This document shows positions 1 through 64,000 of a stretch of 64,000 nt of DNA, in pieces. A program made the position numbers and the translations under genes. A model generated the notes under the pieces. It was given only the letters and a program-made list of their open reading frames with translations. It did not search any database and was not told the DNA's origin. The number at the start of each line of letters is the position of its first letter. Within the stretch, counting starts at the first letter, position 1. The DNA comes from Candidatus Baltobacteraceae bacterium (lineage in GTDB: Bacteria > Vulcanimicrobiota > Vulcanimicrobiia > Vulcanimicrobiales > Vulcanimicrobiaceae), in NCBI GenBank assembly GCA_036489885.1, contig DASXEW010000001.1, forward strand, positions 744,001 through 808,000, in the 5' to 3' direction.

Positions 1-923
1 AACGTCTGCGTCCGCAGAACGGCGGCCAGCTTCTGCGTGCTCCCGGCACGCCGGATCGCTTGCACGCCGATTTGGACCGCAGCATACGTCCGGAGCGCCG
101 CATCGTCCGGGAGAACGAAGGCGCGGGCATGATAGCGCTGCGCCACTGCAAGCATTGCGGGCGTGCGGGCGAGCGGGGTAGCCTCGGCACGGAACAACGG
201 CCCAGCGCGGATGAAATCGGTGGGGTCGAAGCCTCTGTGCGAGACCTCGACGAGCAACCGGTGAGGACCGGCGCGCGTGGCCGTCCGCGCCGAGCAGAAG
301 ACTGGCTCGCGGCTGGTGGTGCTGAAGTACACGGCATCTGCTTGCGCGACGCAGTTGCCGCGTACGATAACGCCCGGCAAGGCGCTGATGATTGCGGCCC
401 GCCGTCGACCGTCGTCCGATCCGTCGTTGAGAACGCAGATGCGCGAACCAAACGAGCGGCGCATGGCGCGATACGCGGTAAGCGCCAGCCGTTGCTCGCT
501 CGGCGCGAGCCGGAAGACCGGCGAAGAAGGCTCGCTGGGACCGCCCGCGGTTCCGCTGATTGCGACCTCATGTAAACGCCGCAGCGTCGGCGCCTCCGCA
601 ACGGCGACGTTGGTCCGTAGCGGCCCGATCACGACGTGCGCGTTTTCGCGGGCAGCCGCGCGTGCAATCGACGGCGCCGCCGCGACGTCCATCGAATTGT
701 CGGTTCCTTCGTCTTGGTGCGCGTTTTCAACGGCCTCGGCGCCGTGCGGTGAGATGACGCTGACGTTCACGCCTTGAGCGCGTAAATCGTCGACGGCCAG
801 CGTAACGGCCTCGCGCAAACGCAGCCCCGTACCGCCGTCGTCGCCCGTGACCGGAAGGTTGAGTGCGAGAGACATGAGCGCGGCGCCGAGAAGCGCCGCG
901 CCCGTTATGAATCCGAAGAGCAA
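1..923 (-). CDS. ABC transporter periplasmic binding protein, LivJ/type-1 PBP fold, 3' end outside window
   Basis: I translated this frame by hand and it is open from 923 to the window edge (about 307 residues). A TTG at 923 starts a hydrophobic leader (LLFGFITGAALLGAALM), 2 bp after the upstream gene's stop; ATG at 875 is the alternative. The body follows the branched-chain amino-acid binding-protein pattern: an N-terminal lobe with LAVDDLRAQGVNV, the hinge-like VVIGPLRTN, and a late YAAVQIGVQAIRRAGST helix typical of LivJ proteins. The ligand is unknown. Its place as last gene of the oxalate/formate run suggests an organic-acid or related substrate, which is inference. The C-terminus is cut off by the window. 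Confidence 0.7.
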   Translation of the reverse strand, partial: MLFGFITGAALLGAALMSLALNLPVTGDDGGTGLRLREAVTLAVDDLRAQGVNVSVISPHGAEAVENAHQDEGTDNSMDVAAAPSIARAAARENAHVVIGPLRTNVAVAEAPTLRRLHEVAISGTAGGPSEPSSPVFRLAPSEQRLALTAYRAMRRSFGSRICVLNDGSDDGRRRAAIISALPGVIVRGNCVAQADAVYFSTTSREPVFCSARTATRAGPHRLLVEVSHRGFDPTDFIRAGPLFRAEATPLARTPAMLAVAQRYHARAFVLPDDAALRTYAAVQIGVQAIRRAGSTQKLAAVLRTQT

Positions 924-925
924 GC

Positions 926-1699
926 CTACTTCGTGGGAGGTGGCATGTAGTTGAACTTTTTCAACGTTGCCAAACCAACCGGGCCCGAAGCAAAATCGAC
1001 GAAGTCTTTCGCTGCCGCTGCGTTCTTGGACGCTTTGACGACCGCGATTTGATAGGTCGAGACGACGTTGTATTTATCGTCGATCGGAATCGTTTGATAT
1101 TTGGACGGATCGACGTCGGATGCGAACGTGATCGTTGCGTCGGCTTTCGGACCGAGCGCGGCTAACACGTCGCTGCCTTTGTCTTCCTGAACGACGATAT
1201 TCTTACGAACGTTCTGGACGAAGTCGAATCCCCACTCGGCTGCCCCTTTTTGGATGACTTGACTCGCGATCGTGCCGACCGCCGATGACGGCGTCCCGAG
1301 CGAGAGCTTGACACCGGGATTGGCGAGATCTTTGAGACCCGTGACTTTACCCGGATTGCCTTTGGGAACGAGGATGACTTCTTTGTTCTGTAAGATGTCG
1401 ATGGGCTTCTCGAGGAGGCTTGCCTCGCGCTTGAGGATCGTGCTGCCGGCCATCGCGACGTCGGCGGGTTTTGCTTCGTCGACCATCTTCGCGATCGTCG
1501 CCCCGCCGAGCCATTTGGCTTTGACCTCGACGTTCGGATGCCTGGCCTCGTAGTCTTTGATGATGTCCGTGAATGCATGCTGCGCGTTCGACGCGATCAG
1601 CGCGTCGAGCTGAACCTTGTCGGCCGCGCGTGTCGGCACCGCCGATGCGGCGACGACAAGCGCGAGCGCAACGGCGAGAAACAGGTAGCGTTTCATCAT
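926..1699 (-). CDS. ModA-like molybdate/tungstate-type extracellular binding protein
   Basis: 257 residues with a clear signal peptide (MMKRYLFLAVALALVVAAS... cleaved near TRAADK). The mature protein has the ModA/solute-binding family 11 layout: an opening beta strand then the SNAQHAFTDIIKDYE helix, ADVAMAGST near residue 84, and LGTPSSAVGTIASQV mid-protein. An AAGGAA ribosome site precedes two adjacent ATGs (1699 and 1696). The family captures molybdate, tungstate or related oxyanions for an ABC importer. No ModB or ModC is adjacent. Sitting directly downstream of the formate dehydrogenase genes, it probably supplies Mo or W for that enzyme, but other small anions are possible. Confidence 0.72.
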   Translation of the reverse strand: MMKRYLFLAVALALVVAASAVPTRAADKVQLDALIASNAQHAFTDIIKDYEARHPNVEVKAKWLGGATIAKMVDEAKPADVAMAGSTILKREASLLEKPIDILQNKEVILVPKGNPGKVTGLKDLANPGVKLSLGTPSSAVGTIASQVIQKGAAEWGFDFVQNVRKNIVVQEDKGSDVLAALGPKADATITFASDVDPSKYQTIPIDDKYNVVSTYQIAVVKASKNAAAAKDFVDFASGPVGLATLKKFNYMPPPTK

Positions 1700-1707
1700 T
1701 ATTTTCC

Positions 1708-3021
1708 TTAACTAGCCGGCACTGCTGCCGGAACAGCTTGTTCCGGGGGAGGTTGTTTGTTATCCCAGAGGCGGACGGGTTTGAGAACGCCGATCGCCAT
1801 GACGGCCGCTACGATGTTCATGACTGCGGCAATCTCGAGCGCCGCAGTCCAACTGCCGGTTGCTTTGGTGATGACGCTCGCGAGCGGCACGATTAATGCC
1901 GCCGTGCCTTTTGCGGTGTAGAGCATCCCGTAGTTGGTGGTGGCGTACTTTTGACCGAAATGGTCGCGCGTCGTCGATGGGAAGATGCTGAAAATCTCGC
2001 CCCATGCAAAGAACACGAGCCCGGAAAGGATGACGAAGGAAACGGGCGTCGTCCCGAACTTCATCAACGCGAAAATCCCGAAACCCTCGATCAAGAAGGC
2101 CCAGAACATCGTATTCTCACGTCCTACACGGTCCGAAATGAAACCGAGGAGCGGACGCGTGACGCCGTTCATGATGTTGTTCAGCGAGAGCGCAAAGGTC
2201 AACGCCGGCAAGGTAATTCCCAGCAACGAGACCGGGAAGGTGTCGACATAATAATCTTTCGCGATCGGACCGAGCTGCGCGACGGCCATGAGCCCACCGG
2301 CCGCGACTAACACGAACATTACATACATGACCCAGAACACCGGAGAGCGCAGAGTCTGGGCGGGACTGTGATCGTACGTCCCTTGCAGCACGCGCGGCGG
2401 TTTGGTGTCAATGGGTTTCGCCTTGGGTGGCGTGATCAAGATGAGCGAGGCGACAACGATGACTGCGCCTTGCAGAATACCGAAGAACAAAAACGTGTGC
2501 TGATAGCCGCTCGATGCGATCATCATGGTCAGCGGAACGACCGTGATGGCAGCGCCGGCGCCGAATCCCGCAGACGTCAAACCCGCCGCGAGACCACGGC
2601 GTCCGGCGAACCACTTGAGTGCGTTTCCGATGCAGGTGCCGTAGACGATACCGGCACCGATGCCGGCCACCGCGCCGCCGATGTAGAGCATCGGCAGCGT
2701 CGTCGCGGTCGAGTCGATGACCCATGCGAGACCGGCAAGAATGCCGCCGATCATGACCATCACGCGTGGCCCATAGCGGTCGACGAGCGCCGCCTCGAAT
2801 GGCACGAGCCACGTCTCTACTAACACGAAGATCGTGAACGAGACTTGAATCGCGGCTATTCCCCAGCCGTTTTTCGCGGCCATCGGGTTGACGAAGGCCG
2901 TCCACCCGTATTGATAGTTCGCAACCATCGCCATGCAGACGATTCCGGCGACGAGCTGAACCCACGGGTTTCTTAAACCGCGGTATTCTTCGGCGCCGAG
3001 CGTTCCTGAAGTAGCTGACAT
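1708..3021 (-). CDS. oxlT: MFS oxalate:formate antiporter-like transporter (OxlT family)
   Basis: 437 residues with twelve predicted membrane segments. The protein matches the OxlT/oxalate-formate antiporter family of the major facilitator superfamily. Two charged residues stand in otherwise hydrophobic segments: Arg about 290 (NGVTRPLLGF) and Lys about 372 (NYGMLYTAKGTA). Their 82-residue separation agrees with Arg272 and Lys355 of Oxalobacter OxlT, which bind oxalate (known from that family). A GGAGG site lies 7 nt before ATG 3021. It is flanked by the formate dehydrogenase genes and ModA. It likely imports oxalate; because formate is oxidised inside, it may work as uniporter or symporter rather than strict exchanger (inference). 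Confidence 0.85.
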   Translation of the reverse strand: MSATSGTLGAEEYRGLRNPWVQLVAGIVCMAMVANYQYGWTAFVNPMAAKNGWGIAAIQVSFTIFVLVETWLVPFEAALVDRYGPRVMVMIGGILAGLAWVIDSTATTLPMLYIGGAVAGIGAGIVYGTCIGNALKWFAGRRGLAAGLTSAGFGAGAAITVVPLTMMIASSGYQHTFLFFGILQGAVIVVASLILITPPKAKPIDTKPPRVLQGTYDHSPAQTLRSPVFWVMYVMFVLVAAGGLMAVAQLGPIAKDYYVDTFPVSLLGITLPALTFALSLNNIMNGVTRPLLGFISDRVGRENTMFWAFLIEGFGIFALMKFGTTPVSFVILSGLVFFAWGEIFSIFPSTTRDHFGQKYATTNYGMLYTAKGTAALIVPLASVITKATGSWTAALEIAAVMNIVAAVMAIGVLKPVRLWDNKQPPPEQAVPAAVPAS

Positions 3022-3043
3022 CACTGCCCCTCCGTTTGTGTGC

Positions 3044-3922
3044 TTAGACTTCCCCCGATGTGCTTTGAACGTAGACGCCGCCGAAGCGTCCCTTGACGCA
3101 AAGGTGGCCGCTCGTGACGCCGTTTTCGATCGGCGACGTCACTTTTACGATAGAGTTGTCTTGTACATGAAGCGTCAAGGTACAGCCGACGCCGCAGTAC
3201 GAGCAAATGGTATCCGTGGCGGTCTGCTCTTGTTCGTTCCAGGTTCCGGATTCACGCATTTCGTGCTCGGAACTGAACATGAGGGCACCCGTCGGGCAGA
3301 CGCCGATACAGTTGCCGCAGTAAACGCAGGCCGAATCCGGTAACGGAACATCGAACTCGGTCGAGATGTGCGCGCCGAAGCCGCGTCCCGCCATCGCGAT
3401 GGCGAACGTGTTTTGCGCGTCGGTCCCGCAGGCTTCGACGCACTTGTAGCACGCGATGCATTTCGAATAGTCACGCACGTACAGCTCGTTGTCGACCTTG
3501 ACCGGTTGCGCCACCGTCTCCGCATCGGGACCATACCGGCTCGGATCGGCGTCGTATTCCGCGATGTAGCGTTGCGCGTCCGGTGCGGTCGAAAGGTCGA
3601 CCGACGAGCCGAGAAACTCGAGAACCATCTTGCGGCTGTGACGCACGCGGTCCGAATCGGTCTTCACGACCATGCCGGCTTCGGCTTTTCGCGCGCAGGA
3701 TGGAACGAGCACGCGTGAGCCTTCGACTTCGACGACGCAGACGCGGCAGGCATTCACCGGTGTGAGATTTTCGAGATAGCAGAGCGTCGGCGTTTCGATC
3801 GCGGCTTGTCGGCACGCGTCGAGCAACGTCATGCCTTCGGTGACGGTGACAGTCTTACCGTCGAGCGTCAGCTCGAGCGTGCGCGGCGGCGCTTCGACCG
3901 GTGCGTGTGGAATGATCATCAA
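3044..3922 (-). CDS. Formate dehydrogenase alpha, iron-sulfur N-terminal portion (split subunit)
   Basis: 292 residues that look like the first third of an FdsA/FdhA alpha subunit. In order: a [2Fe-2S] ferredoxin domain (Cys48, 59, 62, 76); two [4Fe-4S] sites (Cys155/158/161/165 and Cys199/202/205/209); and the molybdopterin oxidoreductase Fe4S4 cap (Cys240, 243, 247, 275, with Lys277 in CVKGRFGG). It stops about 15 residues after that cap, just where the catalytic domains would begin. The His-Cys3 cluster usual in NuoG/FdsA is not seen. The start overlaps the upstream gene by ATGA. The matching catalytic part is the separate gene at 5694-7631, so the two products must assemble for electrons to pass from Mo to the Fe-S chain (inference). 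Confidence 0.85.
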   Translation of the reverse strand: MMIIPHAPVEAPPRTLELTLDGKTVTVTEGMTLLDACRQAAIETPTLCYLENLTPVNACRVCVVEVEGSRVLVPSCARKAEAGMVVKTDSDRVRHSRKMVLEFLGSSVDLSTAPDAQRYIAEYDADPSRYGPDAETVAQPVKVDNELYVRDYSKCIACYKCVEACGTDAQNTFAIAMAGRGFGAHISTEFDVPLPDSACVYCGNCIGVCPTGALMFSSEHEMRESGTWNEQEQTATDTICSYCGVGCTLTLHVQDNSIVKVTSPIENGVTSGHLCVKGRFGGVYVQSTSGEV

Positions 3923-5694
3923 AGTAGTCCCAATTTGAGAGCTGAGTCGATGGCGCCGGCAGCAGTCTGTCCCAAACCGCAGATCGATGCGTCGCGCATC
4001 ACGCGCCCGATGTCGGCAAGCAAGTCGACGTCGACCGCGCGTTTGTCACTCGGCGTGGCCGCAATACGTGCCAGCGCCTCCTCCTGACGAACGGTGCCGA
4101 CGCGGCAAGGTACGCACTGGCCGCAGGATTCATCGTGAAAGAAGGCTGCGATACGATGCAACGTGTGTCCGAGATCGATCGAATCATCGAACACCATGAC
4201 AACGCCGGAGCCGAGCGTCGTACCTGCGGTACGCGTCGCTTCAAACGTCAGCGGCATCGAAAGCTTATCGGGCGCCACGAACGAGCCGGCGGCGCCGCCC
4301 ATCAACACGGTGCGCAACTTCTTGCCGCCGCGCACTCCTCCGCCCATCTCGATCAGTTCGCCGAGCGTCGTCCCGAACGGAACTTCATAAACGCCGGGCT
4401 TCTCGACGCAGCCGGAAAGGCAGAACAGCTTCGGCCCGGTCGAGTTTTCGATGCCGATCCGCGCGAACGCGTCACCACCTTCGTGAATTATGAGCGGAAG
4501 GCAAACGAGCGTTTCGACATTGTTGGCGAGCGTCGGTTTTCCGAACACGCCGGATTGCGCAGGGAAGGGCGGCTTGTTGCGCGGCTCACCACGCTTGCCT
4601 TCGATCGAATTGAAGAGCGCAGTCTCTTCGCCGCAAATATACGCGCCGGCGCCGCGGCGAATTTCGATATCGAAATTCATGCCTCTGCCGAGAATGTTCT
4701 CGCCGAGAAATCCGCGCGCGCGGGATTGATCGATTGCGTTTTTCAGCCGCGTAGCCGCGAGCGGGTACTCGCCGCGAATATAGATGAAGCCGTGGTCGCA
4801 ACCACCGCCGAGCGCCGCTATCGTCATCGCTTCGATGACCGCGAACGGATCGTTTTCCATCACGACCCGGTCTTTGAACGTTCCGGGTTCGGATTCGTCC
4901 GCGTTACATACGAGATAGTGCGGACGCACCGATTCTTTCGCGACGGCGTCCATCTTGCGTCCGGTTGGAAACGCTGCGCCGCCACGTCCAAGCAGCTTGG
5001 AGGCGACGACTTCGCGCACGACGCCGGCCGGACCGATCTCGAGCGCGCGGCGCAATGCGGCAAAGCCGCCGTTCGCGCGATACTCGTCGATGTCTTCAGG
5101 GTCGACCTTTCCGACGCGCGCGAGCAATTTGAACGGACCGCCGCCGATATTGGGACGTGACGCACCGTTGCGCGAGGCTGAACCGATTGCCGCGCCTTGT
5201 GCAAGGCCGGCGATGTCGCCGGCGTTCATCGGCGCGATTGCGCGCCCTGACGCTACCGGTCCGGCTTCGATCACGAGCGCAGCGGGAGCGCGTTCGCAGA
5301 GTCCGAGACACGGACTGCGCAGCCAGGTGAAGCTGCCGTCTTTCGATGGCGTACCGGCTTTGCCGCAGGAGCGTTCGAGCTCGGCGCACAGCGCGTCCGC
5401 GCCGCTTGTTTGACAAGCGATGTCGTCGCAGACGTGGATGACCTTCGGAGGCTGTGGCTTCATCGAGAACATCGCGTAGAACGTCGCGACGCCGTAGGCT
5501 TCGGCGGGTGCCACGTTCAGTCGCTCGGAGACGAGATTCAGCGCGCCGCCGCTGATCCAACCGATGCGATCGTTGACCGCATGCAGGGCCGGTAGCAGAA
5601 GATCGCGGCGTGGAATTTCCGCGTCGAGAAATGCGTCGATTGCCGATCGCTCTTCGTCCGTCGGTTGTGCCGACGTGAAGTGCAGATCCGGCAC
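3919..5694 (-). CDS. Formate dehydrogenase NAD-reducing subunit, NuoE-NuoF (FdsG-FdsB) fusion
   Basis: 591 residues in two modules. Residues 1-150 are a thioredoxin-like [2Fe-2S] NuoE/FdsG domain (Cys89, Cys94, Cys129, Cys133). Residues about 185-591 are a NuoF/FdsB flavoprotein: GRGGAAFPTGRK (236-247) for the dinucleotide site, NADESEPGTFKDR for FMN, GAGAYICGEETAL, and a C-terminal [4Fe-4S] site (Cys524, 527, 530, 572). FdsG and FdsB are separate in many bacteria but fused forms are known. It takes electrons from the alpha subunit and reduces NAD+. The GTG start shares one base with the upstream stop (TAGTG), and its own stop overlaps the next start (ATGA), so translation is coupled. Confidence 0.92.
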   Translation of the reverse strand: MPDLHFTSAQPTDEERSAIDAFLDAEIPRRDLLLPALHAVNDRIGWISGGALNLVSERLNVAPAEAYGVATFYAMFSMKPQPPKVIHVCDDIACQTSGADALCAELERSCGKAGTPSKDGSFTWLRSPCLGLCERAPAALVIEAGPVASGRAIAPMNAGDIAGLAQGAAIGSASRNGASRPNIGGGPFKLLARVGKVDPEDIDEYRANGGFAALRRALEIGPAGVVREVVASKLLGRGGAAFPTGRKMDAVAKESVRPHYLVCNADESEPGTFKDRVVMENDPFAVIEAMTIAALGGGCDHGFIYIRGEYPLAATRLKNAIDQSRARGFLGENILGRGMNFDIEIRRGAGAYICGEETALFNSIEGKRGEPRNKPPFPAQSGVFGKPTLANNVETLVCLPLIIHEGGDAFARIGIENSTGPKLFCLSGCVEKPGVYEVPFGTTLGELIEMGGGVRGGKKLRTVLMGGAAGSFVAPDKLSMPLTFEATRTAGTTLGSGVVMVFDDSIDLGHTLHRIAAFFHDESCGQCVPCRVGTVRQEEALARIAATPSDKRAVDVDLLADIGRVMRDASICGLGQTAAGAIDSALKLGLL

Positions 5695-7631
5695 TAGGCG
5701 CTCACCGCTTGACCGGCGGCCGCGGCCGTACGGCGTACCGGAGCCACCTTTTCGATCGCAACCGCCGCAGCTTTGAACTCAGCCGTTCCGGATTTGGGAT
5801 CGATCGCATCGATCGTGAGGACGTTCGTTGCAATGTCGTCGTTGAAGTGGAACGTCGTGAACACGAGGCCGGCACGCAGTGCCGGATCGATATGCACGGG
5901 CATTTCGACTGCGCCGCGGCGTGAACGGACGCGAATGGTTTCGCCTTCCGTGAGACCGTAACTCTTTGCATCTGCCGGGGAGATGTCGAGCGATTCGCCG
6001 CGGCGTAACGGCGAGACATAGCCGCCGCTTTGCACGCCGGTGTTGTATGAGTCGAGCCGCCTGCCTGTCGTGAGGCGTAGAGGGAACTCGTCGTCGAGTT
6101 TCTCGACGGGCGGATCATCCTCGACAGCCGCGAACGGCGCGCGTGCTCCTTCGATCGGATCTTCCCATAGCCGCGCGTGCAAGAAGACTTCGCCCGGATG
6201 GTCGAGGTTGTAGCACGGCCACTGAATCCCGCCGAGCTGCTCGAGCCGCTCGTACGTCATGCCGAGATGCCAGGGTGAAAGATTGCGGCACTCTTCCCAC
6301 ATCGACGCGGGCGAAACGTCGCCCCAATCGGAGCCAAGCCGTTTCGCTAATTCGGCGATGATCTCGATGTCGTCGCGGGCTTCACCCGGTGGGTTGAGCG
6401 CTTTGCGTACACGCTGTACACGACGCTCGCTGTTCGTCACGGTTCCCTCAGATTCGCACCAGCTGGCCGAAGCGGGCAAGACAACGTCCGCGAGCTCGCC
6501 GGTCTTGGTGAGGAAGATGTCTTGAACGATCAAGCACTTCATGCCGGTCAGCAGACGGAGTGCCTTTTCTTGGTCGGCTTCCGACTGCGCCGGATTCTCT
6601 CCGATGACGTAGAGCGTATCGAGCTCACCATGTTCGGCAGCTTCGAACATCTGCGAGAGATTGTGACCGTTGCGCTCGGGAAGCGGTGATGTGTGCCACG
6701 CGGCTTCGAACTTTGTACGCGCCTCGGGGCTTTCCACGTCTTGTCCGCCCGGATATTTGTTCGGAATTGCGCCCATGTCGCCGCCGCCCTGGACGTTGTT
6801 TTGTCCGCGTAGCGGACAGACGCCGGAGCCCCAGCGGCCGACATGGCCGGTCAATAGCGAAAGATTGATCAACGAACGCACGTTGTCGACGGCATTGTGA
6901 TGCTCGGTGATGCCGAGCGTCCAGCAGATGATCGCGCGCTCGGCGCGTGCGTACGCGTGCGCGAGCTGGCGAATTGCAGCGGCCGGCACGCCGGTGATCT
7001 CCTCCGCGTATTCCGGCGTGTAGCGCTCGACGCACTTTTTGTACGCTTCGAAGTCGGACGTCGCGCGTTCGATGAATGCGCGATTCTCGAGACCTGCGGC
7101 CAATATCTCATGCCCGACTGCATTTGCGAGCGCGATGTCGCTGCCGACTTCGAGGCCCATCCAGAGATCGGCCCACTGCGCGCTGCTCGTACGGCGAGGA
7201 TCGACGACGTACGTTTTCGCGCCGTTATGAATTCCTTTGAGGACATGATGGAAGAAGATCGGATGCGTTTCACGCGCATTCGAGCCCCAAAGAATGATGA
7301 GGTCCGTCTCCTCGACCTCGCGATAGGAACTCGTTCCCCCGCCTGCACCGAACACTGTCGTCAGACCGACGACGCTGGGAGCGTGTCAAGTCCTATTACA
7401 CGAGTCGATGTTGTTGCTGCGCATCACCGCCCGCGCAAACTTTTGCGCGGCGTAGTTCATCTCGTTGGTTGCCTTCGAACAACTGAACATCCCGTACGTC
7501 TTCGTCGCGCCACGCTCGCGTGCGTCGCGCAGACCAGCCGCTGCGCGCTCGAGCGCTTCGTCCCACGTCGCTTTGCGAAGCTTACCGTTCTCACGGACAA
7601 GCGGATGCTGCAGTCGAGTGTAAGGCTTCAT
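5694..7631 (-). CDS. Formate dehydrogenase alpha, catalytic molybdopterin portion; UGA codon 82 read as selenocysteine
   Basis: 645 residues if the in-frame TGA at 7386-7388 is read through. It opens right after the point where the Fe4S4 cap would end (TRLQHPLVRENGKLRKATWDEAL). The stretch NNIDSCNRT-U-HAPSVVGL lines up with the E. coli FdhF active site (NNVDCCARV-U-HGPSVAGL), so codon 82 is the Mo ligand. Further on are PLRGQNNVQGGGDMG and a C-terminal molybdopterin dinucleotide-binding domain (RLTTGRRLDSYNTG). Reading stays open for 564 codons after the TGA with full family conservation, so this is not a pseudogene or frameshift. A SECIS-like hairpin follows the TGA. ATG 7631 lies 16 bp after frc; its ribosome site is weak. 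It oxidises formate to CO2. Confidence 0.9.
7357..7373 (-). promoter_or_regulatory. SECIS-like hairpin for selenocysteine insertion
   Basis: On the minus strand a perfect 6-bp stem, GTCGTC with GACGAC, closes a 5-nt loop GGTCT. The loop begins 18 nt after the UGA at 7388-7386. In E. coli fdhF the SelB-binding loop also presents GGUC, 18 nt after UGA. I do not see an obvious bulged U in the stem, which SelB contacts in E. coli, so the fine structure may differ. Confidence 0.8.
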
Positions 7632-7647
7632 TTGCAAGGTCTCATTG

Positions 7648-8904
7648 TCAGATGGCTCCGTCGGTGTGGAGACGTTCGAGGTCGGCTTTCGAGTAACCAA
7701 GCTCGGTGAGGATCTCTTCATTGTGTTCCCCGAGTAGCGGCGGACGTTTTATGTCGGCCGGCGAGTCGGAGAGGTTGAGCGGGCAGCCGACGGTGTAGAA
7801 CTCGCCGCGCTGCGGGTGCTCGACTTTGGCGATCATGTTTCGCTTGCGCAGCGATTCATCTTCGAGCAGTTCACGCATGTCGAGGATCGGCCCGCATGGG
7901 ACGTCGATCTCGTTACATTTCTCGAGGACTTCGTACTTCGTAAATGTGCTCGTCCATGTTTCGATGAGCTTGAACATTTCATCCAGCTTCGGAAGACGCG
8001 CCTCAGGCGTGGCCCACGCAGGATCCGTGGCCAATTCAGGCTTGCCCATCGTCTTGCACAGGGGCTCCCAAATCTGCGGTTGGATGATCATGTAAACGTA
8101 GTCGTTCATGCCGCCTGGTTTGCACTTGAGCGCCGCGCCGGGTTGTCCGCCGCCCGATGCGTTTCCCGAACGCGGAACGACGCCGTTGAAGCTCTTGTTC
8201 GGATACTCGCGCAACGGTCCGTGCGTCAGACGCTGCTGATCGCGCATTTTGACGCGGCAGAGGTTCAAGACGGAATCTTGCATTGCGCAAACGACGCGTT
8301 GCCCGCGTTTGGTGTGCACATCGCGCTGATAAAGCGCTGCAAGAATCGCCGCAACAGTGTGGATTCCGGTTCCCGAATCGCCGATTTGCGCGCCGGTACT
8401 CGTCGGAGGTCCGTCTTCCCATCCCGTCGTGCTCATCGCACCACCCATCGCTTGCGCAACGGTCTCGTACGCCTTCGCGTTCTCGTAGTTCCCGGGGCCG
8501 AAGCCCTTGATCGAGGCGTAGATCAAACGCGGATTCAGCTCTTGCATGCGCTCCCACGTGAAGCCCTGGCGGTCGAGAACGCCGGGGCCGAAGTTCTCGA
8601 CGATCACGTCGCAGTTACGCAGAAGACCTTCGAAGATCTTCTTGCCTTCGGCATGCTTGGTGTTGAGCGTTACGCTGCGCTTGTTGCAGTTGAGCATCGT
8701 GAAATACAAGCTGTCGACGTTCGGAATGTCACGCAGCTGTCCGCGCGTGATGTCGCCGCGTCCCGGCAGCTCGACCTTGATGACGTCTGCGCCGAGCCAC
8801 GCAAGAATCTGCGTCGCCGATGGTCCGGCTTGCACGTGCGTCATGTCGAGCACGCGTACGCCGGATAACGCCTTGGTTTTCGTTTGTTCGCTAACAGCTG
8901 TCAT
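7648..8904 (-). CDS. frc: Formyl-CoA:oxalate CoA-transferase
   Basis: 418 residues from ATG 8904 (an earlier in-frame codon at 8928 is possible; neither has a strong ribosome site). Class III CoA-transferase. The catalytic Asp is in [13 protein letters not shown] (residue about 176; Asp169 in Oxalobacter Frc). The glycine loop [11 protein letters not shown], the [14 protein letters not shown] segment and the [22 protein letters not shown] tail are specific to the formyl-CoA transferase group rather than to CaiB-like relatives. It moves CoA from formyl-CoA to oxalate, giving oxalyl-CoA and formate. It lies between the decarboxylase gene and the formate dehydrogenase genes, which use its two products. 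Confidence 0.93.
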
Positions 8905-8907
8905 GGC

Positions 8908-8978
8908 GATGGACCGAGCGCAGGGCAATGGTGAAATAGCAACGGCGTAGTAGCGAGGTCGGCCTGGGGCGGAGCGCC
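8908..8978. repeat. Dispersed two-block repeat, copy A
   Basis: The 93-bp gap between the oxc stop and the frc start contains two blocks that recur at 45562-45617: a 15-bp block at 8908-8922 (14 of 15 match) and a 17-bp block at 8962-8978 (gcctggggcggagcgcc, all 17 match). The spacing between blocks differs (54 versus 39 bp start to start). No other signal is obvious in the gap. Function unknown. Confidence 0.55.
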
Positions 8979-8997
8979 TTTGAAATAGGTGTCACGG

Positions 8998-10719
8998 CTA
9001 TTTATACATGGTCTGGTTTTCAGTCCCCGGCGCGTATGCGTCGGGGTCCAACCAGACGTTGATGATCGCACAGGTTCCGGAAGCACGCGCGCGTTCGAGC
9101 GCCGGACGAATCTGTCCGGGTTCCCGGACGGATTCGCCGTAGATGCCGAGCATATCGGCGAACTTCTCGAAATCGACTTCGCCGAGATAATTCCCGACGT
9201 CGCCGCGCTCTTTGCCGTACTTCTGAATCTGTCCGCAGCGGATTTGATTCATGTACATGTTGTTGCCGACGATCGCAATGTACGGAAGCCCGAACCGGAT
9301 CGCGGTCTGTATGTCGAAGCCGGTCATGGCAAATGAGCCATCGCCGAACAGCGCAACGACTTCGCGTTTTGGTTGCGTGAGCTTGGCCGCCATTGCGAAA
9401 CCGGTCCCGACGCCGAGCGTTCCGAGCGGACCCGGGTCCATCCAAAGTCCCGGACCTTTCGGGCGTACGACGTTGCCCGCAAACGTGACCACGTCGCCGC
9501 CGTCACCGACGAAGATCGAGTTGTCGGTGAGGAACTCGTCGATTTCATACGCGAGACGGTATGGATGAATCGGGTTGGCGTCGCTCTTCAGTTTCGGGAG
9601 ACGCGCTGCTACGGCGGCATCCTCTTTGGCGCGCAAATATTTCACCCACTCGTTGCGACCGGGGGCCCCGTTATTGCTGCGGCCGGAGACGGCTTGCGTC
9701 ACCGCGGCTAAGATCGCACCGACGTCGCCGACCAAACCGAGATTGATGTCACGATTGCGTCCGACCGTCGTGTACGACATGTCGATCTGCACGACAGTCG
9801 ATGACTTGAGGCTCTTGCCGTAACGCAGACGGAAATCGAATGGTGTTCCGACGACGATCGTGACGTCGGCTTCGGCGAACGCATCACGCCGCGTGAGCTG
9901 AAAGTTCAGCGGATGATCGGGTGGGAGCGTTCCGCGGCCTGCGCCGTTCATGTAAGCCGGGATGTTCAGTTTCTCGACAAACGTGCGCGCCGCATCGGTT
10001 CCACGGCACGTCCAAACTTGCTGGCCGAGCAATATGCACGGCTTTTTAGCCCGAACGATAATGTCGGCGAGCTTCTCGATATCGGCCGGATCGCCGATGC
10101 TGCGCGTGGAGGCGCGATATTCGCCGGCTTTCGGGAGCACTGCTTTGGACGGATCGATCTTAAGATCGAGGACGTCGCGCGGAATCTCGAGATACGAGGG
10201 GCCGTATGCGCCGTTGAAACTTTCGCGTGCCGCCATCGCAACGAAATCGCCGATGCGTTCGGTCGTCGGAACCGAGGTTGCGAACTTCGTTATCGGCCGC
10301 ATGATGTCGACGTGAGCAAGGTTTTGCAGACCGCCCATCATGTGTTGCGAGAGCGCAGACTGTCCGCCGATCAAGAGCATCGGACTTTCGGCACGGAATG
10401 CATTGGCGACGCCGGTAACGGAGTTCGTCGTGCCGGGACCCGCGGTAACGACGGCGCATCCCATCCTGCCGGTCATGCGCGCGTAACCATCGGCAGCGTG
10501 TGCTGCGACTTGCTCGTGACGGACGTCGATGATCTTGATGCCTTCATCGATGCAGCCGTCGTAGATGTCGATGATGTGGCCGCCGCAGAGCGTGAAGATT
10601 GCGTCGATGCCTTCGGCTTTGAGCGCTTTGGCGACGAGATGGCCACCCGACGTCTTTTGCTCCGGCGGCTCGCCGTTGATTTTGGGAAGCTCTTTACCGG
10701 CTGGAATCGTTTGCGCCAT
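8998..10719 (-). CDS. oxc: Thiamine-diphosphate decarboxylase, probable oxalyl-CoA decarboxylase
   Basis: 573 residues with the three-domain ThDP-enzyme layout: PYR domain with catalytic Glu69 (RHEQVAAHAADGYAR), a central nucleotide-type domain, and a PP domain with GDGSF (459-463) ending in Asn486-Asn487 for Mg/ThDP. It should convert oxalyl-CoA to formyl-CoA and CO2. The assignment rests mainly on the adjacent frc, oxlT and formate dehydrogenase. Residues 129-141 (GGLQNLAHVDIMR) replace the tyrosine-glutamate segment expected in classical Oxc, making it look closer to acetolactate-synthase or 2-hydroxyacyl-CoA lyase types. AGGAGA precedes ATG 10719. It overlaps the regulator gene by 26 bp. 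Confidence 0.68.
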   Translation of the reverse strand: MAQTIPAGKELPKINGEPPEQKTSGGHLVAKALKAEGIDAIFTLCGGHIIDIYDGCIDEGIKIIDVRHEQVAAHAADGYARMTGRMGCAVVTAGPGTTNSVTGVANAFRAESPMLLIGGQSALSQHMMGGLQNLAHVDIMRPITKFATSVPTTERIGDFVAMAARESFNGAYGPSYLEIPRDVLDLKIDPSKAVLPKAGEYRASTRSIGDPADIEKLADIIVRAKKPCILLGQQVWTCRGTDAARTFVEKLNIPAYMNGAGRGTLPPDHPLNFQLTRRDAFAEADVTIVVGTPFDFRLRYGKSLKSSTVVQIDMSYTTVGRNRDINLGLVGDVGAILAAVTQAVSGRSNNGAPGRNEWVKYLRAKEDAAVAARLPKLKSDANPIHPYRLAYEIDEFLTDNSIFVGDGGDVVTFAGNVVRPKGPGLWMDPGPLGTLGVGTGFAMAAKLTQPKREVVALFGDGSFAMTGFDIQTAIRFGLPYIAIVGNNMYMNQIRCGQIQKYGKERGDVGNYLGEVDFEKFADMLGIYGESVREPGQIRPALERARASGTCAIINVWLDPDAYAPGTENQTMYK

Positions 10720-11410
10720 GCGTCTCTCCTAGGTCGTTCGTGTACTGCGTCACGTGCGCAGCCAAATTCAATGCGTGATTGCGGACGAGCCGTTCTGCGA
10801 GATCCGCGTCACGCGCCTCGAGGGCTTCGATGATGTGCATGTGGTCGACGATCGATTTTTCGAATCTGCGGTTCTCACCGATCGAACGGTGGCGGATCGA
10901 ACGGACGTGGATCAAGATGCCTTCGGCCGTTCGCGCGAGCTGTTTGCAGTGCGAGAGCTCGAGAATGCGTTGATGAAATTGAAGATTGGCGTCGGAGTAT
11001 TCGTCGAGCTTGGCGGCAATACGGTCGCCGTCAAAGGTGGCGAAGATATTGCGCAGCGACTTGATTTCTTCGTCGGTGGCATTTGTCGTGATCAAGCGGG
11101 CGGCCATGCTCTCGAGCGCTGCCCACACGGTGATGACCTCGACGAGCTCGGCGCGATTCTTGCGCACGATGAAGTAGCCGCGCCGCGGAAGATTCTGGAC
11201 GAGGCCTTCATGCTCGAGGCGAGCCAGAGCCTCGCGAATCGGCGTCCGGCTTACGCCAAGCTTGGCGGCAAGCCGCCGCTCGTCCAGACGAAGTGCCTCC
11301 ACCGGCGACTCATAGATATTGGTGGCCAGGATCGCGGCGCGCAGCGCCTCATAGGCACGCCGCCGGAAGCTCGCGTCGGATTCGATCGGTTCGAGAGAAA
11401 GAACGGACAT
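10694..11410 (-). CDS. GntR-family transcriptional regulator, FCD type
   Basis: 238 residues from ATG 11410 (ATG 11422 also possible). N-terminal winged helix-turn-helix about residues 15-85 (LDERRLAAKLGVSRTPIREALARLEHEGLVQ) is typical of GntR. The C-terminal half is an FCD ligand domain with conserved Asp/His metal-site positions (DANLQFHQRILELS, DHMHIIEALEARD). FadR/FCD regulators usually sense small carboxylates, so oxalate or a CoA ester is a likely effector (inference). It heads the oxalate operon and overlaps oxc, so it is probably cotranscribed and self-regulated through the palindrome at 11460. Confidence 0.88.
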   Translation of the reverse strand: MSVLSLEPIESDASFRRRAYEALRAAILATNIYESPVEALRLDERRLAAKLGVSRTPIREALARLEHEGLVQNLPRRGYFIVRKNRAELVEVITVWAALESMAARLITTNATDEEIKSLRNIFATFDGDRIAAKLDEYSDANLQFHQRILELSHCKQLARTAEGILIHVRSIRHRSIGENRRFEKSIVDHMHIIEALEARDADLAERLVRNHALNLAAHVTQYTNDLGETHGANDSSR

Positions 11411-11459
11411 CGCGGGATCCATCAGTCTGCTAGCAATAAAAACTGGCTCTTCGGAATAC

Positions 11460-11467
11460 GGTATACC
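11460..11467. promoter_or_regulatory. Probable GntR operator palindrome
   Basis: GGTATACC is a perfect 8-bp palindrome with the GT...AC core seen in operators of FCD-type GntR proteins. It lies about 50 bp before the regulator start, in the only intergenic gap ahead of the oxalate operon. I could not assign -35 and -10 boxes with confidence. Confidence 0.45.
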
Positions 11468-11481
11468 AGGAAATTTCCCTG

Positions 11482-11514
11482 CAAAAGGGGCCCGGCCCAC
11501 TAGACCGCGCCCCT
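11482..11514 (-). terminator. Rho-independent terminator after the binding-protein gene
   Basis: On the minus strand AGGGGC (11514-11509) pairs with GCCCCT (11491-11486) and is followed by a short T run. It lies about 27 bp after the stop of the gene ending at 11541 and before the regulator promoter, so it separates the two transcription units. Confidence 0.5.
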
Positions 11515-11540
11515 CCGAATTTCACACTGACCCTTCGTCT

Positions 11541-12902
11541 TTATGCCTTGACGGTTACCGGGGTGTAGCCCTCGCGAGCCGGGACCTTTTGCGAGCTGAT
11601 GATCTTGTGCGCGGCTTCCGAGTCGGGGCTTGAGCACGGACCCGCGGCAAACTCGCCGCCGGCGCGATCGTGGATCGCGAAGAACTCACCCTCCGATTTG
11701 CGCTTAGTCTTTGGCAGCAATATCCCAGCGTAGGTTTCCTGGACGGCCTCGTGGTCGCAGTCGCGCCAATACGCGGGTTGCCTCTTGCCGCAGTCGTAGT
11801 GGTGGCCTTCGAACGCTGCAATGAGCTTCTCGGTGTCCGTCGAGCCGGCAGCGTTGAGTCGGTCAACGACTTGTTCTCCCGTGATGAACCCGAGATACTG
11901 GCGCCAGTTCGGCGGAAAGCCGACGGCGCGTGGCTTGATTTGATTCCAGATATATTCGGTCCGTGCGCCGCCTGCATCCGGACCCCAGACGTAACCCCAG
12001 AGCGATCCCGCGATTTCTTCGGTCGGCATGCCGACCGCGACTTCGTTGCCGCACAGAATGCCGCCGACTTTCATTTTCTTGTGTAGGCCTTGGCGCACGA
12101 ACGCGCTGACCGAGTTTTGTGTATCCGGGCCGTAGTTGCAGAACACCATGACGTCGGCATCGGTGTTGCCGGCCTTCGTCATATACGACGAGTATTCGGT
12201 TGCGCCGAGCGGATGCAGATCTTCGCCCACGACCCGGCCGCCGTGCGCCAGCAAAATCTTCTTGAATCGGTCGCGACCGTCGGTGCCGAACGCGTAGTCG
12301 GCGACGATGAAGTACCATTTTTTGCCCAGCATCAGAAGCGAAGGGCACGTAGCGTTCGCAAGCATCTGAAGTGAGGCCGTGGCTCGAAAACAGACACGGT
12401 TGACTTTCGCGCCCGTGATGTTCGTATCGTGCGTTCCGATTGCAATGAAGAAGTTACCGAGCTCTTCGGAGGTCGCCGAAACGGCCAGACCGACGGCAGA
12501 CGAAAGTCCGCCGACGAGAAGGTCGACCTTCTCTTGCAAAACCAGGCGCTTCGTTTCATTAACGCCCGTCGCTGGTTTCGATGCGTCATCACCGCGAAGG
12601 AGCACGTACTTGATGCGATTGTTCTTTTTCATCGCAATATCGAGTGCGGCTTCAAGGCCGGTCTGCTGCGATTCGCCTGCCGCAGCATAGACGCCGGAGA
12701 AACTATCGACGTGCCCAATCTTGATCGTCGCACCGCCACCGGCTGCGATTACCTCTTTCGGGGGCGGTAGCGGAGCCGCACCGACGGGACGCGTCTCGAG
12801 CAACGGGAATCCAAGAGCGGTAGCCCCCGCGATCCCCAGTGCGCCGGTCCGGCGAAGAAACTCAGAACGCGGAACGTCAGCGTCTCGTCTAAATTCGGGC
12901 AT
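11541..12902 (-). CDS. ABC transporter substrate-binding protein (amide/urea/branched-chain type), exported
   Basis: 453 residues from ATG 12902, chosen because GGGGGAGG lies 8 nt upstream; an earlier frame start at 12935 lacks this. The N-terminus EFLRRTGALGIAGATALG is a signal sequence, possibly Tat-type although only one Arg pair is present. The mature protein is a type-1 periplasmic binding protein: IKIGHVDSFSGVYAAAGE, VDLLVGGLSSAVGLA, YFIVADYAFGTDG, and a Cys-rich C-terminus (YDCGKRQPAYWRDCDHE) as in amide/short-chain-acid binding proteins. No permease is adjacent. It sits upstream of the oxalate regulator with its own terminator. The substrate is unknown. Confidence 0.8.
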   Translation of the reverse strand: MPEFRRDADVPRSEFLRRTGALGIAGATALGFPLLETRPVGAAPLPPPKEVIAAGGGATIKIGHVDSFSGVYAAAGESQQTGLEAALDIAMKKNNRIKYVLLRGDDASKPATGVNETKRLVLQEKVDLLVGGLSSAVGLAVSATSEELGNFFIAIGTHDTNITGAKVNRVCFRATASLQMLANATCPSLLMLGKKWYFIVADYAFGTDGRDRFKKILLAHGGRVVGEDLHPLGATEYSSYMTKAGNTDADVMVFCNYGPDTQNSVSAFVRQGLHKKMKVGGILCGNEVAVGMPTEEIAGSLWGYVWGPDAGGARTEYIWNQIKPRAVGFPPNWRQYLGFITGEQVVDRLNAAGSTDTEKLIAAFEGHHYDCGKRQPAYWRDCDHEAVQETYAGILLPKTKRKSEGEFFAIHDRAGGEFAAGPCSSPDSEAAHKIISSQKVPAREGYTPVTVKA

Positions 12903-13025
12903 GCAAAAAACCTCCCCCGTGGAACGCTCATTCAAAAATCCGCGTGCCGAGCGAAAGCTCCTCCCACTTGCTGCGTCTAAAGGACGAGAACTTTTTGTAC
13001 GAATGTCGAAGGTTCAGAGATTATC

Positions 13026-14018
13026 ATGACTGCGACGCAAGATGAACGAGCGGAACCAAAAGTCGTCCTTCTCGTGCGCTTGCTCAACGCGATCGACGAG
13101 GGCCGTCATTCGTTCGCAGACTTGAAGCTCCGCATCGCCGACGGAAAGCCGCCCAGCACGCGAACGTTACGGCGTTACCTCTCGATTTTGGCCGACGCCG
13201 GATTCCCATGGTATTTTGACCGGCGACTGGGGACATACCGGTTCAGCGAAGGCTACAGTCTCAAGCGCCTCAACCTATCTTCACGCGAGCTGTTTGGCCT
13301 CGTTACGCTCAAACGGCTCGGCGCTTCGCTGGGTGGGACGCTCGCGAGCGCGATCGAGGATGCCGCATCCAAACTCGTCGAGATCGCGGACGCACGCGGT
13401 GCGGTTCAGCTCGAGACGGGTTCGTCGCTTGCACTGCGCATCGATCAAGTCGTGTTGGAGCCTGAAGCCGAGCGCGTCTTCGAATCGCTGCGTGAAGCCG
13501 AGATTGCGCGACGGCGTGTATCGTTCAAGTACATCGACAAGAAAGGCGCGCGCAGCGAACGCAACATCGATCCCTACGGATTCATCGTGTCGAGCGGACG
13601 CGTCTATCTCGTCGGTTACGATCACACACGCTCCGACATGCGCGTCTTCGCGGTCGACAACGTAAGCACGCCGAAGATCTTGCCGAATCGGTTCGAGCGT
13701 CCGGCCGATTTCGATTTGAACGCGTTCGGCGCGCACTCGCTGTCGGGCGTCCATCACTCCTCAGCGCCCACCGAGATCACGATTCGATTTTCGTCGATCG
13801 TCGCAAAGGCCGCGCGGCGAGCGCGCGTCGCGCCGCAAAGCAGCTTCGTCGAACAGAGCGACGGTTCGCTCGAAATTGTTTATGCGGTCGCCGATCCGCT
13901 CGAGATCGTGCGATGGTCGCTAGGATGGGGCGGCGAAGCCGAGGTTACCGCCCCGGAGTCCGCGCGCGCATCGGCGCGCGAGATGATCGAACAGATAGCA
14001 AGGCAATACACACGTTGA
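13026..14018 (+). CDS. WYL-domain transcriptional regulator
   Basis: 330 residues. An N-terminal winged helix (about 14-75: RLLNAIDEGRHSFADL, PSTRTLRRYLSILADAGFP) is followed by a WYL domain (about 150-215: RRRVSFKYIDKKG...NIDPYGFIVSSGRVYLVGYD) and a C-terminal WCX-like extension. WYL proteins sense nucleotides or small ligands and act as activators or repressors. It is divergent from the binding-protein gene at 12902 with 123 bp between starts, and its stop overlaps the next start (TTGA). Confidence 0.88.
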   Translation: MTATQDERAEPKVVLLVRLLNAIDEGRHSFADLKLRIADGKPPSTRTLRRYLSILADAGFPWYFDRRLGTYRFSEGYSLKRLNLSSRELFGLVTLKRLGASLGGTLASAIEDAASKLVEIADARGAVQLETGSSLALRIDQVVLEPEAERVFESLREAEIARRRVSFKYIDKKGARSERNIDPYGFIVSSGRVYLVGYDHTRSDMRVFAVDNVSTPKILPNRFERPADFDLNAFGAHSLSGVHHSSAPTEITIRFSSIVAKAARRARVAPQSSFVEQSDGSLEIVYAVADPLEIVRWSLGWGGEAEVTAPESARASAREMIEQIARQYTR

Positions 14019-14530
14019 AACATTCTCGAGTAACGCTTGGCCTAGGGGCCGCTCTTTTCGCGGTGCTTGCTCCGCTTTGGGCGAGCGCCGACATTCCGCA
14101 GGGTGAACCGGTCGCGGGGATTCGCTGCGATAAGATGGAGGGGACGGCGTATCACATCCACTCGCACCTTGCAATCAACAATCATGGCCGTGCAGTCGCG
14201 ATTCCGGATTCGGTCGGCAGACCGATTTTCGGGCAGTGTTTCTACTGGTTGCACACGCATACGCCGGATGGAATCATTCACATCGAATCGCCGGTCGTGC
14301 GGACGTTCACGCTGGGACAGTTCTTCTCGGTGTGGGGCGAGCCGCTCTCGCGCACGCGCGCGTCGGACGCGAAGCTCCGGCGCGGCGACAAGATGACGGT
14401 CTGGGTGAACGGCAGCCGCTACAGCGGTGATCCGCGCGCCATCCCGCTCGCGCAACACACCGATATCACGATCGACGTCGGCGCTCCGGCGTCTCGACCC
14501 GCGCCGTTTACGGCCTGGAACGGGCAGTAG
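14015..14530 (+). CDS. Small secreted His-rich protein of unknown function
   Basis: 171 residues if read from TTG 14015, which overlaps the previous stop as TTGA. That start gives a clean signal peptide (LKHSRVTLGLGAALFAVLAPLWASA, cut before DIPQG). The mature part has closely spaced histidines and single Cys residues (AYHIHSHLAINNHG, QCFYWLHTHTPDGIIHIESP) and a conserved FTLGQFFSVWGEPL. I recall similar uncharacterised exported proteins in Actinobacteria and Chloroflexi. The HIHSH and HTHT pairs could bind copper or zinc, but that is inference. A longer upstream frame (from 13913) lies inside the WYL gene and is unlikely. Confidence 0.65.
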   Translation: MKHSRVTLGLGAALFAVLAPLWASADIPQGEPVAGIRCDKMEGTAYHIHSHLAINNHGRAVAIPDSVGRPIFGQCFYWLHTHTPDGIIHIESPVVRTFTLGQFFSVWGEPLSRTRASDAKLRRGDKMTVWVNGSRYSGDPRAIPLAQHTDITIDVGAPASRPAPFTAWNGQ

Positions 14531-14532
14531 CG

Positions 14533-15243
14533 CTAAGCACCGCCGAGATAAGCGGCCGTGACGTCCGCGCGCTCGAGTAGCTCCTTTCCGGTGCCTTCGA
14601 GCACGACGTTCCCGCGTTCGAGAACGTAAGCCCGGTCTGCGAGAGCGAGCGCAGCGCGCGCGTTTTGTTCGACCAGCAAGATCGAAGCGCCGCGAGCGCG
14701 TTCCTCACGAATGATCGCGAAGATCTCAGCGACGAGTTTCGGAGCGAGTCCCATCGACGGCTCGTCGAGCAACAGAGCTAAGGGACGCGCTACGAGCGCG
14801 CGTGCGATTGCGAGCATTTGTTGCTCGCCGCCCGAGAGTGAGCCCGACGGAAGATGACGGCGCGTGCCCAAGATCGGAAAGCGTGCGAACATCGCGTCGA
14901 TGTCGGTGCGGATTTCGGAGTCTCGCCGAATTCCGGCGGCAATCTGCAAATTCTCTTCGACCGTCAAGTGCGCGAGCATCCGCCGGCCTTCCGGTACGTG
15001 GGCCAAGCCGCGCCTTACGATTGCGTGCGGGCTCATCGTGGTCACATCCTTGCCGGCGAATCGCACGCTGCCCCCGCGCTTGGGGACGATCGACGAGATC
15101 GTACGCAAGAGCGTCGTCTTGCCTGCGCCGTTTGCGCCGACGATCGCGCAAAGCGTTCCTTGCTCGAGCGCGAGCGAGACGCCATGCAAGATTTCGATTT
15201 TACCGTAGCCGGCGACGACGCGTTCGACTTCGAGCAGCGCCAT
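14533..15243 (-). CDS. livF: Branched-chain amino-acid-type ABC transporter ATPase LivF
   Basis: 236 residues. Walker A GANGAGKTTL, ABC signature LSGGEQQMLAIARAL, Walker B LALLLDEPSMGLAP and the H-loop-equivalent LLVEQNA are all present. The length and LAHVPEGRRMLAHLTVEENL place it in the LivF group. It is the last gene of livJHMGF and shares one base with livG at its start. The ligand of the system is uncertain because Liv-type importers also carry urea, amides and organic acids. Confidence 0.93.
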   Translation of the reverse strand: MALLEVERVVAGYGKIEILHGVSLALEQGTLCAIVGANGAGKTTLLRTISSIVPKRGGSVRFAGKDVTTMSPHAIVRRGLAHVPEGRRMLAHLTVEENLQIAAGIRRDSEIRTDIDAMFARFPILGTRRHLPSGSLSGGEQQMLAIARALVARPLALLLDEPSMGLAPKLVAEIFAIIREERARGASILLVEQNARAALALADRAYVLERGNVVLEGTGKELLERADVTAAYLGGA

Positions 15244-15950
15244 CAGACTGCGGCTCCGAGATACGCTTCGATGACCGCGGGATCGCGCGCAACGTCAGCC
15301 GGCGTTCCCTCGGCGAGTACCGTGCCGAAATTCAGCACCGTGACGCGGTCGCAGACCCTGCGCACGAGACCGACATCGTGCTCGATGAGGAGCACGCCGA
15401 TGCCCTCATCTGCAATCGAGCGAACGAGTGACGCCAGCGCAAGCGTTTCGCTGGGATTCATTCCCGCCGCCGGTTCGTCGAGCATGAGAATTGCAGGCGC
15501 CGACGCGAGCGCTCGAGCGATCTCGAGTCTTCGTTGTTCGCCGTATGCAAGCGAGGATGCAATTGTGCGCAAGTCGACGTCGTGCATGCCGGCGCGCTCG
15601 CAGAGCGCGAGCATGGCGTTCGTATCGAGATCGCTGCGGCGGATTGCGCCCGCGCGCAAATTGTCCTCGACGTCGAGCGCAGCGAACAATCGGATGTTCT
15701 GATAGGTTCGCGCAATTCCGCAGCGTGCGATCCGATAGGGCGGCTTCCCGTCGAGGCGCACGTCGCCGAGCGTGATCGTGCCGCCGGCCAGCGAGACGAT
15801 GCCCGTAGTTGCGTTGACGAGCGTCGTCTTGCCGGCGCCGTTAGGTCCGATCAAGCCGACGACCGTGCCCGCTTCGATCCGCAGGCTTACGCCCGCAAGC
15901 GCGTCGACCCCGCCGAACCGGACGCGGACGCCCTCGAGCGCAAGCGCCAT
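15243..15950 (-). CDS. livG: Branched-chain amino-acid-type ABC transporter ATPase LivG
   Basis: 235 residues. Walker A GPNGAGKTTLVNA, signature LAYGEQRRLEIARALA, Walker B ILMLDEPAAGMNP and the H-loop VLLIEHDVGLV match LivG. It pairs with LivF as the cytoplasmic ATPase of the importer. The start and stop each share a base with neighbours, showing one translational unit with livM and livF. Confidence 0.93.
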   Translation of the reverse strand: MALALEGVRVRFGGVDALAGVSLRIEAGTVVGLIGPNGAGKTTLVNATTGIVSLAGGTITLGDVRLDGKPPYRIARCGIARTYQNIRLFAALDVEDNLRAGAIRRSDLDTNAMLALCERAGMHDVDLRTIASSLAYGEQRRLEIARALASAPAILMLDEPAAGMNPSETLALASLVRSIADEGIGVLLIEHDVGLVRRVCDRVTVLNFGTVLAEGTPADVARDPAVIEAYLGAAV

Positions 15951-16813
15951 TAGGCGTTTCCGATCTGCGCGGCCGGTTTCTTGCGCACGCTGCTCCAGAT
16001 CGCCGAGATTCCGCCCGGTGCGAAAACGATGACGAGCAAGAGGACGACGCCGCTAAGCACGTCGCGGAAATCTTGCAGAAAACGGAACGCCTCCGGCAAT
16101 ATCGTCATCACCGCCGCACCAAGAACCGCCCCAACCGGTGATGTGACGCCGCCGATCACACAGTACACGAGGATTTGTTCCATGCGACCGAACGCAAAGT
16201 CGGATGGCGTCAGAAAAAAATTCGTGAACGCGTACAGGATGCCGGCGCATCCCGCGATGGCGCCGGCGCACGCCAAGGTCACGACGCGCACGCGACCCGT
16301 GTCGACGCCGACGCCGGCTGCCGCAGATTCGTCTTCACGTGTAATGGCCTGCGCAAGCGCAAAACGCGAGTTACGTGCGGCATAGAGAATTACGCCGATT
16401 ACGATCAGCGTCGCGTAGATCCACTGAGTCGAGAGCAACGGCGGAATACCGTTCAGTCCGTCGCCGCCACCGGTGATTTGCAAATTGTACGCGACGATGC
16501 GGACGATCTCGCCGAACCCGATTGTCGCGATCGCGAGGTAAACGCCGCGCAACCGCTCTACGGGTAATGCAAGCAACGCGCCGACGAGCGCGGATGCGGC
16601 AATTGCTACGGGCGCAGCGAGGGCGAGCGGCCAGCCGAACGTGACCACCCCAATAGCACAGATGTAGCCGGCGATCCCCATGAATGCCGCTTGCGCGAGC
16701 GCGAGCTGTCCGGCGCGCAGGCAGACGGATAGCGAGAGCGCGAGAATCGCGTTGATGCCGATCTGATCGACGAGCGTGTGGTAGCGGGTGAAGAGCGCGA
16801 CGAGTTCGTGCAC
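15950..16813 (-). CDS. livM: Branched-chain amino-acid-type ABC transporter permease LivM
   Basis: 287 residues with eight or so hydrophobic segments. Family landmarks include LALSLSVCLRAGQLALAQAAFMGIAGY near the start, GVYLAIATIGFGEIVRIV mid-protein and SPVGAVLGAAVMTILPE near the end, the last being the EAA-like ATPase contact. It forms the membrane channel with LivH. The start directly follows the livH stop with no gap. Confidence 0.92.
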   Translation of the reverse strand: MHELVALFTRYHTLVDQIGINAILALSLSVCLRAGQLALAQAAFMGIAGYICAIGVVTFGWPLALAAPVAIAASALVGALLALPVERLRGVYLAIATIGFGEIVRIVAYNLQITGGGDGLNGIPPLLSTQWIYATLIVIGVILYAARNSRFALAQAITREDESAAAGVGVDTGRVRVVTLACAGAIAGCAGILYAFTNFFLTPSDFAFGRMEQILVYCVIGGVTSPVGAVLGAAVMTILPEAFRFLQDFRDVLSGVVLLLVIVFAPGGISAIWSSVRKKPAAQIGNA

Positions 16814-17689
16814 TTAGGCAGTACGGAGTGCGCGGCGGCCGAGGATACCCGCCGGTCGCGCAATCAAGATCACGAACATGACGCCGAAGGCGATCGCGTC
16901 GCGCCAACTCGACGAGATGAAGGCCACCGCGAGCGTCTCGGTGATGCCGAGGATGAATCCGCCGATCACGGCGCCGGTGATGCTGCCCATTCCGCCTAAA
17001 ATGATGACGGCCAGTCCCTTGAGTTCGATGCGGCCACCCATGTCGAAAACGACGCTATTATACTGAAGGCCGGCGAGAACGCCGGCGGCTCCCCCCAGCG
17101 CCGAGGCGATGAAGAACGTCAGGGCGATCGTCCGTTCGATGTCGATCCCGAGCAGGGCCGCGGCCATCCGGTCGTCGGCGACGGCGCGGATTTCCCGTCC
17201 GAGTTTCGTCGAACGCATGACGTACGCGAGTGCGATCATCAGCACGATTGATGCGCCGAGAATCGCGACGTCGAAAAACGTGAAGGTTACCGGCCCCAGT
17301 ACGATCGGCGATGCTTGCCGCACGAGCGAGGGAAATTGGTGATCGTTGACGCCGTAAATTCCGCGCGCAATGGCTTCCACGATAATCGCGAACCCGATAC
17401 TCGAGATCAGCGGCACGAGCGTCCCGGCGTTGCGGCGCCGCAGCGGCGCAAACGCGACGCGGTCGAGCACGATGCCGGCGAGTCCGGCCACCAAGATTGC
17501 GACGAGCATTCCCACGGCTAGGGGATAACCGGCTAGCACGACCGAGAGACAGACGAACGCTGCGAGCATGAAGATCGCGGCGTGCGCCAGATTCAGGATA
17601 TCGAGGACGCCGAAGACCAGAGCATAGCCTATAGCGAAGAGCGCGTAAGTTGCTCCGAGGAAGATTCCGTTGGCGAGCTGCTGTGTTAG
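16814..17689 (-). CDS. livH: Branched-chain amino-acid-type ABC transporter permease LivH; probable near-cognate start
   Basis: 291 residues if started at CTA 17689, which overlaps the livJ stop as CTAA and would give a leading TQQLANGIFLGATYALFAIGY, the usual LivH opening. The first ATG (17569) would remove this whole first membrane segment and leave only 251 residues. Between the upstream in-frame stop and 17569 there is no ATG, GTG or TTG. ATA at 17695 is another near-cognate choice. The rest is standard: LVFGVLDILNLAHAAIFML, and GMGSITGAVIGGFILGITE near the end. No good ribosome site is seen, so coupling to livJ termination is likely. Confidence 0.82.
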   Translation of the reverse strand, partial: LTQQLANGIFLGATYALFAIGYALVFGVLDILNLAHAAIFMLAAFVCLSVVLAGYPLAVGMLVAILVAGLAGIVLDRVAFAPLRRRNAGTLVPLISSIGFAIIVEAIARGIYGVNDHQFPSLVRQASPIVLGPVTFTFFDVAILGASIVLMIALAYVMRSTKLGREIRAVADDRMAAALLGIDIERTIALTFFIASALGGAAGVLAGLQYNSVVFDMGGRIELKGLAVIILGGMGSITGAVIGGFILGITETLAVAFISSSWRDAIAFGVMFVILIARPAGILGRRALRTA

Positions 17690-18789
17690 AAGTATGCGAA
17701 GCCGCCGGGTACGATCTTCAAGATCACCGGTGCGCTGCGAACGTCACGATTGCCGTCGAACGCGATCGGACCGAGAACCGTTTGCGAGATCTTCATATTG
17801 CGCAGACCATCGCACATCGCGCTCGGCGTCGATGCGCCCGAACGAACGAGCTGGGCAACGACCTGCGCAGCTGCGTACGATTGCGCTGCGAACTGATCGG
17901 GCAGCGAGCCGAACGCTTTCTTGTACCGGGCAACGAAAGCTTTGTTGCCGCTGTAGCTGTTGTCGATAAACCACGCTGCTCCGACGACCGCGCCGACGGC
18001 ACCCTGACCCGCCGCATCGACCATCTTCGTTGAGTTGAGGCCATTGCCACCGACCATGTGCACATGCAGGCCCAGCGTACCGGCTTGCGAGATGATCTTC
18101 GTGGCTTCATCGAAGAGCGCGCCGAGGACGAGCACATCGGGCTTTGCAGCTTTGATCTTCGTCAGTTGCGCTTGAAAGTCGACGTCCTTCGTGTGATAGG
18201 TCTCGACGTCGACGATATTGACGCCGCGCTTTTTCATTTCATCGGAGAACACGTTGAAGTCGGTCTTCGTGAACGCATTGTCGTCGCCGTAGATGATTGC
18301 GGCGGTTTTGTACTTCCAAGCCGCGTATGTCTTGGCGACGGTCGCGGGGACGACTTGCTCTTCGGAAAGCGCATCGCGGAACACGCAGGGACCTTGACGC
18401 GTGATGCCCGGGGCGGTGTTCGAAGTCGCCAGCACCGGAATGTTCGCGCGCACGGCGATCGGTTGCGCCTTGAAAGCCTCGGCCGAAAGCGTCGGACCCA
18501 GAACGATTACGCTGCCGTCGGTCGTGAAACGCTGGAACAGGTTTGCGGCTTGGTTCGGATCGGTCGCGTTATCACCGACATCGAAGGTCAACGTGCTGCC
18601 GCCGGTGTTGATGATCCCGGCTTTCATGTCGTCCATCGCAAGCAGGTATGCGTTCTTTTGCGAGACGCCGTAGACGGCCGCACCGCCGGAGACATCGGCG
18701 ACGACGCCGGCCTTTATGCTCTTGCCGGCTCCGAACGTGGGAGTAGCAACGAGAAGAAGTGCGCAGGTTAACGCGACTATTTTCAACAT
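17686..18789 (-). CDS. livJ: Periplasmic binding protein LivJ-like
   Basis: 367 residues with a signal peptide (MLKIVALTCALLLVATPTFGAG). Type-1 periplasmic binding fold: IKAGVVADVSGGAAVYGVSQ, VIVLGPTLSAEAFKAQPIA, AAIIYGDDNAFTKTDF, and PDQFAAQSYAAAQVVAQLV. First gene of livJHMGF, so it sets the substrate of the importer. Which ligand it binds (branched-chain amino acid, amide or organic acid) cannot be read from sequence. It lies 22 bp downstream of the beta-lactamase-like gene, so cotranscription with it is possible. Confidence 0.88.
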   Translation of the reverse strand: MLKIVALTCALLLVATPTFGAGKSIKAGVVADVSGGAAVYGVSQKNAYLLAMDDMKAGIINTGGSTLTFDVGDNATDPNQAANLFQRFTTDGSVIVLGPTLSAEAFKAQPIAVRANIPVLATSNTAPGITRQGPCVFRDALSEEQVVPATVAKTYAAWKYKTAAIIYGDDNAFTKTDFNVFSDEMKKRGVNIVDVETYHTKDVDFQAQLTKIKAAKPDVLVLGALFDEATKIISQAGTLGLHVHMVGGNGLNSTKMVDAAGQGAVGAVVGAAWFIDNSYSGNKAFVARYKKAFGSLPDQFAAQSYAAAQVVAQLVRSGASTPSAMCDGLRNMKISQTVLGPIAFDGNRDVRSAPVILKIVPGGFAYF

Positions 18790-18811
18790 GCGGGCGGCAT
18801 TACGTCGCAGC

Positions 18812-19600
18812 CTACGCGTGCGCCTCTAGCCACGGGCGCATCGCGCGCATCAGCGCCGCGAAGCGCGCATCGGTTGCCTCGCATGAAGCGCTTGCGCTGT
18901 AGACGGCAACGACGAAACGTTCGCCGCTTGCCGTGACGAGGATGCCGCCGTCGTGCGAGACCTCTTCGGTGTCGCCGGTTTTGTGCGCGAACGCGTCGCC
19001 TGCATTGATACCGGCGGAGAGTTTGGTATTCCACTCTTGCCGCGCAAGCAAAGAAAAGAGCAAGCTCGCGCCGGGGAAGGAGTGCGTTACGATCGCACGC
19101 ATGAGCACGGCGGCGTCGCTGGCCGGATGGGTATTGCGTCCGAATTGCGCCGGATCGCGCAGAAGCGGATGTCCTCCGGAGAGTTTGCGCCGCAGACCGG
19201 TGTCGAGTAAGCCGAGCTCGGCACGCACGACCGCCGTCGCGCGCTCACGGCCGGCCAGATCGAAGAGCTGGTTCGTGGCGACGTTGTCGGAGCGCACGAT
19301 AGAAAGCGTGCACAGCTCTTCGAGGGTGCTCGAATAGCCCGCGACCAGCGGCGAAGGTTCGTCGTTCGCCGTGAGATTCGCAGGATCGATCGGGTGGGGT
19401 CCGGGCGCGATCTCACCGCGCCCAGCGAGGATAAGAGCGGCGGCGACCAACGGCACTTTGACCATGCTAGCCGGGTAGAGCGGACGCCGGGGGGCGTAGG
19501 CAGCGGACGCGCCGTCCCGCACGCATGCGACTGCGATTGCCGGGCGTATGAGGCCGCTCTGCTCTGCGAGGAGAGCGAGCTCGGCATCGGTCAGCCGCAA
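18812..19600 (-). CDS. Class A beta-lactamase-like serine hydrolase
   Basis: 262 residues from TTG 19600. A longer open frame runs to 20197 but is antisense to the STAS gene and is rejected. Active-site motifs of the penicillin-binding superfamily are present: SMVK (Ser45, Lys48), SDN in VRSDNVATNQLF, and KTG in FAHKTGDTEEVSHDG. The omega loop expected to hold Glu166 reads TGLRRKLSGGHPL, with no acidic residue. No signal peptide is visible from either plausible start (ATG 19696 or TTG 19600). It may therefore be a cytoplasmic esterase or peptidase-like relative rather than an antibiotic resistance enzyme. Confidence 0.75.
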   Translation of the reverse strand: MRLTDAELALLAEQSGLIRPAIAVACVRDGASAAYAPRRPLYPASMVKVPLVAAALILAGRGEIAPGPHPIDPANLTANDEPSPLVAGYSSTLEELCTLSIVRSDNVATNQLFDLAGRERATAVVRAELGLLDTGLRRKLSGGHPLLRDPAQFGRNTHPASDAAVLMRAIVTHSFPGASLLFSLLARQEWNTKLSAGINAGDAFAHKTGDTEEVSHDGGILVTASGERFVVAVYSASASCEATDARFAALMRAMRPWLEAHA

Positions 19601-19615
19601 TGAAGGGCCTTGCGT

Positions 19616-19675
19616 GTAAGTACTTGCATTCGTCGTGGAATTTGCGGTATGCTGTGCATGCAAGTACTCACTTAC
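19616..19675 (+). promoter_or_regulatory. Efflux operon promoter overlapped by an inverted-repeat operator
   Basis: A sigma70-like promoter reads TTGCAT (19624-19629), 18-bp spacer, TATGCT (19648-19653). GTAAGTACTTGCAT at 19616-19629 covers the -35 box. Its inverted copy, ATGCAAGTACTCACTTAC with a 4-bp insertion, lies at 19658-19675 just after the -10 box. This arrangement fits repression by the TetR protein encoded two genes downstream. Confidence 0.6.
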
Positions 19676-19694
19676 ATAAGGACTGTCCCGCTCC

Positions 19695-20090
19695 ATGTAC
19701 CTCAAACTCGCGCACTTCGATGGTGCCAGTGATTCACGAAGCCTCCTGGCCGCCGTCGAAGCCTCAGTTGGAAAGAACGACCGGACGCTCACGCTTGGTC
19801 TCGATGAGATCGATAGCTTAGACGCGGCCACAATGAACGGTCTGATCACCGCTTTACGCCGCATGCGCGACGCGAAGGGGACGGTTCGTCTGCACGTCAC
19901 GCGTCCGGATTTGCTGGTAACGCTCCGCGAGACCGGCCTCGATAAGGTGTTCAAGGTCGTCGCGACGCCCGATGAGCCGCGCCAGAAACCGGTTCGGAAG
20001 CGCAAACGCCGCAGTGGCGGGGTACGAAAGATTGCCGGGGGGATGGCGGGCGGCGTATTTCTTGCACTGCTGATCCTGGGGGCGCGATAG
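19695..20090 (+). CDS. STAS-domain protein with C-terminal membrane anchor
   Basis: 131 residues. Residues 1-88 look like a STAS (anti-sigma-factor antagonist) fold: LTLGLDEIDSLDAATMNGLITALRRMRD then VRLHVTRPDLLVTLRETGLDKVFKV. The phospho-acceptor Ser of classical SpoIIAA proteins is not evident (LDAATMNGL). A basic linker (RQKPVRKRKRRSGG) leads to one hydrophobic helix (IAGGMAGGVFLALLILGA), so it is probably tethered to the inner membrane. First gene of the TetR-controlled efflux operon. Its stop abuts the TetR start. Role in efflux unknown. Confidence 0.7.
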   Translation: MYLKLAHFDGASDSRSLLAAVEASVGKNDRTLTLGLDEIDSLDAATMNGLITALRRMRDAKGTVRLHVTRPDLLVTLRETGLDKVFKVVATPDEPRQKPVRKRKRRSGGVRKIAGGMAGGVFLALLILGAR

Positions 20091-20687
20091 ATGCTGCAAA
20101 CGCACGAGCAGGGTGTCGAAGGCTCGCCGACGCGGGAGCGTATTTTGCGTGCCGCGCGCGCCGTCTTCGAACGTAATGGAACACGCGGCACGACCACACG
20201 CGAAGTTGCAGAACGCGCGGGCGTTAACGAAGCGACGCTCTTCCGTCATTTCGGCAACAAAACAGCGTTGCTGGAAGCGATGCGCGGGTGGAGCCTCGAG
20301 CAGCTGGGATTCGATGCGGCACTCGAGTCCTTAACGGGCGAGATCGAAGCCGATCTGGTTCAGATTTGTACTTCGCTATACGAGCGCATGATGCGCAACC
20401 AAGCCATCATTCGCATCAGTTTGGCAGAAGAGGAAACCGACCCCGACCAGGTGCCGTCATGCCTGCGGGGACCAACCGAAATCATGCAGCGCCTAATGAG
20501 CTATCTCCAAACGCAAGTCGATCGGGGAGCGATACGCGGAAATCCGCGGCAGCTCGCAGCGCTGATCATGGGAACGATGTTTGCACTGGCAATGAAGTCC
20601 AAGAAGCTCGACTGGGGCGACGAAAGCCGCCCGCAGGCGCTGATCCCGGCTTTTGTCGATGCAATTCTTCACGGGGTGAAGAGATAA
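20091..20687 (+). CDS. TetR/AcrR-family repressor
   Basis: 198 residues. The N-terminal helix-turn-helix spans about 13-60 (TRERILRAARAVFERNGTRGTTTREVAERAGVNEATLFRHFGNKTALLEA). The C-terminal ligand domain resembles AcrR-type regulators. It is second in the operon with the membrane-fusion and outer-membrane channel genes, and the inverted repeat over the promoter at 19616-19675 is the likely operator, so it probably represses its own operon until a toxic ligand binds. Confidence 0.88.
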   Translation: MLQTHEQGVEGSPTRERILRAARAVFERNGTRGTTTREVAERAGVNEATLFRHFGNKTALLEAMRGWSLEQLGFDAALESLTGEIEADLVQICTSLYERMMRNQAIIRISLAEEETDPDQVPSCLRGPTEIMQRLMSYLQTQVDRGAIRGNPRQLAALIMGTMFALAMKSKKLDWGDESRPQALIPAFVDAILHGVKR

Positions 20688-20689
20688 AC

Positions 20690-22063
20690 TTGGAGACCAA
20701 AGAATCCGCCTCTACTGCGCCGCGTCCGGCAAACGGACCGAGCACGCCGTCCAGCGACGGCAACGGCAGCAGCGAGACGAAAACAACGAAGGGTCGCGGA
20801 CCGTCGGGTCCGGCCCGTCAGATGCTGATCGTCGGCGGCGTCATCGTCGTGTTGCTCGTGCTGTTTTACGGCATTCGTTTCATAGCGTACGCAACGACGC
20901 ATCAATCCACTGACGACGCGTATGTCGAGGCCGACATCGTAACGTTGACGAGCAAGATCTCCGAGCGCGTACAGACGATTTACACGGACACGAATCGCCA
21001 CGTAAATAAGGGCGATTTACTGATCCAGCTCGATGACAAAGACGAGCGTACTCGCTACGCGCAAGCGCTGGCCGCCTATCAGGCGGAGCAAGCTACCGCG
21101 AACGCCGCCAAGCAGAATCTCGCGCTAACCCGCCGGCTCGTCGCCGCTCAAACGACGCAGGGCAAGGGCGGCGTGAGCGCTGCGCAGTCGGGCGTTGCGA
21201 ACGCCCAGCAGAACGTTTCCGTCGCAGAAGATACGGTCAATCAAGCACACTCGCAGCTCAGCGCCGCCAACGCCGCAGTGCCGGCCGCGCGCGAAGCACT
21301 TTCCAAAGCCGATGCCGACAACCGCCGCACGCAATCGCTCGTCTCCACCGGTGACGTCGCGCAATCCGATTTGGACGCGACTCGTGCCGAATTACAGCAA
21401 GCACGGGCGCAATATCAGCAGGCGCTGGATAACACGAAAGTTGCGCAATCTGCTCTCAGCTCAGCCGTGCAGAAAGTGTCGGCCGCGGAATCGCAGGTTG
21501 GGGTTCAGCTCGGTCAATTGACCACGGCACAAGGCACCCTTGCCGCAAACGAATTGCCGGAGCGCGTCAGCGTGCAATCCGCGCAGACGGTTGCCGCCGG
21601 CGCACAAGCCGGCTCGCTCGCCGCGCAGCTGCGTACCGCCAGCGATCAGCTTTCGTACACGAAGATCTACGCTCCGATCACCGGGTACATCGGGCAGAAG
21701 AGCGTCGATCTCGGTCAGCAAGTTGGGCCGGGCGCCGCGCTAATGACGATCGTCCCGCTCAACGCGATCTACGTTACAGCTAACTTCAAAGAGACACAAA
21801 TGGGCAACATTCGCAAGGGCGATGAGGCCGATATCTCCGTCGATGCGTACCCGGGCGTGCGCTTCCACGGAACCGTCGGAACGATCTCGCCGGCATCACA
21901 GAATACGTTCGCGCTCGTTCCCGCGCAAAATGCGACCGGTAACTTCGTCAAGGTGACGCAGCGGATTCCGGTGCGCATCTACGTCGACGGTGCGTCGAAG
22001 CCGCTCGCTGACGTGCCTCTGCGTCCGGGAATGTCGGTCGTCGCATCCGTTAAAGTCAAGTAG
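20690..22063 (+). CDS. EmrA/HlyD-type membrane fusion protein
   Basis: 457 residues from TTG 20690, preceded by GAAGAG. A cytoplasmic low-complexity N-terminus (about 45 residues) leads to one membrane helix (MLIVGGVIVVLLVLFYGIRFIA). Then come a biotinyl-lipoyl half-motif (TSKISERVQTIYTDTNRHVNKGDLLIQLDD), a long coiled-coil hairpin rich in Ala/Gln, the second lipoyl half (IYAPITGYIGQKSVDLGQQVGPG) and beta-barrel domains ending VRIYVDGASKPLADVPLRPGMSV. It would bridge an inner-membrane pump to the TolC-like channel encoded next. No EmrB-type pump is in the operon. Confidence 0.9.
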   Translation: METKESASTAPRPANGPSTPSSDGNGSSETKTTKGRGPSGPARQMLIVGGVIVVLLVLFYGIRFIAYATTHQSTDDAYVEADIVTLTSKISERVQTIYTDTNRHVNKGDLLIQLDDKDERTRYAQALAAYQAEQATANAAKQNLALTRRLVAAQTTQGKGGVSAAQSGVANAQQNVSVAEDTVNQAHSQLSAANAAVPAAREALSKADADNRRTQSLVSTGDVAQSDLDATRAELQQARAQYQQALDNTKVAQSALSSAVQKVSAAESQVGVQLGQLTTAQGTLAANELPERVSVQSAQTVAAGAQAGSLAAQLRTASDQLSYTKIYAPITGYIGQKSVDLGQQVGPGAALMTIVPLNAIYVTANFKETQMGNIRKGDEADISVDAYPGVRFHGTVGTISPASQNTFALVPAQNATGNFVKVTQRIPVRIYVDGASKPLADVPLRPGMSVVASVKVK

Positions 22064-22070
22064 GTAACTA

Positions 22071-24047
22071 ATGCGGAGAACCAGCACCGGGCTCGTGGGA
22101 ATGTCCCTCGGCCTGACTCTCAACATGCTCGCGCTTAGCGCGGCGAATGCACAAGCCGCGGCCGCTCCAACGCCGATTCCGACCGCGACACCGTACGCCG
22201 TTTCGAGCGGCGGAGAGGCACCGGCTTCGCCGATTCCGATTCCGTCGACCGTGATGCCGCCGGTACCGGTCGTCGATCCGGGCTTCGGCGCGCCCGACTT
22301 GAGCCAGCCCAACGCCGATATTGCGGGCGTGGCGCAAACTCCGTACGTTGGCCTCGCACTAAACGACGCGATCACGATGGCGCTGATGCGAAATCCGAGT
22401 CTCGCGATTTCGCAATCGAATCGCCGTATCGCCGCATATCAGGTCGTTGCTGCCGAAGGTGCGTACGACGTCAAATTTCAACTGCAGCCGTCGTATACGC
22501 ACTCCGTCCAGCCGCCGACGAATCTCTTCCAAACGGGACCCAACGGCGGATCGTACACCACGGACACGCTCGGCGCGAACGCAGGGTTTTCGGGACAAAC
22601 GGTCGGCGGGACTCACTATTCTGCAAGCGCTATCGGTTCGCGCACGACCAGCAATCTCGTAACCGATAGCTTCGACCCGTACTATCCGACCGCGTTCTCG
22701 TTCAACATCACGCAGCCGCTCGCACGTGGTTCGCACATGGACGATCCGCGGCGTCAACTCGAGCTTGCACGCATCAACGCGGATACCAACACCGACGACG
22801 CGCTCGCAACCGCCGAGCAGACGATCGCCAATGTCTCCGACGCGTATTGGGATCTGGTCGCGGCCTGGCGCAACGTTGCAATCCAAGAAGAAGGCTTGCG
22901 CAACGCGGTCGCGCAGGCGCAAAGCAATCAGCGTAAAGTTAAAGCCGGAAGTGCCGCGCCCGTCGACGTCGTCGAGACGAACGATCAGGTCGCCGAATTT
23001 CAGGGCAACGTTTTCTCGGCATTACAAACCGTTCAACAGTTGCAGACGCAGCTCAAGAGCTTGATTCTCGGGAACCCCGGCGATCCGGTATGGATGGCGA
23101 ACCTCGTCCCGACCACGAGCGTCGCACAAGTTCCGAGCGAGCCGACGGTCGATCAAGTCTTGATTTCCGCGCTCGGCAATCGCCCGGAGATCGCGCAGAT
23201 TCGGGACGCCCAGCGAGCAGCCGGCGTCAACGTCGCGTATGCGAAAGATCAACTCAAACCGCAGATCGATCTCGGCGTCGGCTACACGACGAACGGCTTT
23301 GCGGGGAATCCCGTCAATCCGCTTTCGAGCCCGGTCACCGGCCTGTTTATCACGGAAGCGAATTCGATCAATCAGCTGATCGCGATCGCAAACAAGTCGC
23401 TCGCGCCGGGTTCTCAACTTACGCCGCTGCCGCCGCTGAACTTTTCATCGCCCGGCTACGTGCAAGGCGGCTTGGGACAGTCCTACGACAATTTGTTCAA
23501 CAACCGCTTTCCTACGTATTCGGCGCAAGTGACGATCGGGTTACCGCTGCAAAACCGTGCAGCGAAAGGTAACTACGACGCGGCGCTCGAGCAAGCGCGT
23601 TCAGTCACAATCAACGAGATCGCGCTTATTCAGCGTCTGAAGATGGAATCGGCGAACGCCGTGCAATCGCTTCGCGCAACGCACGCGCGTCTGATCGCGG
23701 CCACGACTGCACGCAAATCAGCTGAAGAAGTCTACGCGAGCGAGCTTCGCAAGTTCCGCGCGGGGACATCAACGACGTTCTTGGTGCTGCAACGCGTCCT
23801 CAATCTCGCGAACGACCGTGGACGTGAACTGCAGGCGCAGACCGATCTCAACAAAGCCCTCGTCGAGGTCAATCGCGTCGAAGGCAAGCTGCTCGCGGGA
23901 ACAAACATCGACGCGGCGGCGCTCGGTACGCAGACGCTGATGCTAACGGGTTCGCAAGTCCCGGGCGCCGTCAGCGGTGGTGTTCCACCCAAGCCGCAAC
24001 CCTCACCCTCGCCGAGCCAAACGGTCCCACCCGCAATCAGACCGTAA
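22071..24047 (+). CDS. TolC-family outer membrane efflux channel
   Basis: 658 residues, longer than TolC because of a Pro-rich N-terminus and tail. Signal peptide MRRTSTGLVGMSLGLTLNMLALSAANAQA. Two outer-membrane efflux protein repeats: ALMRNPSLAISQSNRRIAAYQVVAAEGAYD near 100 and a second after about 330 (NRPEIAQIRDAQRAAGVNVAYAKDQLKPQIDLGVGY), with coiled-coil segments and QITIGLPLQNRAAK-like beta strand before the last helices. It ends in a Pro/Ser tail. Presence of this channel implies an outer membrane. It would complete the efflux path begun by the EmrA-like protein. Confidence 0.9.
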   Translation: MRRTSTGLVGMSLGLTLNMLALSAANAQAAAAPTPIPTATPYAVSSGGEAPASPIPIPSTVMPPVPVVDPGFGAPDLSQPNADIAGVAQTPYVGLALNDAITMALMRNPSLAISQSNRRIAAYQVVAAEGAYDVKFQLQPSYTHSVQPPTNLFQTGPNGGSYTTDTLGANAGFSGQTVGGTHYSASAIGSRTTSNLVTDSFDPYYPTAFSFNITQPLARGSHMDDPRRQLELARINADTNTDDALATAEQTIANVSDAYWDLVAAWRNVAIQEEGLRNAVAQAQSNQRKVKAGSAAPVDVVETNDQVAEFQGNVFSALQTVQQLQTQLKSLILGNPGDPVWMANLVPTTSVAQVPSEPTVDQVLISALGNRPEIAQIRDAQRAAGVNVAYAKDQLKPQIDLGVGYTTNGFAGNPVNPLSSPVTGLFITEANSINQLIAIANKSLAPGSQLTPLPPLNFSSPGYVQGGLGQSYDNLFNNRFPTYSAQVTIGLPLQNRAAKGNYDAALEQARSVTINEIALIQRLKMESANAVQSLRATHARLIAATTARKSAEEVYASELRKFRAGTSTTFLVLQRVLNLANDRGRELQAQTDLNKALVEVNRVEGKLLAGTNIDAAALGTQTLMLTGSQVPGAVSGGVPPKPQPSPSPSQTVPPAIRP

Positions 24048-24082
24048 GGGTCGACAATGTGCGCCAATTAGACCGTAAGGGT
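24039..24082. repeat. 13-bp direct repeat at a convergent junction
   Basis: agaccgtaagggt occurs at 24039-24051 and 24070-24082. The first copy contains the stop of the outer-membrane channel gene, and the second contains the stop (on the other strand) of prpE. The 20-bp gap between the genes holds nothing else. No terminator stem is clear. Confidence 0.5.
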
Positions 24083-25990
24083 TTTTGCGTAGCCGGCGGA
24101 GTGTAGCGCTAAACCGATCTCGTTCAAGATTATAGGATCGTCGATTGTAGCCGGCATGTTGTAGGGCTGGTCATCGGCGATCTTTTGAATGGTGGAACGT
24201 AGGATCTTTCCGGAGCGTGTCTTCGGCAAGCGCCCAACCACAATGGCGTGCTTGAATGCAGCGACCGGGCCGATGCGGTCGCGCACCATTTGCACGATCT
24301 CGCTCGTTATTGCGTCGTTCCCACGCCCGACGCCGGCTTTCAGCACGACGAATCCCAGCGGAATTTGACCTTTGAGCTCGTCGGCCACACCGACGACCGC
24401 ACATTCCGCGACGTCCGGATGCGAGGCGAGGACTTCTTCCATCGCGCCGGTTGAAAGACGATGTCCGGCGACGTTGATGACGTCGTCGACGCGCGTCATA
24501 ACGTACACGTAGTCGTCTTCATCGAGGTAGCCTGCGTCGCCGGTGCTGTAGTAACCGTCGAATGCCTCGAGGTACGCAGAACGAAAACGATCTTCGGCGT
24601 TCCAGAGCGTCGGCGACGAGCCGGGCGGCAATGGAAGCTTGCAACACAACGTACCTATCTCACCGGGTTTCACGTTGCGGCCTTCGGCGCCGAGCGCATG
24701 CACGTCCCAACCCGGCGCAGCTTTGGTCGGTGAGCCGGCTTTGATCGGCAGCATCTTACCGTCTGGTCCCTCGAGACCGACGTAGTTCGAGACGATGGCC
24801 GATCCGGTTTCCGTTTGCCACCAATGATCGATGACGGGGACGCGCAATTGTTCTTGCGCCCACGCGAGGGTCGGCGGATCGCAGCGTTCGCCTGCGAGAA
24901 ACAGCGTGCGAAATCCCGAAAGGTCGTAGCGTGCGATCAGCTCGCCGTCCGGATCTTCACGCTTGATGGCGCGGAATGCTGTCGGCGCCGTGAATAGTGC
25001 GCGCACGTTGTGCTCCGAAACGATGCGCCAGAATACGCCCGCATCCGGTGTTCCAACCGGCTTGCCCTCGAAGAGAATAGTCGTGCAGCCCGCAAGCAGC
25101 GGGCCGTATACGATGTACGAGTGCCCGACAACCCAGCCCACATCGGATGCGGTCCAGAACACATCCGGCGATTCCATGCCGTAGATCATTTTCATGGTGT
25201 TGTGCACGGCGACGGCGTGTCCGCCGTTGTCGCGCACGACACCCTTTGGCTGGCCGGTCGTGCCGCTCGTGTAGAGAATGTAGAGCGGATCCGTAGCGAG
25301 TACCGGCGTGCACGGAACCGGCTGCGCAGACGCCATTAGCGCGGCCCATTCTCGATCGCGTCCGGGAACAATGGCAGCTTCTAATTGCGGACGTTGCAGG
25401 ATAACGCACGCTGACGGCTTGTGGGAAGCGCGTTCGATTGCTTCGTCGAGCAGCGGCTTGTACGCGATCGTTCGCGCCGGCTCGATGCCGCAGGATGCCG
25501 ATACGACAACGGTTGGTTTGCAGTCGTCGATGCGCACGGCGAGCTCGCGCGGCGCGAACCCGCCGAAGACGACCGAGTGGACGGCACCGAGTCGCGCGCA
25601 CGCAAGCATCGCAATCGGCGCTTCGGGGACCATCGGCATGTAGAGAATGACGCGATCGCCGCGTTTCACGCCGAGCGCTGTGAGGACGCCGGCGAACCGC
25701 GCGACTTGGTCCAGCAGCTGATTGTACGTGTACTTGCGAATGGTCTGCGTGATCGGGCTATCGTAGATCAGCGCGACCTGCTCGCCACGGCCGTTTTCGA
25801 CGTGACGGTCGAGCGCGTTATAACACGTGTTTAGCTCGCCGCCGGAAAACCACCGGTAAAACGGCGGACGCGAGCGATCCAGCACGCGATCCCATTTTTT
25901 GAACCACGTAATTTGCTCGGCCACTTCACCCCAGTAGCCCTCGGGGTCGCGTAGCGATCGCGCGTGAACGCGATCGTACGTGGGATTCAG
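24068..25990 (-). CDS. prpE: Propionyl-CoA/acetyl-CoA synthetase, PrpE type; probable CTG start
   Basis: 640 residues from CTG 25990, which overlaps the pgl stop as CTGA and has AAAGGA 8 nt upstream. This start restores the acyl-CoA synthetase N-terminal segment YDRVHARSLRDPEGYWGEVAEQITW. The only later canonical choice, GTG 25924, would remove it. AMP-forming motifs: YTSGTTGQPKG, HWWQTETGS, STGDAGYLDEDDY and the catalytic Lys in PKTRSGKILRS. YRWFSGGELNTCYNALDRHVE is typical of PrpE. It activates propionate or acetate with ATP and CoA. It is the last gene of a pentose-phosphate operon, an unusual position. Confidence 0.88.
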   Translation of the reverse strand: MNPTYDRVHARSLRDPEGYWGEVAEQITWFKKWDRVLDRSRPPFYRWFSGGELNTCYNALDRHVENGRGEQVALIYDSPITQTIRKYTYNQLLDQVARFAGVLTALGVKRGDRVILYMPMVPEAPIAMLACARLGAVHSVVFGGFAPRELAVRIDDCKPTVVVSASCGIEPARTIAYKPLLDEAIERASHKPSACVILQRPQLEAAIVPGRDREWAALMASAQPVPCTPVLATDPLYILYTSGTTGQPKGVVRDNGGHAVAVHNTMKMIYGMESPDVFWTASDVGWVVGHSYIVYGPLLAGCTTILFEGKPVGTPDAGVFWRIVSEHNVRALFTAPTAFRAIKREDPDGELIARYDLSGFRTLFLAGERCDPPTLAWAQEQLRVPVIDHWWQTETGSAIVSNYVGLEGPDGKMLPIKAGSPTKAAPGWDVHALGAEGRNVKPGEIGTLCCKLPLPPGSSPTLWNAEDRFRSAYLEAFDGYYSTGDAGYLDEDDYVYVMTRVDDVINVAGHRLSTGAMEEVLASHPDVAECAVVGVADELKGQIPLGFVVLKAGVGRGNDAITSEIVQMVRDRIGPVAAFKHAIVVGRLPKTRSGKILRSTIQKIADDQPYNMPATIDDPIILNEIGLALHSAGYAKTLTV

Positions 25991-26715
25991 GGCGAGAGTC
26001 CTTTGGTCGCCGCGCGATCGACGAGCCAGGTCAGTGTGCCGTGTTCCGGATTCAAGACCTGCGCGGGATAGAGATCGGGATTGCGAGCACCCGCCAAGAC
26101 TTCCGCAAGCGCGGCCGCCTTGGCATCGCCGCCGGTCACAAGGACGATCGCGCGTGCGGCATTGATGGCGCGCGGCGTAAGCGTGATGCGATTCGTCGAC
26201 AGCTTCTCGATGTACGTCGTCACGACCCAGCGTTGCGCATCGAATTGCGAGAACACGCCGGGAAAAAGCGAGGCAGTGTGTCCTTCCGGCCCCATCCCGA
26301 GGTAAACAAGATCGAGCACGGGCGTCTGGCCCAGCTCTTTGAGCAAGATTGCCTGATACTCGAGCGCGGCTTCTTCGGGCGCCGCTTCACCGCGCATGCG
26401 ATGAACATTCTTCGCATCGATGCCGAGCGGATCGAACAAATTCTTCTTGGCCATGCCGTAGTTCGAATCCGGATTATCCGGCGACACGCAGCGTTCGTCG
26501 CCGAAGAAGAAGCGAACCGAGCCCCAGTCAACGCGCGAGCGAAGTGGTTCGGCTGCAAGCAAGGTAAACATAGCCTTGGGTGTCGAGCCGCCGGCGAGCG
26601 CGACGGTGAACGAGCCGCGTGCGGCGGTTGCATCGCGAGCCGCTAAAATGAAACGCTCGGCGCTCGAATTTGCGAGGGCGCCTTCGTCCGCGACGATTTC
26701 GAGTTTGCCGATTAT
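25987..26715 (-). CDS. pgl: 6-phosphogluconolactonase; probable near-cognate start
   Basis: 242 residues if begun at ATA 26715, which overlaps the opcA stop as ATAA with GGAG 10 nt upstream (ATC 26712 is next). The first canonical codon (ATG 26571) lies 48 codons later and would delete the sugar-phosphate motif VALAGGSTPKAMF. There is no ATG, GTG or TTG between. Downstream landmarks are WGSVRFFFGDERCVSPDNPDSNYGMAKKNL and YLGMGPEGHTASLFPG, both diagnostic for DevB/Pgl. It hydrolyses 6-phosphogluconolactone after Zwf. The usual family length is about 240, supporting the long form. Confidence 0.88.
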   Translation of the reverse strand: MIGKLEIVADEGALANSSAERFILAARDATAARGSFTVALAGGSTPKAMFTLLAAEPLRSRVDWGSVRFFFGDERCVSPDNPDSNYGMAKKNLFDPLGIDAKNVHRMRGEAAPEEAALEYQAILLKELGQTPVLDLVYLGMGPEGHTASLFPGVFSQFDAQRWVVTTYIEKLSTNRITLTPRAINAARAIVLVTGGDAKAAALAEVLAGARNPDLYPAQVLNPEHGTLTWLVDRAATKGLSP

Positions 26716-27704
26716 TTGAGGAGTTCTCCGACCGTCTGCAGCGCTTCCACGAAGATTTCATCCGTACGATCGCCGAGAATGGCGCGTTCGACGAGCGAGG
26801 TGTTATCGATGGCTTGAAGCGGCACGTGCCGCTTGGCGCGTGCGAATCGTCCGGTCACTTCGAGGGCGAGCGTTTCGCCTTCGACGCGCGCCGCGTATGC
26901 CGAGGTCCCGGTTTCAAGCCGAACGCTCTGGACACGGCGAATGTCGCCCTCGCGCTTGCGTTCGAATGAGATGACGGAGCCGCGCCCGTCGACGAAGGTC
27001 GATTTGTCGCGCACGATCCAGCCGAGCCGGCTCGCGAGCCAGCCGCCGAGATACAGCATTTCCGAATCGGAGCCGGCGCTAATCGCGATTCTGCGAATCG
27101 CGGAAAGCTCGTCGCGCATCGACGGATCATCGAAGAATTGCGCGATTACGTCGCGCCACGGATCGAGCCGCATCCAAGCCAAGTCACCCAACGCGACGGC
27201 TTGCTTTCCGGCAAAAAAACTCGAGAATTCCCGCAGCGCATTCGGTTCGGTGTCGGTCCCGGACGAATCCAAGATCACATGTTCGACGACCTCGAGCAAG
27301 CCCGCGAACGTCTCGCTCGAGAAGAGACGATCGGCTGCCCACCACAGGACGCATTGAATGTCTTTGACGAGCAGCGCTTCGACGAATTGCACGCGCTGCG
27401 CAGCGCGAATCCCGTCGACACCGAGCTCGACGCCTTCCCGGAAGATCCGAGGTGCATCTTCATGATGCGGCTCTTGCGCCTTGATCTTCGTACCGTGGTG
27501 TCCCTTGATCCCGTCCAGAACGATCATACGTGATGGATGTTTGTCGGCAATTCGCCAGGCGCGTTCGGTGACCCACTCGCGATAGCGTTCGTTCTCGACG
27601 TAGACGACGAGATTCATCGTCGCCGTCGACGGCGTACCGCCGCGTGCCTCGCGCCACTCGAGACGAATCGCTTCGGTGTCGAACGCCGGCGCCGACGTGG
27701 TCAG
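26712..27704 (-). CDS. opcA: Glucose-6-phosphate dehydrogenase assembly protein OpcA; probable CTG start
   Basis: 330 residues from CTG 27704, overlapping the zwf stop as CTGA, with GGAGG 5 nt upstream. The resulting N-terminus (TTSAPAFDTEAIRLEWREARGGTPSTAT) leads into MNLVVYVENERYREWV; the first ATG (27617) would start inside this conserved strand. OpcA-like features include RMIVLDGIKGH, VQFVEALLVKDIQCVLWWAADRLFSSETF and AWMRLDPWRDVIAQFFD. In cyanobacteria and actinobacteria OpcA activates G6PDH by redox-dependent binding. Its position directly after zwf fits. Confidence 0.85.
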   Translation of the reverse strand: MTTSAPAFDTEAIRLEWREARGGTPSTATMNLVVYVENERYREWVTERAWRIADKHPSRMIVLDGIKGHHGTKIKAQEPHHEDAPRIFREGVELGVDGIRAAQRVQFVEALLVKDIQCVLWWAADRLFSSETFAGLLEVVEHVILDSSGTDTEPNALREFSSFFAGKQAVALGDLAWMRLDPWRDVIAQFFDDPSMRDELSAIRRIAISAGSDSEMLYLGGWLASRLGWIVRDKSTFVDGRGSVISFERKREGDIRRVQSVRLETGTSAYAARVEGETLALEVTGRFARAKRHVPLQAIDNTSLVERAILGDRTDEIFVEALQTVGELLK

Positions 27705-29260
27705 ATACGCCTCCAGCCGTCGTCTTCGTCAAAGAGCGCATCGGATGAGACTGGACCTTGGCTTCCGGCAGCGTAGTTGGGGAAGCTCGTGTCTTTGAGC
27801 ATTTGCCAACGATCCAAAATCGGCGTGACCGCTTCCCATGCGGCCTCGACTGCGTCCCAGCGGGTGAACAGCGTTGCGTCGCCGCGCATTGCATCGCCGA
27901 TCAAACGCTCGTACGCGGGTGCGGAGACGACGCCGAATCCCGTGCCATAGTTGAAATCCATCGAGACCGAACGGATGTGCATCTTCGGCCCGGGAACTTT
28001 CGCTGAGAATCGAATCGAGACGCCTTCTTCGGGTTGAATCTTCATTACGAGTGCATCGTGCTCGATGTCGTCGCTGCTTTCACCGAAGAGCCGGTGCGGA
28101 ATGTCTTTGAAACGGATGGCGATCTCGCTGATCTTGCTCGCGAGGCGCTTGCCGCTCCGAAGATAAAACGGAACGCCGGCCCATCGCCAGTTGTCGACAT
28201 AGAGTTTGACGGCCGCATACGTCTCGACGTTCGATTTCGGATTGACGTCGGGTTCGTTGCGGTAGCCCGGGACTTCTTGACCGTTGATCGTCCCTGCCGC
28301 GTATTGGCCGCGCGCCGCGAAATGAACGAGCTGATCGGGATCGATCGGCCGCAGCGCGCGCAGCACTTTCATCTTTTCATCGCGGATCGAGTCGGCGTCG
28401 GCCGCCACCGGCGGTTCCATACCGACCAGTGCGAAGAGATTGATGACGTGATTTTGGATCATGTCGCGTAGCGCGCCGGAGGTTTCGTAATAACCGCCGC
28501 GATGTTCGACGCCGACGGTTTCGGCGGCGGTAATCTGCACGGATTCTATGTAGCGGCGATCCCAAATCGGCTCGAACATGACGTTCGCAAAGCGCAGTGC
28601 CATGATGTCTTGTACGGGCTCTTTGCCGAGATAGTGATCGATCCGATAGACGTGCTTCTCGTCGAATACCTTGGTGATCTCGGCTTGCAGCGCGCGCGCC
28701 GAAGTGAGATCAATTCCAAAAGGTTTCTCAACGATGATCCTCGTCCAGCCCTTGGGATTGTCACGAGGGCCGAGTCCGGCCTCATCGAGCATGTCGACGA
28801 TCTTGGTGAAGAGGCCAGGCGGCGTCGAGAGATAGAAGAGACGGTTGTTCTCGGTTCCGAGCTCCGTATCGTTGCGTTCGAGCGCGGCGCGCAGCTTCTT
28901 GTAGCACTTCGGATCGTCGAAGTCGCCGCTCACGTAAGAGACGTGCTTCGCGAAATCGCTCCAGAGCGGATCCTTGGCTGCGCCGCTGCGCGAAAACTCG
29001 TCGATGCTGGTCTTCATTTCAGCCCGGAAGCCGTCGTCGTCCCATTCCGTCCGTGAAAATCCGACGATACCGTACTTCACCGGCAGCACGTCGCCGAGCC
29101 GCAGGTTGTACATTGCCGGCATCAACATGCGCTTCATCAGGTCGCCGCTGGCGCCGAAGAAGATGACGTTGCACGGGTCCTTGATGCGATTTGTCGACAA
29201 TCCCGCGCGTAGCGGGTTGCCATCGCTCGAACTCTTGGGCCGCAGAACCGTTTGTGCCAT
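27701..29260 (-). CDS. zwf: Glucose-6-phosphate 1-dehydrogenase
   Basis: 519 residues. NADP-binding N-terminus (NVIFFGASGDLMKRMLMPAMYNL), catalytic region RIDHYLGKEPVQDIMALRFAN with the active-site His/Lys, and the substrate-binding PFYLRSGKRL. It oxidises glucose 6-phosphate to the lactone, making NADPH, and is followed by opcA and pgl, which complete the step. ATG shares one base with the gnd stop (TAATG). Confidence 0.96.
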   Translation of the reverse strand: MAQTVLRPKSSSDGNPLRAGLSTNRIKDPCNVIFFGASGDLMKRMLMPAMYNLRLGDVLPVKYGIVGFSRTEWDDDGFRAEMKTSIDEFSRSGAAKDPLWSDFAKHVSYVSGDFDDPKCYKKLRAALERNDTELGTENNRLFYLSTPPGLFTKIVDMLDEAGLGPRDNPKGWTRIIVEKPFGIDLTSARALQAEITKVFDEKHVYRIDHYLGKEPVQDIMALRFANVMFEPIWDRRYIESVQITAAETVGVEHRGGYYETSGALRDMIQNHVINLFALVGMEPPVAADADSIRDEKMKVLRALRPIDPDQLVHFAARGQYAAGTINGQEVPGYRNEPDVNPKSNVETYAAVKLYVDNWRWAGVPFYLRSGKRLASKISEIAIRFKDIPHRLFGESSDDIEHDALVMKIQPEEGVSIRFSAKVPGPKMHIRSVSMDFNYGTGFGVVSAPAYERLIGDAMRGDATLFTRWDAVEAAWEAVTPILDRWQMLKDTSFPNYAAGSQGPVSSDALFDEDDGWRRI

Positions 29261-30198
29261 TATGCCTTCGCCGGTACGCCGTCTTTGGGAGGCGCTTCGT
29301 GCACGTCGTGCATGACCGCGTGACCACCGAATTGATTACGAAGTGCGGCGATGATCTTGGCGCTGAACGATTCATCTTGCCGTGACGCGAAGCGTGCCAT
29401 CAGCGAGAGCGTGATCACCGGAGCTGGGACGTCTTCGTCGATCGCAGCTTGGACCGTCCAACGGCCCTCACCCGAATCGACGACGTAGCCTTTGATGTCG
29501 GCGAGGGTCGGGTCGTCGCGTAGCGCGATTTCGAGCAGCTCGAGGAGCCACGACCGAACGACGCTACCGCTTAGCCAGAGTTTCGCCAGTTTGTGGAGAT
29601 CGTACTTGAACTGCGATTTCTCGAGTATCTCAAAGCCTTCGCCGTACGCCTGCAACAGGCCATACTCGATTCCGTTGTGCACCATCTTCGAGAAGTGTCC
29701 AGCCCCGACGTCGCCGACATGCGCGTAGCCGTCTTTCGGTGCAAGCGTCGTGAAGATCGGCTCGCACGTTTTTACGGACGCATTGTCGCCGCCGACCATC
29801 AGGCAATAGCCGTTCTCGAGGCCCCAAATGCCGCCGCTCGTTCCGGCATCGATGAAAGCGACGCCTTTGCCTTTGCAGATTCCGGCGCGGCGAATCGAAT
29901 CTTTCCAATTGGAGTTGCCGCCGTCGATGATGATGTCGCCAGGCTTCATCACCTTGAGCAGGTTCTCCATCGTTTGCTCGGTCGGGGCGCCTGATGGAAC
30001 CATCATCCACGCGATGCGCGGCGCGCTCAACTTGCCGACCAGATCTTCAAGCGAACTTGCGCCCGTTGCGCCGTCACCGGCGGCGGCTTTGACTGCATCC
30101 TTGTTGAAATCGAACGCGACGACCTTATGGCCTCCGCGCAGCAGGCGCGTGGTCATATTCGCGCCCATTTTGCCGAGGCCGATCATCCCTAATTCCAT
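29260..30198 (-). CDS. gnd: 6-phosphogluconate dehydrogenase, short NAD-type
   Basis: 312 residues, the short form (about 300) rather than the 470-residue NADP form. Rossmann start MELGMIGLGKMGANMTTRLLRGGHKVVAFDFN; substrate motif IDAGTSGGIWGLENGYCLMVGG; catalytic KMVHNGIEYGLLQAYGEGFEIL. Short Gnd proteins are commonly NAD-dependent. It decarboxylates 6-phosphogluconate to ribulose 5-phosphate. It lies 27 bp downstream of tal in the same operon. Confidence 0.94.
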   Translation of the reverse strand: MELGMIGLGKMGANMTTRLLRGGHKVVAFDFNKDAVKAAAGDGATGASSLEDLVGKLSAPRIAWMMVPSGAPTEQTMENLLKVMKPGDIIIDGGNSNWKDSIRRAGICKGKGVAFIDAGTSGGIWGLENGYCLMVGGDNASVKTCEPIFTTLAPKDGYAHVGDVGAGHFSKMVHNGIEYGLLQAYGEGFEILEKSQFKYDLHKLAKLWLSGSVVRSWLLELLEIALRDDPTLADIKGYVVDSGEGRWTVQAAIDEDVPAPVITLSLMARFASRQDESFSAKIIAALRNQFGGHAVMHDVHEAPPKDGVPAKA

Positions 30199-30225
30199 CG
30201 TTTACTTTCCTTTTTTAGTCGTCGG

Positions 30226-31350
30226 TTACCGTGCTGCGCCGGCCAAGAGACCTTGTTTCTCGGCGATCGCTTCGAGCAATTGGTTATACGAGTCGTCGAA
30301 TGACTTGACGCCTTCGACCGTCAAGTCGGCTGTGATCTTGTCGAGCGAGATTCCGGCCGCTTTGAGATCGTCGAAAATCTTATGAGCGCCCACGTAGTCT
30401 GACTTAACCGTGTTCGGCGTGATCTTGCCGTGATCGAGCAGCGCGTCGAACGTTGCCGGTGGGATCGTATTTACCGTATTCGGGCCAACCAACGTCTCGA
30501 CGTACATCAAGTCGTAGTACTTCGGATTCTTCGTCGACGTCGACGCCCACAACGGGCGTTGCGCCTTGGCGCCGTGGGCTTCGAGCTTCTTGAAGCGCTC
30601 GCTCGAAAAGAGTTTCTCGAACGTTTCGTACGCGATCCGCGCATTCGCGATCGCGGCTTTCCCGAGCAGCGGTTCGAGATTCTTTTGTCCGGCTGCGATC
30701 TTCGCATCCAATTCTTTGTCGACTTTGCCATCGATGCGTGAGAGGAAGAAGCTTGCAACCGACGCGATGCGGTCGATCTTACCGCCCGCTGCAACGCGCT
30801 TCTCGAGCCCCGCGATAAAGGCGTTGGCGGCCATCTCGTAGCTCGCGAGCGAGAAGAGCAGCGTGACGTTGACGTTGATGCCGTTCGCGATCGCTTCCGT
30901 GATCGCGGGACCGCCTTCTGGCGTTCCGGGGATCTTGATCATCAGATTCGGACGGTTGACTTCTTTCCAGAGCCGTTTCGCTGCGTCGACCGTCCGTTGT
31001 GTGTCATTCGCAAGGAGCGGCGAGACTTCGAGCGAGACGAATCCGTCGCCGCCGTTCGTCTTATCGTACAACGGACGGAACTCGTCGAGCGCCGCGCAGA
31101 TGTCCTTCTCGGCCAGCGCTTCGAAGAGTTTTTGCGGGTCCGATTCTTTTCCGACGAGCGATTTGAGCTGTTCGTCGTAGTCGGTGCCGGTGTCGATCGC
31201 GTGCTCGAAGATCGTGGGGTTTGAGGTCATTCCGCGCAAGCCGTTGTCGATGAGCTTGCGGAGCTCGCCCGAGGCGAACATCGAACGACGGATGTTGTCG
31301 TACCAAATGCTCTGTCCGGCTGCCGTGAGTTGCTCGAGTTGATTCGGCAT
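30226..31350 (-). CDS. tal: Transaldolase
   Basis: 374 residues, the long TalB-related type seen in actinobacteria and cyanobacteria. MTSNPTIFEHAI, NRPNLMIKIPGTPEGGPAITEAIANGINVNVTLLFS (Schiff-base Lys in KIPGT) and RPLWASTSTKNPKYYDLMYVETLVGPNTVNTIPPATFDAL are family markers. It exchanges dihydroxyacetone units in the non-oxidative pentose-phosphate pathway and is adjacent to tkt, which does the companion reaction. Confidence 0.95.
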   Translation of the reverse strand: MPNQLEQLTAAGQSIWYDNIRRSMFASGELRKLIDNGLRGMTSNPTIFEHAIDTGTDYDEQLKSLVGKESDPQKLFEALAEKDICAALDEFRPLYDKTNGGDGFVSLEVSPLLANDTQRTVDAAKRLWKEVNRPNLMIKIPGTPEGGPAITEAIANGINVNVTLLFSLASYEMAANAFIAGLEKRVAAGGKIDRIASVASFFLSRIDGKVDKELDAKIAAGQKNLEPLLGKAAIANARIAYETFEKLFSSERFKKLEAHGAKAQRPLWASTSTKNPKYYDLMYVETLVGPNTVNTIPPATFDALLDHGKITPNTVKSDYVGAHKIFDDLKAAGISLDKITADLTVEGVKSFDDSYNQLLEAIAEKQGLLAGAAR

Positions 31351-31371
31351 GATTACCCTTTCGATTTCAAA

Positions 31372-33366
31372 CTAGACGCGCGCGAGTAATCCGGAGGCTA
31401 CTTCCGCAACGCGCTCCGGTGTAAATCCATATTCTTTCGCAATCACGGTTGCGGGTGCGGATGCGCCGTACTTGTCGATTCCATACGCAAGGCCGTGATC
31501 GCCGACGTATTTGTGCCAGCCCATCGTTGCGCCGGCTTCGATTGACATGCGTGCGCGCACGGACTTCGGGAGCACGCTTTCGCGGTACGCATCGTTCTGT
31601 TGCTCGAAGAGCTCCCAGCTCGGCATGGAAACCACGCGTACCGCCGTGCCCTTGGCCTCGATCAGCTTGGCTGCGTCCATTGCGAGCGAGACTTCGGAAC
31701 CGGTTGCGATGAGAATCAAATCGGGAGTCCCGGAGGCATCCTTCAATATATATGCGCCTTTCGACACGGCGGCATCGCGCGCGCCGAGGAACGGTACTTT
31801 TTGCCGGGTGAGCACGATCGTGTACGGACCCGTCCCCGGGCGCAGCATGCACTTCCAGGCCTCGAGCGTTTCGAGCGAATCCGCCGGACGCAGCGTCGTC
31901 ATCCCGGGCGTTGCGCGCAGCGTTGCGAGCTGTTCGATCGGCTCGTGCGTCGGGCCGTCCTCGCCCAGGAACACGGAGTCATGCGTGAAGACGAAGATGA
32001 CGCGTCCCTTGTTGATTGCGGCGAGCCGCACGGCCGGCTTCATATAGTCGAGGAAGTTGAAGAAGGTCGCAGTGTACGGCAAAAGACCGCCGTGCGCCTG
32101 AATGCCGTTAGCGATCGAACCCATGCCGTGCTCGCGCACGCCGAAGTGAACGTTGCGTCCGGCGTACGAACCCGGCGCGAAATCGCCAAGGTCTTTCATG
32201 TACGTCTTGGTCGACGGATCGAGGTCGGCCGAACCGCCGATCAACTCGGGAAGATCCTTTGCGATCGCGTTCATGACGGTGCCGCCTGCGTCGCGGGTAG
32301 CAACGCTGCCGTTCTCCGCATTGAACGCCGGCCAATTCAGCGTCGGCAATTTGCCCGAAAGCATCCGGTCGAGCTGCGCGGAGAGATCGGGGTTGCGCTT
32401 CTTGTAGTTGGCGTAGAGATCGTCCCAAGCTTTGACGGCTTTCGCGTTGTCGGCTGCGCGGTCACGCCAGAACGCGAGAACTTCGTCGGGGACGATGAAA
32501 TCCGGTTCGGTCGGCCATCCGAAGTATTCTTTCGTCTTCTTGACATTGTCGGCGCCCAGCGGCTCACCATGCGCTGAGAACGTTCCCGCGCGCGGCGAAC
32601 CGAAGCCGATTGTGGTGCGTACCGAGACGAGCGTCGGCTTGTCGGTATGCCGTTTTGCTTCGGTGATCACTTTGTCGAGCGCTTCGACGTCATTGGCATG
32701 TTCGGAATCGACGTGCATCGTGTGCCAACCGTACGCGTCAAATCGCTTGTTGACGTCTTCATCGAACGAAACGCTCGTCGGGCCCGCGAGCGAGACATAG
32801 TTGTCGTCGTAGAACATGATCAGCTTGCCGAGCGCGAGATGACCGGCAAGCGAGGCGGCTTCCGATGCGACGCCTTCCATCATGTCGCCGTCGCCGGCGA
32901 TGCAATACGTGTAGTGATCGCAAATCTTCTCGTCGCGATTGAAGGCCGCGGCAAGATGCGCTTCCGCGACTGCCAGACCAACGGAGTTGCCGACGCCTTG
33001 ACCCAGCGGTCCGGTCGTCACCTCGACGCCGGGCGTGTGACCGGCTTCCGGATGTCCGGGCGTTTTCGAGTGCCATTGACGGAATGCTTTGAGATCGTCG
33101 AGGCTCAAGTCGAATCCGGCAAGATACAGCATGCTGTAGAGCAGCGCCGAACCGTGACCGGCGGAGAGCACGAAACGATCGCGATTGAACCAATGCGGAT
33201 TTTTCGGATCGTAGCGCAGATGTCGCGACCAAATCGTGTGCGCGAGCGCTGCAACGCCGAGCGGCAATCCCGGATGTCCCGAGTTCGCCTTTTGCACGGC
33301 GTCGATCGAGAGCATCCGAATCGTGTTGATGCGTTTCTCTTCGGCGGCTGAATTGGGCACGGACAA
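31372..33366 (-). CDS. tkt: Transketolase
   Basis: 664 residues. ThDP-binding [32 protein letters not shown], substrate-binding [17 protein letters not shown] and [17 protein letters not shown] near the N-terminus, and [20 protein letters not shown] in the PYR domain. It transfers two-carbon units between sugar phosphates. First gene of the pentose-phosphate operon. GGAG lies 8 nt before ATG 33366, and upstream is the 238-bp gap with a strong hairpin. Confidence 0.96.
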
Positions 33367-33403
33367 TCTCCTTTTTATGGCGCTACGGCCCGGCCTTCGC
33401 GCC

Positions 33404-33423
33404 CCCCATGCGTTCGCATGGGG
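33404..33423. other. Strong hairpin in the divergent tkt/dapD gap
   Basis: The 238-bp gap between tkt and dapD must hold both promoters. It contains CCCCATGC, a 4-nt loop and GCATGGGG, a perfect 8-bp stem 38 nt before the tkt start. A second looser pairing joins GAGCCC near 33437 with GGGCTC near 33475. No known riboswitch pattern is recognised. I could not place -35/-10 boxes with confidence. Confidence 0.45.
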
Positions 33424-33604
33424 CCCCCAAACTGTCGAGCCCGCCGTTATTACGACAGGACTCGATTCCCCGAGGGGCTCGTAACAACATTGAGTTTTTC
33501 TGCGACGAATAGCCCTTCTGTTTTCAGGTACGCGCTCCCCGGCGGCCGGGCGTCACATCGCCGAATCCAGGGGCGGGGCAAGCTTAAGGGCGTATCAACG
33601 GCTG

Positions 33605-34465
33605 GTGAAGGTCGCTGAACTTCGTTCTACGATTGAGGCGTTGGTCGATGATTCTGCGAGCGGCGGGTCACGGCTGCGCGGCCCCGACGGCGCGGCAGTC
33701 GATGAGGTCATCGGGGCGCTTGATGACGGCACGCTGCGCGTCGCCGAGCCGAGTGCCGGCGGCTGGGTCACCAACGCCTGGGTGAAGCAGGCGATCTTGC
33801 TTTATTTTTCGCGGATGGACAGCTTGGTGATCGGAACGGAGGGAGCCGATGCGCTCGCGTTGCGCGGCGCACCCCCGTCGTACTACGACAAGCTGCCTAC
33901 GAAGCGTAATTATAAGAAACTCGGAGCCCGCTGCGTCCCCGGCGGTATCGCGCGCTACGGTTCGTATCTTGGGAAAAACGCTATCCTGATGCCCGGTTTC
34001 GTGAACATCGGCGCGTACGTCGACGACGGGTCGATGGTCGATACATGGGCGACGGTCGGCTCGTGTGCACAAATCGGAAAGAACGTTCATTTGGCGGGGG
34101 GTGTCGGGATCGGCGGGGTTCTCGAACCACCCCAGGCACAACCGGTCATCGTCGAAGACGGAGCGTTCATCGGTTCGCGATGCATCGTCGTCGAGGGCGT
34201 TCGGATCGGGACGGAAGCTGTGCTGGGCGCGGGCGTGGTGATTACCGCAAGCACGCCGATCGTTGACGTTCGCGACACAACCCCACGTATCACCAAAGGT
34301 ATCGTCGAACCACGCAGCGTCGTGATTCCAGGAAGCTTTCCAAAGAAGTTTCCGGCCGGCGAGTACGGCACACCGTGTGCGCTCGTCATCGGGACGCGCT
34401 CGGAAAGCACGGATCGTAAGACGTCGCTCAACGCCGTCTTGCGCGAGTTCGAGATCTCGGTATGA
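33605..34465 (+). CDS. dapD: 2,3,4,5-tetrahydropyridine-2,6-dicarboxylate N-succinyltransferase
   Basis: 286 residues from GTG 33605. N-terminal helical domain, then left-handed beta-helix hexapeptide repeats: GFVNIGAYVDDGSMVDTWATVGSCAQIGKNVHLAGGVGIGGVLEP is a DapD signature. It succinylates tetrahydrodipicolinate in lysine/diaminopimelate synthesis. It is followed by translationally coupled enolase-superfamily and aminotransferase genes (ATGA overlaps). The aminotransferase could act as DapC. No dapE is in the window. Confidence 0.92.
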   Translation: MKVAELRSTIEALVDDSASGGSRLRGPDGAAVDEVIGALDDGTLRVAEPSAGGWVTNAWVKQAILLYFSRMDSLVIGTEGADALALRGAPPSYYDKLPTKRNYKKLGARCVPGGIARYGSYLGKNAILMPGFVNIGAYVDDGSMVDTWATVGSCAQIGKNVHLAGGVGIGGVLEPPQAQPVIVEDGAFIGSRCIVVEGVRIGTEAVLGAGVVITASTPIVDVRDTTPRITKGIVEPRSVVIPGSFPKKFPAGEYGTPCALVIGTRSESTDRKTSLNAVLREFEISV

Positions 34466-35562
34466 GAACGCCCGAATCGATGCTGACCGTCACCGACGTG
34501 CGCGTGCGCAAAGTGCTCGTGCCGATGCGCCGGCCGCTCGCCGTAGCGACGGGCGAAGTAAAGGTGGCGCCGCTTGTTCTCGTTGACGTCGCCACGGGCG
34601 ACGGTCCGGCCGGATGCGCGTACGTATTCGTCTATGCGCCCTTTGCGCTCGAACCGGTTGCGAACGTCGTGGCACACTACGGTGAAGTCATTCGCGGGAT
34701 GAAGCTCGCCCCACTCGACATCGAAGCCACATTACAAAGCAAGTTACGTTTGCTCGGACCGCAAGGGATCACGCTGATGGCGCTCGCGGCGGTCGACATG
34801 GCGGTCTGGGATGCGTTGGCGCGCTCGTTCGAACTTCCGCTTGCGACACTCTTAGGCGGGGCACCGCGTCCTATAGCGGCTTACAACAGCAACGGTCTGG
34901 GCATCATCGGGCCGGATCGCGCCGGAGTCGAAGCGCGCGAATTGCTGTCACCCGGATTTCATGCAGTCAAAGTGCGTTTGGGGTATCCGGAAGCCGTTAC
35001 CGATCTCGCCGTCGTTCGCAACGTTCGCGGCGCAATCGGGCGCGACGTCGTGCTCATGGCAGATTACAATCAAGCGCTCTCGACTGCAGAAGCACTGCGG
35101 CGCGGGCGGATGCTCGACGACGAACATATCTTGTGGCTGGAAGAACCCGTGGCGGCCGACGATGCGCGCGGGCATGCGGAAGTCAGGCGCGGCGTGCGGA
35201 CCGGGATTCAAACCGGTGAGAATTGGTGGGGGACGCATCCGATGGCGACGTTCCTCGATCAGTCCGCGTGCGATTATGCCATGCCTGATGCGCAGAAGAT
35301 CGGTGGTGTCACGGGTTGGCTGCGCGCTGCGGCATTAGCAGAAGCGGCCGGCGTGCCGATGTCTTCACATCTCTATCCGGAGATCAGTGCCCACTTACTT
35401 GCGGTAACCCCGACGCGGCATTGGCTCGAGTACGTCGATTGGGCGCAGCCGATTCTGCGCGATGTGATCGAAGTCAAGGACGGAACGATAACCGCTTCGA
35501 GCGATTCAGGTTCCGGGATCGTGTGGAACGAGGACGCGATCCACGAATTCGAGGTCCGATGA
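34462..35562 (+). CDS. Enolase-superfamily enzyme, mandelate racemase-like
   Basis: 366 residues. N-terminal capping domain, then a TIM barrel. Catalytic features of the mandelate racemase group are visible: Lys pair position in GFHAVKVRLGYPE, metal ligands Asp (LMADYNQAL), Glu (LWLEEPVAADD) and Glu (TGENWWG), and the His base in PMSSHLYPEIS. These enzymes abstract the proton next to a carboxylate. Substrate unknown: a sugar acid dehydratase or a racemase are both possible. Start overlaps dapD by ATGA and its stop overlaps the next gene by ATGA, so it is cotranslated with a lysine-pathway gene. Confidence 0.85.
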   Translation: MRTPESMLTVTDVRVRKVLVPMRRPLAVATGEVKVAPLVLVDVATGDGPAGCAYVFVYAPFALEPVANVVAHYGEVIRGMKLAPLDIEATLQSKLRLLGPQGITLMALAAVDMAVWDALARSFELPLATLLGGAPRPIAAYNSNGLGIIGPDRAGVEARELLSPGFHAVKVRLGYPEAVTDLAVVRNVRGAIGRDVVLMADYNQALSTAEALRRGRMLDDEHILWLEEPVAADDARGHAEVRRGVRTGIQTGENWWGTHPMATFLDQSACDYAMPDAQKIGGVTGWLRAAALAEAAGVPMSSHLYPEISAHLLAVTPTRHWLEYVDWAQPILRDVIEVKDGTITASSDSGSGIVWNEDAIHEFEVR

Positions 35563-36701
35563 GCTTGAATCCGCGCGTTACCGGAATCGAAGCCTCGGTC
35601 ATCCGGTCGCTCAACGACCGCAAGAAACCGACGTCGATCGATCTTGGTTTGGGTGAGCCGGCGCTCTTTCCCACCATGGGATACTTCGAGCTTGCGACCC
35701 GATGGGTATCGGAACATGGCTGCCGTTACACGACGAACGCCGGTGATCCGGAATTGCGCAAAGCCGTCGCCGAGTACTATCACTATCCGAAGCTGTCCGG
35801 AGCCGAGAACGTCATCGCGACGCCCGGTTCGCAAGAGGCAGTCTATCTCACGATCAAAGCCCTCCTCGATCCGGCCAACGACGCGTTGATGGTCGTCGAA
35901 CCGGCGTTTCCGTCATACGTGAAGTGCGCGCAAATGGAAGGCATTGCGTTGCAGCGTGTGCAGCTCATTGCAGAGGATCAATTTGCCTTCGATGCCGAGC
36001 GTATCGCGGCAGCGGTGACGCCGCAAACGCGCTTGATCGTGATCTGCTCGCCCTCCAATCCGACGGCACGCGCGATCACGCGCGCCCAAGCGGAGCGTTT
36101 AGCCGAGTTGCTCCTAGCGCGCGGCGGCGATCCGGTCTACGTCTTACACGACGAGATTTACCGTGAGCTGCTCTTCACGCAGGACGCAGGTTGGCTTGCG
36201 CAGGTGTACCCGTATACGATCGTCGTCAACTCGCTTTCGAAGAGTAATGCGCTTACCGGAATGCGCATGGGTTGGGTGCTCGCCCCTAAGGCTTGCGTTC
36301 CGACGATGTTGCGCGCGCATTCGTACATCGTCTCGACCGCAAACACGTTCGCGCAGCGGATGGCGCTCGAGATATTCCGGACGCCGGGCGGTCTTGCGGA
36401 ACACGCCGCGTTTTATCGTGAGCAGCGGGCCGGCGCAATGAGCGCCTTGGATGATGTCGGGCTTCCTTACGCGCCGATCGACGGCTCGTTTTACGCGGCA
36501 GTCCACGTCGGCGACGGCGTCCCGACGCTCGAGTTCGCGCAGCGCTTGATTGAGGACGCCGACGTCGTCGCAATCCCCGGCTCGATCTTCGGCGCAAGCT
36601 TCGAAGGCTGGTTACGCTGCTCGTGGGTGGCTCCGATCGAGCGTGTACGCGAAGGTTTTCAGCGTATCGCGGGTAACGCTAGTATGTTGCGTACGTCTTA
36701 G
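35559..36701 (+). CDS. Class I/II PLP aminotransferase
   Basis: 380 residues from ATG 35559, in ATGA overlap with the previous stop; an earlier in-frame start would run through that gene. Fold-type I landmarks: GEPALFPTMGYF, TPGSQEAVYLTIKALLDP, ICSPSNPTARAIT, HDEIYRELLF and the PLP Lys in NSLSKSNALTGMRMGW. It could be the DapC step (N-succinyl-diaminopimelate aminotransferase) given dapD two genes upstream, but sequence does not exclude other amino donors or substrates. Confidence 0.85.
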   Translation: MSLNPRVTGIEASVIRSLNDRKKPTSIDLGLGEPALFPTMGYFELATRWVSEHGCRYTTNAGDPELRKAVAEYYHYPKLSGAENVIATPGSQEAVYLTIKALLDPANDALMVVEPAFPSYVKCAQMEGIALQRVQLIAEDQFAFDAERIAAAVTPQTRLIVICSPSNPTARAITRAQAERLAELLLARGGDPVYVLHDEIYRELLFTQDAGWLAQVYPYTIVVNSLSKSNALTGMRMGWVLAPKACVPTMLRAHSYIVSTANTFAQRMALEIFRTPGGLAEHAAFYREQRAGAMSALDDVGLPYAPIDGSFYAAVHVGDGVPTLEFAQRLIEDADVVAIPGSIFGASFEGWLRCSWVAPIERVREGFQRIAGNASMLRTS

Positions 36702-36712
36702 GAGGTTGCCCG

Positions 36713-37522
36713 ATGCAACTGACCGATTCCCAGGTCGCCCAATTCGACCGTGACGGGTTCATCCGCTTCGATCGTCTTTTTAGTGACGATGAAGTAGCGC
36801 TTCTCAAGTCGGAGATCAACCGCGTCTCGACCGCGCAATCTGATGCGATCATTCGCGAGCGAACCGGCTCGGTACGAACCGTTTACCGTGCACATGAGTC
36901 CGATGGGCCGACGGCATCACCCGCCTTTGGGCGCTTGGCACGTACGCCGCGTTTCCTGCGACCGGCGCAACAAGTCTTGCACGATGACAAGCTTTACGTC
37001 TATCACTGCAAGAGCAACATCAAGACTGCAATCGACGGTACGGTCTGGCTCTGGCATCAAGATTACGGATATTGGCAGCATGATGGCGTGCCGACGTCTC
37101 AGATGGCGACGTTCCTCGTGATGCTCGATGAGGCCACGGAATTCAGCGGATGTCTCTACTTCGTTCCGGGTAGTCACAAAGGTGACACTCTTCCCGCTTA
37201 CAAGGACGAGCTCACAACGTCGTATCCGCAGTGGGCGATCGAGAAGCAATCGATGATCGATCTGCTCCGCAAAGGTCCGCGTCCGGCCGCGATTACGGGC
37301 GGACCCGGTACTGCGGTCTTGTTCCATTGCAAGATGGTGCACGGTTCGGGACACAACCTCGCACCGAACGATCGCTGGCATCACTATATCGCGTACAACA
37401 CGGTCGCGAACAAGCCGAATCCGATTCCGGCGAATCCGCGCCCCGATTATGTCGTGTCGCGTAACTACAAGCCGCTCGAGCTGCTCTCGAACGACGATCT
37501 GCGAGAAGCCGTTCCGGTTTAA
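36713..37522 (+). CDS. Phytanoyl-CoA dioxygenase (PhyH) family Fe(II)/2-oxoglutarate enzyme
   Basis: 269 residues. The iron facial triad is His115 and Asp117 (WLWHQDYGYW) with distal His210 (CKMVHGSGHN), and Arg221 in NDRWHHYIAYN is placed to hold 2-oxoglutarate. The WHQDYGYWQHDGVP segment resembles that of ectoine hydroxylase more than human PhyH, but the substrate is not clear. AGGAGG lies 7 nt before ATG 36713. It ends the dapD cluster. Confidence 0.85.
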   Translation: MQLTDSQVAQFDRDGFIRFDRLFSDDEVALLKSEINRVSTAQSDAIIRERTGSVRTVYRAHESDGPTASPAFGRLARTPRFLRPAQQVLHDDKLYVYHCKSNIKTAIDGTVWLWHQDYGYWQHDGVPTSQMATFLVMLDEATEFSGCLYFVPGSHKGDTLPAYKDELTTSYPQWAIEKQSMIDLLRKGPRPAAITGGPGTAVLFHCKMVHGSGHNLAPNDRWHHYIAYNTVANKPNPIPANPRPDYVVSRNYKPLELLSNDDLREAVPV

Positions 37523-37533
37523 CTACCTGGTGC

Positions 37534-37553
37534 GAGCGTAGCGGCGTACGCTC
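37534..37553. terminator. Hairpin between convergent genes, possible bidirectional terminator
   Basis: GAGCGTA, a 6-nt loop and TACGCTC form a 7-bp stem in the 44-bp gap between the PhyH gene and panB. No strong T run follows on either strand, so it may act with Rho or only as an RNA end stabiliser. Confidence 0.4.
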
Positions 37554-37566
37554 TGGACGACACGAC

Positions 37567-38442
37567 TCAGCCTTTCAAAACTTGCTTGCGGCGCTCGATC
37601 ATGCCGAGAAATTTTTCGAGCTCGGCCGGATTCACGGAATAGCTGTGCTCGTCATCAGGAAACGTGCCGGCCTTAACCTCGGAAACATACTGCTTGATGC
37701 CCGAGACGGCGACTTCGGTCAGGTTGGTGAAACGCTTCGTGAATTTCGGTTTGAAATCGGTGAAGACGCCGAGCAGATCGTAGCAGAGGAGAATCTGCCC
37801 GTCTGTGCCCACGCCGGCGCCGATTCCGATCGTTGGGATCTCGAGCTCTTTCGAAATCGCGGCGGCGATCGGCGCCGGCACGGCTTCGAATTCGAGCATG
37901 AAACAGCCGGCTTCTTGAATTGCAAGCGCGTCCTCGAGAATCTTGAACGCATCGACGGCAGTCCGGCCCTGTACGCGGAAGCCGCCGAACATCGCGACGG
38001 TGTGCGGCGTGAGGCCGATGTGCGACGCGGTCGGAATCCCGGAATCAACCAGAGCTTTCAGGATGTGGGCTTGACTCTTGCCGCCCTGCGGCTTAACCGC
38101 ATCGCAGCCGGCGTCTTGCATGAAGCGCGTCGCATTTTGCAGCGCGCGGTCGACGGTGTTGTAGCTTTGATACGGCATGCAGCCGAGCACGAACGTGTTT
38201 GGCGCGCCGCGGCGAACCGCCAGCGAGTGCAGGACCATCATGTCCATCGTGGCCGGGATCGTATTCGGATGTCCGTGCGCAACCATCGCCAGGCTGTCGC
38301 CGACTACCGCAACGTCGACGCCGGCCATCTCGGCCCAGCGTGCCGACGTGTAGTCGGGAACCGACATATAGACGAGCTTCTCGCCGGTTTGCTTTGAGTC
38401 GCGAATCTCGGTGATCGTGCGCTTCTTGCGTTCGTCCGCCAT
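37567..38442 (-). CDS. panB: PanB-family ketopantoate hydroxymethyltransferase homologue with altered metal ligands
   Basis: 291 residues, full PanB barrel with VGDSLAMVAHGHPNTIPATMD, AHILKALVDSGIPTASHIGLTPHTV, FGGFRVQGR and IPTIGIGAGVGTDGQIL. Compared with E. coli PanB the Mg ligands read Asp45 = Asp49 (kept), Asp84 = Cys88 (LGCMPYQSY), Glu114 = Gln119 (VKPQGGKS). The base Glu181 equals Glu186 (kept). Loss of two of three metal ligands argues for a different chemistry or metal. Its start overlaps the aldehyde dehydrogenase stop (TGATG), so the two are one unit. Confidence 0.78.
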   Translation of the reverse strand: MADERKKRTITEIRDSKQTGEKLVYMSVPDYTSARWAEMAGVDVAVVGDSLAMVAHGHPNTIPATMDMMVLHSLAVRRGAPNTFVLGCMPYQSYNTVDRALQNATRFMQDAGCDAVKPQGGKSQAHILKALVDSGIPTASHIGLTPHTVAMFGGFRVQGRTAVDAFKILEDALAIQEAGCFMLEFEAVPAPIAAAISKELEIPTIGIGAGVGTDGQILLCYDLLGVFTDFKPKFTKRFTNLTEVAVSGIKQYVSEVKAGTFPDDEHSYSVNPAELEKFLGMIERRKQVLKG

Positions 38443-39833
38443 CAGGTGCGTGCCGGGCCGATCCAGACGGTTTGAATGTTCGTGAACTCGTGCGTTCCGA
38501 AGGCGGAGAGCTCGCGGCCATATCCACTGCGCTTGACGCCGCCGAACGGAAGGCGCGTGTCGCTCGCAGTCATGCCGTTGATGAAGACGCCACCGGTTTC
38601 CATGTCGCCGGCGAGCTTTGTCGCGCGCTCGATGTCGGTAGTCCAGAGATTTCCGCCCAAACCGAAATCGGAATCATTGGCAAGCGCGATAGCCTCGCGC
38701 GCATCTACCGCGCGTATAACAGCCGCAGCCGGGCCGAACGTCTCTTGTTCAAACATCGGCATCCCGGGTGCGACGTCGGAGACGATCGTCGGCTCGAGAA
38801 AATAACCCTTGCGCGCCGGTTTCTTGCCGCCGGTTGCGATCCTTGCGCCCCTGGCTGCCGTGCTTTCGATCTGCTCGTACAACGCGTCGCGCAGATCGGC
38901 GCGCGCCATCGGCCCAAGTTTATTGGCGCGATCGCTCGGGTCACCGAATGTCAGCGCCTTGGCTTGCGCCACGAACCGCTCGAGAAACGCATCGTAGACT
39001 GAGGCTTCGACGATGAAACGCTTGGCGGCGATGCAGCTCTGTCCGGTATTTTGAAAACGCGCACGCACCGCGAACTGCGCGGCGAGATCGAGATCCGCGT
39101 CGCCGAGCACGATGAAGGGATCGCTTCCACCCAGCTCCAGGACGCACTTCTTGAGATTTTTTCCCGCCGCAGCAGCCACGGTCGAACCAGTTGCATCGCT
39201 ACCCGTCAACGTTACGGCTGCGATGCGTTTGTCGTCGATCAGCTTCGTCACCTCGCTGCCGGGGACGATGATCGCGGTGACGACGTTCGGGAACCCGGCG
39301 TCGGCGAAGAGTTTTTCGATCGCAACCGCGCAGCCTGTCACGTTGCTCGCGTGTTTGAGGACGGTCGTGTTTCCGGCCATGATCGCTGCCGCGCCGAAGC
39401 GAAAAACTTGCCAAAATGGAAAGTTCCACGGCATGACGGCGAGGATGACGCCCAGCGGACGAAATGCGACATAGCTTTCGGTCGCGTTCGAGCCGTGCGG
39501 TTGGTCGCGCAAATATTCTTCGGCGTGATCGGCGAAGTAGTCGCACGCACCGGCGCACTTGTCGATCTCGGCTTCCGCCTCGGCGATGGGCTTGCCCATC
39601 TCGCGCGTGATCAGCGCAGCGTATTCGGGTTTGCGTGCGCGGAGCACCTCGCCGGCTCTGTGCATGGCCACGGAGCGTTCCGCGAAGCGCGTCGTGCGCC
39701 AAGCGCGGTATCCGGTCGATGCACGCTCGAGCGCCGCATCGATGCGCCCCGCCGAAAACGGCTCAAACCGTTCGAGAGGTTGCTCGGTGCTCGGATCAAC
39801 GGTGACGATTGGATTCAGTGTTTGCGTGCTCAT
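38442..39833 (-). CDS. NAD(P)-dependent aldehyde dehydrogenase, succinate-semialdehyde type
   Basis: 463 residues from ATG 39833 (AAAGGAG upstream; an earlier frame start at 39851 is less likely). Catalytic Cys in [14 protein letters not shown], Glu in [14 protein letters not shown], Rossmann [13 protein letters not shown], and [13 protein letters not shown]. The short length (about 460) and these motifs match the Sad/GabD short group. The aldehyde may be supplied by a neighbour in the ftcD/M16/ALDH/PanB run, but the link is not clear. Confidence 0.88.
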
Positions 39834-39857
39834 GGAGCTCCTTTCTTCCAAGGAGTC

Positions 39858-42563
39858 TTACCGCACGGTGGGGCCTTCGTACACTTCCACCATGTGGGTG
39901 GGATGAAAATACGTGCGAGCCACGCGTTGAATCGCATCGGCGCCGATCGAGGCGTATCGTTGCGAGAGCGTGGCGTAGTAGTTGAGCGGGAGATCGTTCT
40001 GAACGATGTTGAGTAGGTCGCCGACCAACGTCCCCTTGTCCTGTTCGGCGATCACGGTTTCCCCGATGATGCGGCTGCGCGCGCGCTCGAGCTCGCTTTC
40101 CGCTACGGGTTCGTCTTGCATTCGTCGCATTTCGCCTTTGACGAGATTAACCGCACGATTGACGTTTTGCGGCGAGGCGCGCAAGCCGATTTCGAAGATC
40201 CCGCGGTCAACGCCCGCGTCGAGCGCCGAATAGACCGTATATGCCAGTCCGCGGCGCATCCGGACTTCCTTGAAGAGCCGTGAATCAAAGGAGTTGCCGC
40301 CGAAGATTTGATCGAGCAGCGAAAACGCGTCGAAGTCCGACGAGCTGCGTGAGATTCCCGGTTCGCCCATACGAACGGCGACGTCGTTCGATTGGGTCGG
40401 AACGTCAATCGCCCCGCCTTTCGGTTGCGGAAGCGGCGGAAGCGAGAGATCGACGGGCGATCCCGTGGCTTTCCAATCTCCGAGTGCTGCCGCTACCGCG
40501 TCCCGAACGTCGCTCGCTTTCACGTCTCCGACGACGACGAGCACGGTGTTTTCGGGACGGAGCAATCGCGAAGCAAAAGTCCGCAAATCGGGAAGCGTTA
40601 TTGCATTCAGCGAAGCCGCCGTCGGCTCGCGCAGCTGCGGGTCGTCGGGCGGAAGAAGTGCGGCTTCGAAGGCGCGAGCCGCCCGGAATTGCGGATCGAA
40701 ATCGCGGCGTTCGACTTGCGCGCGAATCGAATCGCGCACGAGGCTAAAGAACTCGGGCGGTAACGCCGGTTCCTTGAGATCGTCCGCGATCAGGCCGAGC
40801 AGCTGCGGAAAATCGCGGGCGAGTCCGCGGGCCCCAAAACTTCCACCGTAACTGACGTCGGCGGCGAGATTGTCTGCGATCGAGCGTTGCGCGTCGAAAT
40901 CGTAACGCACGGAGCCGTACGCCATCATCGACGTCAGCATCACACTCATGCCTTCTTGTCCGGGCGGATCGCTACGCGGTGAATTCCGGACGCTACCCGC
41001 AATTGAGACTGTGGGATTGTCGCGAGCTTCCTGGACTAGAAGCTTGAGGCCGTTGGGAAGCGTATACGCCACGGGTTGTACGTGCGAGGCAAGAGGGGCC
41101 GTCGTAGCGAGCATCGCGCGGATCCAAGGAGCCTCGACGATTTTCCCGGTCGGAACACGTCCACTGAACGAATCGTTGATCGCGGTTGCGCTGGGATTGA
41201 TCGGTCGCGGTTGGGCTGAACCCGGTTTCTCCATCTGCGGGCGGACATACGCCACGACCGTTGGTCTTGCGAACATCGTTCGCGCGGCTTCTTGAATCTG
41301 TGCGCGTGTTTCGTTTGCGATGTCAATGTTGTCGTGATTCGGGTAGCTTCCGTGCTCGACGCCGAACGAGTTTCCGACCAGGTCGCCGAGCCCCGTGAGC
41401 GAGTCCGCATCATAGACGTCTTGCACGATCGCTGCGCGCTTGGCCGCATCAATGAGATCCTGCGGAAAATTCTCTACGAACGTCTGCCTGAAGGCGCTCT
41501 CCCACGCGATCCGGGCTTCACTCGGAGTTCTTCCCGGCGCGAGCGTGATCAGCAGATGAAACATGCTGCCCCGCATCGTGAGAACCGGCGTCGCCGAATA
41601 CTGAAGTGCGATCTGGTTATTCACGAGCGCGGAGCGAATCGGCGAGCGCGCATCTTCGCAGGCAAGCGCGATCAGGATCGGAGCGATGACCTTGCGGTCG
41701 GTTTGACCCGGGATCGCGTATGCAAAATCAACCGTTCCGAACGGAACATCAGCCGTTTGCGTGATCGATTCGCCGGCATGCACCACCGGCGGCGCCGTAA
41801 ATGCTTTGGGGACCGCGCGTCGCGGAATTCGACCGAAGTCCCCTTCCGCCATTGCAAATGCCTCGGCGGGTTTGATGTCTCCCGTCAATACGAGGACGGC
41901 GTTGTTCGGTGCATACCAACGCTGATAATACTTGCGCAAATCGGCGGCCGTCGAACGTACGATGTCCTCGCGGTTGCCGAGCGCACCACGTCCGAGCGGA
42001 TCGTTCGCGCCGTAGGCCGCACGGTTGACGCTCATCACCATCTTGCCGACCGGATCGGAATAATCCGCGGCATATTCTTGCAGTACCGCCCCCTTTTCGA
42101 GCTTCCAGAGGCTCTCCGAGAGCGAGAGATGCTGCATTCGATCGGCCTCGATGCGCATCCACAGGTCGAGACGATCGCGCGGCACCACCGCATAGAGATG
42201 CGTTACGTCCGTATTCGTCTCGGCGTTGACTTGAGCGCCCATGCGCGAGATTACGTCGTCGAGTCCGGCGTCTGAGAGCGACGGCGTTCCGCGAAACATC
42301 ATGTGTTCGAGGCCGTGCGCGAGTCCGGTTTTGCCCGGCGTCTCTTCATTCGCGCCGAAGCCATAGTAGAGCGCGACCTCGACGACAGGAACAGCGTGCG
42401 ATTCCGCAACGACGACTTTCAAGCCGTTCGCGAGGACTTTCGAAGTCACGGCTCGCGGCGGAAACTCGTTTGGATTCGGCACCGCTGCATTTACGCTGCC
42501 GGACGGCAGCTGGAGCGAAACGATTGCAACGAAGGCGAAGATGAGAAGTAAGCGGCGGATCAA
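39858..42563 (-). CDS. M16-family zinc metallopeptidase, two-domain, exported
   Basis: 901 residues, TTG start, signal peptide IRRLLLIFAFVAIVSLQLPSGSVNA. Inverted zinc motif HxxEH at His83-Glu86-His87 (LAHGLEHMMF), with the third-ligand region in GAVLQEYAADYSDP. A second M16 half begins near 495 (VAYTLPNGLKLLVQEARDNP) and lacks HxxEH (PGQEGMSVM), as in pitrilysin-type enzymes where that half only clamps substrate. Likely periplasmic degradation of peptides. In line with ftcD upstream and ALDH downstream. Confidence 0.88.
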   Translation of the reverse strand: MIRRLLLIFAFVAIVSLQLPSGSVNAAVPNPNEFPPRAVTSKVLANGLKVVVAESHAVPVVEVALYYGFGANEETPGKTGLAHGLEHMMFRGTPSLSDAGLDDVISRMGAQVNAETNTDVTHLYAVVPRDRLDLWMRIEADRMQHLSLSESLWKLEKGAVLQEYAADYSDPVGKMVMSVNRAAYGANDPLGRGALGNREDIVRSTAADLRKYYQRWYAPNNAVLVLTGDIKPAEAFAMAEGDFGRIPRRAVPKAFTAPPVVHAGESITQTADVPFGTVDFAYAIPGQTDRKVIAPILIALACEDARSPIRSALVNNQIALQYSATPVLTMRGSMFHLLITLAPGRTPSEARIAWESAFRQTFVENFPQDLIDAAKRAAIVQDVYDADSLTGLGDLVGNSFGVEHGSYPNHDNIDIANETRAQIQEAARTMFARPTVVAYVRPQMEKPGSAQPRPINPSATAINDSFSGRVPTGKIVEAPWIRAMLATTAPLASHVQPVAYTLPNGLKLLVQEARDNPTVSIAGSVRNSPRSDPPGQEGMSVMLTSMMAYGSVRYDFDAQRSIADNLAADVSYGGSFGARGLARDFPQLLGLIADDLKEPALPPEFFSLVRDSIRAQVERRDFDPQFRAARAFEAALLPPDDPQLREPTAASLNAITLPDLRTFASRLLRPENTVLVVVGDVKASDVRDAVAAALGDWKATGSPVDLSLPPLPQPKGGAIDVPTQSNDVAVRMGEPGISRSSSDFDAFSLLDQIFGGNSFDSRLFKEVRMRRGLAYTVYSALDAGVDRGIFEIGLRASPQNVNRAVNLVKGEMRRMQDEPVAESELERARSRIIGETVIAEQDKGTLVGDLLNIVQNDLPLNYYATLSQRYASIGADAIQRVARTYFHPTHMVEVYEGPTVR

Positions 42564-42586
42564 GACGACAGCCGTTTCGAGTTGGG

Positions 42587-43411
42587 CTACAGCCTTGCCT
42601 CGTCGTGCGCATAGTAAGCTGCGGTCGCTTGCAATGCTTTACGAGGCACGAGACCGATCAGCTCGGTGCGGACAATCTCGATTCCGGATTCCGCGCCGAG
42701 CGCGCGCACCAGCTCGACCACGCGATAGAGCGGCGTCGCCTCGGGGTCGGTTATGTTAAACGAGACCTGAACGACGCCGGGTGCGCGCGCGAGACCAAGG
42801 GCGCGCAACGTGGTGAGACCTCCATCGCGTTCTCGCAGCATCCGGGCGATCGTTCGCGCGAGCTCGACGTCCCCGGTGGCGAGCTCGACGTTGAACGCAA
42901 CCAAGAAGTCGCGCGCGCCGACGGCGATCGCCCCGGCGGATTCATGTGTTCGCTCGCCCACGTCGAGCGGGATGCCGCCCCGGCGGACTTCCGGCAGCGT
43001 GCGGCCCCCCTGGATAGTAGCTGCGCCGTCGTAGTAATAGGAAGGGACGCGATGGCGCTGCCAAATCTCAGCCGCGGCCCGGTGCGCGAGCGTACCGGCG
43101 TCCGCGAGCGTCGCGCCGCGCAGAGCGATAAATGGAAGAACGTCGAGCGCACCGATGCGCGGATGGACGCCTTGGTGAGCTCGTAAGTCGATCCGCTCGG
43201 CGGCGGCGCCGGCGAGGGCCACACTCGCGGCCACAACCTCATCTGCGCTTCCGACCGCCGTAATCACGCTGCGATGATGGACGCTGTCGGTGGTGCGATC
43301 GATTACTCGCGCGCCGCTCCTCGCAATGGCGTCGACGCAGGCATCGACGATCGACGCATCGCGCCCTTCGGAGATATTCGGAACGATCTCGAAAAGCGGG
43401 AGCCCGTTCAC
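42587..43411 (-). CDS. ftcD: Glutamate formimidoyltransferase
   Basis: 274 residues from GTG 43411, the N-terminal transferase module of FTCD without the cyclodeaminase half. [11 protein letters not shown] at the start and catalytic His in [19 protein letters not shown], then [14 protein letters not shown] and [22 protein letters not shown] are family markers. It transfers a formimino group from formimidoylglutamate to tetrahydrofolate in histidine breakdown. No hut genes are near. The SDR gene begins 20 bp away on the other strand, leaving almost no promoter space. Confidence 0.87.
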
Positions 43412-43431
43412 TGCGAGCGCAACGACGCCGC

Positions 43432-44187
43432 ATGGAAAAAGTTGCTCTCGTTACCGGCGCCGGCAGCGGCATCGGACGCGCCAGCGCAATCGCGCTCGCG
43501 GAAGCCGGCTTCACCACGGTGTTGCTTGGCCGCAAAAGCGAAACGCTGGATGAAACTGCGGCAAAATCTCCAAGCGGGAAGACGCTCGCGATCGCAGCCG
43601 ACGTCGGCAAAGAATCCGACGTGACGGCAGCGTTCGATAAGGTACGTGCAAAGTTTGGCCGCCTCGATGTGCTCTTCAACAATGCCGGCGCATTCGGCCC
43701 GACGGTCCCTTTCGAGGAGCTTGGAAAAGATGATTGGGACGCGGTCGTGGCCGTCAATCTCACGGGTGCATTTCTGTGTGCGCGCGCTGCGTACCGCATC
43801 ATGAAAGAGCAAACGCCGCAGGGTGGCCGCATCATCAACAACGGCTCGATCGCCGCATACGCGCCGCGTCCGCACACCGCGCCCTACGCGGCGACGAAGC
43901 ACGGCATCAGCGGATTGACCAAACTGATATCGCTCGAGGGACGCAAGTACGATATCGCGTGCGGGCAAATCGACATCGGCAACGCGACGACGGATATGAT
44001 CAGCAACATTACGACACGTCGTTCGGCCGGGATGCTGCAAGCCGATGGTTCGCGTGTCATGGAACCGCAGATGGACGTCGCGCACACGGCGAGCGCCGTC
44101 GTCTACATGGCGCAGCTTCCGCTCGATACGAACGTTCAATTTCTCACGATCATGGCGACCAAGATGCCGTATCTCGGGCGCGGTTAG
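43432..44187 (+). CDS. Short-chain dehydrogenase/reductase
   Basis: 251 residues. NAD(P) motif [24 protein letters not shown] at [11 protein letters not shown], catalytic Ser/Tyr/Lys in [23 protein letters not shown]. No substrate assignment is possible. It lacks a visible ribosome site at ATG 43432. Its stop overlaps the radA stop on the other strand in TTAG (44184-44187). Confidence 0.88.
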
Positions 44188-45506
44188 GCAAAGGCGCGTG
44201 CGAGGGCGGCGCTTACGTCGGCGATTTCGCCGGGCGCGAGCGTCTGCGTAAAACCAAGCTTGCGCGCTTCGGCGACGCGCCGCGGCGTTTGCGATACGCG
44301 GCGAAGTTCGCCGGACAGGCCGATCTCACCGAATGCGACGAGGCTTCCAGGCAGCGGGCGATTGCGAAATGCGGACGCAATTGCGAGTGCGATTCCCAGA
44401 TCCGCGGCCGGCTCGGTGACGCGCAAGCCGCCGGCGACGGACGCATAAACGTCCATTCCTCCGAGATGCATCCCGGCACGGCGCTCCAAGACCGCGAGAA
44501 TCATCGCCAACCGCGCTTGATCGAGATTGGCTGCCAGCCGCCGCGGCGTGCCATAAGCGGCGTCGGCGACGAGCGCTTGAATCTCGACCAGAACCGGGCG
44601 CGACCCGACGATGCTCGGCACGATGCACGCGCCGCTGGCCTCGGCACGGCGGTGCGCCCCGACGAAAATCTGTGAGGGGCTCGGCACCTCGTGCAAGCCC
44701 TCTTCGTCGATCGTGAATACGCAGATTTCATCGACACTGCCGAAGCGATTCTTCGTCGCACGAACGATACGGAACTCACCGCTCGGTTCGCCCTCGAAAT
44801 ACAATACGGTGTCGACGAGATGCTCGAGCAAGCGCGGCCCCGCGATCGCGCCGTCCTTGGTGACGTGTCCGACGACGAAGATCGCGCAGGACGAGCGCTT
44901 CGCGTATTCGACCAAGCGTTGCGCGCACTCGCGAATTTGGACGGCGTTTCCGGCTGAGGATTCGACCTCAGGCAGCCAAACGGTCTGAATCGAGTCGACG
45001 ACCATGACGCTCGGATGCAGCGGCTCGACGCTATCCAAGATCGAAACGAGATTCGTTTCCGGATAGACGAGCAGCTCGTCACCGGCGTGCAGGCGTTGCG
45101 CGCGCAGGCGCACTTGCGCGGCCGACTCTTCGCCGCAAACGTAGACGACCGGCCGTTTCTCACGCGCCAAGCGATCCGCGAGCTGCAGCATGAGCGTCGA
45201 TTTACCGGCACCGGGCGCGCCCCCGATGAGAATCACGCTCCCGGGCACGATCCCACCGCCGAGCAGCGTATCGAACTCGCCGATTCCGCAGGAAATGCGG
45301 TTCGTACTTTCGCTCGAGACTTCGGCGAGACGCACGGGTGCTAAGACCGATGGGGCCGATGCGCGCGCAGCCGGAGATTTAGCCGGCCGCAGCGAGGGCG
45401 CTTCCGCGAACGTGTTCCAGCCTTCGCAGGTTGGGCAACGACCGAGCCAACGGGGCGACTCGAAACCGCACGAGGAACAGAAGAAGACGGCCCGCGCCTT
45501 AGCCAT
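44184..45506 (-). CDS. radA: DNA repair protein RadA/Sms
   Basis: 440 residues. N-terminal zinc finger Cys10/13/24/27 ([23 protein letters not shown]), RecA-like ATPase with Walker [12 protein letters not shown], the RadA-specific KNRFG motif ([16 protein letters not shown]), and a C-terminal Lon-like domain ([21 protein letters not shown]). It is a helicase that drives branch migration in recombination. Normal length and all motifs kept. Confidence 0.95.
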
Positions 45507-45556
45507 GCTTTAGCTGTTTGTTGCGAGGCCGGCGATACATTTATGGATAGAGCGAG

Positions 45557-46801
45557 ATGGTGATGGGCCGAGCGCAAATGGGGGACTTGGGGGGCGCGCA
45601 GCCTGGGGCGGAGCGCCGTTTAGACGTGCTCGATGGTCTGCGTGGAATCGCGATTGCGCTCGTGGTGTGGTTTCATCTGTGGCAAGTATCATGGCTGGAT
45701 CCGGGCGCATTCATTTTCATCCCGATCTCGGGCTTCCTCGGTGTCGAGCTGTTCTTTTGTCTTAGTGCATTTTGTCTGAGCTATCCCTACGTATGCGCGC
45801 ATTTCGAGGGAACTGCGCCGCCTGCGCTGCGTCACTTCGCCTACCGCCGCCTGATCAAGATCTTTCCGTCCTACGCGATCAGCATCGTCGCCGTTATCGC
45901 GATTGCCGCACTGCCCGGCGCAAAGGACAGCTGGGGCGCAAATATCGACTGGGCGACGCCTCAAGCCGCCGCCTTCGATCTGGCTGCGCACCTAACGTTC
46001 GTGCATACGCTCTTCGCCGACAGCTATGCGTCGATCAACGGCGTGCTCTGGACGCTCGGAATCGAAGTTCAGTACTACGTCGTCTTCCCGGTTTTGATAT
46101 ATCTTCTGTTGCGCGCACCGCTTCCGGTTGCGAGCGTGATGACGGCGATTGCGATCGCGTATCGGATCCGGATCGGCCAATGTTGCGTGAGGCCTGTTTT
46201 CGATCACAACCTGCAGCAGATGCTGGGCTTCTTCGATTTCTTTGCGGTGGGAATGTTCTGTGCGTTCGGCTACGTTTGGCTCCGCAAGAACTACCCGCGC
46301 CTGGCGAACATGCGCTGGGCCTGGCTGCTCGTCGCGCTCACCGGGATCGTGTGGATCACATTCTTGTTCATGAACTTGGCTCACAAGCGTTGGGAAACCG
46401 ATTTTGCCGACGTCTGGCTGATTAGCAACGGAACGTACTATGCGGTCGCAATCGGAATGGTCGCCCTCGGTTCGCTGTTCGCGCCAGGATTCTGGCACAA
46501 GATCATCGCCAACCGCGTCCTCGTATTTCTCGCGATCGTTTCCTACAATATGTATCTCTGGCACCAGATCGTCTTCCGCTGGGTCGCGACCTGGCCGTTC
46601 ATTCCGCATCCACAGGGCGTGACGCGCGGCGACCCAACCTGGGCGTGGATAACGACGACATGCGGATTCGCGATTGCGCTCGCAATCGCGTCGTTCGTGA
46701 CCTTCGCGATCGAACGCCCGCTGTTGCGAATGGACCCCGGCGAATTCAGCCGTCGCGCCGGAGCGATGTTTCGAAGGGCCGCCATTAGCCGGCAAGAATG
46801 A
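45557..46801 (+). CDS. Acyltransferase family 3 membrane protein
   Basis: 414 residues with about ten membrane helices. The opening RLDVLDGLRGIAIALVVWFHLWQVS, with its conserved Arg and His, marks the OafA/YrhL acyltransferase-3 family that O-acylates sugars or lipids. Residues 1-22 are encoded by a dispersed repeat (copy B), so the true start may be later, for example near the RLDVLDGL segment. Fifty bp separate it from the divergent radA. Confidence 0.85.
   Translation: MVMGRAQMGDLGGAQPGAERRLDVLDGLRGIAIALVVWFHLWQVSWLDPGAFIFIPISGFLGVELFFCLSAFCLSYPYVCAHFEGTAPPALRHFAYRRLIKIFPSYAISIVAVIAIAALPGAKDSWGANIDWATPQAAAFDLAAHLTFVHTLFADSYASINGVLWTLGIEVQYYVVFPVLIYLLLRAPLPVASVMTAIAIAYRIRIGQCCVRPVFDHNLQQMLGFFDFFAVGMFCAFGYVWLRKNYPRLANMRWAWLLVALTGIVWITFLFMNLAHKRWETDFADVWLISNGTYYAVAIGMVALGSLFAPGFWHKIIANRVLVFLAIVSYNMYLWHQIVFRWVATWPFIPHPQGVTRGDPTWAWITTTCGFAIALAIASFVTFAIERPLLRMDPGEFSRRAGAMFRRAAISRQE
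45562..45617. repeat. Dispersed two-block repeat, copy B
   Basis: gatgggccgagcgca at 45562-45576 and gcctggggcggagcgcc at 45601-45617 repeat the blocks found at 8908-8978. This copy overlaps the 5' end of the acyltransferase frame. Confidence 0.55.
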
Positions 46802-46811
46802 GCGCAGGCGA

Positions 46812-47498
46812 GTGGGTGCACAAAGCAGCGACAGCGTCGCGATAGATGGATTCGTAGCCTCGGGTAAGAGCACGTGCGCGAAGCAACTTGCGGAGCGCCT
46901 TGCATACCTTTATCTCGACACCGGCGCAATGTATCGCGCGGTTGCATATTTAGCGTTGCGCAATGGTGTCGCAGTCGATCAAGAAGAAGCGCTCGTTGGT
47001 TTGTTGGAAACACATCGCGTCGATGTCGGCATTCACGATGCCTCGCAGCTCGGATACAGCGTTCGTATCGATGGGACGGAAGTGACGCATCGCCTCTTCG
47101 ATCCGGACGTAACCGCAGCGGTGAGCGCCGTTGCATCGCAGCCGGGGGTGCGGGCAAAGCTCGTCGAGCGGCAGCGTGAGATTGCGCGCGAAGGGCCCGT
47201 CGTGATGGCGGGGCGCGATATCGGCACCGTCGTGCTTCCGGATGCACGCCACAAATTTTTTCTGACCGCATCGCTCGACGAGCGTGCGCGCCGGCGTCAA
47301 TCCGAGCTTGCCGAACGCGGCGTCGATGCCGATCTCGATGAGGTTCGAGCCCAAATCCAAGAACGGGACCGGCTGGATGAAACGCGAGCGACGTCGCCGC
47401 TGCGGCGCGCGGCGGACGCGGCACTGATCGACTCGACCGGCATCTCGGCAGAAGCGGTCGTCGAGCGAATGCTCGCAATGATTCGCAACGCGGCGTGA
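46812..47498 (+). CDS. cmk: Cytidylate kinase
   Basis: 228 residues from GTG 46812. P-loop VASGKSTCAKQLAERL, LYLDTGAMYRAVAYLALRNGV and the CMP-binding region VVMAGRDIGTVVLPDARHKFFLTASLDERARRR identify CMP kinase. It phosphorylates CMP and dCMP. plsC follows in GTGA overlap, and ispH and a prenyl synthase after that, the common cmk-plsC-ispH order. Confidence 0.95.
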   Translation: MGAQSSDSVAIDGFVASGKSTCAKQLAERLAYLYLDTGAMYRAVAYLALRNGVAVDQEEALVGLLETHRVDVGIHDASQLGYSVRIDGTEVTHRLFDPDVTAAVSAVASQPGVRAKLVERQREIAREGPVVMAGRDIGTVVLPDARHKFFLTASLDERARRRQSELAERGVDADLDEVRAQIQERDRLDETRATSPLRRAADAALIDSTGISAEAVVERMLAMIRNAA

Positions 47499-48097
47499 CA
47501 TTTTACGCTTTCGCGCGAGCCGTGACCGGTGCGTGGTGCTACGGACCGCTGCGCATGCGCGTGGTCGGGATTGAGAACGTTCCGATGAGCGGTCCGTTGA
47601 TCGTCGCCTGCAATCACATCAGCTACGTCGATCCGGTTGCGCTGGGCGTTGCGCTTCCGCGCCGGGTTTGGTACATGGCAAAAGTCGAGCTGTTCCGCAT
47701 CCCGGTCCTGGGTCCGACGATCGCCGCCCTTGGCGCGTATCCGGTCGATCGCGGCAAAGGTGACGTGGCGGCGATTCGCGGTTCTCTGCGAGTCTTAAAG
47801 GAAGGGAAGGTGATCGGCATCTTTCCGGAGGGCACGCGGAACCTGCACGGTGACGCAACCGTTCACACGGGGGTGGCCCTGCTCGCCTCGCTCGCCCGTG
47901 CGCCGGTTCTGCCCGCGTTCGTGCGTGGTGGGGACCGCGCCAAGCGGTTTGGAAAGCTCAGCGTCGCCTTCGGAGAACCCATTAGGGTGGCCGGGGGTCA
48001 CAAAGGGAAAGCCAGCCGCGAGGAATTGGCGAATTGGACCAGTGCGATCATGGCGCAAGTTCGTTCGCTCGGGGAGAAATTGGAACGTGGAGATTAA
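47495..48097 (+). CDS. plsC: 1-acyl-sn-glycerol-3-phosphate acyltransferase
   Basis: 200 residues from GTG 47495 (GTGA overlap with cmk). Catalytic HX4D in NHISYVDPVALG and the acceptor motif FPEGTRNLHG are present, with GAYPVDRGKGDVAAIRG between. It makes phosphatidate in phospholipid synthesis at the inner membrane. The ispH start lies inside its last codons. Confidence 0.93.
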   Translation: MTFYAFARAVTGAWCYGPLRMRVVGIENVPMSGPLIVACNHISYVDPVALGVALPRRVWYMAKVELFRIPVLGPTIAALGAYPVDRGKGDVAAIRGSLRVLKEGKVIGIFPEGTRNLHGDATVHTGVALLASLARAPVLPAFVRGGDRAKRFGKLSVAFGEPIRVAGGHKGKASREELANWTSAIMAQVRSLGEKLERGD

Positions 48098-48944
48098 ACG
48101 CGCGAAGACACAAGGGTTCTGCTTCGGCGTCGCCATCACAGTGAAAAAGGCCGAAGAAGCCGTTGCGTCGGGCGCGGAGGTAACGACGCTTGGACATGTC
48201 GTTCACAATCCGCAGATGGTCGCGAAGCTCGAAGATCAAGGCCTGCGCAACGCCGATTCGGTCGACGAGGTTGATTCGGGGACACTCTTTGTTCGCGCCC
48301 ACGGTCTGCCGGTCTCCGTCTACGAGAAGGCGCAGCAGAAGGGCCTAACGATTCTCGACGCCACTTGCCCGATGGTGACGAAGATTCACGTGCAAGCCGA
48401 GAAGCTGCGCGCGGACGGTTACAAGATCATTGTGATCGGCGATCCCAACCACGCAGAGGTGAAAGGGACGCTCTCGCACGTGCCTGGCGCGTGGTGCATT
48501 CAGACTGCCGATGACGTAGCCGCGTTACCGCGAGCGAGCCGTGTCGGCGTCGTGGTGCAGTCGACGTGGTCGGGAAGCGGTTTCGCAGAGATCGTCCGGC
48601 GTCTCACCGAGAAATATTACGAAGTGCGTGCCGTAAATACGATCTGTACCGATACGCACAACCGGCAATTCGAAGCGACGAAGCTTTCGCAAGACGTCGA
48701 GGTCATGGTGGTGGTCGGCGGCAAGCATTCGGCAAACACACGGCATCTCGCCGAGCTTGCGACGACGAACGGCGCTCGAACCTACCATATTGAAGGTGCG
48801 GATGAGCTTGAGGCTCAGTGGTTTTCGGGTGTGCAAACCGCCGGTCTGATGTCGGGCGCCTCAACTCCAGGATGGCTCGTCGATCAGGTTGCGGATCGTA
48901 TGAATGCTCTGGCAGACGGAGGCGTTAAGTCGCACCTGACATAG
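48084..48944 (+). CDS. ispH: 4-hydroxy-3-methylbut-2-enyl diphosphate reductase
   Basis: 286 residues from GTG 48084, overlapping plsC by 14 bp; a longer frame from 47850 is antiparallel noise within plsC. The three [4Fe-4S] cysteines are Cys12 (GFCFGVA), the one in ATCPMVTK and the one in NTICTDTHNRQ. VRAHGLPVSVYEKAQQKG and GGKHSANTRHLAELA also match. It performs the last step of the MEP isoprenoid pathway. The next gene uses its products. Confidence 0.95.
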   Translation, partial: NVEIKRAKTQGFCFGVAITVKKAEEAVASGAEVTTLGHVVHNPQMVAKLEDQGLRNADSVDEVDSGTLFVRAHGLPVSVYEKAQQKGLTILDATCPMVTKIHVQAEKLRADGYKIIVIGDPNHAEVKGTLSHVPGAWCIQTADDVAALPRASRVGVVVQSTWSGSGFAEIVRRLTEKYYEVRAVNTICTDTHNRQFEATKLSQDVEVMVVVGGKHSANTRHLAELATTNGARTYHIEGADELEAQWFSGVQTAGLMSGASTPGWLVDQVADRMNALADGGVKSHLT

Positions 48945-49942
48945 TGCTCGAGCGATTCGAGCGCGCGCTCGAAGAAACAGTGTCGGTGTTGTTGCGGCCG
49001 ATGGGCGCCTCACCGATAGGCGAGCAGGTTCGTTGGCATTTCGGGATCGGGACGGGCGGTTCAGGGCCGCGTCGCGGGAAGCGCCTGCGTCCGCGCCTCT
49101 TGTTCAATGCCGCGTTCGAAGAAGGCGGAACCTTCGAACAAGGGATCGATGCAGCGATCGGTATCGAGTGTTTGCACAACTATTCACTGGTTCACGATGA
49201 TATCGAGGACGGCGATGAGCTGCGTCACGGAACCGAGACGGTTTGGGCGCGCTACGGCATCGCGCACGGCGTCAATGCCGGCGATTCGATGTGCGCGGTG
49301 TCGTATCTCGCGCTGCTGCGAAACACCGCACAACTCCCGCCGCACCGCATCGGCGCGATGATGCAGGTTTTGCATTACGCAAATTTGGGAATGTGCGCCG
49401 GGCAAGGGTACGATATCGGTTTCGAGACCGCGGCGCACGTGACGAGCGACGAATATTTCGCAATGATCGACGGGAAAACCGCCGCGCTCTTCGGCGCCGC
49501 ATGCGAACTGGGAGCGCATGCCGCAGGGTGCGATGACAAGCGCGCGAGCGCGTATGGTGATCTCGGCCGCTGTTACGGGCGTGCATTTCAGATCCGAGAT
49601 GACGTTCTGGGGACGTGGGGCTCAACGGAAGAGACTGGTAAGCCGAGCGGGAGCGATATCGCGCGGCGCAAATGGAGCTTTCCGGTCGTATGGGCACTTT
49701 CTGGAGAACCCTCGTCAGCACGCGACGCGATTATGCGACGCTACGCGCTGCGCACACCGCTCGAATCGGCCGACGTGCGCGCGATCGTCGAAGCGCTGGA
49801 CGAGCTGGGCGCGCGGCAGGCCGCGGATGAAGCCGTCGACGCGCAGCTGCACGATGCGGAGCGCATTGCGGAGTCCCATCAGATCGATCGCGGACATTCG
49901 GTTCGCACGCTCTTCACGCGTTCCGCCCGTCGCGTCGCTTAG
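48944..49942 (+). CDS. Polyprenyl (geranyl/farnesyl/geranylgeranyl) diphosphate synthase
   Basis: 332 residues from GTG 48944, sharing one base with the ispH stop. First Asp-rich motif in LVHDDIEDGDELRHG, second in FQIRDDVLGTWGS, plus KRLRPRLLF and IDGKTAALFGAACELGA. Chain-length cannot be stated firmly. In context it uses the IspH products for quinone or carrier-lipid synthesis. The following gene is a GT-C enzyme that may use a polyprenyl phosphate donor. Confidence 0.88.
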   Translation: MLERFERALEETVSVLLRPMGASPIGEQVRWHFGIGTGGSGPRRGKRLRPRLLFNAAFEEGGTFEQGIDAAIGIECLHNYSLVHDDIEDGDELRHGTETVWARYGIAHGVNAGDSMCAVSYLALLRNTAQLPPHRIGAMMQVLHYANLGMCAGQGYDIGFETAAHVTSDEYFAMIDGKTAALFGAACELGAHAAGCDDKRASAYGDLGRCYGRAFQIRDDVLGTWGSTEETGKPSGSDIARRKWSFPVVWALSGEPSSARDAIMRRYALRTPLESADVRAIVEALDELGARQAADEAVDAQLHDAERIAESHQIDRGHSVRTLFTRSARRVA

Positions 49943-49957
49943 CTCGGAGCGCATAAC

Positions 49958-52900
49958 GTGAGCACGCGCGCCGCCGCGGACAGGCCGGGCATCGAGCGGC
50001 GAGTGAATACGTCGACGGTTTTCTGGGGCATCCTGCTCGCCGGCTTCGTCGTGCGCATGCTGCTGATTCCGTCCGAAGGTTATCGCGGCGACGTCAACTC
50101 GTTCATGTCTTGGGCCCTCACAGCCGCCCAAAATCCGCTTTCGCAGTTTTACGTAAAGGCGGGATTTGCCGACTATCCGCCCGGCTATTTATTCATTTTG
50201 TGGATCGCCGGCAAGATCTACCTGATCGTACCGCACGCGCAAGGCGACTACAGTCTGCTGCACTTTTTGGTCAAGCTGCCCGCCTGCGCATTCGATTTGG
50301 TCAATGCAGCGTTGATCGCGTGGATCGTCCGGCGTCTCGTTTCCGAGACCTGGGGTAATATCGCGGCCGCGATTTATCTCTTCAACCCAGCCACGATCTA
50401 CGTTTCGGCGTACTGGGGACAAGTCGATGCGGTGCCGGCGGCATTTATGCTCGGCGCCGTTGCGCTCTTGCTGTATGCGAGCGACGATTCGGCGCCACGG
50501 CGGCGTTTAGTTATTATCGGTGCGTGGCTCTCTATCAGCTATGCGATTCTGATAAAGCCGCCTTCGGTGATGATCGCGCTGATGATGCTGGCTTGGACAT
50601 TTGCATCGACCGACGCCGGCGTGCGCGTGCGGCGCATGGCCGACTCTGCCCTCGGTATCGCAAGCGGACTCGTGCTGGCGCTCTTCGTTGCACTGATATT
50701 CAATCCAAACATCGCAACCGCGTTCGCCTGGCTTTTCGAACGGTACTCGTTCGGTAGCGCAGTCTATCCGTACAATTCCGTCAACGCGTACAACCTCCAT
50801 AGCTTGATACGCCCCTTCTGGCAATCGGATACCGTTCCGATTGCGATTGGTTCGATTTCGCTCGGACCAATGTGGGTTTGGGGCGGCATTCTCGTGGCGG
50901 CCGCTACCGCGCTGATCATCACCCGCTATCTGCAGCGACGCGACGACGCAGCCTTTCTCGAAGCTTGCATGCTCGTATCGCTCGCATTCTTCACGCTGGC
51001 GACGCGCATGCACGAGCGCTATATCTTCAATGCATTCGTGCTCGTGATTCCGCTCGCGGCGCTCGGCCGGCGCTATAAGTATGCGACCGTTGCGCTCAGC
51101 ATCACATTCCTTGCCAACCTGTGGTATTCACTCTACTACGCACGTGCGATGGACGCAAAGTGGCCGGTCGACGCAACCGATATCTTTCCACTACTCGATC
51201 ATTCGATGTCGGCGATCGTCGTCATCACGTTCTTTGTCCTCGGCTACATGTATCTGGGCGCGAAGCCGCTCGAGACGAAGTCCGAATCGGGTCCCACGCT
51301 CCTCGATCGCGCGAATCTTTGGATCGGCCGAATCTGGTTCGCGCCGCGGCTAGGCTTGATCGGCATGACGCGTACGGACTGGATCGTCGTGGCCGGTTTT
51401 ACCGTCTTTGCGTTTGTCCTCGATTTCATGTGGTATTGGAATCCAAACGAGCGGTACTTCGACGAGATCTACTATCCGCGCAGCGGTATCGAGTATCTCA
51501 AGGGCGTTCGCATCAACACCGACTGGGAATTTCCGTTCGAGTGGACCCATCCGCCGCTAACGAAGCTGCTGATCGCACTGTCGATCTGGATGTTCGGTGG
51601 CGTGGCCCACGGCGATAACGGTTGGGGTTGGCGCTTCCTGAACGTCGTGTGCGGGACGCTGATGGTGCCGCTCTGCTATGTGTTCGCGAAACGCTTGCTC
51701 GGCTCGACGCTGTTTGCGTCGATCGCGGCGTTCATGCTGACCTTCGACGGTTTCCGTTTCGTTCAGTCTCGCATTGCAACGCCTGAGATTTGGGTGGCAA
51801 CGTTCGGTCTCGGCCTGCTGTACGCGTTCTACCGGCTATGGACGGCAACGCAAGTCCGGATTCGCTTGCAGATTCCCGGTGAGTTCGGTTGGCGTTTCAT
51901 TCTCACTCTGATTGCCGGCACTCTCGTTGCCGTGCTGTTCTCGTTCGGTCTCAATAAACTCGGAACGCAACCGACCGACCCCGAGCTCATTTGGAAGAGC
52001 CACGTCATGGCGTTTCTGTACGCCGAGCTTGGCATCTACATTTTGGCACGCTGGGTTGGCCGGCGTTTCGTCGCCCCCGTCGCGACGGCGGTGAGCTATG
52101 GGGAAGGCTCCGAGGTTCTTCTGACGGATCGCGAACGTAAGGTCGTCCGCTTCGACGGCGGTGGGACCGGCGAGCTCAAGTACGACGATCTCGCTATAAC
52201 CTACAAGCGCGACGGATCCGCGATCTACAAGACGCCCGAAGGGACGGCGACGTTCACTCCTGAGGGCGAGATGCGAACCGAAGACGGAACGATCAAGGCG
52301 GCTGACGCGCAGACGTGGCTGGTCGCTACGATCGTCATGATGTCGCTGCTGGCCGCGAGCAAATGGAACGGACTGTTCGACATGTTCGTCCTGTTCGTAG
52401 CGATCGCGATCGTATTTGCCCAGCGTTTTATCCCTCGTCCCGCGATCTTCGGGAATCCGCGCGGCTTCACGCCCGATCAGCTCATAGCCGGGATGCTGTT
52501 CGTGATGGCGACCTTCTATTTTGCCTGTTACTTCCCGAATTATCGGCTTGGCTACAACTTTTCCGACATCGTCGGCATGCAGTGGCAGATGTTCTGGTAT
52601 CACGACGAGCTCTCGAAGACGAATCCCGCGTCGCTTCACCATCCGTACGGCTCGTATTGGTGGCAGTGGCCGACGCTCTTCGCACCGATTTCATATTATT
52701 GGCACGATTGGCGCACGGGTCTGGCGGCTTCGAACAGCGGAGCGTGCTGCGTCGCCGAGATTCTCGCGCTTCCCAATCCCCTGGTGTGGTGGTTCGGGCT
52801 ATTCTCGGTCCCGGCAATGGCGTGGTGGGGCTACGTCGAGCGCAACAAGGGTTATCTCTTGCTCTTTGCAGCGTACTTGTTCCAATGGCTGCCGTGGATT

Positions 52901-53188
52901 CTCACACCGCGTATTGCCTTTGAGTACCATTTTTTCCCGAATCTGCCCATCATCGTGATTGCGAACGCCGTTGTGTTGCAACGCGCCTGGTACAAAGCCG
53001 AGAATCGCTTCTGGATCGCTTCATATTTGGCCGGCGTGCTTGCCTGTTTCATTTTCTTCTATCCGGTACTCGCAGCGATGCCGATCACGTACGATCAGTG
53101 GCACCAGCGGATGTGGCTCGACAACTGGCTCGACATCCTTCCGGGCCATTGGCATCCGCACGGCCTTAGCTGGATCAAACCGAATTGA
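49958..53188 (+). CDS. Double GT-C membrane glycosyltransferase, PMT/ArnT family fusion
   Basis: 1076 residues with two GT-C halves. The first (about 1-440) has GYRGDVNSFMSWALTAAQ then FYVKAGFADYPPGYLFILW, a lumenal Asp site and eight or more helices. The second (about 465-1076) has the protein-mannosyltransferase signature: YFDEIYYPRSGIEYLKGVR (DE pair), EWTHPPLTKLLIALS, and a C-terminal four-helix PMT segment (VWWFGLFSVPAMAWWGY, FEYHFFPNLPI). A hydrophilic insert of about 80 residues (YGEGSEVLLTDRERKVVRFDGGGTGELKYD...) lies between helices of the second half. It probably transfers sugar from polyprenyl phosphate to protein or lipid outside the cytoplasm. Confidence 0.85.
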   Translation: MSTRAAADRPGIERRVNTSTVFWGILLAGFVVRMLLIPSEGYRGDVNSFMSWALTAAQNPLSQFYVKAGFADYPPGYLFILWIAGKIYLIVPHAQGDYSLLHFLVKLPACAFDLVNAALIAWIVRRLVSETWGNIAAAIYLFNPATIYVSAYWGQVDAVPAAFMLGAVALLLYASDDSAPRRRLVIIGAWLSISYAILIKPPSVMIALMMLAWTFASTDAGVRVRRMADSALGIASGLVLALFVALIFNPNIATAFAWLFERYSFGSAVYPYNSVNAYNLHSLIRPFWQSDTVPIAIGSISLGPMWVWGGILVAAATALIITRYLQRRDDAAFLEACMLVSLAFFTLATRMHERYIFNAFVLVIPLAALGRRYKYATVALSITFLANLWYSLYYARAMDAKWPVDATDIFPLLDHSMSAIVVITFFVLGYMYLGAKPLETKSESGPTLLDRANLWIGRIWFAPRLGLIGMTRTDWIVVAGFTVFAFVLDFMWYWNPNERYFDEIYYPRSGIEYLKGVRINTDWEFPFEWTHPPLTKLLIALSIWMFGGVAHGDNGWGWRFLNVVCGTLMVPLCYVFAKRLLGSTLFASIAAFMLTFDGFRFVQSRIATPEIWVATFGLGLLYAFYRLWTATQVRIRLQIPGEFGWRFILTLIAGTLVAVLFSFGLNKLGTQPTDPELIWKSHVMAFLYAELGIYILARWVGRRFVAPVATAVSYGEGSEVLLTDRERKVVRFDGGGTGELKYDDLAITYKRDGSAIYKTPEGTATFTPEGEMRTEDGTIKAADAQTWLVATIVMMSLLAASKWNGLFDMFVLFVAIAIVFAQRFIPRPAIFGNPRGFTPDQLIAGMLFVMATFYFACYFPNYRLGYNFSDIVGMQWQMFWYHDELSKTNPASLHHPYGSYWWQWPTLFAPISYYWHDWRTGLAASNSGACCVAEILALPNPLVWWFGLFSVPAMAWWGYVERNKGYLLLFAAYLFQWLPWILTPRIAFEYHFFPNLPIIVIANAVVLQRAWYKAENRFWIASYLAGVLACFIFFYPVLAAMPITYDQWHQRMWLDNWLDILPGHWHPHGLSWIKPN

Positions 53189-53406
53189 ACTTCGCACGCA
53201 TCATCGCGCAAATCGATACCTTTGAGCGCTCAACGATTGTGTTCATCATCGTCGCGCTAATCGTGCTTCCCGCAGTGGGCCGCTGGATGACCGAGCACGA
53301 TGACGAAAGCGACGGCCGGAGAGCCGCGATATTTCTCGCTGGGTTGACGGCGCTCGGCACCGTTGTCATTATCGCCGCTGCGGTATTCGGGCCGCACCCG
53401 GCCTAG
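53185..53406 (+). CDS. Small two-helix membrane protein
   Basis: 73 residues from TTG 53185, in TTGA overlap with the preceding glycosyltransferase. Two hydrophobic segments (STIVFIIVALIVLPAVGRWM and AIFLAGLTALGTVVIIAAAVFG) flank an acidic loop (TEHDDESDGRRA). No homologue comes to mind. The tight coupling suggests an accessory partner of the GT-C enzyme. The stop overlaps the opposing MFS stop (CTAG). Confidence 0.5.
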   Translation: MNFARIIAQIDTFERSTIVFIIVALIVLPAVGRWMTEHDDESDGRRAAIFLAGLTALGTVVIIAAAVFGPHPA

Positions 53407-54800
53407 ACCGCAAGGTCCTCGAGCATGCGCCGCGCGGCTTCAACGCCGAAGGCGAGCTCGATGACGGCGGCGCCGATCATCGCACCGGCTCCGATGAGAT
53501 AACCGACGAAAATCGCGTGCGCCGATTTCGTCGCGATCAATGCCCCGAAGAGGCTCGGTGCGGCCGCGCCGCCGATCAACGTTCCGATCGCGTAGACGAT
53601 CGCGATCGCAATGGCGCGCGACTCGAGCGGGAAGGTTTCACTGACGGTCAAGTACGCGGAGCTCGCTCCGGCAGATGCAAAGAAGAAGATGACGCACCAG
53701 GCCGCCGTCAACGTGGTAGCGGAGAGCAGCCCTGCCTCGAATGCCCACCCGGTCAAAGCCAGAAGTATGCCCGAGAGTCCGTACGTTACGGCAATCATGA
53801 CCTTTCGTCCGACCACGTCGAATAATGCTCCGAGCACGAACGGCCCGAGTAGATTTCCCAGCGCGAATGGGAAGATATAGAGCGGAATGCGTTCCGGAGG
53901 GACCCCGAAGAAGTTCCCGAGCACGAGCGCTTCGGTGAAGAAGATTGCGTTGTAGAGAAACGCTTGCGAGATCATGAGCGAGAGAGCGACGAATGTGCGA
54001 TTCGGATAGCGTACCAGCATCGTGCGGAAGACGGCGCCAAATCCGCGCGGTTGCCTGGGGTCATACTCGACACGTGCGTTTGCGGCGAGTTTGGCGATCG
54101 TCGCGCTTCGCGCAACGTGCTCCTCGATGACGTCGAGGACCAGCGAAGCTTCCTTCGCGCGATCGTGGAGGACGAGCCAGCGCGGGCTCTCAGGCAGCGA
54201 GCGGCGCACGAACAAGATCGCAATCGCAATGACGGCACCGATCGCGAACGTCAGTCTCCAACCGAGACGGGGATCGATGAGGCGCGGATCGAGCAATACG
54301 AACGTTGCCAGCGTGCCGAAAATCGTTCCGAGCCACCACGTTGCATTGATGCCGAGATCGACCCGCCCGCGATGGCGCGACGGGATGAGCTCGTCGATCG
54401 CTGAATTGATCGCCGCGTACTCGCCGCCGATTCCGGTCCCTGTCAAAGCGCGAAACACGGCGAAGCTCCAAAAATTCCACGAGAGTGCCGTGGCCAGCGT
54501 GGTGATGAAATACAACGTCAGGGTGAAGAGAAACAATCGTTTGCGGCCGAAACGGTCGGTGAGATCCCCGAAAATGAGCGCGCCGGCTGCGGCGCCGATC
54601 AAGTACGCGGTCGCGGCTTCGCCGATTTGCGTTGCCGAGAGGCCGAGACCCGATGACTCTTGCAGCCGCGGCCCGATCGCTCCGACAACCGTTACCTCGA
54701 GACCATCGAGGACCCACGTAATGCCAAGGCCAGTGACGACCGTCCAATGCCAACGGCTCCATGGAAGCCGATCCAATCTGTTCGGGACATCGGTCTGCAC
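53403..54800 (-). CDS. MFS transporter, sugar/organic-acid porter type
   Basis: 465 residues from GTG 54800 (GGAAG about 9 nt upstream). An in-frame extension to 54926 would run antisense into the GT4 gene and is rejected. MFS A-motif GDLTDRFGRKRLFLF after helix 2, GTGIGGEYAAINSAIDELIPSRHRGR after helix 4, and RRSLPESPRWLVLHDR at the end of the first half are typical of sugar and aromatic-acid porters. The substrate is unknown. Its start lies within the GT4 gene's start region on the other strand. Confidence 0.82.
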   Translation of the reverse strand: MQTDVPNRLDRLPWSRWHWTVVTGLGITWVLDGLEVTVVGAIGPRLQESSGLGLSATQIGEAATAYLIGAAAGALIFGDLTDRFGRKRLFLFTLTLYFITTLATALSWNFWSFAVFRALTGTGIGGEYAAINSAIDELIPSRHRGRVDLGINATWWLGTIFGTLATFVLLDPRLIDPRLGWRLTFAIGAVIAIAILFVRRSLPESPRWLVLHDRAKEASLVLDVIEEHVARSATIAKLAANARVEYDPRQPRGFGAVFRTMLVRYPNRTFVALSLMISQAFLYNAIFFTEALVLGNFFGVPPERIPLYIFPFALGNLLGPFVLGALFDVVGRKVMIAVTYGLSGILLALTGWAFEAGLLSATTLTAAWCVIFFFASAGASSAYLTVSETFPLESRAIAIAIVYAIGTLIGGAAAPSLFGALIATKSAHAIFVGYLIGAGAMIGAAVIELAFGVEAARRMLEDLAV

Positions 54801-56045
54801 GCTTTGAGTCTTCCACCGAATGCCGCAATTCTCGCATTCGAAGGGCCGGACGCCTACTCGATGGTCGGAGGCTTGGGCGTACGCGTCACACAGCTCGCGG
54901 ATGCACTCGGCGACGCCGGGATTCACACGGAGCTGTATTTTGTCGGCGCGCCGGACGCCCTTGCGAGCGAGGCACGTTCACCCAGCGTGCGCTTGCGGCG
55001 TTGGTGCCAGTGGATCTCGCGCCATCATCCCGGCGGCGTATACGACGGCGAACTGGAGAAGATTCGCGACTATGCCACAAGCGTACCGCCCGCCGTTTGC
55101 GCGGAGATCGTCGCGCCGGCGCGCAATCGCGGCGAGCGCACCTTGATCTTCGGCGAAGACTGGCAAATCGCGCCCGCGATGATTCAGCTGGATGCCGATC
55201 TGCGCCGCTGGGGCTTACGCGAGAACGTGACGCTGCTGTGGAACGCCAACAACACGTACGGCTTCGAGACGATCGACTGGAGAAAATTGTCAGCGGCTGT
55301 ACGTATCACCGCCGTCAGCAAGTACATGAAATTTGAGCTAGCACAGCGCGACGTCACGGCGCTCGTCATCCCAAACGGCATTCCCGCCTCGCTGCCCGGC
55401 GCGTACGATGCCTCCGCGGTGCGCAAGCTGCGCAGCGCCTTCAGCGCTAAGCGCGTCTTGCTCAAGGTTGGGCGATTCGACCCCGACAAGCGCTGGTTGC
55501 AATCGATCGATGCACTTGCAGACATGCGAGCCAACGGAGAGGACGTGCAACTGATCGTTCGCGGAGGAAAAGAACCATATCGGTCGGTCGTCCTCGAACG
55601 CGCACAAGTGCGCGGTCTCCGCATCGCGCAGATTGCACCTTCGAGCGGAACGCCGAAGGAGGTTGCGCGGGAGTTGCGCGGCATCGACACCGATATCGTC
55701 GAAATCGCGACCTTCTTGCCGGACGCGACGCTGTATGCGCTTTACGGCGCCGTCGATGCGGTGCTCGCCAATAGCGGACGCGAGCCGTTCGGGCTCGTCG
55801 GACTCGAGGTCATGGCGTCGCGCGGGGTCCCGGTGTGCGGCTCGACCGGTGAAGACTACGCGCGTCCGTTCGACAACGCGATCGTTTGCGATACCGACGA
55901 TCCTCGCGAGCTGGTTGCCTATCTCGATCTGCTCTTTGCGGATTGCGAACTCGCCGAACGGATTCGGAAAAGCGCGCGCGCTACGGCGCAACGCTACACC
56001 TGGCCGTCGGTTCTCGGCGTCCTGTCCGCAAAGCTCGCGTTCTAG
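54747..56045 (+). CDS. GT4-family glycosyltransferase
   Basis: 432 residues from ATG 54747; TTG 54804 is an alternative that begins right before the first strand ([11 protein letters not shown]). Neither has a ribosome site, and both overlap or abut the divergent MFS start. GT-B fold: acceptor loop [30 protein letters not shown], second domain [21 protein letters not shown], donor site [22 protein letters not shown] (EX7E-like). The glycogen and ManC genes across the junction hint at an alpha-glucan or mannan role, which is inference. Its stop overlaps the ManC/PMM stop in CTAG. Confidence 0.8.
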
Positions 56046-58537
56046 CTGTTGACGAGGTCCTCGATGCGTTCGCTGATCGTCTCAATGTAGCGGCTTGCCG
56101 ATTCCTCGGAGCCGCCTTCGGCGAAGATCTTGAATGCTGGATCGGTCGCGTCGGGAAGAACCAATACCCAGCCGTCGTCGTGTTGGATGCGCAAGCCGTC
56201 GAGCAGCTGAATGTGACCGTTACGCTGCTCGTCGATGAGCGAACGCATGATGCGGCCCTTGTGCTCCCACGGGCAGCTAACGGTCCGCGTCGCCATGTAC
56301 CAATGCGGCAGCTCCGCAGCGAGCTCGCTCAGCTTCCGATCAGATGCCGCAAGCATCTCGAGAAGTTTCGCGAGCGCATACATCGCGTCGAACGCCGAAT
56401 GCATTTCAGGGAAGATCGCTTCGTCGTTCGGACCGCTCGCAAAGACGATACCGGCTTTCGGGTCTGCGGCGAGCGCCATCAGCGTGTGGCGGTCGCTCTT
56501 AGTTCGCACGACGCTCGCGCCGTGGTGTTCGCAAACGGCTTCAACCGCTTGCGGTGCGGTGACGGGGACGGCAATCTTGGCATTAGGATGCGCGTTCACG
56601 ACAAGCGAGGTGAGGAGAACGAGCAGATGCGAACCGCCGATGACGGCGCCGCTGTCGTCGACCAGAGTGAACGTCTCGGCGTCCGGATCGATCAGCGCGC
56701 CGAGGTCCGCGCGAATCGCTGTAACGACGCCGCCCAATTGGTTGAGATTGCGATCGGTCCCATCCAGGCCGAGCGGCCGCTCTTCATCGTAGTAGGCGTT
56801 CGTCGCGATCGCATCGACGCCCAACTTACTGAGCAAACGCGGGAGGACCAGTGTCGCGCTTCCGCCGGCGTAGTCGATTGCGATCCGGAAGCGGCGCTCG
56901 CGCAGACGCGTTGCCGAGAGTGCTTTCAGAAATGCGCCCTCATAGCGTTCGAGGGTGCGCGGCGGAAAGGTTGGAACGCCGACGTCGCCGACCGGCATTC
57001 GGCGGAAGTCTTCGCGGAAGAAGAGGTTCTCGATCTTTCGCTCGGTGGCCTTATCGATATTGATGCCCTTCTCGTCGAGAAACTCGAAGAGAACGGACTG
57101 CGGGTCGCTTGGTGTGATGCGCACGTGAACGCCGGCTTCGCCGATTTCGCGCGTCGCAAAACGCGTGACCGGAAGCGGAAATGAATTGAGCTCGACGACG
57201 TTGATGCCCGTGCTCATGAGACCCGCGACGAGAGAACGGCACATGAGTCCGCTGATGGGATGGCCGTCGCGGCTGACCGTGACGGTCTCGCCCGGGTTCA
57301 AATACGAACCGAAGGCTTCGCCGAGCTTGGATGCATACTCGGGCGTGATCTCGAGATTCGCGAGCCCGCTTACACCGATTCCGCCGAAGAGCGAACCGGG
57401 CCACTTCGCACCGTAAACGAGTGACATCGAAACGATCGAGCCCGAACTGATCGTCTTGTCGGGCCAAATCTTGAGGAGCGGACGGATTCGCGCGCCGCTG
57501 CCGACCGTCACGTGACTTCCGATCACGACGCCTTCACCGACGACGACATGATCCTTGAGGATGTCGTGGTCGGCGACGGTACAGTCGGTCAAGTTTGAAT
57601 CAGCACCGACGTACGCGTCTTCCCATACCACCGCGCGCATGATCTTGGCGCGATCGCCGACGATCGTTCGGTCGCCGATCGTTGCGGGGCCTTCGAGCGT
57701 GACGCCCTCACCGATCTGCACGTCATCACCGAGTTGTAAGGGCCCGATCAACTCTGCGCTAGGATGAATGCGGCAGCGCTCCCCCGCCCAGATGCCGGGT
57801 TCGATTTCGATGCCGCTTTGGCGAGCGGGGACTCGGCCCGCCAGGGCGTCATAGTTGGCTTGTTGGTACTGCTGCAAGTTTCCGACGTCGGTCCAATAGC
57901 CTTGCAGAATGTAGCTGCCCAACAACTCTCCGTCGTGCAACATCGGCGGAAAGATTTCACGTGAAAAATCGTAGACACCGCCCCGGTCCATGCGATCCAG
58001 GACATGCGGGCGCAGGACGTAGATCCCGGTGTTGATCGTGTCGGAGAAGACCTCGCCCCACGACGGCTTCTCGAGAAAGCGCGTGATGCGGCCGTCGCCT
58101 TCAGTGATGACGACGCCGAACTCGAGCGGATTGGAGACGCGCATCAAACCGATCGTCGCGTCGTTACCCTGGGTTCGATGCCGGTCGACGATGGCGCTTA
58201 TGTCGCAATCGGTGAGAACATCGCCGGAGATCACCAAGAAATCTTCGGAAAGCCAAGGCTGTGCGAGCTTCACGGCGCCCGCGGTACCGAGCGGCGTATC
58301 TTCGACCACGTAGCTAATCGAAACGCCGAAGTTCGAGCCGTCGCCAAAGTAGCTCTCGATTTCGTCGGCGAGGTAGTGCACGGTCGCGACCAGCTCGGTG
58401 ATCCCGTGCTCGCGTAAGAGCTCGATGATGTGCTGCATCACGGGCTTGTTCGCGATCGGAACGAGCGGCTTCGGTGTGCGCGACGTGAGCGGCCGGAGGC
58501 GCGAGCCTTCCCCGCCTGCCATAACGACGGCTTTCAT
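56042..58537 (-). CDS. Nucleotidyltransferase-phosphomannomutase fusion, mannose-1-phosphate guanylyltransferase-like
   Basis: 831 residues from ATG 58537 (ATGA overlap with malQ; the open frame continues to 58633 but that part is antisense-independent noise). Residues 1-230 are a sugar-nucleotide pyrophosphorylase ([40 protein letters not shown]). A left-handed beta-helix follows to about 350. The rest is a phosphohexomutase fold ([29 protein letters not shown]). The TASHNP active serine is replaced by [11 protein letters not shown], as in the cyanobacterial/actinobacterial fused family, so mutase activity is doubtful. It probably makes GDP-mannose or another NDP-sugar. Confidence 0.85.
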
Positions 58538-60588
58538 CGCACGATCCTGGTTGCAGAAACCTCGTGCATCAAGCGCTGAAATCGATCGCTGTCTGCGAGC
58601 GAAGCGACGTCCATGTCCAGGCGGCGACGCCAATTTGGAACTTCATCGAACGTGCCGGGCGTATTGACCGGTTCGCGTTGCAAGACGACGTCCTCCAGTT
58701 GCACGAGTAGCAAGCGAGCGGCCGAACGACCGAGCAGCTTGTAGGCAGCTAGCACGAGGGTGAACAGAAGCTCGTCGGACGCAGCATCCTGTGCGTTCTC
58801 GAGACTTCTGGCCTCATCCATACCCACAAAATGATGCCCAATCAGGGCGTCAATCAAAAACTTTCGAGCCGTTGCTCGGTCCGCAAAGGCGGCATGCGCA
58901 GCAGGCTCGTCCGCATAGAAGCCGAGCTGCACGCGCTCGCGCACGTCAAAGCCGCTCCAGAACCCCGCGAGCGGTGCGACGTCGTGCGTCCCCGTGCTTG
59001 CGACCGCGCACGAATCGTATGCATCCGGCTCACGGAAACGTCCGTTGCCGTCGCGTTCGAAGTAGAGCAAACGGCAGCCGAAAATGTTCGCGTGCGCGAG
59101 GCGCTCGCGGAATCCGGGCGGCACCGTGCCGAGGTCTTCGCCGACGATCATGCAACGATGACGATGACTCTCGAGCGCGAGGATGCCGAGCATTTCATCA
59201 AGCCGATAGTTGATGTATGTCCCTTCGGTTGCGGCGTGACCGGCCGGCGTACAGAATAACCGCATAAGACCCATCACGTGGTCGATGCGCAGCGCCCCCG
59301 CGTGACGCATGTTGGCGCGCAACAACGTGACGAAGGGCGCATACGCGCGCGCGCGCAGCACGTGCGGGTCGAACGGCGTAAATCCCCAGCTCTGGCCGAG
59401 CGGGTTCATCGGATCGGGTGGGGCGCCGACCGACGCCCCGAGACAATACGCCTCGCGGTCCGCCCAAACTTCGGCGCTGTTTGCATCGACGCCGACTGCG
59501 AGGTCGCGGTATAGACCGATCGCGAGCGTTGCGGACGCAGATGCGTGCTCGAGCTGCGAATCGGCAAGCCATTGTAGGAACGTGTGAAATTCCACGCTAC
59601 CTGCATGGGCGCGCGCGAATTTGTCGACCGCGACCGAGGCCGGATCGTGAAATTGCCTTGGCCATTGCAGCCAGCCGTAGACGCGACGATCGCTCCCCCG
59701 GAGCTCCTCCATGAGCGCCTCGTAAGTCGCGAGAAGACGAAGCGACGCGTCACCGCGTACACGGAATCGTTCGAATTCAGGGCTGCCGGGCCACTCGGCG
59801 TGGAGGGCGCGCAGGACGCGAAGCTTTACCTCCGCTACCCCCGCGTAGTCGACGAACGTTGCGGCGCGCAATTGCTCGAGCAGTCCGGCGTCGACGGATC
59901 CGCGTAAGAGCTCGCGTTTGCCGAGCATCTCGGCTGCGGCCTCGACATCGATGTACAGGGCGTTCAGATACAATCTACTCGTCGGGGAGTACGGGCTGGG
60001 CGAGCTTGGATTCGCCAGCGTCAGCTCGTGAAGCGGGTTGACGGCGACGGTGGCGGCACGGGTTTGCTGCGCGACACGAAGCAATGTACGCAAGTCGGTG
60101 AAATCGCCGATTCCCCAGTTGTTTGCCGAGCGCAACGAATAAAGCTGGGCTGCGATTCCCCACAACTTGCGATCTTCGAACGCCTCCGGAAGGTAAGCTG
60201 CTTGCGGCGTTGCGATGATGCTCGCCGTCTTCCCGGCGACATCGAGACGGTGATAGCCGAGCGGAATCGGCCCCTCGATCACAATCCCGTCGTGTCCGAT
60301 CCCGTCCCGCGTCTCGCCGGATTCTAGCGTCAACGTCCACCGTATCGCACGGCGAGAATGGTACGTAATTGGGTGCGGGGCGTTCGCATCGAGTACGTAG
60401 ACGCTATCGAGTGAGGCCGGTCGCTTCAGACGCCTCAGGAAACGTGCGGCGTCGGCGTCGCTCTTGACGCGATATCCCATCGTTGCCGCAAGCGCGTGCA
60501 GCGTGGTCTCGGACGCCTCGTGGACGCGTCCGTAAAAATCCGTGTAGCTGCCTTGAATGCCGAGCAGCTGCGCGAGCTCGCGAAGCAT
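58534..60588 (-). CDS. malQ: 4-alpha-glucanotransferase
   Basis: 684 residues. An N-terminal accessory domain of about 130 residues precedes the GH77 barrel: [24 protein letters not shown], nucleophile Asp in [15 protein letters not shown], acid Glu in [15 protein letters not shown] and the third Asp in [14 protein letters not shown]. It rearranges alpha-1,4-glucans. It lies 3 bp from glgX and overlaps the following ManC/PMM gene. Confidence 0.94.
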
Positions 60589-60591
60589 GGA

Positions 60592-62727
60592 CTAGAGCGG
60601 TTGAGCGCTGAAGAGGCTGAGGCTGCGCGACGCCATCCGGTAGGCAGTCGCCGCCGTCCAGATTTTCCCGGGAGCATTTTGTCCTTGGGCCGTGTCGATG
60701 ACGAGCTCCCAACGAACGAACGAGCCGGCTTGCGGCAAGACGAAATCCAGATCGCTGTCCCCGGCGTTCATCAGCATGAGAAACGTGCTGTCGAACTCGG
60801 GATATCCGGATGCGCCGATGTAACGCTCGCCGGTTTCGCCCGCAAACAATGCACCGAGCGCCCGGCGCGATCCGTCGTGCCAGTCGTCGTTCTGCATCTC
60901 AGAGGAATCGGGACGAATCCACGTGATGTCTTTAAGACCCTCGTTATCGGTAACCGCGCCGCGGAAGAAGCGTGTACGGCGAAAGACCGGGTGCGCGCGG
61001 CGCAGCGCGATGATTCGTTGCACGAAGTCTATTAAGCGCGAACCGTCGCGATCGATCTCGTTCCACTCGAGCCAGCTGATCTCGTTGTCTTGGCAGTACG
61101 CGTTGTTGTTGCCGGACTGTGTGTTGCCGAACTCGTCCCCGGCCAGAAGCATCGGCGTACCCTCGGAGAGCACGAGCATCGCGAGCATGTTACGCTTCTG
61201 GCGTTCGCGCAGGTGGCGTATGCCGGCGTCGTCGGTTTGGCCTTCTGCGCCGCAGTTCCAGCTATCGTTGTCATCCGAGCCGTCGTTGTTGTCGTCGAGA
61301 TTGGCTTCGTTGTGTTTGTGGTCGTAACTGACAAGATCAAGCAGTGTGAAGCCGTCGTGCGCGGTGACGTAGTTGATGCTGGCGCGCGGCTGGCGGCCAT
61401 TGCTGTCGAAGATGTCGCTCGAGCCGGTAAGCCGTGACGCAAGCTCCGGAATGAGACCGTCGGAGCCTTTCCAAAAGCGGCGAACCGTCGAACGATATTT
61501 GTCGTTCCACTCGGACCAGCCCGGCGGAAAATGCCCAAGCTGATAGCCGTTGGGTCCGAGGTCCCACGGTTCGGCGATCAGCTTGACGCGTGAGAGCACG
61601 GGATCTTGCAAGAGCGCGTTCATGAAGCCGCTCGACCACCAATCGAACTCTTCGTCGCGCCGCACGATCGCTGGTGCGAGATCGAAACGGAATCCGTCGA
61701 CGTGCATCTCCTCGACCCAGTAGCGAAGCGAATCTGTGACCATCTGCATAACGCGCGGGTGCTTCAAACGCAGCGTGTTGCCGCAGCCTGTGTAGTCGAC
61801 GTAATAGCGCGGATCGTCACTGAGCCCGTAGTACGACACATTGTCGATACCACGAAACGAAAGCGTTGGTCCGAGGTGATTACCCTCAGCGGTGTGATTG
61901 TAGACGACGTCGAGCAGCACTTCGATTCCGGCTTCGTGCAGTCGTTTCACCGTGGTCTTGAATTCGGCGAGTGCGCCGCCGGACAAGTAGCGCGGCTCGG
62001 GTGCAAAGTAGCCGATCGTGTTGTAGCCCCAATAATTGCGCAGGCCTTTTTCGACCAGGGTGCGGTCGTCGACGGACGCGTGGACCGGGAGCATCTCGAC
62101 GGCCGTAACGCCGAGCTTGGTGAGGTACTCGATGTTCGGCGGCGAGCCAAGCGCCAGGATGCTGCCTCGTAACTCCGGCGAAATGAGCGAATTCTTCATC
62201 GAGAACCCGCGCACGTGCAACTCGTACACGATCGTGTTCGTCCACGGCGTCTGCAAGAGACGGTCGTCGCCCCAACTGAATGCGGTGTCGACGACGACGC
62301 ATTTCGGTATCGCTGCCGCGTTGTCGCGGCGGTCGAACGAAAGGTCTGCACGTGGCGCGCCGATGCGATATCCGAAGTTCGCGTCGGTCCACCGAAGCGT
62401 GCCGCTCAGCTGTTTTGCGTACGGATCGATCAGCAGCTTGTGATGGTTGAAGCGGTGACCGTGGGCCGGATCGTACGGGCCATAGACGCGGTAACCGTAG
62501 AGCGTTCCGGGAACCGTATCGGGAAGATAGCCATGCCACACCTGGTCGGTGTACTCGGGTAAGACGACGCGGCGAAGCTCGCGGGTACCGCGCGCATCGA
62601 AGATGCACAGCTCGACTTTCTCCGCGTGCTCGGAGAAGAGGGCAAAGTTGACGCCGCTTCCGTCCCACGTTGCGCCGAGAGGATAGTGCCGGCCGGGTAG
62701 GACAGTCGCACGCGTTTGACGTTGCAC
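60592..62727 (-). CDS. glgX: Glycogen debranching enzyme GlgX
   Basis: 711 residues from GTG 62727. CBM48 (YPLGATWDGSGVNFALFSEHAEKVELCIFD), then a GH13 barrel: EVLLDVVYNHTAEGN, nucleophile Asp in VDGFRFDLAPAIV, acid Glu in KLIAEPWDLGPNGYQLG and NYVTAHDGFTLLDLVSY. GH13_11 isoamylase/GlgX type. It removes alpha-1,6 branches. Sits between glgB and malQ as usual in glycogen clusters. Confidence 0.95.
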   Translation of the reverse strand: MQRQTRATVLPGRHYPLGATWDGSGVNFALFSEHAEKVELCIFDARGTRELRRVVLPEYTDQVWHGYLPDTVPGTLYGYRVYGPYDPAHGHRFNHHKLLIDPYAKQLSGTLRWTDANFGYRIGAPRADLSFDRRDNAAAIPKCVVVDTAFSWGDDRLLQTPWTNTIVYELHVRGFSMKNSLISPELRGSILALGSPPNIEYLTKLGVTAVEMLPVHASVDDRTLVEKGLRNYWGYNTIGYFAPEPRYLSGGALAEFKTTVKRLHEAGIEVLLDVVYNHTAEGNHLGPTLSFRGIDNVSYYGLSDDPRYYVDYTGCGNTLRLKHPRVMQMVTDSLRYWVEEMHVDGFRFDLAPAIVRRDEEFDWWSSGFMNALLQDPVLSRVKLIAEPWDLGPNGYQLGHFPPGWSEWNDKYRSTVRRFWKGSDGLIPELASRLTGSSDIFDSNGRQPRASINYVTAHDGFTLLDLVSYDHKHNEANLDDNNDGSDDNDSWNCGAEGQTDDAGIRHLRERQKRNMLAMLVLSEGTPMLLAGDEFGNTQSGNNNAYCQDNEISWLEWNEIDRDGSRLIDFVQRIIALRRAHPVFRRTRFFRGAVTDNEGLKDITWIRPDSSEMQNDDWHDGSRRALGALFAGETGERYIGASGYPEFDSTFLMLMNAGDSDLDFVLPQAGSFVRWELVIDTAQGQNAPGKIWTAATAYRMASRSLSLFSAQPL

Positions 62728-62729
62728 GT

Positions 62730-64000
62730 CTATGCGAATTCCGGCGCCAAAATGAGGACGCCGAGCGGCGGAAGAATAAAGGCTGCTGAGTGCGTCTGTC
62801 CGTGAGCGGCGACGTCGTCGACCGTGATTGCGCCGAGGTTCCCGACGTTCCCGCCGCCGTAAACCTCCGCGTCGCTGTTGAGCACCTCGCGCAGACGTGC
62901 GCAGGACGGGACTCCGATCCGGTAATTCTCACGTACCAGCGGCGTGAAATTGCAGACGCAAACAACGAAATCATCGGGACGCTCGCCGCGTCGCAGATAC
63001 GAGATCACGCTTCCTTCGACGTCTCCCGCCAGCCATACAAAGCCTTCGGGGACTGCGTCGCGTTCATAGAGCGCCGGTGTTTGGGTGTACACATGGTTGA
63101 GGTCTCGAACCAGACGCGCGACCCCGGCGTGCGCGGGATCGCCGAGCAAATGCCAGTCGAGCGAGGCGTCGTGATTCCATTCGTTCTCTTGTGCGAACTC
63201 GTTCCCCATGAAGAGTAGCTTCTTTCCGGGATGGGTGAACATATACGCGTAGAGCAGCCGGACGTTGGCGAATTTCTGCCAGCGATCTCCCGGCATCTTG
63301 CCGAGAATCGAACCTTTTCCGTGCACGACTTCATCGTGTGAAAGTGGGAGCACGTAGTTTTCGCTAAAGGCATAGATCAGCGAGAACGTCAGCTGATCGT
63401 GATGATACTTGCGATAGATCGGGTCGTGTTCGATGTACGCGAGCGTATCGTGCATCCAGCCCATGTTCCATTTGAACCCAAAGCCAAGGCCGCCAAGATA
63501 GGTCGGCGCCGAGACTTGTGGCCAGGCCGTCGACTCTTCGGCGACGGTTGTACACGCCGGCTGGTGTTCGTATGCGAGCTCGTTGAGGCGCCGCAAGAAT
63601 GCAGCGGCTTCGAGATTCTCGCGTCCGCCGAAGCGGTTCGAAACCCATTCCCCTTGCTTGCGGCTGTAATCGAGATACAGCATCGATGCGACGGCGTCGA
63701 CACGCAATCCATCGATGCCGTACGTCCCGAGCCAAAAGAGCGCGTTGGCCAACAGATAGTTCGCGACTTCGTTACGCCCAAAATTGTAAATGAACGTATT
63801 CCAATCTGGGTGGTAACCCTGGCGCGGATCCGCATGCTCGTACAGATGCGTGCCGTCGAAGCGCGCCAGACCATGCTCGTCGTTCGGAAAATGGCCCGCG
63901 ACCCAGTCGATGAGGACGCCGAGCTCGAGCTCGTGCGCGCGCGACACAAGGTACCGGAAATCCGCGGGTGAGCCGAAACGGCTGGTGACCGCGTACATTC
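62730..64000 (-). CDS. glgB: 1,4-alpha-glucan branching enzyme, N-terminal part outside window
   Basis: The last 422 or so residues of GlgB; the frame is open to the right edge, and the apparent Met at the edge is internal ([13 protein letters not shown] is mid-GlgB). Present are [27 protein letters not shown], nucleophile Asp in [15 protein letters not shown], acid Glu in [29 protein letters not shown] and the C-terminal all-beta domain. It makes alpha-1,6 branches in glycogen. First gene seen of the glgB-glgX-malQ-ManC/PMM operon. Confidence 0.95.

Follow-up and report, generated by a model that had tools for sequence, protein, structure and literature searches.

A livH gene lacking a canonical start codon, and a candidate restart codon over the livJ stop, in a member of the Vulcanimicrobiaceae

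The livH gene found in the window (the whole stretch of 64,000 nucleotides analysed here) has no ATG, GTG or TTG upstream of its conserved N-terminal region and very probably requires some non-canonical start codon. On balance, and with limited confidence, we favour its translation by termination-reinitiation, with a restart at CTA 17689, the codon overlapping the livJ stop. The most likely candidate start is thus CTA 17689, ATA 17695 coming second.

Organization of the livJ/livH junction

The features of the operon, all on the minus strand, are the following.

17686-18789, minus strand: livJ, periplasmic binding protein (Pfam Peripla_BP_6)
16814-17689, minus strand: livH, with a putative start at CTA 17689; LivH and BPD_transp_2 models, selection on the N-terminal segment
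17693-17695, minus strand: ATA, second candidate livH start, two codons before CTA, which would add two codons; read directly, conserved in the diverged contig L039
17686-17689, minus strand: CTAA, candidate livH CTA over the livJ TAA stop, in a four-nucleotide layout; read directly, conserved in L039
17570-17683, minus strand: the 38 pre-ATG codons of livH, first membrane helix; dS 1.52 and dN 0.012 against L039
17567-17569, minus strand: first ATG of the livH frame, rejected as start, the pre-ATG segment being under selection
15950-16813, minus strand: livM, second permease, GTG start (Pfam BPD_transp_2)
15243-15950, minus strand: livG-like ATPase (Pfam ABC_tran and BCA_ABC_TP_C)
14533-15243, minus strand: livF-like ATPase (Pfam ABC_tran), livF being assigned by position

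As read from the sequence, livJ (18789 to 17686, TAA stop) is followed by livH, the frame of which, reading LTQQLANGIFLGATYALFAIGYALVFGVLDILNLAHAAIFM, opens after a TGA located 21 codons before its first glutamine and reaches its stop at 16814. The livH codons are offset one base ahead of the livJ stop, the junction reading CGC ATA CTT CTA ACA CAG CAG in the livH frame, with 2 nt between the livJ stop and the two glutamine codons (QQ). The original prediction held that the N-terminal segment of LivH is encoded before ATG 17569, that no ATG, GTG or TTG occurs back to the upstream in-frame stop, that CTA 17689 forms a CTAA overlap with the livJ stop and that ATA 17695 offers a second option. Reading of the frame agrees on all of these points: the first ATG, GTG or TTG after the in-frame TGA is ATG 17569, at codon +38, the CTAA lies at 17689-17686 and the ATA at 17695-17693. 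The 38 codons 5' of ATG 17569 correspond to the first membrane helix, and the model matches likewise extend across them. The LivH model NF008011 is matched over its positions 8-303 from residue 19 of the stop-to-stop ORF (175 bits, below the curated cut-off of 379 bits) and PF02653 (BPD_transp_2) over its positions 2-269 from residue 23, the first canonical start codon being residue 59. Coverage of the profile from its N-terminus, together with an operon including a binding protein, a second permease and two ATPases, identifies the product as a LivH permease.

The absence of canonical codons is unremarkable by itself, since about 5.4% of the internal codons of the source genome are ATG, GTG or TTG and 2767 of 20364 internal 38-codon stretches are devoid of them (400-kb sample C1 of this genome). 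The meaning of the missing start rests on the conserved LivH N-terminus encoded there.

The junction in relatives

The closest named relatives of the source genome are metagenome assemblies of Candidatus Eremiobacterota. A survey of livJ/livH junctions in relatives, which the original prediction had called for, placed an ATG, GTG or TTG at precisely three codons from the conserved QQ, on its 5' side, in 25 of 26 orthologues, the exception (L023) having TTG five codons before it. These 26 are the orthologues with a readable junction (20/21 of L010-L030 and 5/5 of L059-L063 having the start at three codons), the more distant livH paralogues L031-L038 being left out of the count. The start-less layout is shared by L039, a second, diverged contig of 3667 bp which appears to be JAFAHZ010000088.1 (L070), with the same livJ/livH arrangement and no canonical livH start. 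The livJ stop and QQ are separated by 15 nt including an ATG in the same-genus sequence (L010, L040) versus 2 nt in the window and L039; the window junction is 13 nt shorter than that of the same-genus relative, leaving the CTAA overlap. A deletion in the common ancestor of the source genome and the L039 lineage may thus have removed the livH start.

Comparison of the window with L039 over the 38 pre-ATG codons gives 19.0 synonymous changes over 29.2 sites and 1.0 non-synonymous change over 84.8 sites (Nei-Gojobori, as for the dS and dN listed above). This preponderance of synonymous changes indicates that the segment is translated: selection has kept acting on the encoded protein in two lineages that both go without a canonical start. 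Such selection is strong evidence against initiation at ATG 17569 as well as against an assembly error.

Pentose-phosphate junctions in the same window

Two further junctions of the window, zwf/opcA (CTGA) and opcA/pgl (ATAA), display the same four-nucleotide layout as livJ/livH.

27701-29260, minus strand: zwf, glucose-6-phosphate dehydrogenase (PF00479, PF02781)
27701-27704, minus strand: CTGA, putative CTG start of opcA over the zwf stop; GGAGG at 27714-27710; relatives compared
26712-27704, minus strand: opcA, without ATG, GTG or TTG before ATG 27617 (TIGR00534, PF10128, PF20171; relatives)
26712-26715, minus strand: ATAA, putative ATA start of pgl over the opcA stop; read directly
25987-26715, minus strand: pgl, 6-phosphogluconolactonase, next canonical codon 48 codons after ATA (TIGR01198, PF01182)

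At aligned positions 5 and 9, where relatives of opcA often have GTG and ATG respectively, the opcA of the window has CTG both times; the second of these sits in the CTGA shared with zwf, five bases after GGAGG, with a Shine-Dalgarno match of -9.5 kcal/mol. The Pfam profile of pgl begins at residue 10.

pth and the preceding L25 gene across the family

The strongest support for the proposed restart on NTA codons at overlaps comes from pth. We examined 33 family loci, or 32 distinct ones after merging an identical pair (L314-L343, L361-L363), the upstream gene encoding L25 (PF01386 and PF14693, checked for L319). In 21 of the 32, belonging to 18 genera, the whole stretch between the in-frame stop and the conserved GLGNPG is free of ATG, GTG and TTG. 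The overlap with the L25 stop is exactly 4 nt in 21/32 loci, the two genes being in frame in 10/32 and in another phase in 1/32; these counts, as well as the binomial p of 1e-5 for the phase, ignore shared ancestry. The exact overlaps comprise ATAG (8), GTAG (5), GTAA (2), ATAA (2), GTGA (2), CTAG (1) and ATGA (1), NTAA/NTAG thus accounting for 18 of 21. Between the overlap codon and GLGNPG the distance ranges from 5 to 16 codons, and the changes in length of the N-terminus stay in frame with that codon, as a start there predicts. For example, L319 and L320 read GTA and then KLVAGLGNPG, and in L323 and L329 an in-frame stop immediately precedes ATA. Among the in-frame loci, CTG or ATC often directly follows the stop. 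Outside the family, 4/11 loci from other families of the same order and class (L344-L354) lack a canonical codon within 20 codons, and in other classes of the phylum all six loci (L355-L360) have ATG, GTG or TTG before GLGNP.

CTT was also considered as a start, since in livH and yfcH it is found at the place homologous to the start, and in pth two residues ahead of LIVGLGNPG; it was set aside, the four-nucleotide overlap being judged the better account.

Start-less junctions and genes in the genome

The sample of the source genome contains 14 start-less junctions with coding DNA right after, 10 of them at the four-nucleotide phase (ATAG four, CTGA three, ATAA, CTAA and CTAG one each). The control, Sinorhizobium pSymB, contains three, all at this phase (two CTGA and one GTAG, the latter in an AsmA-like gene apparently split between two ORFs). 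Eight were found in genome G008, three of them CTGA at the four-nucleotide phase, and no NTAA/NTAG start-less junction occurred in its 400-kb sample. The close gene pairs of the source genome show a clear phase preference for TGA stops (157/28/5 for four-nucleotide, other and in-frame phases) and almost none for TAA (33/31/27) or TAG (40/33/33). The NTAA/NTAG layout is a minority in this genome, which counts against a restart at CTA.

To count as start-less, a gene had to have its first canonical codon 10 or more residues past the beginning of its Pfam profile, a threshold set after the candidates had been seen. It applies to 9 of 705 called genes of the source genome versus 3 of 631 of pSymB, two of these three being transposase pieces (Fisher p = 0.15, or 0.02 with transposases set aside); with G008 added to the source genome, the figures become 13/1062, p = 0.19 and 0.02. 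The enrichment over the pSymB control is not firm. The flagged ORFs put through HMMs were 9 of the C1 sample plus opcA and livH, and 10 of the C3 sample, for the source genome, with 9 of G008 and 20 of pSymB for comparison; pgl, missed by the gene caller, stands outside the nine. The underlying coding-potential scan was noisy, many flagged ORFs being shadow or broken frames, and an all-against-all BLAST of the samples was dropped, being swamped by Arg-rich shadow ORFs. The lipB, yfcH, opcA and infC loci were collected by tblastn or a looser motif, the first anchors having missed many.

The other start-less genes of the source genome, by Pfam, are a second livH, lipB, yfcH, an MFS transporter, a GH1 protein, an SDR, an acyl-CoA dehydrogenase and pth. 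The usual start of lipB relatives aligns to ATC in the source genome, and in 2 of 29 other lipB loci (L183 of G001 and L202 of G030) the 12 codons that precede the aligned part include no canonical one; the G001 locus carries AAG where others carry ATG or GTG. The second livH-type gene (L076:10491-11363, plus strand) has no ATG, GTG or TTG and comes right after the upstream stop (CAC GTC ATT CAG), suggesting ATT as its likely start; it (C1:70491) had no match in the other 97 of the 98 genomes searched (E 1e-70). The GH1 glycosidase ORF (L081:3390-5522, plus strand) seemingly holds an SBP_bac_3 domain within it and offers no canonical start until residue 96.

Some flagged ORFs are of separate interest. 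In a GntR/UTRA regulator of pSymB (L114:9403-10188, plus strand), the DNA-binding domain is encoded before any canonical codon occurs. A DsbA-like ORF (L079:16920-17471, minus strand) begins directly after an in-frame TGA and continues with PYC where CPYC is expected; it possibly carries selenocysteine. SelD proteins often carry Cys or Sec near a given place, and a SelD-like ORF with AIR synthase domains (L301:3176-4150, plus strand) begins after a stop near that place, making it another possible selenoprotein.

Initiation machinery

Non-canonical starts of infC are of a known, autoregulated kind in other bacteria. Among the infC loci of the family (L214-L243), the aligned start is ATA in 29 of 30 and ATC in one, so that, from this conservation, ATA is very likely a working start codon in the family; the Shine-Dalgarno match of infC in the source genome is -11.4 kcal/mol. 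The IF3 gene is present. Among 46 distinct tRNAs, one combines the usual initiator anticodon stem with CAU, the screen for this stem being too loose to exclude further initiators. An altered anti-Shine-Dalgarno was ruled out, the 16S tail being ordinary.

Alternative explanations

That the missing start of the window is an error of sequencing or assembly, a view to which the assembly of the genome in four contigs might lend some weight, is hardly credible: the independent contig L039 repeats the junction despite a divergence of about 1.5 synonymous changes per site in this segment, and the CTGA of opcA and the ATAA of pgl repeat the four-nucleotide layout elsewhere in the window. The view of the original prediction that the pattern is no local sequence error is thereby upheld. 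We give equally little credit to a start at ATG 17569, yielding a LivH without its first membrane helix, or to a decaying livH. This ATG is the first canonical codon and an ATG at its place is common among orthologues, but a single non-synonymous change against 19 synonymous ones in the 38 codons before it speaks against both versions, as does the intact state of livJ, livM and the two ATPase genes. A programmed frameshift fusing LivJ and LivH into one protein is very improbable as well. The livH frame is indeed open for 21 codons upstream of QQ, overlapping livJ, but inspection by eye found no XXXYYYZ slippery heptamer at the junction common to the window and L039, livJ and livH are separate genes, each with its own start, in 25 of 26 orthologues, and the gene upstream of pth lies in the four-nucleotide phase, in frame or in another phase, so that no single shift would serve.

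An unlikely but more serious alternative is a livH start at ATA 17695, within the 3' end of livJ, reached by ordinary initiation or through coupling and possibly under restraint by IF3, as for infC elsewhere. ATA is a better near-cognate codon than CTA, is the infC start in 29/30 family loci, and would also fit the acyl-CoA dehydrogenase and pgl cases. It is conserved in both start-less lineages, where the same-genus relative with ATG has GTA, and the alanine codon creating it was free to vary, only 31% of the shared livJ alanine codons being identical. ATA, CTT and CTA are all present in both lineages, and the last six livJ codons, identical between the window and L039, differ at 4/6 from the same-genus sequence with ATG; the chance of such an identity is nevertheless about 0.04 (per-amino-acid rates), and other six-codon identical runs exist in livJ. 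No convincing Shine-Dalgarno precedes ATA 17695, unlike in infC. Furthermore, the unusual start in pth is the overlap codon, the equivalent of which in livH is CTA. It is because of the pth overlaps that CTA is preferred here over ATA, the codon to which infC points.

Proposed restart at CTA 17689

Under the favoured restart at CTA 17689, the ribosome would end livJ at TAA, stay on the mRNA and start again one base back on CTA, within CTAA, with the initiator tRNA. Full-length LivH would be made and its translation thereby coupled to that of livJ. With a Shine-Dalgarno match of -5.0 kcal/mol, at the 25% quantile of random 22-mers, livH does not stand out from chance, in keeping with such a coupling. 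CTA is a poor start codon, and the further CTA cases are only two, a CTAG in L302 and another in L332. The weak codon pairing would probably keep the yield of LivH below that of LivJ, which would suit a transporter requiring more binding protein than permease.

A broader reading, which we regard as tentative, is that the start rule at junctions has been relaxed class-wide from NTG to NTR, with restart after TAA or TAG on ATA, GTA or CTA and with NTAA/NTAG functioning like NTGA elsewhere. The relaxation could stem from a modified wobble base of the initiator tRNA or from a reinitiation in which codons are only weakly checked. If so, the coupled genes that standard annotation truncates would form a set including livH, pgl and pth; across a whole bacterial group, pth and a series of metabolic genes would begin at codons that gene finders disallow, and the public proteins of this group would consequently be truncated or missing at their N-termini. 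A restart at a stop codon could then do without an NTG start, and codon checking by the reinitiating ribosome, an old question, would become directly testable.

Comparison with known systems

Non-AUG starts and NTGA overlaps are already known, and NTA starts within NTAA/NTAG overlaps look new: no description of them appeared among the matches listed for non-canonical starts, for coupling and overlap, and for initiation in Eremiobacterota, subscription journals lying mostly outside this search. Start-codon switches are rare in a survey of 61,358 ancestral AUG starts, with two to CUG and one to AUU (PMC5622118), although surveys of this kind depend on annotation. PMC11445065, according to its abstract, concerns GTG starts.

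The infC of the family resembles livH in its non-canonical codon and in belonging to the same class of organisms, and differs by its good Shine-Dalgarno match in the source genome. AUA and AUU starts have been described for infC, ccpN and cvfC1 of Staphylococcus aureus, the AUA start reaching in vivo about 10% of AUG in poor medium (PMC13009471); unlike livH, these genes have extended Shine-Dalgarno motifs and, in the available part of that paper, are not described as stop-codon overlaps. The sigR gene of Streptomyces, with a GTC start repressed by IF3, shares with livH, as now proposed, a non-canonical start in an operon that lowers one product relative to its partner, and misannotation by gene finders. 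Conversely, sigR is a first gene with a strong ribosome site and proven IF3 control (PMC5472188).

The closest parallel in working would be the NTGA pairs, for which termination-reinitiation at -4 nt overlaps has been described (PMC6728339, PMC12548453). In these pairs, as proposed for livH, the start overlaps the upstream stop by 4 nt and a restart by the terminating ribosome is put forward; for livH this overlap holds if CTA is the start and fails if it is ATA. NTGA pairs combine an NTG start with a TGA stop, whereas the livH type would combine an NTA codon with a TAA or TAG stop, through a coupling that we infer. With its CTAA, livH lacks the NTG start in an NTGA overlap that defines these pairs, and opcA has it in its CTGA; livH may thus work like an NTGA pair without being one.
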